From assembly GCF_021890735.1 (NCBI RefSeq), contig NZ_JAKKUR010000009.1, positions 1 through 55,940 on the forward strand: DNA of 55,940 bases, in the 5' to 3' direction. The translations under genes were made by a program, and so were the position numbers. The notes below the pieces were generated by a model. That model had not been told where the DNA came from and did no database searches. It saw only the letters and a list, made by a program, of their open reading frames with translations. Shown here piece after piece: positions 1 through 55,940 of the stretch; the stretch's first letter is position 1, and each line of letters opens with the position of its first letter. The DNA comes from Thermanaeromonas sp. (GTDB lineage Bacteria; Bacillota; DSM-521; Neomoorellales; Neomoorellaceae).

Positions 1-2
1 CT

Positions 3-68
3 ACTGAATGGCCTACTTTGCCCGGCGTTTTCGATGCGCCGATTACTGCGACCGAGGAGGGATTATAA
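3..68 (+). CDS. possible 3' end of a coding region cut by the window edge
   Basis: Frame 3 of the plus strand is open from the first base to a TAA at 66-68. It reads about 21 residues ending in ITATEEGL, and the codon use looks normal. No start lies inside the window, so this would be the C-terminus of a gene that begins to the left. The piece is too short for a family call, and chance openness of 66 bases is quite possible. A weak call. Confidence 0.35.
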   Translation, partial: TEWPTLPGVFDAPITATEEGL

Positions 69-371
69 AAGTTGCCTAACCTGCTCATCTTTTATCTCTC
101 CTTATATCTCCCTAAAGCTTTGGATGTTTTAAACCCTGCACCCTTCCTATTATGGATTAAGTTTTCTTCTTACGTCAAGATTACGGTAAATGCTGCTCTT
201 CCCTCTTAGCGTTGGTATTTTTAAACGTAAGTGATCATAATTTCGACCTTCCTCCTTTCCAGGTATAGATTAAGGTGCATTGTCTTAGTCTTGACCGGAA
301 AGATAATTCGCCTTTTCACAAATATATTTCTCCAGAAGCCCCCGTTTCTCCTTCCTATGGAAAAAATTAAG
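69..371. other. intergenic stretch with no recognised gene
   Basis: About 300 bases, A+T-rich, between the putative gene tail and the RNA-like element. The only open frames are two overlapping ORFs of 66-67 codons on opposite strands near 221-431. Neither has a good Shine-Dalgarno sequence or a recognisable composition. A TTGACC at 291-296 has no -10 box at normal spacing. Confidence 0.5.
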
Positions 372-505
372 GCAGGTAAGTGTATTAGCCACCTCTGGGC
401 GTATGTACAACTATACCTTGCCACTGGCTAACTCACTGCACAGGGCTAACCTCCACCAGTGCCTCCTGCCATGTGGTGGGTGCCGGGTTAAGCCTTAGGA
501 CCTGC
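372..505 (+). ncRNA. candidate structured RNA (three-way junction) of unknown family
   Basis: The element is closed by GCAGGT (372-377) pairing with ACCTGC (500-505). Inside are two hairpins. One pairs TTAGCCA (385-391) with TGGCTAA (425-431) and has an inner stem at 398-422. The other pairs GGCTAAC (444-450) with GTTAAGCC (487-494, one bulged A) and, within it, CCACCA (453-458) with TGGTGG (474-479). A terminator-like hairpin follows 12 bases later. No plus-strand gene lies downstream, so a stand-alone RNA is more likely than a leader. The pairing is read by eye; the family and even the transcribed strand are uncertain. Confidence 0.35.
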
Positions 506-517
506 ATAAAAAAGTTT

Positions 518-555
518 AAGCCTCCCTTCCGCTTTTGGCCGGTAGGAGGCTTTTT
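518..555 (+). terminator. intrinsic terminator, possibly bidirectional
   Basis: AAGCCTCC (518-525) pairs with GGAGGCTT (545-552) and is followed on the plus strand by a T run to 555. On the minus strand the stem is followed by AAAC and six T. It can therefore end the candidate RNA from the left and the two-tRNA transcript from the right. Confidence 0.65.
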
Positions 556-629
556 CATGAACAACGGATTTGCGGTTTTAAGTGCCTTTTGGAAGTTTTA
601 ACTAACCCGCAAACCCTTGATTTTTCTTG

Positions 630-704
630 TGGTGGGCCCACTAGGATTCGAACCTAGAACCAACGGATTATGAGTCCGCTGCTCTGCCGTTGAGCTATGG
701 GCCC
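630..704 (-). tRNA. tRNA with CAU anticodon (elongator Met or Ile2)
   Basis: A full cloverleaf reads on the minus strand. The acceptor GGGCCCA (704-698) pairs with TGGGCCC (640-634), the discriminator is A, and the CCA end is encoded (632-630). The D arm is GCTC/GAGC, the anticodon stem is GCGGA/TCCGT with loop CTCATAA (anticodon at 672-670), and the T arm carries TTCGAAT. The G1-C72 pair excludes the initiator tRNA. CAU serves either elongator Met or, after lysidine modification, Ile(AUA); the sequence alone does not settle which. Confidence 0.93.
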
Positions 705-708
705 TTAT

Positions 709-783
709 TGGCTCCCCGGGCAGGACTCGAACCTGCAACCACCCGGTTAACAGCCGGGCGCTCTACCATTGAGCTACCGAGGA
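709..783 (-). tRNA. tRNA-Asn (GUU)
   Basis: A cloverleaf on the minus strand: acceptor TCCTCGG (783-777) with CCGGGGA (719-713, one G-U pair), discriminator G, encoded CCA (711-709), D arm GCTC/GAGC, anticodon arm CCCGG-CTGTTAA-CCGGG with GTT at 751-749, and T arm GCAGG/CCTGC. It lies upstream of the CAU tRNA, with four bases between them, so the two are probably co-transcribed. Confidence 0.96.
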
Positions 784-797
784 AAGCTGCTATTGAT

Positions 798-826
798 ATT
801 ATACGCAATAGGGGAAGTTCGGTCAA
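798..826 (-). promoter_or_regulatory. promoter of the tRNA-Asn / tRNA-CAU pair
   Basis: Reading on the minus strand, TTGACC (826-821) is followed after exactly 17 bases by TATAAT (803-798). The start is expected near 791, eight bases before tRNA-Asn. A strong sigma-A promoter of the kind expected for stable RNA. Confidence 0.8.
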
Positions 827-857
827 CCCCCCGCGCCCTCTCAACTCTGCTTTTTAT

Positions 858-890
858 AAAACCGGCTAGCTGAACTTCGGATGAGCTAGC
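858..890 (-). terminator. terminator after rpoD
   Basis: On the minus strand GCTAGCT (890-884) pairs with AGCTAGC (871-865) around a 12-base loop, followed by CGG and a TTTT stretch. It sits 30 bases past the rpoD stop, closes the dnaG-rpoD unit, and separates it from the tRNA promoter. Confidence 0.6.
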
Positions 891-919
891 ATACCTTAAG
901 TGCTTTTGGATTTAAGTTC

Positions 920-2014
920 CTACTCCAAGTAATCTTTCAGTTTTTTGCTACGGCTGGGATGGCGCAACTTGCGTAGTGCTTTAGCCTCTATTTGGCGTAT
1001 ACGTTCCCGTGTAACCCCGAACTCCTGCCCAACTTCTTCCAGAGTACGGGAGCGCCCGTCATCAAGGCCAAAACGTAAGCGCAGAACCTTCCTCTCCCGC
1101 GGGGTCAAGGACTCTAGTACTTCTTCTAATTGCTCCCGCAAAAGCATATAAGATGCTGCATCTGCCGGAGCTAGCGCATCCTCATCCTCGATGAAATCGC
1201 CTAAATGGCTGTCTTCCTCCTCTCCTATGGGCGTCTCCAAGGAGACGGGTTCCTGAGCTATCTTCATAATTTCCCGGACCCGCTCTACAGGAATATCCAT
1301 TTCCTTAGCGATCTCTTCCGGAGTGGGTTCGCGGCCCAATTCCTGAAGGAGATTACGTGAAACGCGGATCAATTTATTAATAGTTTCTACCATGTGTACA
1401 GGTATCCTGATGGTACGCGCCTGGTCGGCAATAGCACGGGTGATAGCTTGCCGGATCCACCAGGTAGCATAAGTGCTGAATTTATATCCCTTTCGATAGT
1501 CAAATTTTTCCACAGCCTTTATCAATCCCAGATTACCTTCCTGGATCAGGTCCAAAAAAAGCATACCGCGACCAACATAGCGCTTAGCAATGCTGACGAC
1601 CAGGCGCAAATTAGCCTCTATCAGCCTGCGCTTCGCCTCCTCGTCCCCCTGTTCCATACGTTTGGCAAGTTCAATCTCTTCTTCAGGCGTAAGCAAGGGA
1701 ATACGGCCGATCTCCTTCAGGTACATACGTACCGGATCGTCTATTCCCACGCCTTCCGGAATCGAAAGGTCAATATCCTCCTCTACCGGAGCACCGCTCT
1801 CTCTTTCTAGGGCCTCTAGTTCTGCTGCCTCCGGGATAACTTCGATACCCATTTGGTGTAGTTGTTCATAAATGTCATCTATCTGTTCTGGAGTGAGCTC
1901 CACGGACTGTAGGGTATCCATTATCTCCTGGTAAGTTAGAGAACCACGTTTTTTCCCCTTCTCAATTAGCTCCTTCACTAACTCCTGGTATTTCTGTGTT
2001 TCTTCCTTCATCAA
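920..2014 (-). CDS. rpoD: RNA polymerase primary sigma factor RpoD (SigA)
   Basis: This is the housekeeping sigma factor that directs RNA polymerase to -35/-10 promoters. At 364 residues it matches Firmicute SigA, which lacks the long non-conserved insert of E. coli sigma-70. Region 1.1 covers about 10-60, region 1.2 begins at [12 protein letters not shown] (92-103), region 2 covers about 125-200 with the 2.4 helix [15 protein letters not shown] (177-191), and region 4 closes with the helix-turn-helix around [18 protein letters not shown]. The start ATG overlaps the dnaG stop by four bases, so translation is coupled. The dnaG-rpoD order is the conserved macromolecular synthesis operon. Confidence 0.98.
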
Positions 2015-3834
2015 TTCTCCCCCCTTCCTATCTTTAGATTTTTTATATTCCTAGCCAGGTCCAATATTCTGGCCTGCAACTTTTTAACTTCATCTTCCCG
2101 GCCAGCTGTTTCGGCCAAACCCAAACTTCGGCGGCAAGCTCGAATTTCTTCCTCCCACTTTTTTAGCTGTATAGATTTTATAGCCTCTTCGAGGGCTTTG
2201 GACTCTAGGGGTTCTTGTCCTTCCTTCAACATTACCCGTGCAAGTAAAGGAAGGGCATCTGGGGGTAGCCTCCTACTTAGCTTATCCTGGAAATCCTCTC
2301 CTTCTAAGCATGGATATTCCTGCCTTAACTCCCGAGCTGTGGTTGCTATAATACCTGCCTCCGGCAAGCTCCAAAAATCCGTTCCTAAAGAAGCCTCAAT
2401 GTGCTTAGCCCATCTTTCATCGGCCAGATAAGCGTATAAAAGATAGATTTCTGGGCCTTGGAAAGTAGTGTCCGCTATGCGCTGGGTGTTCTGAATATTA
2501 TCCGTCGGTATAAAGCGCCTGGGTTTTCTCTTTTCGCGGCGCCGGAATTTATGGATCTCTTCATAGATGGCACTTTCTAATTGGCCAGTGCGTCTGCTTA
2601 AAAAACGGACATAGTTATCCAGTTCCACAGCATCTTCTATCTTAGCTAGATAAGGTATCACTTTCTGGACCGCCTTTACACATTCGTTGGGATCTGCTAA
2701 ATCATGGAACCGGATGGTCTCCTCAATTATATAAACCAACCAGGGTGGAGCTTCCTCTATGAGTTGCCGAAAGGCTTGCCCACCGTGGTCCTGTAAAAAC
2801 TCATCAGGATCCTTCCCTTCTGGTAAGGGGAGCACACGCACCCTCAACCCCATTTCCGCCAGGATCTCGAGAACCCGTAAGGCTGCTGCCCTTCCAGCAG
2901 CGTCTGCATCGTAAGCTATAACAACTTCTTCTGTGTATCGTTTAAGCTCTCGGGCCTGTTCTGCAGTTAAAGAAGTCCCTAAGGTAGCCACCACATTATC
3001 GATACCGTGCTGCCAGGCCGAGACAGCATCCAGGTATCCTTCCACTACCACCGCCCTGCCCTGGCGCCTAATACCGGGTGCGGCCAGGTGCAACCCGTAG
3101 AGATGATGACCCTTGCGGAACAGCGGTGTCTCGGGGGTGTTTAGATATTTCGGCTCGCTATTATCTAAAGATCGGCCGCCAAAACCGACCACCCTGCCGG
3201 AGGCATCCTTTACCGGAAACATCAGCCGCCTACGAAAGCGGTCAAAGCTGCCTTCCGGAGCTCTGGAGGCTGCGAGCCCGGCTAGGGCTATCTCACGCGG
3301 GTGAAATCCATGGCGTCTAAGGTAATCCACTAAAGCCCTGGGACTGTCCGGTGCATATCCCAGCTCAAACACTTTGACGGCTTCCGGGCTTACTCTCCTA
3401 TATCGGAGGTATTCCCTGGCCTTGGCCGCGGAAGGATGACGAAGGAGGATGAGGTGATAAAATCTCGCGGCTAGGGCACCGATCTGATAAAGTCTTTCTT
3501 TTTCCCGGCGGAACCCAAAGACAGTAGCTCCTTCCTTTTCATCCAGGCTTATACCTGCACGCTCAGCTAACCGTCTTAAGGCTTCGGTAAAGCTTAAGCC
3601 TTCACGTTTCATTAAAAAGGTAAAGGCATCGCCCCCTACCCCGCACCCGAAACAATAAAACAACTGCTTGCCCGGGCTAACAGTAAAAGAGGGGGTTTTT
3701 TCGGTATGAAAAGGGCACAAACCTACATAATTCTGACCCCGTCTTTTCAAGGGCACATATTCACTTATCAAATCTACAATATCTACCCTAGCCTTAATCT
3801 CTTCAATGAGTTCCTCCCGCAGGGCGGCCGACAA
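2011..3834 (-). CDS. dnaG: DNA primase DnaG
   Basis: Makes RNA primers at the replication fork. It has an N-terminal CHC2 zinc module (Cys40, His43, Cys61, Cys64), then the TOPRIM catalytic core with VVVEGYLDA near residue 265, and a C-terminal helicase-interaction region. The longest frame begins with TTG at 3867, but an AAGGGGG ribosome site lies inside it, 8 bases before a TTG at 3834. Starting there gives 607 residues and puts the conserved [13 protein letters not shown] motif at the N-terminus, as usual for primases. The gene runs directly into rpoD. The function is certain, the start less so. Confidence 0.95.
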
Positions 3835-4024
3835 AAATGATGCCCCCTTACCAGTCTTGCGACCCAAATGTTTTTATTGTATTCGCCATTGAAGGCAAAT
3901 ATCCTCTTTTTTTGTAAGGAATATTGACCTAATCTATTATTTGTAACTATTTACCATAATATACCTCACCTTTAAGTTTAGCTCCGCATCTGCCGGGCCA
4001 TAATAAAAATTGAGGTGAGTTTGG

Positions 4025-4141
4025 GTGGGTAAATTTATTGCCTTTTTGTTGATAGTGCTCCTCGGGGGAAGCACTCTATACGTCATTTATAAAGGGGTCC
4101 TTCTTCCCCTTTTCGAGCCTTATTTTAAAACCCGACAATAA
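4025..4141 (+). CDS. small single-pass membrane protein, 38 residues
   Basis: A GTG start at 4025 follows a TGAGGTGAG ribosome site (4011-4019) at good spacing. The frame runs to a TAA at 4139-4141. The product starts MGKFIAFLLIVLLGG, a clear membrane helix, continues through a second hydrophobic patch (LYVIYKGVLLPLFEPYF), and ends in basic residues. It stands alone on the plus strand between the divergent dnaG and the convergent dgt. No family is recognised; the size and single helix fit regulatory or sporulation membrane peptides, but that is only a guess. Confidence 0.6.
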   Translation: MGKFIAFLLIVLLGGSTLYVIYKGVLLPLFEPYFKTRQ

Positions 4142-4182
4142 AAAAATTAGGGTCTATAGTATAAAATATGGGGTTCACCGGT

Positions 4183-4290
4183 TATAATACGCTTGGAAGG
4201 TACTTACGGGAAATCCTGCCGGCGCCTTCGTCAAGTGCCGGATAGCCTGACGAGCGAAGAGATTTCCCAGGTACCTTCCCATTATTTTTT
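4183..4290 (+). ncRNA. compact structured RNA or repeat with its own -10 box and T tract
   Basis: A TATAAT at 4183-4188 lies seven bases before a perfect 9-bp closing stem, GGAAGGTAC (4195-4203) with GTACCTTCC (4271-4279). A perfect 8-bp stem follows, GGGAAATC (4208-4215) with GATTTCCC (4261-4268). Inside, CTTCG (4226-4230) pairs with CGAAG (4255-4259). CCGGC (4219-4223) can pair with GCCGG (4237-4241), which would cross the inner stem as an H-type pseudoknot. ATTATTTTTT follows the element. There is no clear -35 box. It may be a small RNA, a strong terminator, or a dispersed palindromic repeat. Confidence 0.5.
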
Positions 4291-4297
4291 CTTGTGT

Positions 4298-5293
4298 TTA
4301 TAAGGGAAAACCGCTAGGTACGAACAACTTCTGGTACTGTATAATAGCGTAACGGTCGGTCATTCCAGCGATATAATCACATGCCCGGCGGTGCAAATCA
4401 TCCTCCGGTCTTTTAGGTGGGGGAAGGTATTCGGGATGTTCCAAGTAAAAATGATAAAGCTCTTTTAGCATCCTCTTCGCTTTGCCTTCCTCTGCCTTGG
4501 CCCGTGAGCCTATATATACGTGTTTAAAAAGAAAAGCTCGCAAAGTATCTGTAGCTTGCTGAACTTGCGAGCTCATGGTTATATAATTTTTACCCCAACT
4601 GTTCTCAATAACATCCAAGACCATGGTGTTGATGCGCTGGCGGTGTTCGTAGCCCAGGACCTCTAAACACTCCTGCGGAAGGTCTTCTAAAGTTATTATC
4701 CCTGCACGCAAAGCATCATCTATATCGTGGTTGATATAGGCAATACGGTCAGCGTAACAGATCACTTGCCCTTCTAACGTCTGCGGCTTGACCGGGCCGG
4801 TATGGTGGGCAATGCCGTCCCGCACTTCCCAGGTAAGGTTGAGCCCCCCTTCCCCTTCTAAAACATCCACTACCCGCAAACTCTGCTCGTTGTGCTTGAA
4901 ACCTCCAGGTACAACTTCGTTCAAAGCTTCTTCCCCTGCGTGGCCAAAAGGGGTGTGTCCTAGATCATGACCTAAAGCTATGGCTTCTGTCAAGTCTTCA
5001 TTAAGACGTAAAGCACGAGCGATGGTGCGCGCTATCTGGGCAACTTCTAAAGTGTGGGTAAGGCGGGTACGGTAATGATCGCCCTCCGGAGCTATAAAAA
5101 CCTGGGTCTTATGTTTCAGGCGACGGAAAGCTTTGGAATGGATGATCCTGTCCCTATCCCTTTGAAATTCTGTACGTACTTTACACGGCTCCTCAGGTCG
5201 GTCCCGGCCCCGGGTACGGCTGCTTAAAGATGCAAAAGGAGATAACAATTCCCTTTCCAGGCGCTCAGCTTCTTCTCGCAGGAGCAACCCCAT
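4298..5293 (-). CDS. dgt: deoxyguanosinetriphosphate triphosphohydrolase-like HD protein
   Basis: Hydrolyses dNTPs, classically dGTP, to the nucleoside and tripolyphosphate, so adjusting precursor pools. The HD-superfamily metal site is visible: [11 protein letters not shown], then [13 protein letters not shown], and a later [13 protein letters not shown] Asp. At 331 residues it matches the shorter dGTPase-like type, and the [21 protein letters not shown] segment near residue 46-66 is typical. It sits downstream of the flavin reductase gene with 25 bases between and ends next to the structured element at 4183-4290. The exact substrate is not given by the sequence. Confidence 0.9.
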
Positions 5294-5318
5294 CCGCCCG
5301 TGACCCCCAACTTACTTT

Positions 5319-5924
5319 TTACAGTTTTCTCCGGCGAAGGGACATGGTGGCAGCAGCCACCTCAGCCAAGCGTAAGCCTAAAATCCTTACTCGCTCCCTA
5401 GCAAATTCGTCCTCTACAGCAGGAGCTTGGCTACAACCCCCGTGGTGACCGCAATCATGATCCTGGTAGCCATCTCCTATTATCATCATACCTTGCACTA
5501 ACATCATATCGAATAAGGCTTTCAGCGTAGTCTCTTGCCCTCCGAAACGGCTACCACCCACGGCTACAGCAGCACCTACTACATTTAACAAGGCCTTCTC
5601 TTTACGCAGAAGGCGGCTCTTATCCCAAAAAGCTTTTAGTTGGGCAGAAACAGTCCCAAAGTACACCGGGCTACCTAAAAGTATACCGTCGGCCTGGCGC
5701 AGCAAACTATAAGCTTCTTCTAAACGCTTGCCCCGGAAACACAGCCCTTGGCAAGGAGAACTACAGTGTGTACAAAACGGCTGTTTTTGATCGGCCAGAA
5801 CATCGGCGACATGGATGAGCACGGTTTGGGCTCCTTTCGAGGAAGCCGCTTTTAGCCCCTCCTGGACGAGAAAGGCTGTACTTCCTGCTTTTCTCGGGCT
5901 CCCGTTAATACCTACGATTAGCAT
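5319..5924 (-). CDS. NADPH-dependent FMN reductase / flavodoxin-fold protein
   Basis: The N-terminus has the flavodoxin-like phosphate loop GINGSPRKAGSTAFLV. A SPVYFGTVSAQLKAFWDK motif near residue 85-102 binds the flavin isoalloxazine ring in this family. A Cys cluster (CTHCSSPCQGLC, about 51-62) resembles iron-sulfur flavoproteins, so a small [Fe-S] site is possible. A second His/Cys stretch (DHDCGHHGGC) lies near residue 155-164. The size of 201 residues fits. The gene probably shares a transcript with dgt. Its electron donor and acceptor cannot be inferred. Confidence 0.82.
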   Translation of the reverse strand: MLIVGINGSPRKAGSTAFLVQEGLKAASSKGAQTVLIHVADVLADQKQPFCTHCSSPCQGLCFRGKRLEEAYSLLRQADGILLGSPVYFGTVSAQLKAFWDKSRLLRKEKALLNVVGAAVAVGGSRFGGQETTLKALFDMMLVQGMMIIGDGYQDHDCGHHGGCSQAPAVEDEFARERVRILGLRLAEVAAATMSLRRRKL

Positions 5925-5965
5925 TTAAGCCACCCTCATCTTTGCTTTTGAAAAAGGTTCGACGT

Positions 5966-6430
5966 CTAAGTAGCTTTTTCCTTCTTAAGGAGGTTGGAAA
6001 TGGCCGCCCGGGCCAGCTCATCACACCGGTTGTTCTCTTTGCTATCACTATGGCCGGTCACTTTTACCCATTCTATCTGGTGCTGGGAAGCCACCCTCAA
6101 CAGTTCCTGCCACAAATCTTGGTTTTCCACTGGCTCTTTTTTGGCTGTCCGCCAGCCGTTTGCCTGCCACCTTTTTATCCACCCTTCTCGAAAAGCGTTT
6201 ACCAAATAAGCACTGTCGCTGTAAAGTTTTACCCGGCAGGGTTCTTTCAGGGCCTTCAAGGCTTCCAAAGCAGCTGTAAGTTCCATACGCTGATTCGTTG
6301 TAACTGCTGCGGCTCCGGAAAGCTCTTTACGGTGCCCCCCATAGAGTAGGACAGCTGCCCAGCCCCCCGGTCCGGGATTTCCACTACAAGCTCCATCAGT
6401 ATATATGACCACTTCCTTAAGCGGTTTCAT
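5966..6430 (-). CDS. rnhA: ribonuclease HI
   Basis: Cleaves the RNA strand of RNA-DNA hybrids. The four catalytic acidic residues are visible: Asp in YTDGACSGNPG, Glu in MELTAALEAL, Asp in LYSDSAYLV and Asp in NNRCDELA. A longer frame begins with GTG at 6439, but the GAGGTG ribosome site overlaps that codon; the ATG at 6430 lies at correct spacing and gives 154 residues, the usual length. It is followed by the flavin reductase gene and preceded by the Cys-rich gene. Confidence 0.95.
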   Translation of the reverse strand: MKPLKEVVIYTDGACSGNPGPGGWAAVLLYGGHRKELSGAAAVTTNQRMELTAALEALKALKEPCRVKLYSDSAYLVNAFREGWIKRWQANGWRTAKKEPVENQDLWQELLRVASQHQIEWVKVTGHSDSKENNRCDELARAAISNLLKKEKAT

Positions 6431-6496
6431 AAATAGCACCTCAATTTGCGACCAGTTACGACAACCAACGCTAGAAAGAGCTAACCGTAAGTATAA

Positions 6497-6703
6497 CTAC
6501 CTGGTCCGGCTGAAGCAAGCTACGAAGCGCTCTACACTGCGGTCGTAGGTTCGCTCTACTTCCGGTGGAAATAGGCACCCCGGAAGTTCACCATACTTGC
6601 GGTGGTACTGAAGGCAAGCACAACAGTTCCCTTTTCGAGGACAAGGTTCATAAGTACAGGTACATAGTTTCTTGTTTTCGGCTATATTAACACACTGGGC
6701 CAT
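6497..6703 (-). CDS. small Cys-rich protein, DUF6485 family
   Basis: A protein of 68 residues with seven or more Cys in a CxNxxxN...CTCTYEPCPRKGNCCACLQYHR layout, ending in LPGCLFPPEVERTYDRSVE. This pattern is the DUF6485 family as I know it, found in anaerobes and of unknown function. The clustered Cys suggest binding of zinc or an iron-sulfur centre. It is divergent from the DUF523 gene across a 121-base gap that holds the DUF523 promoter. Confidence 0.75.
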   Translation of the reverse strand: MAQCVNIAENKKLCTCTYEPCPRKGNCCACLQYHRKYGELPGCLFPPEVERTYDRSVERFVACFSRTR

Positions 6704-6757
6704 AATAGTGTATGCCCCCTTGCTCTAAAATGTTTAAGAAAGTGGTACCGGTCATAC

Positions 6758-6786
6758 TTGTTGGGGAAAATGCTTAAAGATAAAAT
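6758..6786 (+). promoter_or_regulatory. promoter of the DUF523 gene
   Basis: TTGTTG (6758-6763) and TAAAAT (6781-6786) are separated by 17 bases. The start is expected near 6793, about 30 bases before the ATG at 6825, which has a GCGGGGAT ribosome site. Confidence 0.55.
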
Positions 6787-6824
6787 TAGGAAAAACACTT
6801 TTTTAATCAAGCGGGGATACATCT

Positions 6825-7286
6825 ATGGAAAACCGGCCTTGTATTCTCGTAAGCGCTTGCCTTGCGGGGTATCACTGCAGGTACGATGGGAGTTCCAACC
6901 TGGTACCTCAGATTAAAGATCTTGTGACACGGTTCCAGGCCATACCTGTATGCCCGGAAAAATTAGGAGGCCTACCCGTACCGCGTCCCCCGGCGGAAAT
7001 ACAGGGTGGCGATGGTTTCGACGTCCTGGAGGGCCGGGCGCGGGTTGTAGATAAGGAAGGCCGCGACGTTACGGAGGCATTTCTTAAGGGTGCCCAGGCT
7101 ACGGCAGAGCTGGCCCGAACCCTGGGTGCCAAAGTGGCTATTCTTAAAGAAAGGAGCCCCTCCTGTGGAACCCGAACCGTGTACGACGGCACCTTTAGTG
7201 GCTGTACCAGGTCGGGTTGCGGGGTAACCGCCGCTTTACTGCTTAGGCAGGGCCTCCAGCTCTTCAGCGAGGAAACCTGGAGGTAA
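6825..7286 (+). CDS. DUF523 family protein (TudS-like)
   Basis: A 153-residue DUF523 protein. Characterised members (TudS) are 2-thiouracil desulfurases that hold a [4Fe-4S] cluster on three Cys. The conserved features are present: SACLAGYHCRYDG near residue 9-21, the PVCPEKLGGLPVPRPPAE block near 42-59, and KERSPSCGTRTVYDG near 108-122. Three Cys (in ACLAG, VCPE and PSCG) are the likely ligands. Monocistronic, with its own promoter and a terminator hairpin downstream. The true substrate in this organism is inference. Confidence 0.85.
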   Translation: MENRPCILVSACLAGYHCRYDGSSNLVPQIKDLVTRFQAIPVCPEKLGGLPVPRPPAEIQGGDGFDVLEGRARVVDKEGRDVTEAFLKGAQATAELARTLGAKVAILKERSPSCGTRTVYDGTFSGCTRSGCGVTAALLLRQGLQLFSEETWR

Positions 7287-7291
7287 GAAGT

Positions 7292-7338
7292 AGAGGATAC
7301 CGCTTCCGGCTAGTGCCAGAACCGGTATCCTCTTTATT
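7292..7338 (+). terminator. terminator between the convergent DUF523 and ppdK genes
   Basis: AGAGGATACCG (7292-7302) pairs perfectly with CGGTATCCTCT (7323-7333), followed on the plus strand by TTATTTA. The minus-strand tail is less T-rich, so it serves the plus-strand gene best and may also stop ppdK transcription. Confidence 0.75.
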
Positions 7339-7347
7339 TAAATGCTT

Positions 7348-10020
7348 TTAAACATCCCGCTCTAAAACTTGTCCTCTTTTCTCCTTAAGGGCAGCCTGAG
7401 CCGCGGCCAGACGGGCTACTGGAACACGGAAGGGCGAGCAGCTTACGTAATCCAGACCTATCTGGTGGCAGAATTCTACAGAGCTCGGGTCGCCTCCGTG
7501 CTCACCGCAGATACCTATCTCCAATGTGGGTCTAGTCTTACGGCCCAACTCCACACCCATCTTCATCAGCTTACCTACCCCATCCCTATCGATAACCATG
7601 AAGGGATTCTCTTTCAGTATCTTTTCTTCCAAGTATTGGGGTAGGAATTTAGCTTCCGCATCATCACGGCTAAAACCGAAGGTGGTCTGGGTAAGATCGT
7701 TGGTACCGAAGGAGAAGAACTCCGCTTCCTGAGCTATCTCATCCGCTGTAGCACAAGCGCGCGGCATCTCTATCATGGTACCGACTTTATATTTGAAGTC
7801 CACACCGGTCTCCTTCTTAACTTGTTCTGCTACCTCTTCCACCAGTTGCCGTAAGCGGCGCAATTCATTAACATGAATAACCAGCGGAATTTCAACCTCT
7901 GGTAGTACATTGATGCCTTCCTTTTTAAGCTGAGCTACCGCCTGGAAGATAGCCCGGGCCTGCATGGCATAGACCTCAGGATAAGTGATGCCTAGACGGC
8001 AACCCCGGTGTCCCAGCATAGGATTGAACTCTTCCCGCGCCCGGACTTCCCGTAAAAGGGCTCGCTTGGCTTCTATCTCCGCCTTATCTCCGCCAGTAGC
8101 CTCTAACCTGGTGATCTCTACCAATAGCTCCTCAGAACTAGGTAAAAACTCATGGAGCGGAGGATCCAGTAAACGGATGGTAACCGGCAGCCCTTCCATT
8201 ACCTTCAAGATCTCATAAAAGTCTCCTTGCTGCATGGGTAAGAGCTTGGCTAAAGCCTCTTCCCTTTCCTCCTTGGTCTTTGCCAAGATCATTTGTTGAA
8301 CAACTGGAAGCCGGTCTACAGCCATAAACATATGCTCTGTACGGCAAAGACCTATGCCTTCCGCACCGAACTCGCGAGCGCGTCGGGCATCCTCGGGAGT
8401 ATCAGCATTGGCCCGCACCTTTAAGCGACGGACTTCATCAGCCCACTGGAGCAGGGTTTTAAATTCGCCGGTAAGCTGGGGTTCTATAAGGGGGACTTCG
8501 CCCAGCATCACGTTCCCCGTGGCCCCGTCGATAGAGATGATATCTCCTTCTTTAACCTCCAGATCCTTCACAAAAAACCTCTTACCGCCTACATCGATTC
8601 TGATATCCCCGCAACCGACCACCGCCGGCTTGCCCATACCCCGCGCAACCACTGCGGCGTGACTGGTCATACCCCCTCTGGCCGTCAACACTCCCTGGGC
8701 CTGGACGATACCGTGAATGTCATCAGGAGTGGTTTCGTTGCGCACCAAGATAACCTTTTCACCCTCAAGGCCTAACCTCTCTGCCTCGTCAGCATCAAAG
8801 ACAACCTTGCCACAGGCCGCACCAGGCGAAGCAGGAAGCCCTTTGGCGATCACTTCTACCTTGGCGTTAGGATCTACACGCCGGTGCAGGAGCTGAACCA
8901 CCTGTTCCGGATCTACACGCAAGATGGCCTCCTCTTTGGTGATAAGCCCCTCCTCCACCATATCCACAGCTATCTTGACTGCAGCAGCCGCCGTACGCTT
9001 GCCTGCGCGGGTTTGAAGGATATAGAGCTTACCCCTTTCAATGGTAAACTCGATATCCTGCATGTCCCGGTAGTGTTTCTCTAAAAGCTCGCAGATCTCC
9101 TCGAACTGCCGGTACGTTTCAGGCATCTCTTCTTTAAGTTGAGCGATGGGTTTGGGTGTACGAATACCGGCAACGACATCCTCACCCTGGGCATTCAGGA
9201 GGTATTCGCCATAAATGCCCTTTTCTCCCGTTGAGGGGTTCCGGGTAAAAGCTACACCGGTACCGCTGGTGGAACCCATATTCCCGAAAACCATGGTTTG
9301 GATGTTCACGGCAGTACCCAGGTCGTCGGGAATCTTATTTATCTTGCGGTACACAATGGCGCGGGGATTATTCCAAGAGTCGAAGACCGCACGGATAGCC
9401 ATTCTGAGTTGTTCCTGGGGATCCTGCGGAAACTCCCGGCCGGTTTCGGCTTTAACCAGTTCCTTATATTCAGCTATAACCTCTTTAAGCGCTTCCGGGG
9501 TAAGCTCGTGATCGAACTTCGCCCCAATACGCTCCTTATGCTTTTCTAAGATAGCTTCAAATTTGCCGTGCTCTATCCCTAAAACAACGTCCCCAAACAT
9601 CTGGATGAAACGCCGGTAGCAGTCCAGAGCAAAGCGCTCATCCCCTGTATTGGCAGCCAAACCCTGGACAGACTGGTCGTTTAATCCGAGATTCAGGATG
9701 GTATCCATCATCCCAGGCATAGAAACAGGTGCACCGGAACGGACAGAAACCAACAAGGGGTTCTGGGGATCTCCCAGCTTTTTCCCGTTTATCCTTTCCA
9801 GCTCTTTAAGGCGCTCTGCGAGCTCTTCCTCTAGGCCCGGAGGAAACTTCTTTCCCAGCCGGTTGTACTCATTGCAAGCCTCACAGGTAATGGTAATCCC
9901 GGGGGGGACGGGAAGGCCGATGTTGGTCATTTCGGCAAGGTTGGCCCCTTTACCGCCCAGTAAGTTTCTCATATCAGCCCGGCCTTCAGAGAACATGTAA
10001 ATGTACTTTTTACCTGCCAT
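7348..10020 (-). CDS. ppdK: pyruvate, phosphate dikinase
   Basis: Interconverts pyruvate, ATP and Pi with PEP, AMP and PPi; in Clostridia it serves gluconeogenesis or PPi-based glycolysis. The 890 residues hold the N-terminal ATP-grasp domain ([12 protein letters not shown] near 20-31), the swivelling phosphohistidine domain with [10 protein letters not shown] where His454 is catalytic and Thr452 is the regulatory site, and the C-terminal PEP-binding TIM barrel with the catalytic Cys in ICGEHGGDP. The upstream regulator gene overlaps its start by 11 bases, so the enzyme and its switch are co-translated. Confidence 0.98.
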
Positions 10021-10822
10021 TCTTCTCCCTCCGATTGTAAATTTCTAATATCTTTACAGCCGTGTCTTCCACGGCTTTATTGGTAACGTCAATCACGGGG
10101 CAGCCTAAACGCTGCATAACTTCTTCAGCATAGGCCAGTTCCTGTTTGATACGGGGCAAAGTAGCATAGTCAGCACGTCCGGAAAAACCCAGAGTTTTAA
10201 GACGCTCTTGGCGTATTTGGTAAAGCTTTTCGGCAGAAATGGTAAGCCCTATTACCCTCTCCCGGGGAACGGCCAGAAGTTCCTCAGGAAGGGGGACTTC
10301 CGGGACCAAGGCCAAGTTAGCAGCTCGTATACGCTTATGGGCTAGATACATACATACCGGAGTCTTGGAGGTCCGGGAAACTCCTATGACGACAAGGTCA
10401 GCATACAAAAGCCCCCGGGGATCTTTCCCGTTATCGTATTTAACGGCAAACTCTATGGCTTCCATCTTACGAAAATATTCTTCATCTAACCTCCTTATAA
10501 GCCCCGGTTCCAAGCGAGGTGATTTGCCCGTAACTGCCTTGATAGCTTCCAGCATGGGTCCGAGTAAGTCTACTGCGGGCACTTTATACTCGGCAGCCAG
10601 CTCAACTAGCCTCTTTTTTAGCTCCGGAACCACCAAAGTAAACGCAATAATCCCTTTTTCCTGAGCTGCGGCGGCTACGATTTCCTCCAAATGTTCTGGA
10701 TCGGTTACATAGGGAATCCGGCGGATGTCGAAATCGCTTCCGTCAAACTGGCTAGCTGCTGCGCGGGCTACATATTCAGCGGTTTCACCTAAGGAATCGG
10801 AGACTACATATATGACCCCGAT
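10010..10822 (-). CDS. PPDK regulatory protein (kinase/pyrophosphorylase, DUF299)
   Basis: This bifunctional enzyme switches PPDK off with ADP by phosphorylating the Thr two residues before the catalytic His, and on again with Pi. The P-loop GVSRTSKT is at about 147-154 and the N-terminal [14 protein letters not shown] motif is intact. No ATG, GTG or TTG precedes that motif in frame back to a stop. An AUC at 10822 lies seven bases after an AAGGGGGGG ribosome site and gives exactly the usual 270 residues, so I place the start there. The first canonical start is a TTG at 10690, which would remove the N-terminal motif. It overlaps ppdK, its target. Confidence 0.88.
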
Positions 10823-10838
10823 AGTGGAGCCCCCCCTT

Positions 10839-11477
10839 CTACCTTCCGGCTGTGCCCAGTTCTACGAAAAGGCGGGTAATGGTGGTTTTAGTGATACGGC
10901 CGATGACTTCCAGCTTCTTCTCCTTACCCGCCACCGGGCGAACCACCGGTAGGGCATCTACCTCGTGCTCAATTATCTTTTGGGCTGCAGTCAGCACACT
11001 TTCTTCCGGGGTAGTACAGATAATATTGGGCATACGGGTCATAACTACAGAGACAGGCATAGTCTTAAGATTAGACGTATCGCCTATTGCCGCCTTGAGC
11101 AAGTCCTTGCGGGACACCACCCCTTCTAAATGTCCCTCGCTATCTACTACCATAAGCGTCCCCACATCTTCTAAAAACAATGTTACTATGGCATCATATA
11201 CTGAAGCATCGTATCTTATGACCTTAGGTAACCCCTTTACGTCCCCTACTTTTATTTTTCTTATTTCTTCCGCTACCAGGGCCTGGGCAGGTTTTCCATG
11301 GTAGACATATCCAACCCGTGGCCGAGCCTCCAGTATCCCGGACATGGTTAAAATGGCCAGATCGGGCCGTAGTGCTGCCCTGGTTAAATTTAGCATCTCT
11401 GCAATCTGATGGCTGGTGATAGGACCATGGCGCTTGACAATCTCCACAATCTTTTCCTGCCGCGGCGAAAGTTGCAC
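10839..11477 (-). CDS. ccpN: CcpN-like transcriptional regulator (HTH plus CBS pair)
   Basis: A winged helix-turn-helix domain (about 1-65, with [21 protein letters not shown]) is followed by two CBS domains (about 80-205), the layout of B. subtilis CcpN/YqzB. That protein represses gluconeogenic genes in response to nucleotide ligands, and its gene likewise neighbours yqfL (a PPSR) and glyS. Here the natural target would be PEP metabolism, fitting the adjoining PPSR-ppdK pair; this is inference. The GTG start lies behind a GAGGGTGG ribosome site. The final codons overlap the frame of the next gene's leader. Confidence 0.85.
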
Positions 11478-11513
11478 GGTGTCACCACCCTCAAATCGCC
11501 CGCCGGCAACGAT

Positions 11514-13610
11514 TCACTGTGATGATGGGACCAAGCGGGAGAAATCAGCTACTTTAAGCACAAGCCTCGTTACCCCTTGGAGTAAAGCTATCCGGTTGCG
11601 CCTAACTTCAGGGTCTGGGGCCATAACAAGAACCTTATCGAAGAAATTGTCAATAGGTCCCTGTAAAGAGCTTAAAATTTCTAACGCCTTAAGATAATCT
11701 CCACGAGCTAAATAGGGTTCCACCTTCTCCCTCGTCTCGTTAAGGGCCAGGTACAGTCTTCTCTCCGCTTCTTCCGTTAAGCGGCCCTCGTTTACCGTTT
11801 TTATCTCCTCGGAAACCTGGCGGGCTAGGTTGAAGGCCCTGGTAAAGGCGGTATGAAGCGCGGCAAAATCACCCTCCTGACGAAAAATTTCCAGATCGCG
11901 CGCTTTAGCATAGGAATCGGCCAAATCATCCCATCCCACAGCTAAAACAGCATCTATTACATCATAGCGTACTCCCTTTTCGCTTAAGATATATTCCATT
12001 CTTCCCCGGAAAAAGTCCATAAGTTCTTTTTGCACTTCCTCCAAAGGCCGGGGAAGCGCTATACCTTCCTCCACATAGTTTTTGTATGCTGCAGAAATGG
12101 CCTCGGACAGGGAGAATTTCAACCCCAATTCTACGGTCATGGTAACCGCCCCCAGGGCTTGGCGGCGGAGACCGTAGGGATCCTGCGAGCCGGTAGGAAT
12201 AAGGCCGCAGGCAAAACAGCCCACCAAAGTATCCAGCCGATCAGCCAAACCTACCACCATACCCGTAAGGGTTTCCGGTACCCGGTCTCCGGAAAAGCGA
12301 GGCCAATAATGCTGTCTTATTCCTTCACAAACTTCCCTCTCCTCACCATCTTCCGCCGCGTAATAATATCCCATAACCCCCTGGAGTTCTGGAAATTCAT
12401 AAACCATATTGGTAACTAAATCCGCTTTGGCCAGCTCAGCGGTACGCTCTACATGAGGGTGGATTTTATCCGGCAGGTCCAATACCCGTGCTAGATATAA
12501 AGAGAGCTGCCTTATACGCCGGGTTTTGTCCCACATGGTACCCAGGTTTTCCTGGAAAAGTATCTCTTTAAGTTTCGGCACCTTACTGGCCAGAGTAGTT
12601 TTACGGTCTTCCTGATAAAAGAATACCGCATCAGTCAGCCGGGCTTTAAGAACCTTTTCATACCCCGGCCGTATGTTATCAATATGAGCTTCCGTGCCAT
12701 TATGAACGGCGATAAAGACAGGTAACAGCTTCCCCTGGCCGTCCCGTACGGGAAAGTAACGCTGGTGCCCCCGCATGGGTGTAGTAACTACTTCCTCAGG
12801 AAGGCTAAGATATTTTTCGTCAATCCTCCCGGTCAAAGCCGTAGGATACTCTACTAGGAAGGTTATCTCCTCTAGGAGTTCCGGGTCCTCTTCTACCCGA
12901 CCGTTGGCCTTTAAGGCTAGGCTTTGTACCTGCTGCCATATGAGCTGCCGCCGACGCCGGTGGTCCACGATCACATAAGCCTTCTCTAATATCTGGAAAT
13001 AATCCCGGGAAGAAGGTATAAGATGGGGTCCTGGAGCTAGAAACCGGTGGCCGTAAGTAAACCTGTCGGCCTTAAGCCCAGCCCATTCCCAAGGTACGAC
13101 TTCGCTTCCGTAAAGAGCCACAAGCCACCTCACAGGACGGACGAAGCGCCATTCTGAATCGTCCCAACGCATGGGCCGTGGAAAGCTTAGTCCCTCTGCT
13201 AATCTGGTCAGTATACCGGGCAAGGCTTCCAGCGCCGGCCGTCCACTTTCTTTCTTGATCGCGAATACGTAATCCCCTCCGGGCAAAGAGCGGATGACCA
13301 GTTCCTCTACCGGTACACCCTGGCTTTGGGCAAAACCCAGGGCCGCCCGGGTAGGTTGGCCTTCGGGCGTGAAGGCTGTTCTAACAGGCGGGCCCTTTAT
13401 CTCTTTTACTAGCTCCTCCTGCTCCTCAGCCAGCTCGGTTATATGTAACGTAAGGCGCCGTGGGGTAGCATAGGCTGCCAAGCTTTTATAACTCAAGCGC
13501 TCTTCCCGAAGAAGGCTAGAAGCCAACTCTTCCAGTTGTGCTAACGCTGAAGGTATGACCCGTGCTGGCATTTCTTCGGTACCTATTTCCATAATAAAGT
13601 CGCGCGCCAC
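11514..13610 (-). CDS. glyS: glycyl-tRNA synthetase beta subunit
   Basis: The beta chain of the alpha2-beta2 bacterial glycyl-tRNA synthetase. At 698 residues it has the usual length, with the N-terminal signature FIMEIGTEEMPARV and a C-terminal DALR-type anticodon-binding region (around 590-690). It recognises tRNA-Gly, while the alpha chain activates glycine. It begins 4 bases after the glyQ stop, so expression is coupled. Confidence 0.98.
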   Translation of the reverse strand: MARDFIMEIGTEEMPARVIPSALAQLEELASSLLREERLSYKSLAAYATPRRLTLHITELAEEQEELVKEIKGPPVRTAFTPEGQPTRAALGFAQSQGVPVEELVIRSLPGGDYVFAIKKESGRPALEALPGILTRLAEGLSFPRPMRWDDSEWRFVRPVRWLVALYGSEVVPWEWAGLKADRFTYGHRFLAPGPHLIPSSRDYFQILEKAYVIVDHRRRRQLIWQQVQSLALKANGRVEEDPELLEEITFLVEYPTALTGRIDEKYLSLPEEVVTTPMRGHQRYFPVRDGQGKLLPVFIAVHNGTEAHIDNIRPGYEKVLKARLTDAVFFYQEDRKTTLASKVPKLKEILFQENLGTMWDKTRRIRQLSLYLARVLDLPDKIHPHVERTAELAKADLVTNMVYEFPELQGVMGYYYAAEDGEEREVCEGIRQHYWPRFSGDRVPETLTGMVVGLADRLDTLVGCFACGLIPTGSQDPYGLRRQALGAVTMTVELGLKFSLSEAISAAYKNYVEEGIALPRPLEEVQKELMDFFRGRMEYILSEKGVRYDVIDAVLAVGWDDLADSYAKARDLEIFRQEGDFAALHTAFTRAFNLARQVSEEIKTVNEGRLTEEAERRLYLALNETREKVEPYLARGDYLKALEILSSLQGPIDNFFDKVLVMAPDPEVRRNRIALLQGVTRLVLKVADFSRLVPSSQ

Positions 13611-13613
13611 TCT

Positions 13614-14576
13614 CTACCCCTCCTTGATATCGAGGCCATCTTTAAGGTCTTTCCGGGTACCCACTTTGTGGAGAGCCTCTCCTCCTGCTTCAGAGGTGCC
13701 TGGGGAACGCCTCTTTAGGAGGGGATAACCCAGCCTCTCCCTTTGCTCGAGGTAGGCACTTGCACAGAGGCGGGCCAGGTGGCGAACCCTGCTTATGTAA
13801 GCTGTCCTCTCTGTAACGCTTATGGCCCCACGGGCGTCAAGTAAATTGAAGGTGTGAGAACATTTTAGAACATAATCGTAGGCGGGTTGGACCAGCCCTT
13901 GTTCGATGACCCGTTTGGCCTCTGCTTCGTAGGCGTTAAAGAGGGAAAACAACATAGACGTGTCGGCCGCTGTGAAATTATAATGAGAATAATCCACCTC
14001 CGCCTGGTGGTGAATATCTCCATAAGTGATACCGTTTACCCACTCGATATCAAAAACACTATCTACTTGCTGAATGTACATGGCCAGCCGCTCCAGGCCG
14101 TAAGTAATTTCTGCACTTACAGGTTTTAAATCGTAACCTCCACATTGCTGAAAGTATGTAAACTGTGTTATCTCCATACCATCTAACCATACTTCCCATC
14201 CTAATCCCCAAGCGCCTAAAGTCGGGGACTCCCAGTTATCCTCTACAAAGCGGATATCATGTTCTAGCGGATTTATACCTATGTGTTCTAGACTTTTTAG
14301 ATAAATATCCTGCACATCGGGCGGGGAAGGTTTAAGTATTACCTGGAACTGGTAATAATGCTGGAGGCGGTTAGGATTTTCGCCATACCGGCCATCGGTG
14401 GGCCGGCGGGACGGTTCTACGTAAGCCACGCGCCAGGGTTCAGGCCCCAGGACGCGCAGGAAAGTAGCCGGATGCATGGTCCCCGCACCTTTTTCTAAAT
14501 CATAGGGTTGCTGGATCACACAGCCTTGGCGGGCCCAGAAATCCTGAAGGGCAAGGATCAACTCCTGAAAATTCAC
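13614..14576 (-). CDS. glyQ: glycyl-tRNA synthetase alpha subunit
   Basis: The class II catalytic chain that makes glycyl-adenylate. The open frame extends to 14690, but the family begins with [18 protein letters not shown], so the start is the GTG at 14576. This gives 320 residues. The segment [19 protein letters not shown] is highly conserved. A GAGGGA ribosome site lies somewhat far upstream, about 13 bases. No T-box specifier or antiterminator sequence was found in the leader, although the B. subtilis glyQS operon has one. Confidence 0.96.
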
Positions 14577-14615
14577 CTGATCTTGGCACTCCCTCAAAAA
14601 TGTGTAGCTCCTACA

Positions 14616-14643
14616 TAAAAATCCCGCCCCACCCAGGGACGGG
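14616..14643 (-). terminator. terminator hairpin in front of glyQ
   Basis: On the minus strand CCCGTCCC (14643-14636) pairs with GGGGCGGG (14630-14623, one G-U pair) around a 5-base loop, then ATTTTTAT follows. It may end transcripts from the DUF4342 gene upstream or attenuate glyQS. It lies just downstream of the promoter at 14662-14690. Confidence 0.65.
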
Positions 14644-14661
14644 AGCCTTCCTCCGTTTGAT

Positions 14662-14690
14662 AATTTACCAGAGGAGGTGCAGATTGTCAA
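14662..14690 (-). promoter_or_regulatory. promoter upstream of glyQS
   Basis: TTGACA (14690-14685) and TAAATT (14667-14662) read on the minus strand with a 17-base spacer. The predicted start near 14655 is only about 12 bases before the terminator hairpin, an unusual arrangement. Confidence 0.6.
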
Positions 14691-14693
14691 CTT

Positions 14694-15137
14694 CTACTCG
14701 TTTTTCATTCCTGTATCCCCCAAATTAAGGGTGTGCTCTTCTACCTGGCCGCCCGGACGCTCTATTTCTAGGGTGTAACGGTTAAACAATGCGGCCACTG
14801 TACTGATCCCGGCCAGGATAGCTAACTCCGTGCTGGCCAAGACTCCCAAAACACCTAAGGCCCCTGCCGTGGCCGGTATTTCAGCCACTGTTTTACCATC
14901 CTTTTTGATTTTAATTTTGGTAGCCTGCCCCCTCTGCAATATATCTTTAATTCGTGCCAAAATTTTACTGCTCCACGTCTCTATCTGTTCGACTACTTCG
15001 GATTTCTTTCCCTCCTCGTACCTTATAAGGGCTTCGATAACATCGCCTCCCGCCTCGTCCAGGGCTTTTTTAGCTTCGCGGTAAGTCAAACCCAGGCGTT
15101 TGCGGAGGATATCAATCTTCTCTAACTCCGCGCTCAT
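14694..15137 (-). CDS. DUF4342 protein with N-terminal UBA/TS-N-like domain
   Basis: The first 45 residues (KIDILRKRLGLTYREAKKAL and on) look like a UBA/EF-Ts N-terminal three-helix domain. The rest is a DUF4342 region with a long Gly/Ala-rich hydrophobic helix (GALGVLGVLASTELAILAG) that may be a membrane segment. The open frame reaches 15281 across the recO end, but GAGGAGG at 15150-15144 places the start at the ATG at 15137, giving 147 residues. It lies between recO and glyQ. The function is unknown. Confidence 0.8.
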   Translation of the reverse strand: MSAELEKIDILRKRLGLTYREAKKALDEAGGDVIEALIRYEEGKKSEVVEQIETWSSKILARIKDILQRGQATKIKIKKDGKTVAEIPATAGALGVLGVLASTELAILAGISTVAALFNRYTLEIERPGGQVEEHTLNLGDTGMKNE

Positions 15138-15148
15138 AAGCATCCTCC

Positions 15149-15889
15149 TCAAAGGTGGAGTAATATCCGAGATTTTAACTTTCTTTCTAGATAGTATTCC
15201 AAATAGGCGGGCAAAACTTCCTCTAGTTCTCCCCTGCAGCGGGTGGAAAGTTTTAAACGCGAAAGGCTTTCTCCCCTCCATCTAGTTAAATATTCCCAGA
15301 TTTTAAGACCTTCCTTTGAAAGGCGGTACTCCGGACTATAACGTCCCTGACAGGAGGAACACAGAGTGCCTCCCGCAGCGGGTGATACTGCTACTGCTTC
15401 TTGCCAATCTAAGGAAGCTCCGCAAGAAACACACAAATTCAACCGAGGAGCTAGCCCGAGCAAACCTATAGTCTTAACCTCAAAAGCCCGGGTTACAATA
15501 AAAGGATCTTCTCTGGCCAGAAGAGATAAGCTCTCTTTAAGGAGCTTAAACATGCCATAACCCGGTTGTCCAGGTACCGTAACCGCTTCAGCTATCTCCG
15601 TCAAATAACATGCAGTCAAAAGCCTTTTCAGATCCTCCCGCACAGCACCGAAGAAGTCTTCTACCTGGCACTGGGTAATTGTAGCCAGACTCTTACCCTC
15701 ATAAAGGAGGAAGCGGGACAAGCATAACTGTTGCGTACCGCTGCGTAGGCTGCTCGTCGCTTTACGTGCTCCTTTGGCTATGGCGGTTACTTTCCCCCTG
15801 CTCGGAGTTAAAATGCTCAATATCCGGTCGTTGTCCTGAAAATCCTGGGTGGATAACACTATACCCCTAACTTGATAAAGTTTACCCAT
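15149..15889 (-). CDS. recO: DNA repair protein RecO
   Basis: A RecFOR-pathway mediator that anneals ssDNA and loads RecA onto SSB-coated DNA. The N-terminal OB fold begins YQVRGIVLSTQDFQDNDRIL. The C-terminal helical domain carries the zinc Cys set (LCVSCGASL near 152-160 and LCSSCQGRY near 177-185). At 246 residues it has the normal length. Its position between yqzL and glyQS follows the Bacillus order. Confidence 0.97.
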   Translation of the reverse strand: MGKLYQVRGIVLSTQDFQDNDRILSILTPSRGKVTAIAKGARKATSSLRSGTQQLCLSRFLLYEGKSLATITQCQVEDFFGAVREDLKRLLTACYLTEIAEAVTVPGQPGYGMFKLLKESLSLLAREDPFIVTRAFEVKTIGLLGLAPRLNLCVSCGASLDWQEAVAVSPAAGGTLCSSCQGRYSPEYRLSKEGLKIWEYLTRWRGESLSRLKLSTRCRGELEEVLPAYLEYYLERKLKSRILLHL

Positions 15890-15890
15890 T

Positions 15891-16049
15891 TTAAACTATT
15901 ATAGAGCTAGGCTGCTCCAATAAAACCTCCCTTTCAGCCTTTTGCCCGCAAACTTTTAATTCATATTCTAGTTGCTGTCTGTACAATAGATAAATTCCTA
16001 CATGGCCTGTTGCGGCAAAAATTTGCCATAAAGCGTCACTAGGTCGCAC
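15891..16049 (-). CDS. yqzL: YqzL family protein
   Basis: A protein of 52 residues with the YqzL core WQIFAATGHVGIYLLYRQ. The open frame starts at 16097, but an AGGAGGAG ribosome site lies 8 bases before the GTG at 16049, and family members start just before the Trp-containing segment, so 16049 is preferred. The function is unknown; the gene sits between era and recO as in Bacillus. Confidence 0.82.
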   Translation of the reverse strand: MRPSDALWQIFAATGHVGIYLLYRQQLEYELKVCGQKAEREVLLEQPSSIIV

Positions 16050-16111
16050 AGGGGTTTCTCCTCCTCTAAAAGGCAGCCTCTCCCTTATAAGTCTCACCTA
16101 AAATCTCCGGG

Positions 16112-17029
16112 CTATACTGGTCTCCTTCTGCCAACTTCATAGCCCAGCTGCCTTAAAGCTCCTTCCTGGCGGCGCCAATCCTTTTTCACCTTTACCCTCA
16201 AATCCAAATAGATTCTATTACCTAAGAGGGCTTCTATCTCTTGACGGGCCAAGGTTCCAATCTCTTTAAGCATCCGGCCTTCCTTTCCGATAAGGATCCC
16301 CTTCTGTGAATCCCTTTCTACATAGATAATAGCCGGAACGTAAAGCAGCCCACCAGGTCTCTCCAGCATATCCTCTACTACTACGGCTACTGAATGGGGC
16401 ACCTCTTCTTCTGTTAAAAGGAGAATTTTTTCGCGAATAAGCTCGGCTATAATAAACCTGGCAGGTTGGTCCGTAACCTGGTCTGGCGGGTAATATTGAG
16501 GTCCTGGAGGAAGATATTGAATTATCAAGGGAGGTAACTTATCAACATTGGTACCTTGCAAAGCGGAAATGGCTACTGTTGCAGCAGGTTCAAACCTGTT
16601 TTGGAAAAACTCCCGCACCTTAAGGAGCTGTTCTTCCGAAATCAGGTCTATCTTATTTAAGACGAGGATCACAGGTGTGGGAATATCCTTTAAGGAGTTA
16701 ACTATATACTCTTCCCCTGCACCCGGCTCTACCGCTGCATCCACAACATATACAACTACATCTACTTCCTTTAAAGTGTGCTGGGCTACTTGTACCATGT
16801 ACTCCCCGAGACGGTGCCTGGGCTTATGTATACCGGGGGTATCTAAAAAAATGATCTGGGCCTTCTCATCTGTGTAAACCCCCAAAATCTTATTACGGGT
16901 GGTTTGGGGTTTATCTGATATGATGGCCACCTTGCGCCCGATGAGGGTATTAAGCAAGGTAGATTTACCTGCATTAGGGCGCCCGATGAGACCAGCAAAA
17001 CCCGAACGGTAGAAAGGGGTCTCCGACAT
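16112..17029 (-). CDS. era: GTPase Era
   Basis: An essential 16S rRNA-binding GTPase of 30S maturation. The G1 motif GRPNAGKST is near residue 16-24, G3 is DTPG, and G4 NKID is near 125. The C-terminal KH domain carries GKEGRMLKEIG. At 305 residues it is normal. Its neighbours include recO upstream in the cluster and cdd; ybeY, another 16S maturation gene, is 1.3 kb away. Confidence 0.98.
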   Translation of the reverse strand: MSETPFYRSGFAGLIGRPNAGKSTLLNTLIGRKVAIISDKPQTTRNKILGVYTDEKAQIIFLDTPGIHKPRHRLGEYMVQVAQHTLKEVDVVVYVVDAAVEPGAGEEYIVNSLKDIPTPVILVLNKIDLISEEQLLKVREFFQNRFEPAATVAISALQGTNVDKLPPLIIQYLPPGPQYYPPDQVTDQPARFIIAELIREKILLLTEEEVPHSVAVVVEDMLERPGGLLYVPAIIYVERDSQKGILIGKEGRMLKEIGTLARQEIEALLGNRIYLDLRVKVKKDWRRQEGALRQLGYEVGRRRPV

Positions 17030-17034
17030 AGGCG

Positions 17035-17448
17035 CTACTTCTCCTTAAAGGTAAAGGTCTCCGGTAAAAGTTCCTTGAGACTGCACACCAATAATCTTTG
17101 TCCAGGTTGACCGGTAATTATCTCCAGATCGGGGGCAAACTCTACCAATACCTGCCTACACGCTCCGCAAGGAAAACAGGCCGCAAGTTCCCCGCCCACC
17201 ACAGCCAAGGCTATAAATTCTCGCTCACCTTCGGAGACAGCTTTCCATAAGGCTACCCTCTCAGCACATACGCTAAGCCCTAAAGATGCATTTTCTATAT
17301 TGCAACCCTGGTAAATACGACCTGAAGAGGCGAGTAGGGCAGCTCCCACCGGAAAACGGGAATAGGGAGCATAGGCCTTCCCTTTTGCCTCGTAAGCCAA
17401 ATCTAAAAGCCTATCTCTAATCCTTATTATACCTCCATTTTTCCACAA
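17035..17448 (-). CDS. cdd: cytidine deaminase
   Basis: Converts cytidine and deoxycytidine to uridine forms in pyrimidine salvage. The zinc site is CAER with Glu as the proton shuttle and PCGACRQ, the tetrameric type with three Cys ligands. The only canonical start that keeps the conserved N-terminus is a TTG at 17448 with no ribosome site in front. A GGAGG at 17436-17432 instead points to an AUA (17427) or AUU (17421) start, which would give about 128-130 residues, closer to the family. It lies 5 bases upstream of era. Confidence 0.93.
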   Translation of the reverse strand: MWKNGGIIRIRDRLLDLAYEAKGKAYAPYSRFPVGAALLASSGRIYQGCNIENASLGLSVCAERVALWKAVSEGEREFIALAVVGGELAACFPCGACRQVLVEFAPDLEIITGQPGQRLLVCSLKELLPETFTFKEK

Positions 17449-17523
17449 GTACTTGTCAAAGAATATTTCCAGTTGTTATCATTTTATCATACCCGTTTTA
17501 AAAGGTGAAGGGAGAGTAGGTAA

Positions 17524-18015
17524 ATGTCTCGTATTTACCCTGGTCAGCCTTTGGTTGGCGTGGGAGCAATAATTGTAGAGGGTGAAAGAATCCTTCTGGT
17601 ACTGCGAGGACATCCACCCGCCCGGGGACTTTGGAGCATCCCTGGGGGTAGAGTAGAGACTGGAGAAACGTTAAGCGAGGCTTTGCAAAGGGAAATAGCC
17701 GAAGAATGCGGTATCGTTATCGAAGTCGGACCACCGGTAGCGGTGTTAGACAGCATCTATCTGGACGACCTGGACAGGGTTAAATACCACTTCGTGCTGG
17801 TAGACTTTTGGGCCCGCTACGTTTCCGGAGAGCTAAAACCTGCTTCCGATGTGGCTGAGGCACGTTGGATCCCCTTAAAAGAAGTGAGTAACTACCAGCT
17901 TACCTCTGGAACTCTGGATCTCCTTGAGCATTTGGGCTTACTATCGGGTCGGCCCGTAGGCGAACCTTCCCGCCTCTTCTACCGTAGTATCTTGCGTAAG
18001 GAACACAATCCTTAA
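17524..18015 (+). CDS. NUDIX hydrolase
   Basis: A 163-residue Nudix enzyme with the full box GGRVETGETLSEALQREIAEECG (seen as Gx5Ex7REUxEExGU) at about 40-62. N-terminal GVGAIIVEGERILLV and a later FVLVDFWARYVSGEL strand complete the fold. The pattern resembles ADP-ribose or nucleotide-sugar pyrophosphatases, but the substrate cannot be told. It is a single plus-strand gene inside a minus-strand cluster, divergent from cdd, and its end overlaps the convergent dgkA by four bases. Confidence 0.9.
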   Translation: MSRIYPGQPLVGVGAIIVEGERILLVLRGHPPARGLWSIPGGRVETGETLSEALQREIAEECGIVIEVGPPVAVLDSIYLDDLDRVKYHFVLVDFWARYVSGELKPASDVAEARWIPLKEVSNYQLTSGTLDLLEHLGLLSGRPVGEPSRLFYRSILRKEHNP

Positions 18016-18371
18016 AAACCGCTATTAAATATTTGGAGAAACCTGGGTAAAAAAATGAGGAGGCCTGTTGCCACAGCCCCTAATGCAGTGACCAAAACGG
18101 CTCCTGCGGCCACATCTTTAGCCTTCCGAGCCAGGGGATGGTAATGGGGACAAGATAGATTTACAGCTAACTCCAAGGCCGTATTAAAGGTTTCCGCCGC
18201 AAGTACGAAGGCCACCGTTAGAATTAAAATGCCCCATTCCCAACCTTCTAGCCGGAAGTAGTAACCCAGGAAAAACACCCCTGCAGCCGCTGTTAAATGG
18301 ATACCCATATTAACCTGGGTACGCAAGGTATAAAACAGACCGGCTAAGGCCGCCCTGAACTTGTTAATCAT
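18012..18371 (-). CDS. dgkA: diacylglycerol/undecaprenol kinase
   Basis: A small integral membrane kinase, 119 residues, with three membrane helices and the active-site motif AAETFNTALELAVNL near residue 58-72. In Gram-positives this enzyme phosphorylates undecaprenol and feeds the cell-wall carrier lipid pool. It overlaps the ybeY stop by four bases, suggesting coupled translation. uppP, at 43854, serves the same lipid cycle. Confidence 0.93.
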   Translation of the reverse strand: MINKFRAALAGLFYTLRTQVNMGIHLTAAAGVFFLGYYFRLEGWEWGILILTVAFVLAAETFNTALELAVNLSCPHYHPLARKAKDVAAGAVLVTALGAVATGLLIFLPRFLQIFNSGF

Positions 18372-18832
18372 CCCTTTATTCCCACCCTGTCTAACAGTTC
18401 TTCCTGCCGCCGGAACATTATCTCCTCTTTTTCCGGGGTATCATGGTCGTAACCTAAAAGGTGCAAAAAGCCGTGGGCAACCAGTACCCCTATCTCTTTC
18501 TCCAGGGAATGCCCGTAAGTTTTAGCCTGGCGCCGGGCAGTATCCAGTGAAATAAAAATATCTCCCAAAAGAAGCTCCCCTTCTTCCTTAATCTCGGGTT
18601 CTCCGGGAGCTTTCTCCTGGAGGGCAAAAGATAAAACGTCGGTAGGAGCATCTATCCCGCGAAAATCTCGATTTAAGCGGCGTATCTCCTCATCATCCAC
18701 CAAAGTTAAGCTCACTTCCGCCGTCTCAGGTACCCCCTCAAGCCTGGCCGCCTCCTCAAGGATCCTCCTTATCATTCTTTCCAAGTGGGGTTCCAGTTCG
18801 CTATCCAGCTGATTGTTTATGAAGCACTCCAT
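18368..18832 (-). CDS. ybeY: endoribonuclease YbeY
   Basis: A zinc-dependent endoribonuclease of 16S rRNA 3'-end maturation and ribosome quality control. The metal motif HGFLHLLGYDH (three His) lies near residue 120-130, after TDVLSFAL and GDIFIS. At 154 residues it is standard. The start lies within the end of pgpH (32 bases of overlap), as in related genomes. Confidence 0.97.
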   Translation of the reverse strand: MECFINNQLDSELEPHLERMIRRILEEAARLEGVPETAEVSLTLVDDEEIRRLNRDFRGIDAPTDVLSFALQEKAPGEPEIKEEGELLLGDIFISLDTARRQAKTYGHSLEKEIGVLVAHGFLHLLGYDHDTPEKEEIMFRRQEELLDRVGIKG

Positions 18833-20969
18833 TGCGGCCCCTTCTCCTTTCCATTTCCCGCAGGACTACCTCTGGATATTCCACCCGGGAATGATATATA
18901 CCATTTAAAACCTTTAAAAAGGCATCTCCTATTAAAGCGAGGTCCCGGAAGGTTAAATCGCTGTTCTCTAGCTGACCATCCTCCAATTTTTCTTTTATAA
19001 TCCTGCGCACAAAACCTTCCATGCGGTTTGGCGTAATCTTAGGTAGCGCCCTTATCCCAGCCTCTACACTGTCGGCCAGCATAACAATGGCCGCCTCTTT
19101 TGTCTGCGGTTTGGGTGTCTCATAACGAAATTCTTCTTCATCTACTTCCAAGCCCCGGCTCTTTTCGCAGGCCTTGTGGTAAAAGAAGGACATAAGGGTT
19201 GTACCGTGGTGCTGAGCAATAATATCCTGCACTACAGAGGGAAGCCCAAATTCACGGGCTAGCTCCAATCCGTCCTTCACATGACAGGATATTATCAAGC
19301 TACTTAGAGAGGGTGACAATTTATCATGGGGGTTTTCCATCCCCACTTGGTTTTCAATGAAAAAGTAGGGTCGCTTAAGCTTGCCGATATCATGATAGTA
19401 AGCACCGATACGAGCAAGCAAGGAATCCGCCCCTATGGCATCGGCTGCCGCTTCTGCGAGATTGGCTACCAGTAGGCTGTGGTGGTAGGTACCAGGTGCT
19501 TCTAATAAAAGCCTCTTTAAGAGGGGGTGGTTGGGATTAGATAGTTCAAGTAACTTCACTGCAGTAGTAATACCGAAGGTATTCTCCAAAAAGGGTAAAA
19601 AACCGATGGTCAAAACCGCAGAAAGCACCCCATTGGCCACGGCCAAGCCTAAGCCTAAGCTTGTCTCTAGTAAAGAGTGTTCTAAAAGTAAACCTAGAGC
19701 CAGCACCGCCAGCATATTGGCCAAAGTAATAAAAATGCTGGACCTGGCCAAGCTCGATCTCTGGTCCAGGTGATTTACGCAATACACCCCTGTCAGCCCG
19801 CTTACGATTCCCGCCGCAGTAATATGGAAGTAGTTTCCCCCTAAGATACCCGCTTCCAGGGCCAAAAAAACCGTAAAAACCGAGGCGACCTGGGCATCGA
19901 CAAGAATAGCTGTAAGCATGGAACCTGCGGCCACAGGGATGAGATACCCTATTACTCTGGACATTTCTGAGGGATTACCTAAGCTTATAGCGGTAACGCC
20001 CCGCGAAAAGACAAGGAAAACCACCCATAGGAGCCCCAAAAGCAAAAGGAGCCGATCGTCGCCATAAATCTTTCTTTTAAAGGTACGCAAATAGAAAAGC
20101 ATAAGGAACACTAAAACTCCTTGGAGCAAGCCTAAGCCCACCAAGCCTCTCCAAGGTGTCTCAGGACGTAGCAACCCTAATTTCTGTAAAGCTTCTATAT
20201 CTTCCTCGGTAACAATCTCCCCGTCACCTACTATTTTCTCCCCCTGGCGGATGGTCACCTGTACGGGAGCTACTTCGGCCCGGGCTTTCTCCCGGCGCTG
20301 TAGGGTGGCAGCAACATCATATACCAGCGTAGGTTTAAGCTCCAGCTTCCGGACGATAGCAGCCAGGAAGGACTTGTATTTCGCTTCTATACTTAGTGCC
20401 TCAACGTCGGCAAGCATTTTTCCCCGAATGCTTTCCAGAGCTTCTTGGGCTAAAGCTCCCTGCATATGCCGGCGTATAATCTGTATAAGCCCCTCTTCTA
20501 GCCTGTTTAAAGTGTCCTGGCCAGCTGAAGCCAATACCTTAATGGTGGAATTATCCACCTCCCAACCGGATAGAGCAGTCTTTAGTCTTTCTTCCCTTAG
20601 GCTCGCTTCTGAAGTTTCAAGAAGTATTTGGCGCACGCTTTGAAAAGGGATCCGAGCCTCTTCTACTACCTTATCAGTAACCGTGTTGTCGATTCTATAG
20701 ACAGGTTCCACCCTTCGTTCTGCTTCTTCGCGAGCCCGGGCGGTTAATACTTCACTTTCATAAACGATACCCTGGGGAGCTTTAATATCCCTGGGGCTAG
20801 GCTGGCCTACTTTAAGATCCAGCTTCTGGGGTAAAAAGTCCACAGCAACAATGGCCAAAGCCAGAAAAAATAAAACCCCTCCCCAGAGGGCTCGCCTGTT
20901 CGATAAACCTACCTTCCCTCCACGGGCCCATAATGAGCGTAGCTGGCCTACGAGCCATTGCCACGCCAA
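18801..20969 (-). CDS. pgpH: 7TM-HD cyclic-di-AMP phosphodiesterase PgpH/YqfF
   Basis: A membrane-bound HD phosphodiesterase that degrades c-di-AMP. One N-terminal membrane helix (about 28-48) is followed by a large extracellular 7TMR-HDED domain to about 270, seven membrane helices to about 470, and a cytoplasmic HD domain (YHHSLLVANLAEAAADA, then YYHDIGKLKRPYFF and ISCHVKDG). The length of 722 residues matches YqfF. It overlaps phoH upstream and ybeY downstream. Confidence 0.96.
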   Translation of the reverse strand: MAWQWLVGQLRSLWARGGKVGLSNRRALWGGVLFFLALAIVAVDFLPQKLDLKVGQPSPRDIKAPQGIVYESEVLTARAREEAERRVEPVYRIDNTVTDKVVEEARIPFQSVRQILLETSEASLREERLKTALSGWEVDNSTIKVLASAGQDTLNRLEEGLIQIIRRHMQGALAQEALESIRGKMLADVEALSIEAKYKSFLAAIVRKLELKPTLVYDVAATLQRREKARAEVAPVQVTIRQGEKIVGDGEIVTEEDIEALQKLGLLRPETPWRGLVGLGLLQGVLVFLMLFYLRTFKRKIYGDDRLLLLLGLLWVVFLVFSRGVTAISLGNPSEMSRVIGYLIPVAAGSMLTAILVDAQVASVFTVFLALEAGILGGNYFHITAAGIVSGLTGVYCVNHLDQRSSLARSSIFITLANMLAVLALGLLLEHSLLETSLGLGLAVANGVLSAVLTIGFLPFLENTFGITTAVKLLELSNPNHPLLKRLLLEAPGTYHHSLLVANLAEAAADAIGADSLLARIGAYYHDIGKLKRPYFFIENQVGMENPHDKLSPSLSSLIISCHVKDGLELAREFGLPSVVQDIIAQHHGTTLMSFFYHKACEKSRGLEVDEEEFRYETPKPQTKEAAIVMLADSVEAGIRALPKITPNRMEGFVRRIIKEKLEDGQLENSDLTFRDLALIGDAFLKVLNGIYHSRVEYPEVVLREMERRRGRNGVLHKQSAG

Positions 20970-21955
20970 GCCCGTTCACTCCTTTCATAGGCTTTAATAA
21001 TTTTTTGCACCAGAGGATGCCGTACTACATCAGCTTCGGTTAAATATTCAAAGGCTATACCGTCTATGCCCCTTAGGATGCGCTGGGCCTCTACCAGACC
21101 GGAAGGCACATCGCGGGGCAGATCTATCTGAGTAATATCTCCGGTTATCACCGCTCGAGATCCGAAACCGAGGCGTGTTAAAAACATCTTCATTTGTTCG
21201 GTAGTGGTGTTCTGGGCCTCATCTAAAATTATGAAGGCATCGTCCAAGGTGCGACCCCTCATATAAGCCAACGGCGCTACTTCTATAATATTCTTCTCCA
21301 TATATTTCTGTGCTGTTTCCATACCTAGCACATCATATAGTCCATCGTAAAGGGGGCGAAGATAGGGATTTACCTTTTCTTGAAGATCACCAGGTAAAAA
21401 GCCCAGCTTCTCACCCGCCTCCACGGCCGGCCGGGCCAATACTATTCTTTCTACGCTGCGGGAACGCAAGGCACAAACCGCCATCACCACCGCCAGATAA
21501 GTTTTGCCCGTCCCCGCAGGTCCTATTCCGAATACTATATCGTGTTCGCGTATAGCCTGCACATAACGTAATTGCCCCAAGGTTTTCGGACGGATCTGCT
21601 TCCCCCGGGGTGTTATATAAAGAACTTCCCCTAACGCTTCCGCCAGGTCGGGCGACGGCACATCTTTCCTTCTCTTTCTCTGCCGTACTTGATTCCACGT
21701 ATAGTTAATGGTATTGGTATTTATAGTGGAACCTATTTTTACTAAGCCCAGGAGCTGACGAAAAAGCTCCTCTAGCTCCTCCACCTCCTGTTTTTCCCCC
21801 GAAATATACACTTCATTACCTCTGGCTACTATGCGAGCGCCTGCCTGGCTTTCAATATATTTTAGATTTTCATCATGAAGGCCAAAAAGATTGGCCGCTT
21901 CCCCGTTACTACCCACGACTACCTTAACCTCGAGATGCTCACTCAAATTTAACAA
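20948..21955 (-). CDS. phoH: PhoH family ATPase
   Basis: A PhoH-like protein with an N-terminal KH-like region and a P-loop ATPase domain: Walker A GPAGTGKTYLA near residue 143-153, Walker B FIILDEAQNTT. Members are thought to act in RNA metabolism. It starts with TTG five bases after AGGAGG. Its gene overlaps pgpH by 22 bases and is next to ybeY, an association conserved across bacteria. Confidence 0.96.
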   Translation of the reverse strand: MLNLSEHLEVKVVVGSNGEAANLFGLHDENLKYIESQAGARIVARGNEVYISGEKQEVEELEELFRQLLGLVKIGSTINTNTINYTWNQVRQRKRRKDVPSPDLAEALGEVLYITPRGKQIRPKTLGQLRYVQAIREHDIVFGIGPAGTGKTYLAVVMAVCALRSRSVERIVLARPAVEAGEKLGFLPGDLQEKVNPYLRPLYDGLYDVLGMETAQKYMEKNIIEVAPLAYMRGRTLDDAFIILDEAQNTTTEQMKMFLTRLGFGSRAVITGDITQIDLPRDVPSGLVEAQRILRGIDGIAFEYLTEADVVRHPLVQKIIKAYERSERAWRGNGS

Positions 21956-21994
21956 TCAACCTCCTCTTTATACATACACTTTGTGCGACAGTTT

Positions 21995-22022
21995 ATTATA
22001 CTCCATTCTCTGAGGAGAGTAA
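21995..22022 (-). promoter_or_regulatory. possible promoter upstream of phoH
   Basis: A perfect TATAAT (22000-21995) on the minus strand has TTACTC (22022-22017) 16 bases upstream. It would start transcription near 21988, about 33 bases ahead of the phoH start, inside the yqfD-phoH gap. Confidence 0.45.
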
Positions 22023-22062
22023 AGAAGGGCTATCCCCCAAAGTTTTCTGCTAGGTCCACCGT

Positions 22063-23322
22063 TTAGCTACCAGCCTGTCTCGGAGGTTCCCTGAGGTTTA
22101 CTGTCTGGCCTATATCTTCCTCCACCTCCAAAAGAACCTTAACCCGTACCAGGCCGGGCTCCTCCGTGATCCCTATGATCCTGTCGCCTAAAACTCTAGC
22201 CCGGTCTGAAAGGCTCTGTCGCAAAGACAAAAGGGCTTGCTCTTTAGCCCTGGTTACCGCCTCTTCCCGGCTTAACCATCTTCTATCCACCGAGGTTTCA
22301 AAATAAGTCACAATAATCAGTTCGACAGGGAAGGTAAAATTCCTCCAGGTAGGCAATTTGATAATTCTATTTTCCTGCCGGAAGCTTAGGTAAGGCGGTT
22401 CCGGCGAACCCTTAAGAATATATTCCCGGTCGGGGGTACGTAATATTACAGTTGTGCTGTGCTCTCCAGTAAAGGCTTCCTTAACCTCTTCCCTGGGCGA
22501 CTGCCCTTCCGCCTCGTACCAGACCTTGGCTCTGACGATTCCTCGAGCCCTTACCAACCGGGGTAAAGCGGGAGGCCCAGGTTGTCCCTCCTGCCCGGAA
22601 GGATTCTCCCTAGGCGGTAAAATGAGGCCAGAAATGAGAATGTCGCCCTGGCGTACGGTATCGCCCACGCCAACCCTGGCCTGGCCCGCCAGAACAAGGA
22701 TTTCGGATATTATACCATCTTTAGCAGCTACTATATGTGCCGGTTCTGATCCACCCTCTTCCGCTAAAGGAAAAAGTTTTTCCGTCACTTCAATACACGC
22801 CCTGGTACCTTGGAAGTTTACTCCCACCCAGGCCAGTTCCGGCACTCTCATGAGGATCTCATGCTCCAGCGCACGCGCATCAAGACTCCCCTTCCAGGTT
22901 CCTACCCTTAAACCCGCTTCTGCCGCTACGACCTTCAGCAAGTTGGGGTCCACCTTTTTTAGCTCCCCTCGCGGTAGCACGTCCACCGCCCAGACAAAAT
23001 TAGAAAGAAATAAAAGGCCCAGCAGGAAAAGGACAGCCCCTGCTAAAAAGCTCTGCCGCGTTTTGACACGCTGCCACCAAAAGATAATCCCCCGCTTGTC
23101 CATAAGGCGGACACGACAGCGGGTTTTTCTGGCTACCGGCCGGAGCTGCGCAAAGCAAGCTACCGGTATTTTAGCTCTAAATTTGGGCCCGGGCCCCTGG
23201 ATTATATCCCAAAAGATAACACCTTGGTGCAAGGCGACATCCAGGAATTCTTCTAAGTTATTCCCTTCTACCTCAATTACCACATAGTTCTTGAAAAAAG
23301 CCTGCCAATCCTGCCCTCTCAC
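22063..23322 (-). CDS. yqfD: sporulation protein YqfD
   Basis: A 419-residue YqfD protein with a cytoplasmic N-terminal part, a single membrane helix at about 88-113 (ends NFVWAVDVLP) and a large extracytoplasmic region that resembles a SpoIVFA/PilP-like fold with a biotinyl-lipoyl-like segment (VGDTVRQGDILISG). In B. subtilis yqfC and yqfD belong to the SigE (mother cell) regulon. It follows yqfC by 17 bases. Confidence 0.92.
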   Translation of the reverse strand: MRGQDWQAFFKNYVVIEVEGNNLEEFLDVALHQGVIFWDIIQGPGPKFRAKIPVACFAQLRPVARKTRCRVRLMDKRGIIFWWQRVKTRQSFLAGAVLFLLGLLFLSNFVWAVDVLPRGELKKVDPNLLKVVAAEAGLRVGTWKGSLDARALEHEILMRVPELAWVGVNFQGTRACIEVTEKLFPLAEEGGSEPAHIVAAKDGIISEILVLAGQARVGVGDTVRQGDILISGLILPPRENPSGQEGQPGPPALPRLVRARGIVRAKVWYEAEGQSPREEVKEAFTGEHSTTVILRTPDREYILKGSPEPPYLSFRQENRIIKLPTWRNFTFPVELIIVTYFETSVDRRWLSREEAVTRAKEQALLSLRQSLSDRARVLGDRIIGITEEPGLVRVKVLLEVEEDIGQTVNLREPPRQAGS

Positions 23323-23339
23323 CGGCCTCCCCCTCCGGG

Positions 23340-23651
23340 CTAATACCTTTCCAAAAACTTTATCGACTTAATACTTCCTTCTACAGCCATGGCGTCAGGA
23401 CGAAGGACCTTAAGCTTTAAATCCTTTCCGGTTATCTCCAGCTGACCTAAGGTTGCATTTACTCGTAATAGTCCGCTTTCATAAGTAACTACTCCCCGGT
23501 GGTTTTCCAGCAGTAACCGGCTATTCCCAATTAGTGTTAGGCGGGGCCAGTCACAGACCGCTTCCTGGGGCAGATCTAAGAAGCTTGCCATGTGGTCTTT
23601 GGCCTTCACGAACTCTGCCGATTTCCGACCCTTTCCCTGCCGTACCGGCAT
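23340..23651 (-). CDS. yqfC: sporulation protein YqfC
   Basis: A 103-residue YabP/YqfC-family protein with the motif LIGNSRLLLENHRGVVTYE near residue 40-58 and a C-terminal LKVLRPDAMAVEGSIKSI strand. The ATG has AAGAGGGGGCGG in front. It forms the yqfC-yqfD pair and is separated from rpsU by a terminator, so it must have its own promoter, SigE by analogy; no convincing SigE box was seen. Confidence 0.92.
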   Translation of the reverse strand: MPVRQGKGRKSAEFVKAKDHMASFLDLPQEAVCDWPRLTLIGNSRLLLENHRGVVTYESGLLRVNATLGQLEITGKDLKLKVLRPDAMAVEGSIKSIKFLERY

Positions 23652-23736
23652 AATTAAATCCGCCCCCTCTTACTCAATCTATGCCTCTCGTTCTGGAAAA
23701 AGACCCCTTTAATAGCCGTCTCAAAATAAAAAGCAG

Positions 23737-23764
23737 TAAAAAAGCCCGGCCGTATCAACCGGGC
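23737..23764 (-). terminator. terminator after rpsU
   Basis: On the minus strand GCCCGG (23764-23759) pairs with CCGGGC (23749-23744), followed by TTTTTTAC. It lies 90 bases past the rpsU stop and before yqfC. Confidence 0.75.
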
Positions 23765-23854
23765 GAAAGTCACCTTATATTGTTTGTAAAGCAGCCGCCT
23801 TACCGGACAGTATCGAAGAATATATTCTTTTGGGGGAGGAAGGCTAAAAATAAT

Positions 23855-24031
23855 TTATCGCCAGTGCCGCTTCTTAGCAGCCTGGGCCTTTTTCTTCCGC
23901 CTTACGCTGGGCTTCTCATAATGCTCCCGTTTGCGCATCTCTGCCATCAGTCCATCCTTCTGGCAAAGGCGTCTGAAACGCCTCAGAGCGCTATCTAAGC
24001 TCTCATCTTTTCCCACGCGAACTTCGCTCAT
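23855..24031 (-). CDS. rpsU: 30S ribosomal protein S21
   Basis: S21, 58 residues, begins [20 protein letters not shown] and ends in the basic tail [15 protein letters not shown]. The frame is open to 24097, but AGGAGGGGAGGGAG sits just upstream of the ATG at 24031, which agrees with the family N-terminus. In B. subtilis rpsU also precedes yqfC-type genes by position in this cluster. Confidence 0.97.
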
Positions 24032-24128
24032 TCGACCGTCTCCCTCCCCTCCTAACCGGTGGCAGCTGCTGCACTTCGCTTTATATGTATTCCACATTGA
24101 ACGTTGTTTTTCCTTTTTTAAAATATCT

Positions 24129-25079
24129 TTATATCATCCGGATGGCAAATTGGGGACAAACTTCAGTGCAGTAGCCACACAATATGCATTTTTCAGGGTC
24201 AATCCGGGCTTTTCCTTGGTTTAAAGTAATAGCCCCGCTGGCGCACGCTTTTAAGCAAGCTCCATCTCCTACGCATACCGTTTCTACTACAGCAAAACGT
24301 TTGCTCAAACTTAAAGGCTCACCAGGATCCTCCCCGTTGAAGTAGCGAAGGTTATATTCTACCTCCTCCTCAGTCAGCATTCCCACAGCTATAGAGGCTA
24401 CCCCCGGTATTTTTCTCGCAAACTCCATGGCTTCCCGGTACTGCTGGATCAGGTTGCCTCCGGCCAGTACCTTCATCAAGTACACGCCCTTCCCCTTTGC
24501 CACAGCCTCTTCTATAGCTTCCAGCATTTCCTCACGGTTTCCGTGTAAAAGTCCCATCCCTTTTATATTTATGAGAGGAAAAATTACATCTATTTCTTCA
24601 CGGTTCGCCGCTTCCCGGACCGCAAGCACCGAATGGGTAGATATACCCACCGCACCGATAATTCCCTTTTCCTTGGCCTCTAGCAAGTACTGTAACGCTG
24701 CGGCCCTTTCTGCAAAGACCTTTTCCGTGGCCCTCGCAGCATGGAGGTGGAAAATATGGATATGGTCTAAGCCCAACTTGCTTAAAGCCTCTTCTACGGC
24801 CTTTTTCATTCCCTCATAATCTTCGGCTGTGGATTTGCTGGCTATTACTACTTCCTGGCCGTACCCCTTGATGGCTCTCCTTATCGGCTCATAGGTCTCG
24901 TAAATCTGGGCTGTATCTATGAAGTTTACTCCTCCCTCCAGGGCCCGGCGGATAAGCTTTTCACAGGTAGCCACATCTAAATTCTTTTGGCGTGGCCCCA
25001 TGGGCAGAGCACCAAAGCACAGCTCAGAAACCTTAAATCCCGTGCGCCCCAAAGGACGATATTCCATTTTAAGAGGCAA
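24129..25079 (-). CDS. aldo/keto reductase with C-terminal 2[4Fe-4S] ferredoxin domain
   Basis: The N-terminal 250 residues form an aldo/keto reductase barrel ([17 protein letters not shown], then [15 protein letters not shown] with the catalytic Asp and Tyr). The C-terminus is a ferredoxin-like region with two Cys groups: [11 protein letters not shown] (shortened, only three or four Cys) and [12 protein letters not shown]. This fusion is common in anaerobes; the substrate is unknown. The TTG at 25079 has GGAGG almost abutting it, so the ATG at 25067 may be the real start. Downstream of the HIT gene, and divergent from nothing. Confidence 0.88.
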
Positions 25080-25104
25080 ACCTCCTATCTTAGTTAAAAG
25101 CTCT

Positions 25105-25446
25105 TTAACACAAGTTTCTCAATTGCCGCCCGCCCAAGAGGTGGTAATGAAGGTGATAGATGACCTGGCCTCCTTCCTGCTTACAATTGTTGACCAAGCG
25201 GAAACCCCGGTCAGCCAAGCCAAGCTCCCGGGCCACTTTAACAGCCACAAGGTGCAAGTGCCCGATAAGCTCTGCATCTTCTTCGGTTATGGCCGTAAGG
25301 TCGGGGATGTGCTTGCGGGGGATGATGAGTATATGCACGGGCGCCACAGGGCGTATATCTTTGAAGGCCACTACCCGTTCGTCCTGATAAACCATCTCTG
25401 AAGGAAGCTCTCCCGCAGCTATTTTACAAAAAATGCAGTCGGACAT
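25105..25446 (-). CDS. hinT: HIT family protein (HinT-like)
   Basis: A histidine-triad nucleotide hydrolase. The triad is HLHYHLLGG near the C-terminus, and the N-terminal SDCIFCKIAAGELPS carries a Cys pair. The frame extends to 25476, but GGGAGGAGG precedes the ATG at 25446, which gives 113 residues as expected for HinT. The usual activity is hydrolysis of adenosine phosphoramidates. It lies next to mtaB. Confidence 0.93.
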   Translation of the reverse strand: MSDCIFCKIAAGELPSEMVYQDERVVAFKDIRPVAPVHILIIPRKHIPDLTAITEEDAELIGHLHLVAVKVARELGLADRGFRLVNNCKQEGGQVIYHLHYHLLGGRQLRNLC

Positions 25447-25507
25447 ATGTTTTTCCTCCTCCCATAAAGTGGTCAAGACGAAACCAGGTTTATTTTCGAT
25501 TTATCTT

Positions 25508-26833
25508 TTAGAAAATCCTGCATCCTTCATAAGAGACTTCTCCCCAAAGCCTTCCTTCCCGGTACTCCGCTATCTTTACGGGCACCAACCGACCTCTTAA
25601 GGGCTCCCGAGCCAAAAAAGATACCAGCAGATAGTTTCCGGTATGGCCCTCCCAAAAACCTTCGCGCCCAGGCATCTCCTCTTCCACCAACGTCTCTAAA
25701 GTCTCCCCTATAAATCCTTGTGCATACTCGGCGGCTAGCCTGCGGGCGAGCTCTAAAAGCCTGTTTACCCTTTCTTTTTTAACTTCAGCATCCACTTGCC
25801 CGGGCATTAAGGCTGCGGCAGTACGTGCCCGGGGTGAAAAAGGGAAAACATGTACGCGGGAGAAGCCAACCTCTTCAACCACTTCTAAGGTATGCCGGAA
25901 ATGTTCTTCTTTTTCACCCGGAAAACCCACTATAACATCTGTGGTAATGGCGGCCCGGGGACGGCCCTGCCGGAGGCTGGCGATCAAATCCAGGTACTGC
26001 TTAACGTTGTACCGGCGGCCCATGCGCCTTAAAATCCAGTCATCACCGCTCTGTAAAGGAATATGGTAATGGGGGCAGATCTTTTCCGAACCTGTCAAAA
26101 CTGCAACGAGCCCGGGAGTAAAATCAGGAGGGTCTATGGAGCTAACCCGTACCCGTCCCAGGCCGGGAATAGACACCACAAGTTTTAAAAGCCCCTCAAG
26201 ATCTATATCTCCTCGTTCCCGGCCGTAGGCTCCCACATGGACTCCCGTGAGAACTATCTCCTGGTACCCGGCAGTAACAAGCTTTCTAATTTCGGCAATA
26301 ACGGCTTCTGGCGCCCGGCTACGTAAAGGCCCTCGCGCATAGGGTACGATACAATATGTACAAAATTCTTCGCAACCCTCCTGGATCTTGACAAAAGCGC
26401 GGGAGCGGGAAGTCTGGACGAGGGGTAACTCCTCAAAGGGTTCTCCTTTTTCGTGCGGGCGCACAGCGTTTACGGTCTTACCAGTTCGCCGCGCTTCTTC
26501 TACCAGCTCAACCAGCCGCGCCCGCTCACGGGTACCTACGACTACATCCACGCCGGGAATCTTTAAAACTTCTTCCGGTGCAACTTGTGAGTAACAACCC
26601 GTTACCGCCACAATGGCTTCCGGATTTTGCCGGGTGGCCCGCCGGATCAATTGGCGGGATTTACGGTCACTTAAATGGGTAACGGTACAGGTATGAATGA
26701 CGTATACATCAGCAGTCTCATCAAAGGGCACTATTTCGTACCCAGCTTGCTGAAATAGACCTTTAAGGGCTTCTAATTCGTTTTGGTTGACTTTACATCC
26801 CAAGCTGGCCAGGGCCACCCGCCGGGAAGCCAC
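25508..26833 (-). CDS. mtaB: tRNA (N6-threonylcarbamoyladenosine-37-C2) methylthiotransferase MtaB
   Basis: A radical SAM methylthiotransferase that converts t6A37 to ms2t6A37 in tRNAs reading ANN codons. The N-terminal UPF0004 domain has ASLGCKVNQNE, HTCTVTH and GCYSQ, whose Cys bind one cluster; the radical SAM motif is CEEFCTYC near residue 154-161; the C-terminus is a TRAM-like domain. At 441 residues it is normal. The rsmE-prmA-dnaJ side upstream suggests a translation-related operon. Confidence 0.95.
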   Translation of the reverse strand: MASRRVALASLGCKVNQNELEALKGLFQQAGYEIVPFDETADVYVIHTCTVTHLSDRKSRQLIRRATRQNPEAIVAVTGCYSQVAPEEVLKIPGVDVVVGTRERARLVELVEEARRTGKTVNAVRPHEKGEPFEELPLVQTSRSRAFVKIQEGCEEFCTYCIVPYARGPLRSRAPEAVIAEIRKLVTAGYQEIVLTGVHVGAYGRERGDIDLEGLLKLVVSIPGLGRVRVSSIDPPDFTPGLVAVLTGSEKICPHYHIPLQSGDDWILRRMGRRYNVKQYLDLIASLRQGRPRAAITTDVIVGFPGEKEEHFRHTLEVVEEVGFSRVHVFPFSPRARTAAALMPGQVDAEVKKERVNRLLELARRLAAEYAQGFIGETLETLVEEEMPGREGFWEGHTGNYLLVSFLAREPLRGRLVPVKIAEYREGRLWGEVSYEGCRIF

Positions 26834-26844
26834 GTTTTCACCTC

Positions 26845-27594
26845 CTAAAACAGTCTGCCCAAATCTCCCAGTTCATACATGACAATGGCAAGGCAGGTCA
26901 AACCCGCTGTCTCCGTCCGTAAAATCCGCGGCCCTAGGTGTACCGGTATACCCCCCGCCTTACAGGCAAGCTCAACTTCCTTTTTACTTAATCCACCTTC
27001 TGGTCCCACAATCAAAGCCACAGGTTGGCCGGGAGATGCTCGTCCCAGCGCCCCCTTAAGGCCACAGCTCCTTTCCCCTTCCCAAAGAATCAAAAGCAGG
27101 GTTTCCGCAGGAATAACCCCCAAGGCCTCTTCCAATGTCCGGGGAAGCTCCACTGCCGGTATGTGGCCGCGCCGGCTCTGCTGTGCTGCCGCCCGGGCCA
27201 CCCTTTGCCACCGTTCTCTTTTGCGCAAGGCCGCTTCTTCATCCAGGCGAACTACCACCCTCTCCGTCAAAAGGGGAATTATCCGCTTCACCCCTAATTC
27301 TGTGCATTTTTCTACGATTAAATCCATCTTATCGCCTTTGGGTAACCCCTGCAGTAAAGTCACCGTTAAAGGCGGTTCTACGGAAGGCAGGTCTTCTAAA
27401 AGCTCAGCCTCCACTTCTCCTTCCAGGACGGCAGTAACCCTTCCACGAAATAAGCCTCCCCGCTCGTCGGCTAGGGTGATCTCTTCCCCGACTTTAAGGC
27501 GTAAAACCCGAGCAGCATGATGCCCAGTTTCTCCGGACAGCATCACTCTGGTGCCTTTGGAATGTCGGCCAGGTATAAAAAAATGGTGGGCCAC
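26845..27594 (-). CDS. rsmE: 16S rRNA (uracil-1498-N3)-methyltransferase RsmE
   Basis: A SPOUT-fold methyltransferase acting on U1498 of 16S rRNA. It has an N-terminal PUA-like domain and the C-terminal knot with LIVGPEGGLSKKEVELA and LGPRILRTETAGL. At 249 residues it is standard. It starts seven bases after prmA ends and is followed 11 bases later by mtaB. Confidence 0.96.
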   Translation of the reverse strand: MAHHFFIPGRHSKGTRVMLSGETGHHAARVLRLKVGEEITLADERGGLFRGRVTAVLEGEVEAELLEDLPSVEPPLTVTLLQGLPKGDKMDLIVEKCTELGVKRIIPLLTERVVVRLDEEAALRKRERWQRVARAAAQQSRRGHIPAVELPRTLEEALGVIPAETLLLILWEGERSCGLKGALGRASPGQPVALIVGPEGGLSKKEVELACKAGGIPVHLGPRILRTETAGLTCLAIVMYELGDLGRLF

Positions 27595-27600
27595 TCCGGC

Positions 27601-28467
27601 TCACCCTTTCTTTGCCGCTAAAGTTACCCAATCACTTTGGCTATCCTGTTTTATTAGACGAAAGCCGTGATTTTTAAGGGCTTCCAATATTTCAGCCTGG
27701 TGCGAGGCTAGAATACCACCTAATATAACATAACCTCCAGGCTTTAAAATTTTCGCGGCCTGAGGGAGAAGCTTAAGAAGTACGCTGGCAACTATATTAG
27801 CTATTATCATGTCAGCCCTCTTCGTAAACCCGGAGAGCAGGTCCCCCTCTTCCACCCTTACTGTACTCTGCACCCGGTTACGTTCTAAATTTTCCTTAGC
27901 CACCCTGACCGCTACCGGGTCGCTATCTACGGCTATTACTTCAGCAGCCCCCAACAAGGCAGCAGCAATAGCTAGAATACCGGACCCTGTACCCACATCA
28001 TAAACTATAAACCCCGGCTTTAGGAATTCTTCCAGGAACTTTAAGGCCATAACGGTGGTGGGGTGAGTACCCGTCCCGAAGGCCATTCCCGGATCAAGTT
28101 CGATTATCATTTCCCCCGGCCGGGCAGAATAATCCTCCCAGCTCGGCTTTACCACCAGGCGCTCGGTTACCTTGATTGGTTTATAGTATGCCTTCCAAGA
28201 GCTAGCCCAATCTTCTTCCTCTACCCACCGGGTGGTAAAAAAGGCATAGAAATCGGGAAAAAAATGCTCCAGTTCATTTGCCTTCTCTCTAAGTTCTTCC
28301 AGCCTGAGCTTCAGCAGAGGACCTTCGGGAAGGTAACCCCGCAGGGAGACCCGCCCATCGCCGCCTTCCTCTATAATCAGCCCCTGGACGCCCGCCTCAT
28401 AAAATAAATGAGCTACGGCTTCTGCAGCACATCTCGGGGTAGTAACAGTTATTTCCTGCCACTTCAT
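27601..28467 (-). CDS. prmA: ribosomal protein L11 methyltransferase PrmA
   Basis: Trimethylates ribosomal protein L11. The N-terminal substrate domain precedes a Rossmann methyltransferase domain: FGTGTHPTT near 131-139, motif I VYDVGTGSGILAIAA near 153-167, and the catalytic-site NIVASV (NxxA/S). At 288 residues it fits. It lies 10 bases after dnaJ, as in many Firmicutes. Confidence 0.97.
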   Translation of the reverse strand: MKWQEITVTTPRCAAEAVAHLFYEAGVQGLIIEEGGDGRVSLRGYLPEGPLLKLRLEELREKANELEHFFPDFYAFFTTRWVEEEDWASSWKAYYKPIKVTERLVVKPSWEDYSARPGEMIIELDPGMAFGTGTHPTTVMALKFLEEFLKPGFIVYDVGTGSGILAIAAALLGAAEVIAVDSDPVAVRVAKENLERNRVQSTVRVEEGDLLSGFTKRADMIIANIVASVLLKLLPQAAKILKPGGYVILGGILASHQAEILEALKNHGFRLIKQDSQSDWVTLAAKKG

Positions 28468-28477
28468 GATGAGTCTA

Positions 28478-29644
<1,167 letters not shown>

Positions 29645-29654
29645 TCACCGATTT

Positions 29655-31508
29655 TTATTTCTTATCATCATCCATAACTTTATACTCGGCATCTACTACG
29701 TTATCGCGACCTGAAGAGGGCCCTTCGGTACCCGTGGCCTGCCAGGCCTGGCCGCCGGTTTGCTGCCCGGTCTGCTGGTACACCTTGGTGGTAAGGGCAA
29801 AGACAGCCTGGGAGAGGGCTTCCATCTTTTCTTTAATCTTAGCAATGTCCTTGCCTCCCAGAGCATCCTGCAGTTCTTTTTTAGCCTGTTCAATCCTCTC
29901 GACATCGCTTTTATCGGCTTTTTCTTTGAACTCCTTAAGGGTACGTTCGGCCTGGTAAATGAGGGAATCCGCCTGGTTTCTGGTTTCTGCTTCCTCCTTG
30001 CGCCGGCGGTCAGCCTCGGCGTACATCTCGGCTTCCTTGATCATGCGCTGTATCTCTTCTTCGCTCAGGCCGCTCGACGACTTAATGGTGATGGCCTGCT
30101 GTTTGCCGGTAGCCAAATCCCTGGCCGATACGTGGACGATACCGTTCGCATCGATATCAAACTTGACTTCGATCTGGGGCACCCCTCGCGGCGCAGGCGG
30201 GATACCGGTAAGCTGGAACCGGCCGAGGCTCTTGTTGTCCGCCGCCATGGGGCGCTCGCCCTGGAGAACATGGATCTCAACCGTAGTCTGGTTGTCAGCC
30301 GCGGTAGTAAAGATCTGGCTTTTAGAGGTAGGAATCGTGGTATTCCGCTCGATGATCTTGGTGAACACTCCTCCCAAGGTCTCCACGCCCAGCGACAACG
30401 GCGTTACATCCAGCAGCAATATATCTTTGACCTCTCCAGCCAGCACGGCTCCTTGGATAGCTGCCCCCATGGCCACACATTCGTCTGGGTTAATACCCTT
30501 ATGGGGTTCTTTACCCAGTACCCTGCGCACTGTTTCCTGTACCAAGGGTACCCTGGTGGATCCACCGACTAGCAAGACCTTGTCTATGTCTTCGGGTCTG
30601 AGGCCCGCATCGGCTAAGGCCTGCTGTATGGGCTCCACCGTCTTCTCCACCAAGTCAGCGATAAGTTCTTCAAACTTGGCTCGCGTCAAAGTGACGTCCA
30701 GGTGTACCGGACCGCTAGAGGTTACCGCAATAAACGGCAGATTGATATTGGTACTGGTAACACTGGAAAGCTCAATTTTAGCCCTTTCCGCAGCTTCTTT
30801 AAGCCGCTGCATGGCCATGCGGTCCTGTCTTAAATCTACACCGTACTCGCGGCGGCAAATATCGATAAGCCAGTTCATTATCCTTTCGTCAAAATCGTCC
30901 CCACCCAAACGGTTGTTACCGCTGGTAGCTTTGACCTCAAAGACGCCGTCTCCCAGCTCTAAAATAGACACATCAAAGGTACCGCCGCCCAGGTCATAAA
31001 CGAGGATAGTCTGGTCCTCACCTTTATCTAACCCGTAGGCCAAAGAAGCAGCCGTGGGCTCATTTATAATACGTAGAACCTCTAAGCCTGCGATACGTCC
31101 AGCATCCCTTGTGGCCTGTCTCTGGCTATCTGTAAAGTAAGCCGGAACAGTGATAACAGCCTGGGTGATCTTTTCCCCCAGATAGGCCTCGGCATCAGCC
31201 TTGAGTTTCTGGAGGATCATAGCTGAGATTTCCTGGGGAGTGTACTCTTTATCGTCTATCCTTACCTTATAATTGGTCCCCATGTGCCGTTTAATGGAAA
31301 TAACAGTACGCTCAGGGTTGGTGATGGCCTGGCGCTTAGCGGCTAGGCCTACCAGGCGTTCGCCGTCCTTAGTAAAGGCTACTACCGAAGGAGTGGTTCT
31401 ACCGCCTTCAGCGTTAGGTATTACCACAGCTTCGCCGCCTTCCATTATGGCCATACAGGAGTTGGTAGTTCCGAGATCGATTCCTAAAACTTTACTTTTC
31501 TTACCCAT
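29655..31508 (-). CDS. dnaK: chaperone DnaK (Hsp70)
   Basis: ATP-driven Hsp70 chaperone, 617 residues. The nucleotide-binding domain starts [17 protein letters not shown] and includes [14 protein letters not shown] and [15 protein letters not shown]. The substrate domain follows from about 385, and the helical lid ends in [14 protein letters not shown], the C-terminal signature EY-V-DDDK type. It is the third gene of the hrcA-grpE-dnaK-dnaJ operon. Confidence 0.99.
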
Positions 31509-31552
31509 AAATCAAAACACCTCCTCAAGAGGCTCGTAAAGATTAGTCACGA

Positions 31553-32287
31553 CTAAGATTCTTCCTTCTTATCTTCTGTACTGGCCTCCGGCGGAGGAGC
31601 AGGGGGAACAGCTACCTTCACCAAGGCAGGGCGTAAAAGCTTACCCTTCAACAGATACCCTTTACGGAGCTCCGCAGTGACCGTATTATATTGGCCGGCT
31701 TCTGAAGCCTCCTCTGTGGCCACTGCCTCGTGCTGGAAAGGATCAAAGGGCCGGCCTACTGCTTCTATAGGGGTAAGCCCCTCCCGGCTCAACACTTCTA
31801 GCAACTGGCGCCAAACCATTTCCACTCCGGACACAAAAGCTTCCTTTTCTCCCCCGGTTTTGGCCGCTGCCAGAGCCAGCTCTAAGTTATCCAACACAGG
31901 GAGCAACTCTTTGATAAGGCCGGCTGTCGCTGTCTCCTTCATCTCCTGCTGCTCCCGCCGGACTCGCTTACGATAGTTATCAAAATCAGCGTGCAGGCGG
32001 ATAAGCTGCGAACGTAAGGATTCTACTTCTTCTTTTAAAGCGGCTATCTCTTGTTCCCGGACATCCCTTTCTGCTTCTGCTTCTTTTCCTTCTACTTCTT
32101 CTCCTTCCACCTTTACTTCGGGTGGCGCTTCCTCTACTTCTCCGGCTGGAACCCCCTCAGCTTCTTCCTTACTGGAGACGGGAACCTCTTCGGGCGCTTC
32201 TGTGGGCTGGTCTACTTCTTTGCCTTCGGGTTCTAATTTCACCTGTTGGCCTCCTTCAAATTTAACCTTGCTTCCTTCACAAACCAT
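31553..32287 (-). CDS. grpE: nucleotide exchange factor GrpE
   Basis: Releases ADP from DnaK. A long acidic, low-complexity N-terminal tail (about 1-70, many Glu, Val and Pro) precedes the dimeric coiled coil (EIAALKEEVESLRSQLIRL) and the C-terminal beta domain with PFDPFQHEAV and GYLLKGKLLRPALV. The frame extends to an ATG at 32305, but AAAGGG lies five bases before the ATG at 32287, so the latter is preferred (244 residues). The tail is longer than in many GrpE proteins. Confidence 0.95.
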   Translation of the reverse strand: MVCEGSKVKFEGGQQVKLEPEGKEVDQPTEAPEEVPVSSKEEAEGVPAGEVEEAPPEVKVEGEEVEGKEAEAERDVREQEIAALKEEVESLRSQLIRLHADFDNYRKRVRREQQEMKETATAGLIKELLPVLDNLELALAAAKTGGEKEAFVSGVEMVWRQLLEVLSREGLTPIEAVGRPFDPFQHEAVATEEASEAGQYNTVTAELRKGYLLKGKLLRPALVKVAVPPAPPPEASTEDKKEES

Positions 32288-32313
32288 ATTAACCCTTTCC
32301 TCCATTCCCTTTC

Positions 32314-32347
32314 GGAAAAAAGGCCAGCGCCATTAATGCACCGGCCT
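32314..32347 (-). terminator. terminator or attenuator between hrcA and grpE
   Basis: On the minus strand AGGCC (32347-32343) pairs with GGCCT (32325-32321), extended inward by weaker pairs around an ATTAAT loop, and seven T-type bases follow. It lies inside the heat-shock operon after hrcA and before grpE, so part of the transcripts would end after hrcA. Confidence 0.6.
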
Positions 32348-32381
32348 CAGACCTCTTTTTTAAAAAGTTATCCAAAACACT

Positions 32382-33416
32382 TCATCCGCAGAGCCTTTCT
32401 AAGGCTCGAGAAAGATTTTGTGCCACGTATTCCAAAATAGAGATCGTGCGGGAATAATCCATACGAGTGGGTCCTAAAACCCCTACATTACCGATAACCT
32501 CGCCATTTATTTCATAAGTGACGGTTAGGACACTGCACTTGCTTATTCCCTGGTATTTATTTTCCCGGCCGATTTTTATGGTTAACCCGGCCGGCGGCCC
32601 CTGGGCAAAAAGCTCCCGCAGGGTATCCGCCTGCCCCAGGATAGACAGCAAGCTCTTTACCTTGTTGATATCCCTAAACTCAGGCTGCTCAAAGAGGTTT
32701 AACGTCCCCTCCAGGAAAATCTTCTCTTCTTTCTCTAGCTTGCTCAACCGCTCTAAAAGCTCCATTAACAAAGAACAGAGCTCCCGGTGTTCGGCCACCA
32801 ATTCCCTGTAGATATCATTCAAAATACTAGGTTTAAGCTCTTCCAAAATTATTCCCTGAAGCCGGTGGTTTAAAAGGCGCGAAACACGCTCCAGCTCAAA
32901 CTGGCTGATCCCGCAGGGTACGCTGAAAAAGTGGTGTTCTACTAGACCGTTGCTGGTAACCACTACCAACAAAGCCCGGCCAGGGGAAACATGGAAGAGC
33001 TGCACCTGCCTGATATAAGCCCGGCCCTGATAAGGTCCTAATCCCACAGCAGCTAAATTGGTCATCTCGGCCAGGAGGCGGGTGGCCTCGGCCAATACCT
33101 GCTCTATTTCTCCTAGTTTCTGCTCGAACCGGCTTCGGATATAATCTTTTTCACTTTGGGAAAGCTCCTGCCGCTCCATGAGACAATCCACATAATACCG
33201 GTAGCCCAGATCAGAAGGCACCCGGCCGGCTGAGGTATGGGGTTGCTCAAGTAAACCGAGTTCTTCTAAATCTGCCATTTCATTCCGTATGGTAGCCGGG
33301 CTTACGCCTAAATTATAACGCCGTGCGATAGTACGTGACCCTACCGGTTCGCCGGTGGCAATATAGTCTAATATTATAGCCTCTAATATCTTCCTCTTTC
33401 GTCCCTCCACCCGCAC
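32382..33416 (-). CDS. hrcA: heat-inducible transcription repressor HrcA
   Basis: Represses the class I heat-shock operon by binding CIRCE, with its activity dependent on GroEL. It has an N-terminal winged helix (about 1-75, GEPVGSRTIARRYNLGVSPA), a GAF-like core and an inserted dimerisation region; 344 residues is normal. It is the first gene of the operon and lies just downstream of the CIRCE element, so it controls itself. GTG start at 33416; a GTG at 33410 is also possible. Confidence 0.98.
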   Translation of the reverse strand: MRVEGRKRKILEAIILDYIATGEPVGSRTIARRYNLGVSPATIRNEMADLEELGLLEQPHTSAGRVPSDLGYRYYVDCLMERQELSQSEKDYIRSRFEQKLGEIEQVLAEATRLLAEMTNLAAVGLGPYQGRAYIRQVQLFHVSPGRALLVVVTSNGLVEHHFFSVPCGISQFELERVSRLLNHRLQGIILEELKPSILNDIYRELVAEHRELCSLLMELLERLSKLEKEEKIFLEGTLNLFEQPEFRDINKVKSLLSILGQADTLRELFAQGPPAGLTIKIGRENKYQGISKCSVLTVTYEINGEVIGNVGVLGPTRMDYSRTISILEYVAQNLSRALERLCG

Positions 33417-33437
33417 CCTGCCTCACCTTTTCCCGAC

Positions 33438-33464
33438 TTAGCACTCTAAATTATAGAGTGCTAA
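33438..33464 (-). promoter_or_regulatory. CIRCE operator
   Basis: A perfect CIRCE inverted repeat, TTAGCACTC (33438-33446), 9 bases, GAGTGCTAA (33456-33464). It lies in the predicted 5' leader of the hrcA transcript and is the HrcA binding site. No second copy was seen elsewhere in the window. Confidence 0.98.
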
Positions 33465-33477
33465 AACTTTCATTAAC

Positions 33478-33506
33478 AACATAGCACCGGCTTTTTGATT
33501 TGTCAA
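33478..33506 (-). promoter_or_regulatory. sigma-A promoter of the hrcA-grpE-dnaK-dnaJ operon
   Basis: TTGACA (33506-33501) and TATGTT (33483-33478) read on the minus strand with a 17-base spacer. The expected start near 33471 is seven bases before the CIRCE element. Confidence 0.8.
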
Positions 33507-33520
33507 GCAAATTCGGGGGG

Positions 33521-34648
33521 TTAAACAAAAGCCAGGAAGACTTCGTTGGCCAGGGGCAAGCCCTTTTCTGTTATAACCATGCGCCCCTCCCTTATCTCTA
33601 CCAGACCTGAGCTAACAAGGCGCTCTATTTCCGGCCCGTATACCGACATAAGCTCTTCCCCAAACCGGTCTTTAAATTCCTTAAGGCTTATACCTTTGCG
33701 CAACCGCAAACCTAAAAAAAGGGTTTCCCCCATCTTCTGACGCCGGTCTAGCTCTTCTTCCTCGGCTACCGGGAGCTTGCCTTCCTCCAGGGACCGGCAG
33801 TAATTTTCTATGGCAATCTCATTTTGCCATCTTTTACCCCTCCAGTGAGACGCGGCAGCCGCGCCTAGTCCCAAATAATCCTGGTTCTCCCAATAACTTA
33901 GGTTATGGCGGCACTTAAAGCCCAGTCGAGCAAAGTTGGATATCTCGTAGTGCTCGAAGCCTGCTTCCTTAAGTTTCTGGCAGGCAAGCCCGTACATGGA
34001 TAGAACTTCTTCCTCTGCGGGAAGAAGTAAATCGCCCAGCATTTGTCTCCTACCCCAGGGAGTATCTATAGATAATTCTAGGGCATAAGTAGAGACGTGT
34101 TCGGGATAAAGCTTTATGGCCTGATTTAGTGTATCTTCCCACTGGGAGAAGGTTTGACCGGGTAGCCCGTAAATCAGGTCCAGATTAATATTGCTAAAAC
34201 CGGCTTCTCGTGCCCAATAGAAAGCCTGGTAGATATCCTTGGCCTGGTGAACCCTCCCCATGGCCTTAAGCAATGCGTCATCAAAGCTTTGAGCCCCCAA
34301 GGATAGGCGGTTTACGCCAGCCAGCCGCAAAAGCTCTAGTTTCTTAGGAGTTAAGGTGCCGGGATTAGCCTCTAAAGTAATTTCCGCTTCTTCTTCAATA
34401 CCAAAAATATTCCGGACCCTCTCAATTATATCCAGCAATTCTTCTCCTGAAAGATAAGAAGGGGTCCCCCCGCCTAAATAAAGGGTGGAAATCTTTCTCG
34501 GCTGAAAACGGGCAGCCACTAACTCCATCTCTTTAAACAAGGCAGCCAAATAGCGCCGCACCTGCCCGCGAGGAATCCCGGCGTAGGAAATAAAATCACA
34601 ATAGTTGCACTTCTTAAGGCAAAAGGGAAGATGGATATAAAGATGCAT
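33521..34648 (-). CDS. hemW: heme chaperone HemW (radical SAM)
   Basis: A radical SAM protein once annotated as a coproporphyrinogen III oxidase; current evidence supports insertion of heme into proteins. The motif is CLKKCNYCDF near residue 10-19, followed by GGGTPSYLSG and LGAQSFDD. It has 375 residues, with the HemW C-terminal winged domain. The family lacks the extra Cys of HemN. It starts one base after the lepA stop, so it is probably co-expressed with lepA. Confidence 0.95.
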   Translation of the reverse strand: MHLYIHLPFCLKKCNYCDFISYAGIPRGQVRRYLAALFKEMELVAARFQPRKISTLYLGGGTPSYLSGEELLDIIERVRNIFGIEEEAEITLEANPGTLTPKKLELLRLAGVNRLSLGAQSFDDALLKAMGRVHQAKDIYQAFYWAREAGFSNINLDLIYGLPGQTFSQWEDTLNQAIKLYPEHVSTYALELSIDTPWGRRQMLGDLLLPAEEEVLSMYGLACQKLKEAGFEHYEISNFARLGFKCRHNLSYWENQDYLGLGAAAASHWRGKRWQNEIAIENYCRSLEEGKLPVAEEEELDRRQKMGETLFLGLRLRKGISLKEFKDRFGEELMSVYGPEIERLVSSGLVEIREGRMVITEKGLPLANEVFLAFV

Positions 34649-34649
34649 T

Positions 34650-36458
34650 CTAATCTATCCTCAGCACAGCCATGAAGGCTTCCTGGGGTATTTCTACCTT
34701 GCCCAGCTTTTTTAGCCTCTTCTTCCCTTCTTTTTGCTTTTCCAGAAGCTTGCGCTTGCGGGTAACATCGCCACCGTAACATTTAGCCAAAACGTTTTTA
34801 CGCAAGGCCCGGATGGTCTCCCGGGCGATAACCCTGCTCCCGATGGCCGCTTGTATAGGCACATCGAAGAGCTGCCGGGGAATGAGCTCCTTTAATCTTT
34901 CCACTAAAGCCCTGCCACGCTGGTATGCCCGGTCCCGGTGGACTATCACCGATAAGGCATCTACTACTTCATTGTTTATCAAGATATCCAGTTTTACCAA
35001 GTCAGAGGGACGGTAACCTATAAGCTCATAATCTAGAGACGCATATCCCCGAGTCCTGGATTTAAGCTGGTCAAAGAAATCATAGATAATCTCCGCCAAG
35101 GGTAGCTCATAAGTCAGGACCACCCGCTTTTCCGAAAGATACTCCATGGAGACAAACTCGCCCCTTCTATCCTGGCAAAGCTCCATCACCGCACCTACAT
35201 ATTCAGTAGGCAGCATCAGAGTAGCCTTAACGTAAGGCTCCTCTATGGTAGCTATACTCCCCGGTGGCGGAAGGCGGGTAGGGTTATCAATATGAAGGAC
35301 TTCCCCGTTGGTGCGGGTCACCCGGTAAACTACGCTGGGAGCCGTAGTAATCAGCTCCAGACCGTATTCCCTCTCCAACCGTTCTTGGACAATCTCCATG
35401 TGCAAAAGGCCCAAAAAACCGCAGCGGAAGCCGAAACCGAGCGCTGCTGAAGTTTCGGGTTCAAAGACAAGGGCGGCATCGTTTAGCTGGAGTTTTTCCA
35501 GAGCCTCCTTAAGTTCCTCGTACTTCTCAGAATCCACCGGGTAAAGGCCGCAATAGACCATGGGAGTTACGGGCCGGTACCCGGGCAAGGGATGTGCGGC
35601 CGGCCTTTCCGCTGAAGTTATGGTATCTCCGACACGGGTATCCCGCACGTTTTTAATGCTGGCCGCCAGGTACCCCACTTCCCCGGCCTCCAGAGCCTCC
35701 ACCGGCCGGGGCCTAGGAGTAAATACTCCCACTTCGGTAACCTCGAATTCCTTGCCTGTAGACATCATACGGATGACCATGCCTTTAGTTAAGCGGCCGT
35801 TGGCCACCCGCACATAAGGGATGGCTCCACGGTAGGAATCGAAATAAGAATCAAAAATAAGGGCTTGTAGAGGTGCGTCTGGATCCCCTTCCGGCGGTGG
35901 GATACGGCTGACAATGGCTTCTAAGATCTCTTCAATCCCGTATCCCGTCTTGGCTGAAGCAAGTATGGCCTGGCTTCCGTCCAGTCCCAAGACCTCTTCC
36001 AGCTCGCGGCGTACCCGCTCGGGTTCAGCATTGAGCAGATCGATTTTATTGATAACGGGTATAATCTCCAAATTATGCTCCAGGGCCAAATATAAGTTGG
36101 CAACAGTTTGGGCTTCTACTCCCTGGCTGGCGTCCACCACCAGCAAGGCCCCTTCGCACGCAGCCAGGCTCCTGGAGACTTCATACGTAAAATCTACATG
36201 GCCAGGAGTATCGATCAAATTAAGGATGTACTCTTGGCCGTCACGGGCACGGTAAACCAGCCGCACCGCCTGAAGTTTAATGGTTATGCCCCGTTCGCGC
36301 TCCAGTTCCATGGTATCCAACACCTGGTCTACCATTTCGCGCGGGCTAAGGGCACCGGTATACTCTAGCAGACGGTCGGCTAAGGTAGATTTGCCATGAT
36401 CGATATGGGCTATAATACAGAAATTACGGATACGCTCCTGCTTGGTCAAGGTAGTCAA
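34650..36458 (-). CDS. lepA: elongation factor 4 (LepA)
   Basis: A ribosome-associated GTPase linked to 30S biogenesis and back-translocation. G1 AHIDHGKST is near 17-25, G3 DTPGHVDF near 87-94, G4 NKIDLL near 137-142, and the C-terminal domain with the LepA-specific CTD closes the protein. It has 602 residues. lepA, hemW and hrcA are in the Bacillus order. Confidence 0.99.
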
Positions 36459-36487
36459 AACCTCCTGGCCCTGATTATAGCAAAAAG

Positions 36488-36512
36488 CGAGCCCGGCTTA
36501 AAGCCGGGCCCT
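36488..36512 (-). terminator. terminator upstream of lepA
   Basis: On the minus strand GCCCGGC (36509-36503) pairs with GCCGGGC (36497-36491), followed by TCGCTTTTTG. It ends the upstream membrane-protein transcript; a lepA promoter must lie between it and 36458 or within the gene ahead. Confidence 0.7.
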
Positions 36513-36555
36513 TTGGTATATCCTTGCTCCTGCTAGTACACCATATACATTTACT

Positions 36556-36894
36556 TTAGCGGAGCTCTGTAGGGACAAAGGCATCAATAACGCCGATCAC
36601 CAGAGCAGCGAGGAGTGCCCCTAAAATATTTACTTGCAAAAACTGAGGTATGAGGAATTGAGCTAGATAAATTACTACTGCCGCTACCAGAAAACCTACG
36701 ATACCCCGTCCGTGAGGTGAAATGCGCTTACCTAGCAGAGCTTCTATTACCCAACCCAGTACGGCGATGACTACCGCCGCTACGAGAGCACCGGTGAAGC
36801 CCGCTACTCTGATGCCCGGCAACAAGTAAGCTACAAGCATCAACACCAGGGCTGATACGATAAATCTAATCACCGCTCCTAGCCAATTTTGCAC
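36556..36894 (-). CDS. four-helix membrane protein, phage holin family 4 (PF04020-type)
   Basis: A hydrophobic protein of 112 residues with four membrane helices (about 5-25, 30-52, 63-83, 88-106) and the signature Pro-Gly after the first helix (LLPGIRVAGFTGALVAAVV). This fits the YvlD-like 'phage holin superfamily IV' proteins, which are chromosomal and not tied to prophages. The function is unknown. It follows larB with 65 bases between and is followed by a terminator. Confidence 0.8.
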   Translation of the reverse strand: MQNWLGAVIRFIVSALVLMLVAYLLPGIRVAGFTGALVAAVVIAVLGWVIEALLGKRISPHGRGIVGFLVAAVVIYLAQFLIPQFLQVNILGALLAALVIGVIDAFVPTELR

Positions 36895-36959
36895 TTACTC
36901 CACCTCCTTTCCCATTCCTCCATAGCTTTACCCAAAAGGAGGTGGATTATACTAACTAC

Positions 36960-37712
36960 TTACCTTTTCAACCGTGTGATAGCCGTGGCCAGGGCTGCTG
37001 CCCCAAAACCGTTATCAATATTTACTACACCTACCCCTATAGCGCAGCTGTTAAGCATGGTCAAAAGGGCAGCCAAACCCCCGAAGCTGGCCCCGTATCC
37101 TACGCTTGTAGGTACGGCAATAACTGGCTGGGAAACCATACCTGCTACCACGCTAGCTAAAGCTCCCTCCATCCCTGCCACGACAATAATAACGTCGGCC
37201 TCCCGGACTCTGTCCATCTGGTCCAGCAGCCGGTGTATGCCTGCTACTCCCACATCATAAATTCTTACCACCTCATTGCCCATAACTTCGGCCGTAACCG
37301 CCGCCTCCTCAGCTACAGGTAAGTCCGCCGTGCCTGCGCTTAAAACAGCCACCCTGCCTCCTGTAGGGGGTATCTCACCGGCAGGTATCACTATGGTTCG
37401 GGCCAGGGAATTAAACTGAGCCAAAGGTAGTTCTGAGCGTACCTGCTGAAAAACCTCTTCCGTAGTTCTGGTAACCAATACGGTACTGCCAGCTTCATAA
37501 AGGCGGCGGCAGATAGCCACAATTTGCTCCTTTGTTTTACCCTGCCCGAAAATTACCTCAGGGAAACCCTGGCGTAAAGCTCTATGATGGTCGATCTTAG
37601 CGTAAAACAGGTCTTCATAACTTAAGTTTTTTAAACGCTTCAGCGCCTCCTCAACGTCTACCCGGCCTTCACGCACAGCTTCAAGGAGCTCTTTGAGCTT
37701 GTTTTCCGTCAA
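36960..37712 (-). CDS. larB: LarB-type protein (nickel pincer cofactor biosynthesis)
   Basis: A 250-residue protein related to PurE with the segments AGTADLPVAEEAAVTAEVMG and VSQPVIAVPTSVGYGAS, which match LarB. LarB carboxylates and hydrolyses nicotinic acid adenine dinucleotide in making the nickel-pincer cofactor of lactate racemase and relatives. No larA, larC or larE is in the window. A TTG start lies 10 bases after AAAGGAGG. It is divergent from spoIIP. Confidence 0.88.
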   Translation of the reverse strand: MTENKLKELLEAVREGRVDVEEALKRLKNLSYEDLFYAKIDHHRALRQGFPEVIFGQGKTKEQIVAICRRLYEAGSTVLVTRTTEEVFQQVRSELPLAQFNSLARTIVIPAGEIPPTGGRVAVLSAGTADLPVAEEAAVTAEVMGNEVVRIYDVGVAGIHRLLDQMDRVREADVIIVVAGMEGALASVVAGMVSQPVIAVPTSVGYGASFGGLAALLTMLNSCAIGVGVVNIDNGFGAAALATAITRLKR

Positions 37713-37790
37713 AGGGTTCGCCTCCTTTTAGCTACTGGTCTAAAAAGAACGTTACAGGAATAAAATGGGTGTAGCGGGGGGGATAAACCC

Positions 37791-38768
37791 TTGAAAAAAA
37801 ATTTCCTGCGGATTGCCGTCATTTTTTTATTGGTTGTCCTCGGGATACGATCTTCAATTTTCTTTAAGTTTTCCCAGAGCTTGGCTCCCTTCTCCTTTCC
37901 ACCCTCATTTTGGAAAAATATCCTATACGCAGGGTTACCTACGTTAGTCCTTAAGGCTTCCCACCCTCCCCATTTTGAGGAAGAAGGCTTATGGCCCTTT
38001 TACCTCCGTAGCTTGTCCCCGGAGCTAGTGACAATGTTAAGTGCTGAAGAAGAGGAGTACCCTTTCCCGGGTACATCAGAGAGTCCCCCGCCTCCCCCAC
38101 CCCTAAATATTAATCAGTTGGACAAAGATAGCAAACACCCACTGGTAGCCATTTATAATACCCACAATGCAGAGTCCTATGCACCCAGCCAGGGGGCTGA
38201 AAAATTGCCTGGCCAAAACGGTGGCGTAGTCCGGGTAGCCGCCGTCCTGGCCGAAACCTTAACCCAGGATTACGGCATTCCTGTAGTGCGGTCAGAAACT
38301 ATCCATGATTATCCCGATTTTACCCTTTCCTACGCCAATTCGGAAAAGACGGTGCGCCGGATGCTAGCCGAAAATCCTTCCATCCAGATCGTACTGGATA
38401 TCCACAGGGATGCCGGACTCAAACAGCCACCTGTAGCTTATATCAATAATCAAGAAGTAGCTCAGATATTGATCGTCGTAGGCAGTAACGCACGGCTAGA
38501 GCACCCTAACTGGCGCCAAAACGAAGCCTTTGCCCAAAAGCTGGCTAAAATAATGGATGAACTCTATCCAGGACTGTGCCGCGGTGTCCGCGTACAGCAG
38601 GGCAGGTATAACCAGCACTTACACCCCCGTGCTCTCCTCTTAGAAATAGGAAGCAGTAATAATACTTTAGATCAAGCCCAGAGATCCGCTAAGCTTTTGG
38701 CACGTGTTATAGCCGAGGCCCTGGAGCAGCTAAAGCAGGAGAATCCCCTGAAACAACCCGAATCTTGA
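37791..38768 (+). CDS. spoIIP: stage II sporulation protein P
   Basis: A septal peptidoglycan hydrolase (amidase and endopeptidase) of the SpoIIDMP engulfment machine. A TTG start follows GGGGGGAT. An N-terminal membrane anchor (about 5-22) precedes a low-complexity linker with a run of Pro (near 104-109) and the catalytic domain, with IYNTHNAESYAPSQG (zinc His) near 122-136, IVLDIHRDAG near 203-212, and LLLEIGSSNNT near the end. It has 325 residues. Its last 62 bases overlap the convergent comEC gene. Confidence 0.95.
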   Translation: MKKNFLRIAVIFLLVVLGIRSSIFFKFSQSLAPFSFPPSFWKNILYAGLPTLVLKASHPPHFEEEGLWPFYLRSLSPELVTMLSAEEEEYPFPGTSESPPPPPPLNINQLDKDSKHPLVAIYNTHNAESYAPSQGAEKLPGQNGGVVRVAAVLAETLTQDYGIPVVRSETIHDYPDFTLSYANSEKTVRRMLAENPSIQIVLDIHRDAGLKQPPVAYINNQEVAQILIVVGSNARLEHPNWRQNEAFAQKLAKIMDELYPGLCRGVRVQQGRYNQHLHPRALLLEIGSSNNTLDQAQRSAKLLARVIAEALEQLKQENPLKQPES

Positions 38769-41214
38769 TGTCACTGTCTTTAGTTTTAACCTTAAGTCCC
38801 CGGCCATCGGTAAAAAAGGTGATAGCCCCGTGCTCGTCAGTGCGTAAAACAGGTATTCCCCTGGTTCGCCAGTAATCAACGACCTCGCGGCTAGGATGAC
38901 CGAAGCTATTTTTGGCGCCTACGGAGATCACTACGAAAGACGGCCCTACTTCTTCCAGAAACTTCTCATGCAACCCAAAGCGGCTACCGTGATGGGGAAC
39001 CTGAAAAACCGTGCTGCTTACATTTAGCCCACTATTTAGTATGTCCTCCATACTATAAGTTTCTATATCACCAGTAAAAAGGAATGTAATGCGGCCATAC
39101 TGAAGACGGGTGACCAGTGAACAACTATTGTCCGAGGTTTTGGTTCCGGATGTACGGCTTGAGGGATTTAAAAATATAACCTCTACAACATCATCAAGGC
39201 GAAGGCCGTCTCCGCGGCTTGCTTCGGACCAGGGAATTTGCCGTTCCTTTAACTTTTCCAGTAAAGGCGCATATTCGTACAAAAAGTTTCCCTTCAAGGG
39301 CGGTAGCACCATTAATGAAATGGGCATCCTTCCCACAACCGCCAGCAACCCTCCCATATGGTCAGCGTCCGGATGGGTGCTTATTACCACATCTAGCTTC
39401 CTTACGCCTTGGCGATGCAAAAAGGGAATAACTACCTTTTCCCCTACTTCCTTACCCATATCGTCGTCCGGCCGGCCGCCCCCGTCTATAAGCACGTGTT
39501 TACCACCGGGGGTACGGATATATATGGCATCGCCCTGCCCTACATCTAAGAAGGTAACCTGCAACTCCCGGGCTGAAATATGATCCCATAAGAAAAAAAT
39601 ACTCGCTCCTATCAGGCTGAGGCAAATGAGGGTGTTACGCAGCGCCTTACCCTTTAAATAGCGCGTGCGCCACCATAACATGCGCGGGTGTTCCCACCTC
39701 ATGTAAGCCTCCCGTACTAGAATAAGTACCGCATAATAGCCGACAATCCAGGCTGGAGACGGGGTGGCAAGTGGGAGGGCAGCGCCGGGCAGGGAGCCCA
39801 GTTTATAGAGTACATATAGGAGAAAGGCCAGCAAAGGTTCGGCGGCCGAAGCTAAAGCTTGCCCGGCCACCGGGGAAATTAGGGCCGCCAGAAAAGTGGC
39901 CAGCCCTAAAAGGGTAACCACCCCACTTAAACCTATAGTTACCAGGTTGGCCGGCAAGCTCAGAAGGGGAAGAAGGTTGAAGTAATAAACGGTCAAAGGG
40001 AGAAGAGCGATCTGGGCTGCCAAAGGTACGATCAGATAGCGCCGCCAAGGAGGAAGCCAGGTTAAGAGGCCGTCTACCAAGGGATACAGGTAAACAAGGC
40101 CCCAGGTAGCTAAGAAAGATAGCTGGAATCCGGCATCATATAAGTAGCGCGGTTGAAAAACTAAGATAAGGAAAGCTGCTAAAGAGAGGGAACTATAAAA
40201 GTTAAAGTTTTGGCGTTTTAGATAACCGTATAAACCCAGGCTTCCCATGATAGTCGCCCGGGTAATAGAAGGGCTAAAACCAGCCATCGCTGCATAAAAA
40301 ATTAGTCCCGCTATACTTAGGGTCACAGCCCACTTCAAGGGCAATCCTAGAACTCCTGCTAGGCCCATAAGAAAAAGTAAAACGAAACCCACATGGAGGC
40401 CAGAGACGGCGAGAACATGCATGACCCCCAAAGTTTTAAAAACATCCACATCTTCCTGTTCCAGTTTTTCTTTATCCCCGAAAAGGAGAGCCAGAAGCAG
40501 GCCACTAAAACGCGGGGGAAGAGCTGAAGTAATGGCCACCCGAGCCCGTTCCTTCGCCTTCAAAGCAAGATGCCACCACAGGTAACCCTTGCCCTCTCCT
40601 ATTTTCCTTATATTTCCGGGATTATCTACAATCAACTGGGTATATATGTAACGGCGGGCCAAATAGGCACGGTAATCAAATTCTCCGGGATTGCGGGCGG
40701 TGGCCGGGAGTTCCAAGCGACCTTTAACCTTTAAAACATCGCCATAACGGTAGTAAGGAATATCCCAGGATAGAGCAGAATCTGAAGAAACCCCGGAAGC
40801 TTTTATATCCCGTGGAAGATACTGGATGACCTCTACCTTCTCCTTTATCTTACATTGGCGTTCTCCTTGCTTTATCTCTTGGGCTTCCAGTACATAGACC
40901 ACCCGCTGAGAATATATTTTAGGCTCCTCGATCACCACACCCTGCAGTTCAAGGAAGGTATTTAATTCTGTACTTAATTGGCTACGATGGTAAGTATAAT
41001 CCCAAGAAGCTACAGCATAACCGCCCGCTAAAAAAGCGAATTGTAAAAGAGCCATCCTAGCCCAGGGCCGTATTCTAAAAAAGGGAGATAAAGTTAATGC
41101 TCCCAAAGTTATAAATGCTAATAGGGCAGGCAGCGCAGGTAAAATCACCCAGCGAGCCAGCCAAAGCCCTGCTATAAAAGCGATAGTCCCACTTACGATC
41201 AAATATTGCCCCAT
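38707..41214 (-). CDS. comEC: DNA internalization competence protein ComEC/Rec2
   Basis: Transports single-stranded DNA across the membrane in transformation. 835 residues: N-terminal OB-like and DUF4131 region, a Competence-domain membrane core with VLAVSGLHVGFVLLFLMGL near 270-288, and a C-terminal metallo-beta-lactamase domain with VGQGDAIYI, STHPDADHMGG and PHHGSRFG. comEA lies 3.5 kb away on the same strand, beyond the ATPase, holA, rpsT and uppP. Its C-terminal codons are antisense to the end of spoIIP. Confidence 0.96.
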   Translation of the reverse strand: MGQYLIVSGTIAFIAGLWLARWVILPALPALLAFITLGALTLSPFFRIRPWARMALLQFAFLAGGYAVASWDYTYHRSQLSTELNTFLELQGVVIEEPKIYSQRVVYVLEAQEIKQGERQCKIKEKVEVIQYLPRDIKASGVSSDSALSWDIPYYRYGDVLKVKGRLELPATARNPGEFDYRAYLARRYIYTQLIVDNPGNIRKIGEGKGYLWWHLALKAKERARVAITSALPPRFSGLLLALLFGDKEKLEQEDVDVFKTLGVMHVLAVSGLHVGFVLLFLMGLAGVLGLPLKWAVTLSIAGLIFYAAMAGFSPSITRATIMGSLGLYGYLKRQNFNFYSSLSLAAFLILVFQPRYLYDAGFQLSFLATWGLVYLYPLVDGLLTWLPPWRRYLIVPLAAQIALLPLTVYYFNLLPLLSLPANLVTIGLSGVVTLLGLATFLAALISPVAGQALASAAEPLLAFLLYVLYKLGSLPGAALPLATPSPAWIVGYYAVLILVREAYMRWEHPRMLWWRTRYLKGKALRNTLICLSLIGASIFFLWDHISARELQVTFLDVGQGDAIYIRTPGGKHVLIDGGGRPDDDMGKEVGEKVVIPFLHRQGVRKLDVVISTHPDADHMGGLLAVVGRMPISLMVLPPLKGNFLYEYAPLLEKLKERQIPWSEASRGDGLRLDDVVEVIFLNPSSRTSGTKTSDNSCSLVTRLQYGRITFLFTGDIETYSMEDILNSGLNVSSTVFQVPHHGSRFGLHEKFLEEVGPSFVVISVGAKNSFGHPSREVVDYWRTRGIPVLRTDEHGAITFFTDGRGLKVKTKDSDIKIRVVSGDSPALAAPGPRL

Positions 41215-41300
41215 AAGAAGTAAATTACGCCCTCTTTAAGCTGGTTCCTGCTAATCTCAAAGGTCTAAACCGGTTTTAGGCCTACTTAATCGAGCAAGCG

Positions 41301-41329
41301 TTGACCTATTACTTATTCAGTAATAAAAT
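41301..41329 (+). promoter_or_regulatory. promoter of the AAA ATPase gene with overlapping half-sites
   Basis: TTGACC (41301-41306) and TAAAAT (41324-41329) have a 17-base spacer. The -10 box is buried in an inverted repeat GTAATA (41320-41325) - AAA - TATTAC (41329-41334), and a third GTAATA lies at 41342-41347. Such half-sites over a -10 box look like an operator, but no regulator is known. Confidence 0.6.
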
Positions 41330-41354
41330 ATTACTACTAACGTAATATCCGGAG

Positions 41355-42488
41355 GTGTTCAATCTGGCTGGCAAATTGTTCCCTATCGGAGGTCCGGTCA
41401 CGGAAGAAGACATCGTAGATAGGGAAGCCTTTATAACAACCTTAGAGATGAGATTAGCAGGGGGACAAAGTATTGTACTGGTAGGCCCTCGCAGAACCGG
41501 TAAAACTTCTTTAGCCCACGAAGTTCTCCGCAGGCTGAAAAAGCGCGGGTTTTATACGGCCACAGTCGACTGTTTTCGCCTCTCAAACAGGCGTGACCTG
41601 GCGCAGTCTCTTATTAACAGTTGCCTCGAAAACAGAACGGGTATGCGAAGAACTTTAGATGTTCTAAAGAGCCATGCTAAGGCACTCGCTGACACCGCCA
41701 AACTTGCGGTTAAACTTGAAGACCTGCAAGTAAGCGTTGATCTCTTCCACATTGATTTAGACGAAGCCACTGTTCTTAACTACGCTTTAGACCTCCCAGA
41801 GACTATTGCCACCCGTGACGGAAAAAATATGGTAGTGATGTTCGACGAATTTCAGGACATTAGTCAAATAGCAGGCGATGATATATACAAAAAGATGCGA
41901 TCGTATTTCCAAAACCACCGTAGGGTATCTTACTTATTCCTGGGTTCAAAAGAAGGAATGATGAAGACCCTTTTTGGTAATCGTAGAGAAGCATTTTACC
42001 GTTTTGCCACTATTTTTTCTATCCCTCCTATCCCGCAAGAAGCATGGATAGAATATATTTCTCGAAAGTTTGCGGAGCAAAATCTTGCTGTTGAAGAAGA
42101 AGCAATTAGGCAAATTTTGGAGATAACTCAAGGCCATCCTTATAACACGATGCTATTATGTTCCGAGATCTACTATATATTACTCGAAACAGCAAAGTCT
42201 ACCATTACACCAGGTATCATCAAAATAGGCTTCGACCGGGCAATGCTCAGCCTGGCTCCCATATACGAAGTAATTATCGAAGAACTCGGCCACCGGCCCG
42301 TCATCCGCCAGGTATTAAGAAGCATCGCCCGAGGGTCCAAAGTATATACCGGAAAAGTCAATCCTAACGAAATCAAGCGGGCTATAGACTACCTGATTGC
42401 GAAAGGTATAATCGAAAAAACCGGACGAGGGACGTATAGATTTATCGAGCCCATGTTCGGTGAATACGTTCGCCGTGAACTTCTTTAG
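41355..42488 (+). CDS. stand-alone AAA ATPase of the archaeal-type ATPase_2 family
   Basis: A P-loop ATPase with Walker A GPRRTGKTS at 44-52 and Walker B VVMFDEFQD at 160-168, then an LFLGSKEGMM sensor-like segment, and a C-terminal winged-helix region (YRFIEPMFGEYVRREL). This is the STAND-like family common in archaea and Clostridia, of unknown role, sometimes linked to mobile DNA. The GTG at 41355 overlaps the GGAGG ribosome site; a CUG at 41364 is better spaced. The gene looks more A+T-rich than its neighbours. No partner gene adjoins. Confidence 0.85.
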   Translation: MFNLAGKLFPIGGPVTEEDIVDREAFITTLEMRLAGGQSIVLVGPRRTGKTSLAHEVLRRLKKRGFYTATVDCFRLSNRRDLAQSLINSCLENRTGMRRTLDVLKSHAKALADTAKLAVKLEDLQVSVDLFHIDLDEATVLNYALDLPETIATRDGKNMVVMFDEFQDISQIAGDDIYKKMRSYFQNHRRVSYLFLGSKEGMMKTLFGNRREAFYRFATIFSIPPIPQEAWIEYISRKFAEQNLAVEEEAIRQILEITQGHPYNTMLLCSEIYYILLETAKSTITPGIIKIGFDRAMLSLAPIYEVIIEELGHRPVIRQVLRSIARGSKVYTGKVNPNEIKRAIDYLIAKGIIEKTGRGTYRFIEPMFGEYVRRELL

Positions 42489-42506
42489 TACCCTAAAGGT
42501 AATAGT

Positions 42507-42515
42507 TGCTATAAT
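42507..42515 (+). promoter_or_regulatory. extended -10 promoter of holA
   Basis: TGC followed directly by TATAAT (42510-42515) is an extended -10 element. It lies 55 bases before the holA start, with no good -35 box, after the ATPase stop. A short AGGGC/GCCCT hairpin follows in the leader. Confidence 0.5.
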
Positions 42516-42569
42516 AGGGTAAGGGCCTTTTAAACGCCCTAATACATATTCTAAACGGGTGAGTTTGAA

Positions 42570-43550
42570 ATGACCTGGCAAGAACTTCAAAAAGAGTTGA
42601 CCGCAGGCTCAGTAGCTCCTGTGTATCTCTTCTACGGTCAGGAAAAATATCTTATTACCCGGGCAGTAGAAGCCCTTAAAAATAAATTGCTCGGCCCGGA
42701 AGCCGAGCTTTTGGACTACCAAGAGTTTGAAGGAAAAGAAATAAATCTCGAGGCCCTCCTCTCCGCTACACAAACACCGCCGGTATTATCCGTTAGGCGT
42801 TTAATCGTGGTAAAGGATGCTCCGTTAAATGAGGAAGCCCTCCTTGAAGCTATCTCTCCGCCCTGTCCTACCTCATGCCTGGTGCTTCTGGCCGGAGAGG
42901 AGATAGATAAGAGGAAAAAGCTTGTAAAAGCTATTCAGCAAGCAGGGCGGGTAGTGGAATTTAGGAATTTACCGCCAGCCGAACTGGCCCAATACTTTAA
43001 GGATGAAGCACGGAAACGAGGACGGTCCCTGGAAGAAGGAGCAGCTCAAGCCTTAGCCGAGGCCGTTACCGGACTTGAGCAAGGGTTAAAGGAACTGGAG
43101 AAGCTCGATCTCTATCTTCCGCCCGGAACACCCATCACCCTTAAGGACGTGGAGACTCTGGTCCCTGCTGCCCTAAGTTCCAAAACCATCTTCCAGCTCC
43201 TGGATGCCCTGGCGGAAGGAGACCGCTCGACAGCGATAGACCTGTGTCGGAGGCTACTCGCCTTTGGTGAAGCTCCTTTGGCCATCCTGGGCATGATGGC
43301 CCGCCAGTTTCGTCTCCTGCTCCTCGCCCACATCCACGGGCCCGCTTCTCCCTTGGCAGAAATCCTGGGCCTGCATCCCTGGGTGGCCAAGAAAATAGCA
43401 CGCCTTGCCAGGAAAAGTTCCTTAGCGTCCACGGTTTCAGCCCTAGAGAAAATCCTTAGGGCAGACGTAGCCTTGAAAACAGGTGTAGGAGACCCCCGCT
43501 TGATCCTCGAACAACTTATATGGTCACTTACCCGGCCACGGCCCGGTTAA
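42570..43550 (+). CDS. holA: DNA polymerase III delta subunit
   Basis: The clamp-loader delta subunit opens the beta sliding clamp. N-terminal PVYLFYGQEKYLITRAVEAL is the family start, followed by the AAA-like domain with degenerate nucleotide site and the C-terminal collar domain (RLILEQLIW). It has 326 residues. In B. subtilis yqeN (holA) precedes rpsT, and the same pair is here with rpsT convergent. The last 23 bases overlap the rpsT end. Confidence 0.95.
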   Translation: MTWQELQKELTAGSVAPVYLFYGQEKYLITRAVEALKNKLLGPEAELLDYQEFEGKEINLEALLSATQTPPVLSVRRLIVVKDAPLNEEALLEAISPPCPTSCLVLLAGEEIDKRKKLVKAIQQAGRVVEFRNLPPAELAQYFKDEARKRGRSLEEGAAQALAEAVTGLEQGLKELEKLDLYLPPGTPITLKDVETLVPAALSSKTIFQLLDALAEGDRSTAIDLCRRLLAFGEAPLAILGMMARQFRLLLLAHIHGPASPLAEILGLHPWVAKKIARLARKSSLASTVSALEKILRADVALKTGVGDPRLILEQLIWSLTRPRPG

Positions 43551-43797
43551 AGCGCTGTTGCAGCCGCGATTTTTTCCTCGCCGCAGTATTACGGTGCAAC
43601 ACCCCTTTTGTAACCGCCTTATCTATGATCCTCAGAGCTTGGCGAAGATTCTCCTTGGCTTCTTCCAAGGCACCTCCGGCCAACGCCTTCTCAAATTTCT
43701 TGATGGCCGTCTTCACCCTGGATTTTATGGCCTTATTCCGCAAAGTGCGCTTTTCGATGATTTTGATCCGCTTTTTGGCCGATTTAGTATGGGCCAC
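43528..43797 (-). CDS. rpsT: 30S ribosomal protein S20
   Basis: S20, 89 residues, with the basic N-terminus AHTKSAKKRIKIIEKRTLRNK and a C-terminal HRNTAARKKSRLQQRF helix; it binds the 16S 5' domain. A GTG start follows GGGAGGTGAGGG. E. coli rpsT uses UUG in self-control of translation, so the weak start may matter. Convergent with holA. Confidence 0.97.
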   Translation of the reverse strand: MAHTKSAKKRIKIIEKRTLRNKAIKSRVKTAIKKFEKALAGGALEEAKENLRQALRIIDKAVTKGVLHRNTAARKKSRLQQRFNRAVAG

Positions 43798-43818
43798 CTA
43801 TCCCTCACCTCCCGACGT

Positions 43819-43847
43819 ATTTTATCACACCTGGGATCCCCGTGCAA
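43819..43847 (-). promoter_or_regulatory. promoter of rpsT
   Basis: TTGCAC (43847-43842) and TAAAAT (43824-43819) read on the minus strand, spaced 17 bases. The expected start near 43812 is 15 bases ahead of the GTG. Confidence 0.65.
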
Positions 43848-43853
43848 CTTGAT

Positions 43854-44639
43854 TCAAGCTTTAAGAAGCACCATTAAAAATGTCGCGGTAGCTAAAAGGA
43901 GCCGGTACCAGGCGAAAAGGGCAAAACTGCCCCGCCGTAAATACTTAAGTAAAAACTTAATAGCTAGAAATCCTAGGAGGGCTGAAGTAAAAACACCCAC
44001 GCCGAAGGAGAAATTTATGTCTTGCCAGGATATGTGGCGCAGTTCCCAGAGAGCGGCCCCCGCTATAATAGGGATGGAAAGTAGAAAGGAAAAATGTGCT
44101 GCGGCTTCCCTTGTTAATCCCCCTAACAAACCTGCGGTCATGGTTACACCCGAACGGGATACTCCGGGTATAATGGCCAGTGCCTGAGAAAAACCCACCA
44201 GCAGACTATCCCACACGTTTATCTCCTCAAGCCCTCTCTTTTTCCGGCTGAAGCGGTCGGAGGACCAAAGAATTACACCCATTAAGGCAAGGGTGACGGC
44301 TATTAAAGTCGGCGTCCTAAAGATCGTTTGGGCATATTCCTCCAAGGTTACCCCAAACAGAGCACCAGGCACAGACGCTAAGAGGATGTACCAGAAAAGC
44401 CGTCCCTCTTTACTACGGGGACGGGTGAAACCGGCTACGACAAGCCTGGTCAATTCAGACCAAAAGTAAGCCAGCACACCGACTAGGGTTCCCACATGAA
44501 GGGCTACGTCAAAGGCCAGGCCCGGGTCCGGCCAACCGAAAAAAAAGCGGACCAAAATAAGGTGGGCTGAGCTGGAGATAGGTAAAAACTCAGCCAACCC
44601 CTGCACGGCTCCTAAAACTAAGGCCTGAAATACGCTCAT
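43854..44639 (-). CDS. uppP: undecaprenyl-diphosphate phosphatase UppP (BacA)
   Basis: A polytopic membrane phosphatase that regenerates undecaprenyl phosphate for peptidoglycan synthesis and confers bacitracin tolerance. Conserved motif 1 AEFLPISSSAHL near 16-27 and motif 2 IPGVSRSGVTM near 156-166 are intact. The 261 residues form about eight helices. It lies between comEA and rpsT. The lipid cycle links it to the dgkA gene at 18012. Confidence 0.96.
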   Translation of the reverse strand: MSVFQALVLGAVQGLAEFLPISSSAHLILVRFFFGWPDPGLAFDVALHVGTLVGVLAYFWSELTRLVVAGFTRPRSKEGRLFWYILLASVPGALFGVTLEEYAQTIFRTPTLIAVTLALMGVILWSSDRFSRKKRGLEEINVWDSLLVGFSQALAIIPGVSRSGVTMTAGLLGGLTREAAAHFSFLLSIPIIAGAALWELRHISWQDINFSFGVGVFTSALLGFLAIKFLLKYLRRGSFALFAWYRLLLATATFLMVLLKA

Positions 44640-44699
44640 ATCGCTGCATCTTCCTTTACTTCGAAATAAATTTCTTTTAAAGTTTACCCTTTGGTACCC

Positions 44700-45311
44700 T
44701 CAGTACACCGTGATTAAATCTTTAAGGTTCTCCCATCGTTTGCTCCCAATGCCGGGTACGTTCTGCAAGTCTTCGATGGTCCGGAAGGGACCGTGCTGCT
44801 CGCGATATTCGATGATTCTTTGGGCTAGGCTGGGTCCGATACCCGGGAGGGTATCCAGTTCTTCCGGCCCGGCAGTATTTATATTAATTTTTCCCTGTGT
44901 TCTGCCCGTCCCCGGACCTGCCGTTCCCTGGGCAATTTTCCCTTCCTCGCCCACCCGGGGTACGATAATTTGCTGCCCATCAGATAAGGGAGCAGCCAGA
45001 TTAAGGGCGTGGGGATCGGCTTCCGGAAGGACGCCCGCCAATTTCAGAGCCTCGTTCACCCGGGCACCCGCAGGCAACTGGTATACCCCGGGCCGTTCGA
45101 CAGCCCCCGCTATATGTACCTGTATGAACTGCTGTTCTTTTGATACGTCATCCTCTACCTCAAGCTTGCCTTCCACCACCCCCCGTTCCACTACAGGTAC
45201 GGCCCCCTCTTCGCTCTGCCTCCACTTCCCGTACTGCACCCCAGCACCAAACAAAAGGGACCCTGCAATAAATATAATCACCCACCGGGACCGGCTATCC
45301 CATTCCCACAA
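44700..45311 (-). CDS. comEA: competence protein ComEA
   Basis: A membrane-anchored dsDNA receptor for transformation. A single N-terminal helix (about 10-28) is followed by a SLBB domain (VERPGVYQLPAGARVNEALK near 76-95) and, after a Gly/Thr linker, two helix-hairpin-helix motifs (LDTLPGIGPSLAQRIIEYR and LQNVPGIGSKRWENL). It has 203 residues and a TTG start behind GGGGTGAA. Its partner comEC is in the same window, which is common in this group. Confidence 0.95.
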   Translation of the reverse strand: MWEWDSRSRWVIIFIAGSLLFGAGVQYGKWRQSEEGAVPVVERGVVEGKLEVEDDVSKEQQFIQVHIAGAVERPGVYQLPAGARVNEALKLAGVLPEADPHALNLAAPLSDGQQIIVPRVGEEGKIAQGTAGPGTGRTQGKININTAGPEELDTLPGIGPSLAQRIIEYREQHGPFRTIEDLQNVPGIGSKRWENLKDLITVY

Positions 45312-45404
45312 CCTTCTTCACCCCGAGAAGAAAGCTTGCCACCCTTGCTTTAAGGGTTGATTTCTTTTTGCCATGCCAGAAGTATCTATACAACGCATGT
45401 AGGT

Positions 45405-45437
45405 AAGATTCCTGCATTAACAAGATTCCTGCCTTAA
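45405..45437. repeat. short imperfect direct repeat
   Basis: Two copies of AAGATTCCTGCATTAA (45405-45420 and 45422-45437, the second with C instead of A at one position) are separated by one base, in the gap between the MTH1187 gene terminator and comEA. Possibly a binding site or a slipped duplication. Confidence 0.6.
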
Positions 45438-45444
45438 AAACATT

Positions 45445-45475
45445 AAAAAGAAAAAGGGTCCGTTCCAGACCCTTT
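45445..45475 (-). terminator. terminator of the leuS/MTH1187 transcript
   Basis: On the minus strand AAAGGGTC (45475-45468) pairs with GACCCTTT (45460-45453), followed by TTCTTTTT. It lies 43 bases past the MTH1187 stop. Confidence 0.8.
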
Positions 45476-45518
45476 AAACTTAATCATCGTTAAAATTAGC
45501 CCGGCCTTCCTGGTCTTT

Positions 45519-45830
45519 TCAGGTTTCCTGAAGCTTCTTTCTTACGGATTCGAGCTTGCCTTCCATGGTAAGCTCCTTATCCTTCCGATCGTCTATACTA
45601 ATAGAAGTTATAACCCTTAAAGCCCCTTTTTGAAAGGGTAACTCGTGCATCTTCCGGAAAACCTGGAAAAGAGAATCCAAATCTCCCTCTATAACCGTAG
45701 CCATAGGCGTAAGTTGAAACTTAATACCCGGCATCTCACTCAAAAGACGTTGCAGTTCCGCTACATAAGAGCTTATGCTCGGTGAACCCGGACCTCCTAA
45801 AGGGATCACCGTTATCTGGGCAACAGGCAT
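45519..45830 (-). CDS. MTH1187 family thiamine-binding protein
   Basis: A protein of 103 residues of the MTH1187/YkoF-like family (DUF77), with the start VAQITVIPLGGPGSPSISSYV, the core LTPMATVIEGDLDSLFQV, and KGALRVITSISIDDR. Members bind thiamine or its pyrimidine part; transport partners are not present here. It is 12 bases after leuS and precedes the terminator. Confidence 0.85.
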   Translation of the reverse strand: MPVAQITVIPLGGPGSPSISSYVAELQRLLSEMPGIKFQLTPMATVIEGDLDSLFQVFRKMHELPFQKGALRVITSISIDDRKDKELTMEGKLESVRKKLQET

Positions 45831-45842
45831 ACATCTCCCTCC

Positions 45843-48335
45843 TTAACCTGCCTTCCGGACCACTAGGTTAACTAGTTTGTCCGGTACCACAATTACCTTT
45901 ACCAACTCCTGCCCTTTCAGCCAGGCGGCGATCTTCTCCCGGGAGAGGACGGCCTCCCGTAGCTCTTCCTCCTTAAGGCCGGCCGGTACGCGAATACGAT
46001 CCCGGACTTTCCCATTGATCTGGACTACCACTGTAACCTCATCGGCCACAAGGGCTTCGGGGTCGTACTCCGGCCAGCTCTCCAGATGTACGCTTCTCTC
46101 CTTACCTATACCTTGCCAAAGCTCCTCCGCAATATGGGGCGTAAAAGGCGCCAGAAGTACAATCAGCTTGCTCAAAGCTTCCTTGAGCAAAGGTAAATTC
46201 TGGTCCGCAGGGTCAATTTGCTCTTGGTAATCGTAGAGCCCGTTTACCAACTCCATGATGGCACTTATGGCGGTGTTAAAGTTAAAGCGTTCTTCTATAT
46301 CTTCAGTTACCTTTTTGATGGTAGCATGCAGAAGGCGATACAGCTCTTTGTCGGCCTTCCTCATAAGTCGGACTTCATCCTCTTGTATCCCCCGCACCTT
46401 ATTACTATAATGGTAAACCAGCCTCCAAACTCTATTTAAGAAGCGATAACAACCTTCTACTCCCTGGTCGCTCCATTCCAGGTCCCTTTCTGGCGGCGCG
46501 GCAAACAAGATAAAGAGGCGGGCGGTATCGGCCCCGTAGCGCTCTATGATCTCTTCCGGGCTTACCACATTTCCCTTGGATTTGGACATTTTGCCCCCGT
46601 CCTTGAGAACCATACCCTGCGTAAGCAAATTCTGGAAAGGTTCCTCCACTCCTACTAGGCCGAAATCGTACAGGGCTTTGGTAAAGAACCGGGCATACAT
46701 GAGGTGGAGGATCGCATGCTCTACGCCGCCTATATATTGATCCACGTTCATCCAGTAATCAACCTTATCTCGCTCGAAGGGAACATCCTGGCTGTGGGGA
46801 CTGGTATAGCGCAAGAAATACCAGGAAGAACAAACAAAGGTATCCATGGTATCCGTTTCCCGCCGGGCCGGTGACCCGCAGGACGGGCAAGTAGTATGGA
46901 CAAACTCGGGGCATTCTTTAAGGGGCGATTCCCCGGTAGGTTTAAACTCGACCCCCTCAGGCAGGATTACCGGCAGGTCTTCCTCGGGCACAGGCACAAT
47001 ACCGCAGCGGTCGCAGTAGATTATAGGTATAGGTGCCCCCCAGTACCGCTGCCGGGAAATGAGCCAATCCCGCAATTTATAGTTCACCTTGCGGCAACCT
47101 GCACCTTTTTCTTCTAGATAAGCTATGACCTTCTCTTTACCTTCCTCGCTGGGCAATCCCGTAAAAGGCCCGGAATTGATCATTATACCTGGCTCTACAT
47201 AAGCTTGTTCCATGCTGGAGGGGTCAAGCTCACCGTTAGGGGGCTTAATAACCACCTTAATGGGGAGACCGTACTTGCGGGCGAACTCAAAGTCCCGCTG
47301 GTCGTGGGCCGGTACACCCATGACTGCCCCCGTGCCGTACTCCATCAACACATAGTTGGCGATCCATACTGGTACCCTTTCCCCGTTGACCGGGTTTATT
47401 GCATAAGCTCCGATAAACATACCTTCTTTTTCTTTCTCGGTTGCCGTGCGGTCCAGAGTGCTTAAATGCCGAGCAGCCTCTATAAACTTTTCTACTTTGT
47501 CTTCATAAGGTGTCCCACGTGTAAGCTTTACCACTAAGGGATGCTCGGGAGCCAAAACCATATAAGTTACACCGAAAAGGGTGTCCGGCCGGGTAGTAAA
47601 AACAGGTATTTCCTCCCCGCTTCCCTCCAGGCGGAACACCACCTCGGCACCGAAACTTTTGCCGATCCAGTTTTCCTGCATTACCTTTACTTTTTCCGGC
47701 CAACCTGGAAGCTTCTTCAAGTCTTCCAGCAAGCGGTCTGCATACTTCGTGATGCGGAAGAACCACTGCTCCAAGTCGCGACGTGTTACAGGTGTACCGC
47801 ACCGTTCGCAGGCTCCACCTACCACTTGCTCGTTGGCCAGAACTGTAGCACAGGAAGGACACCAGTTCACGGCAGCCTTTTTGCGGTAGGCCAGGCCGTG
47901 TTTGTACATCTGCAGGAATAACCACTGGGTCCACTTATAGTAGCTGGGGTGGCAGGTAGCTATCTCCCGGTCCCAATCGTAACTTATACCCATGGATTTT
48001 AGCTGCCTGCGCATATTGGCTATATTTTTCCATGTCCACTCCGCCGGATGTATCCCGTGTTTAATGGCGGCATTTTCCGCAGGTAAACCAAAAGCATCCC
48101 AACCCATGGGGTGCAGGACGTTGAACCCCCGCATGCGTTTAAAACGAGCTACCACATCACCGATGGTATAGTTGCGCACATGCCCCATGTGAAGGTTGCC
48201 AGAAGGGTAGGGAAACATCTCCAGGCAGTAAAACTTAGGCCGCGGGTCGTCTTCCCGTGCTTTATACAGCTCGTTAGCCTCCCAACGCCGCTGCCATTTT
48301 GGCTCTATTTCCTTAAAATTATATCTAGCCTCCAA
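45843..48335 (-). CDS. leuS: leucyl-tRNA synthetase
   Basis: A class I synthetase of 830 residues. The HIGH motif is in [15 protein letters not shown] near residue 42-56, the CP1 editing domain covers about 220-415, and the KMSKS loop is [11 protein letters not shown]. The C-terminal anticodon and tail domains end [16 protein letters not shown]. No T-box was seen in the short 24-base gap to rsfS, so control by leucine starvation is not apparent here. The gene follows rsfS. Confidence 0.98.
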
Positions 48336-48359
48336 GGTTCCCTTTCACTCCCTCCAAAG

Positions 48360-48719
48360 CTACGCTTCAGCAAAGGCTTTTTCTTCTACCACCTCAGCAT
48401 CCCCCCAAAGGCGTTCCAGGTCGTAAAACTTGCGCTCTTCCTCCATAAATACGTGTACCACTACGGCCCCAAAGTCTAGGAGGATCCAACGGGCAGAATC
48501 AAAACCTTCCCTCCGTAAAAGCTTTTCTCCTAAAGCCGTAACCTTATCCTCCACTTCTCGAGCAATAGCCTGGACCTGGGGGACGGAAGTGCCATGGGTT
48601 ATAACGAAGTAATCAGCTATTAGGGAAATTTTACGTATGTCTAATATAACAACCTGTTGTCCCTTTTTATCACGGGCGGCTTGAGCGGCTACCCGGGCCA
48701 CCCGCAATGGATCCACCAA
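48360..48719 (-). CDS. rsfS: ribosomal silencing factor RsfS
   Basis: Binds L14 and blocks 50S-30S joining under starvation. The family segment VVILDIRKISLIADYFVITHG near residue 22-42 (Ser and Asp conserved) and WILLDFGAVVVHVFMEEER are present. It has 119 residues with a TTG start (GTG at 48716 also possible); the ribosome site AAGGGGG is somewhat distant. It lies after yqeK, with nadD next, the Firmicute nadD-yqeK-rsfS order. Confidence 0.95.
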   Translation of the reverse strand: MVDPLRVARVAAQAARDKKGQQVVILDIRKISLIADYFVITHGTSVPQVQAIAREVEDKVTALGEKLLRREGFDSARWILLDFGAVVVHVFMEEERKFYDLERLWGDAEVVEEKAFAEA

Positions 48720-48768
48720 GCAGCCTAAACCCCCTTAGAATTAAAATTATCCTCCAACCTTCCCGGAT

Positions 48769-49341
48769 TTAACTATTATCTCTCTTCATTAAAAGACAAT
48801 TCCTCGCTTCCACTGTAGCCGGGTGCAGTAGCTGGCCTCTTGCAAGCACGTAGGATATGCTGCTCTCCAACGCCTTTAACAGTGCCTTATCCAGGTCTTC
48901 TTCCGCTAAACGCCGGAGAACATCCACCCCCGGATAAACCCGGCCAGGCTCCAAAGCATCCGCTAGATAGATTATTTTATCCAGGAGGGTCATATCAGGT
49001 GCCCCTACCGTGTGGCGGCTAATGGCTTGCAAAATCTCTCCATCATTTACGTTTAAGTCTTTCTGTACCAGGTAGGCTCCCACCGGCCCATGTAAGAGTA
49101 AAGGTAGCTTTCTCTCTACTTCGCAGGATATCAAGCCGGCCTCTTCCGCCAGGGTTAATAGCTCTCCCTCCGGTAAATCCCTGGCATAATCGTGCAATAA
49201 ACCCGCAAGTCTAGCTTTATTAACCTCTATGTTATATTTTAAAGCCAATTGTGCCGCGTAAGAAGCAACTCCCCGGCTGTGTCGGTAACGTAAAGGGGAA
49301 AGCTTCCTGGCCAGAAGTTTGTCATAATCATTTTCTTTCAT
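48769..49341 (-). CDS. yqeK: HD-domain protein YqeK, Ap4A hydrolase
   Basis: An HD-type diadenosine tetraphosphate hydrolase (symmetrical). Metal motifs: [13 protein letters not shown], then [11 protein letters not shown], and a late [16 protein letters not shown]. It has 190 residues. It overlaps the nadD stop by four bases, suggesting coupling to NAD synthesis. In this organism LytR/CpsA-type genes that often sit between yqeK and rsfS are absent. Confidence 0.93.
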
Positions 49342-49979
49342 TTTCGGTATAACCCTTGCTCCCTTATATATTCTTCGACCGGTTCCGGTAGAAGGTATTT
49401 AATGCTTTTTCCTTCCCTTACACGCCGTCTGATATCTGTGGAAGAAATGGCCAAAGCCGGTACTTCTAAAAGATAAATGCGGCCTTCTGCTCCCTGCGGC
49501 AGGCAAGGTTTGACTTCTTCTAGCCTAGCCAAAGGGAAGCCAGGTCGCGTGGCGGCAATAAAGCAACACGTATCTAAAAGTATATCTACATCCTTCCAAT
49601 GCAGAATTTCTAAGATAGCATCGGCTCCGGTTATAAAATAGATTTCAGGCTCAGGCCCCCATAGCCTACGGTACTCTTTTACCGTGTCCACTGTATAAGA
49701 AAGGCCTGGACGGTCTATTTCTATCCGCGATACCTCAAAGTATGGATTGCTGGCAGTAGCCAGCACGGTCATTTGATAACGGTGTTCCGCTGCTGTAACC
49801 TCATAATCCTTTTTATGGGGCGGGTGCCCCGAAGGAATAAAAATTACTTTATCCAGGTTAAACTCGCAGCGGGCCACTTCAGCCGTGACTAAATGGCCAT
49901 AGTGAATAGGGTCAAACGTCCCGCCCATCAAGCCGACCCGCCTAAAATCGGTCTCTCCTAAATACATATCATCCTCCAC
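49338..49979 (-). CDS. nadD: nicotinate-nucleotide adenylyltransferase
   Basis: Makes nicotinic acid adenine dinucleotide from NaMN and ATP. The nucleotidyltransferase motif [12 protein letters not shown] lies near 19-30, and the C-terminal [15 protein letters not shown] motif near 175-189 is intact. It has 213 residues from ATG 49979; an internal ATG at 49967 is also possible. Product NaAD is also the substrate of LarB, whose gene is in this window. Confidence 0.97.
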
Positions 49980-50019
49980 GGGGCCCTTAATTCCGGTGAA
50001 TTCAAGAGTATTTTAGCAA

Positions 50020-51276
50020 TTACTGCCGGATCTGTCCACTGCCGAACACTATATACTTGAAAGTCGTCAACTGTTCAGGGCCCATGGGGCCCCGGGCATG
50101 AAGTTTTTGGGTACTAATACCGATTTCAGCACCGAATCCGTACTGGAAGCCATCGGTAAAACGCGTAGAAGCATTAACATATACGGCCGCTGCATCTACC
50201 CGCTTAAGGAACTCCCAGGCTCTTGTATAATTAGTGGTGACAATGGCTTCCGAGTGCTTGGTACCGTACTTCCCTATATGCTCTATAGCCTCCTCAAAAC
50301 TGTTTACTACTTTTACCGCCAGGATGAGGTCCAGGTATTCTGTTGCCCAATCCTCTTCCGTCGCCTCCCGGGCGAAGGGCACTAAAGTGCGTGTATACTC
50401 GCAGCCCCTGAGCTCTACCCCCAAATCCCGCAACTTCTCCGCCACCACGGGTAGAAAGGCCGGAGCTATATCTTTGTGCACAAGCAGGGTCTCCATGGCA
50501 TTACATACACCTGGCCGCTGGGTCTTAGCATTAACCACGATCTTTTCGGCCATCTCAAGGTCTGCCTCAGCATCTACGTAGACGTGACAGTTACCTACGC
50601 CCGTTTCAATAACCGGTACAGTGGCATTTTCAACCACCGTCCGGATAAGCCCTGCTCCTCCCCTGGGTATGAGTACATCGATGTATTCATTAAGTTTTAA
50701 CATTACATATACAGCCTCACGGTCGGTAGTATCTACCAACTGGATGGCGCCCTCCGGGATACCTTGGGAGGTTGCAGCTTCGCTTATAATTCTGGTAATG
50801 GCCCGGTTGGAATTAATAGCCTCCGAACCGCCCCGTAAGATAACAGCATTGCCCGTTTTTAAACACAAACCTGCTGCATCCACCGTAACATTGGGCCTGG
50901 CCTCATAAATTATGCCTACTACACCCAAAGGTACCCGCATCCGCCCAATTCTAAGACCGTTGGGCCGGGTCCACATGGATGTTATCTCTCCAACGGGGTC
51001 GGGAAGGCTGACTAAGGCCTCCAAACCCTGGGCCATCTCCTCGATACGTTTTTCGTTAAGGAGTAAACGGTCGAGTAAAGCGCGAGATAGTCCTTGGGCC
51101 TGTCCGGCTTCCATATCTTTAGCATTTGCCTCCAGGATTTCAGGGGCCCTTTCCCTCAAAGCATGGGCCATGGCCTTAAGGGCCTTGTCTTTTACTTCTG
51201 TGCTTAAGGTGGCGAGTTCTGCCGCGGCCGCTTTAGCCCGCCGGGCCAAGGCCACAACCTCGTCCCGTACGCTCAT
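50020..51276 (-). CDS. proA: glutamate-5-semialdehyde dehydrogenase
   Basis: Reduces glutamyl-5-phosphate to glutamate semialdehyde with NADPH in proline synthesis. The catalytic Cys is in [15 protein letters not shown]. The cofactor region [14 protein letters not shown] is conserved. It has 418 residues and forms a proB-proA pair, 17 bases apart. No proC in the window. It precedes nadD by about 40 bases. Confidence 0.98.
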
Positions 51277-51293
51277 CCTTTGGCACCTCCGTT

Positions 51294-52430
51294 TTATCCT
51301 AATATAATCAAATTATCCCTGTGAACTACTTCATCGTAATCCTTATAACCTAAAACAAAGGTGATTTCACTGGTCTTTTTCCCTTGAATACGCCTTATCT
51401 CCTCTGCAGAGTAATTAGCTATTCCCCGGGCGATCTCCTGCCCTTTAGGGCCTATTATGCTCACCAGGCTCCCCTGTTCAAACTCACCCTCCACGCCTAC
51501 AATACCGCTGGGTAGCAGGCTTTTCCCGTTCCTGACAAGAGCTCGCTCCGCTCCGGCGTCCACCAGGATCTTACCCTGAACCGCCGGGCCGTAGGCCAGC
51601 CAGCGTTTACGGGCCTGGGCCCGGTGTTCCCGAGGCAGAAAGAGCGTACCTACCTCTTCACCCCGCAGGATAGCAGCCAGGTTCCCCGGCAAAAGGCCGC
51701 TGGCAATAACCACGGGTATACCAAAGCTGGTGGCCAGGCGGGCCGCCTGGATTTTGGTAACCATACCCCCTGTGGACCAGGTAGAACCCGAACCTCCTGC
51801 CAGGGCCTCTATTTCCGGTGTAATCTCTTCCACTACAGGGATAAGTTTTGCCTCAGAACAGGTTTGGGGATCTGAGGTGTACAAGCCTTCGCTGTCAGTC
51901 AATAAAATAAGTACGTCCGCATCCACCAGTCCAGCTACTAAAGCTGATAAAGTATCATTATCCCCTACTCGAATCTCTTCCACTGCCACTGTATCATTTT
52001 CATTTATGATAGGTAACACACCAAAACGTAAAAGGGTACTTAAGGTATGGCGGGCATTAAGGTAGCGGCGCCGGTCAGCCAGATCATCCCGGGTAAGAAG
52101 GACCTGCGCTACAATTATTCCGTATTCAGCAAAAAGTTTTTCGTACATGTGCATGAGAATACCTTGGCCTACAGCGGCCGCCGCTTGCTTTTCAGGTAGT
52201 GTCCGGGGTTTCTCTTTGAGCCCTAGGCGCCCCATTCCGGCCCCCACGGCTCCAGAGGTGACCAAGATCACCTGCCGGCCCGCATTAACCTGATCGGCCA
52301 GCTCCCGTACTACCCTTTCTAAGCGTTCGAGGTTAAGTTTGCCAGTGGGATGCGTAAGAGTGCTGGTACCTACCTTCACCACCAACCGGTGGCTATTTTT
52401 TAACCCCTGCCGGTATTCGCTTGCATTCAA
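51294..52430 (-). CDS. proB: glutamate 5-kinase
   Basis: Phosphorylates glutamate at the first step of proline synthesis and is the usual feedback point. The amino acid kinase domain begins [19 protein letters not shown], with [21 protein letters not shown] near 145-165. A C-terminal PUA domain (about 280-360) is present, the longer ProB type (378 residues). It follows obgE by 15 bases, an arrangement known in Firmicutes. Confidence 0.98.
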
Positions 52431-52445
52431 CGGAGCTCCCCTACC

Positions 52446-53717
52446 TTATCCTGCCTGGAACTCGAACTCTTGCTCACCAATGCGCACGATATCCCCCGGC
52501 CGGGCTCCGGCACGCCGTAAGGCTTCTTCTACTCCTGTGCGCTTTAAAAAACGTTGGAGCCTGCGCACAGCCGCCTCATTATTAAAATCCGTCATGGCCA
52601 CCCGACGCTCTATCTCCGTCCCGGTAACAAGGAACACATTTCCTTGCCGGACTACACTCACGGGCGCCTTCCTCACGTGGACTTCTTCATATTCTTCTTC
52701 AAAAGTTATAGGTTCGCTTTCCGGCAAACCGGCCAGAAGCTCGGCTAAATGCCAGAGAAGGGGTTCTAAACCCTCGCCTTTTAAAGCCGAAATAGGAAAA
52801 ATCCGGTAGGATGCCCCAAGGTTGGCCTTCACAAACTCTACATTTTCTTCCCCGCCTGGAAGATCTATTTTGTTTGCAGCGATAACCTGAGGGCGCTCTA
52901 AAAGTTTGGGACTGTAATGGTTTAGCTCTTCGTTCACAATTTTAAAGTTACGCAGTACTTCCTCACCTGTAAGCATTCCTACTTCTAGCACGTGCACTAA
53001 AATCCGCGTTCTCTCTATGTGCCGCAAAAATTTAAGACCCAAGCCCGCCCCCCGGTGGGCCCCCTCAATGAGGCCGGGGATATCCGCTACCACAAAGGAA
53101 TGTTCCTCATCCAAACGAACTACACCTAAATTGGGGGTTAAAGTAGTAAAAGGATAATCAGCGATCTTGGGCCTGGCTGCTGAAATCCGCGAAAGCAGAG
53201 TGGACTTCCCCGCGTTAGGCAATCCTATTAGGCCTACATCGGCCAGCAACTTTAGCTCCAATAGAAGCCAGCGTTCTTCTCCGGGCTCACCTTTTTCAGC
53301 AAAGGTGGGGGCTTGGTCCCAAGGTGTAGCAAAGCGCGCATTGCCCCTCCCCCCGCGCCCGCCGGCCGCTACCACCACGCGCTGCCCGGGATATATTAGA
53401 TCTGCTATCACCTTGTTAGTCTCCGCATCCTTCACCACGGTACCCACGGGGACCCGCAAAATTAAGTCAGGGGCGCTCCGTCCATGTTTATTTTTACCTT
53501 GCCCGTGCTCGCCCCTTTCAGCGCGGTAGTGGGTCCGGTAGTGGAAGTCTACCAGGGTCCTAAGTCCAGGATCGGCTTCCAAAATTACGCTACCACCCCG
53601 ACCGCCATCACCACCGCTAGGTCCACCCCGGGGTACATATTTCTCCCGGCGAAAGGCTACTGCTCCGTTACCGCCGTCACCGCCACGGACGTAGATTTTA
53701 GCCTCGTCATAAAACAC
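52446..53717 (-). CDS. obgE: GTPase ObgE/CgtA
   Basis: An essential GTPase of 50S assembly, stress response and, in Bacillus, sporulation. The glycine-rich Obg fold (about 1-158), the G domain with GLPNAGKST near 165-173 and NKIDLP, and a C-terminal OCT domain (about 340-423) are all present. It has 423 residues and starts 9 bases after the spo0B-like gene, as in the B. subtilis spo0B-obg operon. Confidence 0.98.
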
Positions 53718-53726
53718 AAAAGACCG

Positions 53727-54284
53727 CTACTCCTTTCGCGGCAACCACAAGCTAAACTCCAGGGGGTAAAGAGACCAAGAGAAAGGCACCCGGCATTCTT
53801 TAGCCTTTTCTTCTAATTGGGCCAGAGACAGAGCCAAATCTCCGTCCTCAAAATGGTCCGCCCCAGTATTAAAATGCCAGCAATACCCTTCGTCCGTCTC
53901 ACTAATCGTTAAAAATAATTCCCTATCCTCAGGTTTTCTCCCTAGTGCCGCAAGGGCCAGGTCCCACGCGCGTTCCAGAAGTTCAGCCGCCACCTCACCA
54001 GGTAAAAGCAGGTTGTCCATTTCTGTTTCCATCTTTACCTCCACTGCCACCTGGTACCGGGCAGCCTCCTCTAGCTTCAACTGGCACTGAAAGGCTATTT
54101 CTGGTGGCTTAAGACGCATAAGCCTTCCGTTCTTCTCTATTTTGGTCGCTACTTCTTTAGTATACATTAAAGCCCGCTCAGGTTTACCCAGTTGCAGGAA
54201 TCCCAAAATGACCTGCAGGTGATTTAAGAAATCGTGCTTTTGCCCCCGCAACAACCTCAAAAAGTCTGCCGGCCCGTTGCCCAT
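53727..54284 (-). CDS. Spo0B-like sporulation phosphotransferase
   Basis: The N-terminal region has a Spo0B-type alpha-hairpin with QKHDFLNHLQVILGFLQLG near residue 15-33, where the His can accept phosphate. The rest resembles the degenerate ATPase fold of Spo0B, with 185 residues like the Bacillus protein. Spo0B relays phosphate between Spo0F and Spo0A; many Clostridia lack it, so the role here may differ. It lies between rpmA and obgE, matching the Bacillus locus. Confidence 0.82.
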   Translation of the reverse strand: MGNGPADFLRLLRGQKHDFLNHLQVILGFLQLGKPERALMYTKEVATKIEKNGRLMRLKPPEIAFQCQLKLEEAARYQVAVEVKMETEMDNLLLPGEVAAELLERAWDLALAALGRKPEDRELFLTISETDEGYCWHFNTGADHFEDGDLALSLAQLEEKAKECRVPFSWSLYPLEFSLWLPRKE

Positions 54285-54322
54285 TTTCCCACCCCAGGTC
54301 TCCCGTGGGCTCGGTATTTATT

Positions 54323-54350
54323 AACCCCTGGAGATATCCAGGGGTTTTAT
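54323..54350 (+). terminator. hairpin with T tail between rpmA and the spo0B-like gene
   Basis: AACCCCTGG (54323-54331) pairs perfectly with CCAGGGGTT (54338-54346). The T tail (TTATTTT) is on the plus strand, opposite to the genes; on the minus strand the stem is followed by AATAAATA. It may act weakly after rpmA. Confidence 0.55.
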
Positions 54351-54365
54351 TTTAAGATTTAAGAT

Positions 54366-54647
54366 CTAACACGCCGCATAAACGCTGACTTGTTTCTTAT
54401 CCCGGCCTTTTCTTTCAAACTTCACATACCCATCAATAAGGGCGTACAAGGTGTCATCCTTACCTATTCCAACGTTGCGCCCTGGGTGTATCTTGGTGCC
54501 GCGCTGGCGGACAAGGATATTGCCCGCGTAAACGAACTGTCCGTCATACCGCTTAACCCCCAGGCGCTTAGATTCGCTATCCCGGCCATTCCGAGAACTT
54601 CCCACACCCTTTTTGTGGGCGAATAGCTGCAGATCTATTCTCCGCAT
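54366..54647 (-). CDS. rpmA: 50S ribosomal protein L27
   Basis: L27, 93 residues, a peptidyl-transferase-centre protein. The N-terminus [16 protein letters not shown] carries the Firmicute extension that Prp removes, probably between Phe and Ala. The start is the ATG at 54647, 8 bases after AAGGAGG; a GTG at 54656 overlaps that site. The neighbouring prp gene overlaps its start by 13 bases. Confidence 0.97.
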
Positions 54648-54982
54648 CCGTTCCACCTCCTTATCTCGATTTTAATATAAGGTGAGTAACTCTCCTTTAT
54701 AGCCTGTAGGCCTAACCTCAAAGTACCTAAAATGGCTCCTGCCCGCTCCCGATCCCGAGGAGAAAGATCCGGAGCCAACTGGCAGCGCAGCCTCCCTTTC
54801 CGCATCTCCACTGCCGGCTTCCTGCTTAAAAACTCCTCCAATCCCAAAACAGTAGCTTGAGCCAAAGCCGACACAGCCGCACATACGATGTCCCGCCCAC
54901 GGGGGGCATAGCCCGCATGGCCGGAAATTTCAAAACCCACTACAGATCCTTCCCTATCCAGCCAGAGGGTTGCGTGGATCAT
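54635..54982 (-). CDS. prp: ribosomal-processing cysteine protease Prp
   Basis: Cleaves the N-terminal extension of L27, an essential step shown in Staphylococcus. The catalytic His and Cys are in [19 protein letters not shown] near residue 21-39. It has 115 residues. It lies between rplU and rpmA in the standard rplU-prp-rpmA order and is co-translated with both. Confidence 0.95.
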
Positions 54983-54983
54983 C

Positions 54984-55298
54984 CTACCCTCGCTCTATTT
55001 TTTCAATGCGCAGGGCAGTAAACAGTTGCCTGTGCCCCTGCTTACGCCGGTAATTTTTTTTGGGCTTATACTTAAAGACGATTATTTTTTCTCCTTTCCC
55101 TTGCGCCTCTACCTTGCCTATGACCTTTACCTCAGGAAGATAGGGCTTACCCACCCTTAACCCTTCTTCATCTTTTAAAGCTAGCACTTTATCTAAGACT
55201 ACGGTTTCCCCTACTTCTGCAGGTAGCTTTTCAACCCGCAGTAGATCTCCTTCCTTTACGCGGTATTGCTTCCCCCCAGTTTCAATTATAGCATACAT
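54984..55298 (-). CDS. rplU: 50S ribosomal protein L21
   Basis: L21, 104 residues, begins [17 protein letters not shown] and ends with the [11 protein letters not shown] basic region. The open frame starts at 55313, but GGGAGGAA lies before the ATG at 55298, the family start. First gene of the rplU-prp-rpmA-spo0B-obgE group. Confidence 0.97.
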
Positions 55299-55336
55299 AC
55301 AAATTCCTCCCAAAACTGAAACTAAAATCCTTGTAG

Positions 55337-55392
55337 CCTGAACTCAGGTTTTCCGCCCTTGCAGTGTATCATAAGCAGTAAATACCTGTCAA
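55337..55392 (-). promoter_or_regulatory. promoter and short leader hairpin of rplU
   Basis: On the minus strand TTGACA (55392-55387) is followed after 18 bases by TACACT (55368-55363). Downstream a small inverted repeat CCTGA-GT-TCAGG (55348-55337) lies in the leader, where L21 leader RNAs form in Firmicutes. The match to that family was not tested. Confidence 0.55.
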
Positions 55393-55446
55393 GCTTCCGG
55401 CGTTCACTTCAGAAAAGCGTCAAACTAAAGCGCTGCCTAGCTAAGC

Positions 55447-55940
55447 CTAGTCCAGGGGAATAAGTCCCTCCGGACCGCAGCTTAAGTAGAGGGCCGTTCG
55501 GCGTATGCTTTTTATACTCAGGGAAGGATCTAGGGCCTGTACTACTTCTTCAGGCCGCACGCTACCTTCAGGGGTTAAGGATAATAGCATCTTTAAAGTA
55601 GCCTCCCCCTTCAACTCAAGCTGATATAAGCCGGGCCGTATATTGATCTTCCGGCAACCCTCCTTACCCTTACGTGACACCCAAATTTCCTCCTGGGCGA
55701 AAAGTCTCTGTATGGCCTCTTTAATCTGGGTCGACTCTAAGCCCTCGACTTCTACCTGATAGGCTGCGCACCGTACTTGGGCCGCAACTGGCGGATGATC
55801 AGGAGGGATCTCCCAGGCAGCCAATACTTTAAGCCCAGGGGGAAGTTCCCGGGCTAAGGCCTCTAATACTTGGCCTGGGGCTTGTGGTTCCTTTAATTCT
55901 AAGTCCACATATTCAGCTTCGCTCTCTGCACCTACTGCTA
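55447..55940 (-). CDS. DUF2344 / TIGR03936 protein, 5' end beyond window
   Basis: The frame is open to the window edge and reads VGAESEAEYVDLELKEP, which is the conserved start region of the DUF2344 domain of radical SAM-linked proteins (TIGR03936). An in-frame GTG at 55908 is therefore not the real start. Such genes usually lie next to a radical SAM (TIGR03960) gene and rng/rne near rplU; here they would lie to the right. The function is unknown. Confidence 0.82.
   Translation of the reverse strand, partial: AVGAESEAEYVDLELKEPQAPGQVLEALARELPPGLKVLAAWEIPPDHPPVAAQVRCAAYQVEVEGLESTQIKEAIQRLFAQEEIWVSRKGKEGCRKINIRPGLYQLELKGEATLKMLLSLTPEGSVRPEEVVQALDPSLSIKSIRRTALYLSCGPEGLIPLD

Follow-up and report, generated by a model that had tools for sequence, protein, structure and literature searches.

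To our knowledge, very few forespore RNAs are known. One of them is CsfG, a forespore small RNA of B. subtilis, listed in Rfam as RF00516 ('ylbH'). CsfG is reported to be controlled by sigma-F and sigma-G and to be restricted to the forespore; its target has not been identified and its disruption causes no obvious sporulation defect (PMC9147052). The loops of CsfG are CU-rich (PMC3574147). Bvs196 of B. velezensis, a sigma-F/sigma-G dependent forespore small RNA of 294 nt, is encoded by an independent intergenic gene that has a terminator of its own, its stems are conserved while its loops are variable, and it binds the spo0A and sspN-tlp mRNAs (PMC9147052).

Analysis of a window of 55,940 nucleotides (the whole stretch of DNA presented above) reveals one copy of a predicted RNA gene of ~90 nt at positions 4195–4290 of the + strand, located between two DNA-metabolism genes (Table 1). 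This locus is probably a free-standing gene for a structured forespore RNA, which would terminate its own transcription and act in trans, and which would represent a new family.

Fold of the RNA and its comparative support

The predicted RNA consists of a long closing stem, formed by a perfect 9-bp helix (4195–4203/4271–4279) and a perfect 8-bp helix (4208–4215/4261–4268) and followed by a T tract, and this stem encloses an H-type pseudoknot. Both helices were already noted in a preliminary description of this DNA and are present as given there, as are its TATAAT at 4183 and the T tract after 4279. The minimum free energy of the 108-nt stretch is -40.1 kcal/mol versus -25.9 ± 2.9 kcal/mol in dinucleotide shuffles (n = 200), and the fold of the + strand beats all 200 of them (z = -4.8). 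Lengths of P1 obtained from RNAduplex were left unused because they were inflated by A/T-rich flanks.

Table 1. Coordinates of the predicted RNA and of its associated signals in the window.
Feature	Position	Strand	Remarks
-35, GTATA, forespore sigma-F/sigma-G type	4159..4163	+	17/17 close homologues; pattern in 32/40 distinct homologues
-10, GGTTATAATA	4180..4189	+	contains TATAAT (4183-4188); conserved in homologues
Predicted small RNA	4195..4290	+	start placed 6 nt past the -10, end in T tract; both ends predicted
P1a, 5' strand	4195..4203	+	pairs with 4271-4279; perfect 9 bp; equivalent outer stem in homologues
P1b, 5' strand	4208..4215	+	pairs with 4261-4268; perfect 8 bp; double changes in 8/8 pairs
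Unpaired CUG	4216..4218	+	invariant, 40/40 distinct homologues
P2, 5' strand, CCGGCGC	4219..4225	+	pairs with 4235-4241; double changes in all pairs; 91% of cells paired
P3, 5' strand, UCGUCA, within P2 loop	4228..4233	+	pairs with 4248-4253, forming the pseudoknot
P2, 3' strand, GUGCCGG	4235..4241	+	covariation
Unpaired AUAGCC, P2-P3 junction	4242..4247	+	conserved; UAGC 40/40
P3, 3' strand, UGACGA	4248..4253	+	covariation
Unpaired GCGAAGA, P3-P1b junction	4254..4260	+	each position 39-40/40
P1b, 3' strand	4261..4268	+	covariation
P1a, 3' strand, and T tract	4271..4290	+	intrinsic-terminator-like end

Covariation was analysed in 40 distinct homologous sequences with a median pairwise identity of 62%. 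P1b, P2 and P3 taken together are paired in 90% of cells, with compensatory double changes in 19 of their 22 pairs; the covariation score is reached by none of 500 shuffles, and pairing falls to 28–41% when one strand is slid as a control. P3 (TCGTCA/TGACGA, 4228–4233/4248–4253), which crosses P2, is by itself 90% paired (slid controls 3–42%) and shows double changes in three pairs, its central pairs being nearly invariant. Such a pattern supports the predicted fold, including the H-type pseudoknot, as a conserved RNA structure. Absence of covariation in homologues had been named beforehand as a possible refutation; covariation is present and strongly favours an RNA.

The pseudoknot of the preliminary description is partly retained. 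Its helix CCGGC/GCCGG (4219–4223/4237–4241) is right and extends further, to 4219–4225/4235–4241. However, the stem that it assigned as the crossing partner, CTTCG/CGAAG (4226–4230/4255–4259), is paired in only 66% of cells, which equals the shuffled level, and is devoid of double changes; the actual partner of P2 is P3.

Alignment of 17 close homologues reveals long invariant blocks together with helices that vary. Among the 40 distinct sequences, CUG, UAGC and GCGAAGA show little or no change while the helices vary freely, an invariance that is somewhat inflated because the search models and the pattern contained those letters. A weak but probably true divergent member of the family (L238) shows changes in these otherwise invariant loops.

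Promoter-like signals and gene neighbourhood

The RNA is preceded by a promoter-like element of the form GTATA-N16-GGTTATAATA. Published consensus sequences are GTATA/GGNAANAMTR for sigma-F and GNATA/CAWAMTA for sigma-G (PMC3416734). In C. difficile, sigma-F promoters are distinguished by a G preceding the -10 and sigma-G promoters by an A following it, and the spoVT gene of this organism, whose -10 has both, is a possible dual target (PMC3789822). The promoter in the window also has both the G and the A at these places. GTATA followed at a nearly fixed distance by GG(T/C)nAnAATA is present in 32 of the 40 distinct homologues versus 0.65 expected from dinucleotide shuffles, and several of the eight upstream regions which miss the strict pattern are near-matches. 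At the level of sequence, the promoter of the RNA is of the forespore (sigma-F/sigma-G) type. The TATAAT, previously described as the RNA's own -10 box, is thus present but forms part of a longer conserved element of forespore type, which starts with GTATA at 4159, upstream of the coordinates of the preliminary description, and is not an ordinary -10.

As a positive control, the SASP gene of the same genome is preceded by GCATA-N17-CATACTA. spoIIR, tried as a control for sigma-F promoters, was useless because it lies directly after another gene (apparently the end of sigG) and is without such a promoter of its own. A strict scan of the genome for GTATA-N-ANAATA gives 11 matches, mostly within reading frames. 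A T tract, taken as 6 or more T in 8, lies at the sense 3' side of 33 of the 40 homologues versus 16.5 in shuffled sequences and 11 on the other strand. The covariation, the promoters in 32 of 40 homologues and these T tracts together support the earlier proposal of a putative small RNA that contains a pseudoknot and is preceded by a promoter of its own.

BLASTN locates the element in almost every relative belonging to the same family, and each time it lies within the spacer between dgt and dnaG, which is the usual site of the RNA gene. Two families carry it elsewhere, one between galT-like and mgtC-like genes and the other between plsY-like and pssA-like genes (names given by eye from translations), and in one genome the RNA is flipped relative to dgt. 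In 15 of the 16 loci inspected, the RNA and the gene downstream of it are on opposite strands. Because the loci vary and the RNA flips, its INDEPENDENCE from the neighbours excludes an element of the dgt 3' end and disfavours a riboswitch.

The dgt-dnaG spacer also contains a conserved ORF for a single-pass membrane peptide of 38 aa with a GTG start (MGKFIAFLLIVLLGGSTLYVIYKGVLLPLFEPYFKTRQ; 4025–4141, + strand), which is found in most relatives at 42–92% identity (tblastn). It is likewise preceded by promoter-like sequence of the forespore type, GTTTA-N18-CATAATA at 3976–4005, and relatives have GCATA/GTATA...GGTAAAAT there. This ORF is probably a neighbour and not a part of the RNA, and it is possible that its product is an undescribed forespore micropeptide. 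Elsewhere in the window, two adjoining tRNA genes (633–704 and 712–783, - strand) are located downstream of rpoD.

Distribution and relation to known RNA families

The element is single-copy in its own genome. Within the order, our first covariance model (R1) finds a single strong copy in 21 of 22 genomes; it has matches in 59 of the 398 genomes sampled from the phylum. A second model (R2), built from 50 matches, gives a single strong match in 60 of the 398 genomes, belonging to 16 families, plus two weak matches, and the weakest R1 matches are absent under it. Genome G006, of the same family as the window genome, encodes SpoIIR and has no convincing copy of the RNA. The copy search in this genome and its relatives and the covariance model, both suggested in the preliminary description, thus yield single copies and a conserved family.

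L238 (centre G086:C17:34893-34955) is a very divergent probable member with its own GCATA...GGCCATACTG. The number of carriers is probably a lower bound because L238 appears to belong to the family despite its divergence, which suggests that the family extends beyond the reach of the current models. When 84,980 species genomes were scanned with a pattern and the 80 loci listed were then scored with the model, only named Bacillota lineages were kept among these loci, namely Moorella, Peptococcaceae, Syntrophomonadaceae, Desulfitobacteriaceae, Thermoanaerobacteraceae and unclassified Clostridia/Clostridiales. Low-scoring pattern matches, including L108 in Carboxydothermus, were judged to be due to chance.

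SpoIIR is found in 332 of the 398 genomes (66 are without it) and in all 60 strong carriers of the RNA (hypergeometric 7e-6, relatedness ignored), so that by this measure the RNA is limited to endospore formers. The association is confounded by descent, and the reverse fails, many sporulators being without the RNA.

In Rfam 15 (4227 families) the element has no match at the gathering score or at E<=10, in line with the preliminary description, which recognised no known family; none of the known Rfam families matched the 20 homologous loci, and phage records gave no match to the element. Among the papers that we searched, none reports this RNA. An earlier description outside Rfam is still conceivable because the supplementary motif lists of large RNA surveys lay outside the reach of that search.

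RF00516 has a match at a separate locus of the window's genome (G000:C31:2207-2337, 44.8 bits) and none, up to E<=10, to the stretch in the window or to the 20 homologous RNA loci. The pseudoknotted RNA is not CsfG. As a further positive control for the promoter, CsfG is preceded by GTATA-N18-CATAATA in most of the relatives aligned. CsfG is detected in 148 of the 398 genomes at E<=1e-3, only 12 of them above the Rfam gathering cut-off, and its aligned copies have AGAGCTTAGGGTTA...ACCCTCCCCCATGAGCTCTTCCTCCGG in common.

Possible function and comparison with known systems

The comparative evidence supports an RNA with a conserved pseudoknot fold, which is present in single copy, has promoter-like and terminator-like signals of its own and occurs only in SpoIIR-positive genomes. 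As to its transcription in the forespore, its action in trans and the nature of its partner, we infer the following. Forespore RNA polymerase with sigma-F, and probably also with sigma-G, would initiate at ~4195. The transcript would fold into the H-type pseudoknot (P2 with P3) clamped by the long closing stem P1, which together with the T tract would terminate the RNA's own transcription. Acting in trans, the RNA might use the pseudoknot to pack the near-invariant CUG, UAGC and GCGAAGA into a surface that a conserved partner would bind. A protein or a small ligand appears more likely as this partner than a set of mRNAs because the loops are frozen while the helices vary, the opposite of Bvs196. 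In this way the RNA might tune forespore development or spore properties. We suggest tentatively, and with less than even confidence, that these RNAs form a deep, undescribed pseudoknotted class, confined to the Clostridia-type forespore, which binds a protein or ligand through its invariant core and is not antisense.

Base-pairing is the main rival to binding of a protein or ligand. A forespore antisense RNA would pair UAGC and GCGAAGA with the translation starts of sporulation mRNAs, a mode of action that has been proposed for Bvs196, the pseudoknot serving only to stabilise it, and both the forespore-type promoter and the precedent of Bvs196, which binds mRNAs (PMC9147052), raise such a possibility. 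However, the loop sequences are frozen over 16 families whereas those of Bvs196 vary, and pairing with CsfG is no better than with shuffled sequence in five genomes, so that antisense action seems rather unlikely. A small self-cleaving ribozyme, with the pseudoknot and its nearly invariant loops as the catalytic core, is much less probable still, given that the gene is free-standing and has a promoter and a terminator of its own, that each genome carries a single copy and that none of the known Rfam ribozyme classes matches.

Cis-regulation, a mobile repeat and a plain terminator were rejected on the basis of the loci, the copy number and the covariation. The riboswitch-like fold considered earlier, or another cis-acting leader of the neighbouring gene, would agree with the aptamer-like pattern of conservation and with the one locus (L106) in which dnaG follows on the same strand; the orientation of the next gene in nearly all loci, the varying neighbours and the occurrence of the RNA at unrelated loci leave very little room for it. 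Even less credit is due to a plain terminator or palindromic mobile repeat with a pseudoknot arising by chance. Its basis is the stem followed by a T tract, against which stand the covariation, which includes the pseudoknot, the conserved promoter and the single copies in the own genome and in the 60 carriers.

If the reading as a free-standing forespore RNA is correct, the element would constitute a second forespore RNA family, structurally more informative than CsfG, and would offer a handle on RNA in the developing spore. It occurs in 16 families, often together with CsfG in one genome. Partner hunting and structure determination are directly feasible because the core is conserved, and our covariance model supplies a family absent from Rfam.

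Like CsfG, the predicted pseudoknotted RNA is small, occurs in endospore formers and has a forespore-type promoter, and both are present in the same Moorella-type genomes behind GTATA...ATAATA promoters. However, it lies at a separate locus, differs in sequence and is not matched by RF00516, and in contrast to the CU-rich loops of CsfG it has a pseudoknot whose invariant segments (CUG, AUAGC and GCGAAGA) are purine-rich. With Bvs196 it shares the independent intergenic gene, the forespore-type promoter and the terminator-like end, but Bvs196, set apart here by its description, is a 294-nt RNA of Bacillus, and in our RNA the loops are frozen while the helices vary. Compact H-type pseudoknot riboswitch aptamers have invariant core nucleotides and helices which covary freely. 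Unlike these aptamers, the RNA is not located upstream of a controllable gene and has no match among Rfam riboswitches; in its invariant core and covarying helices it resembles them, and it could work as an aptamer.
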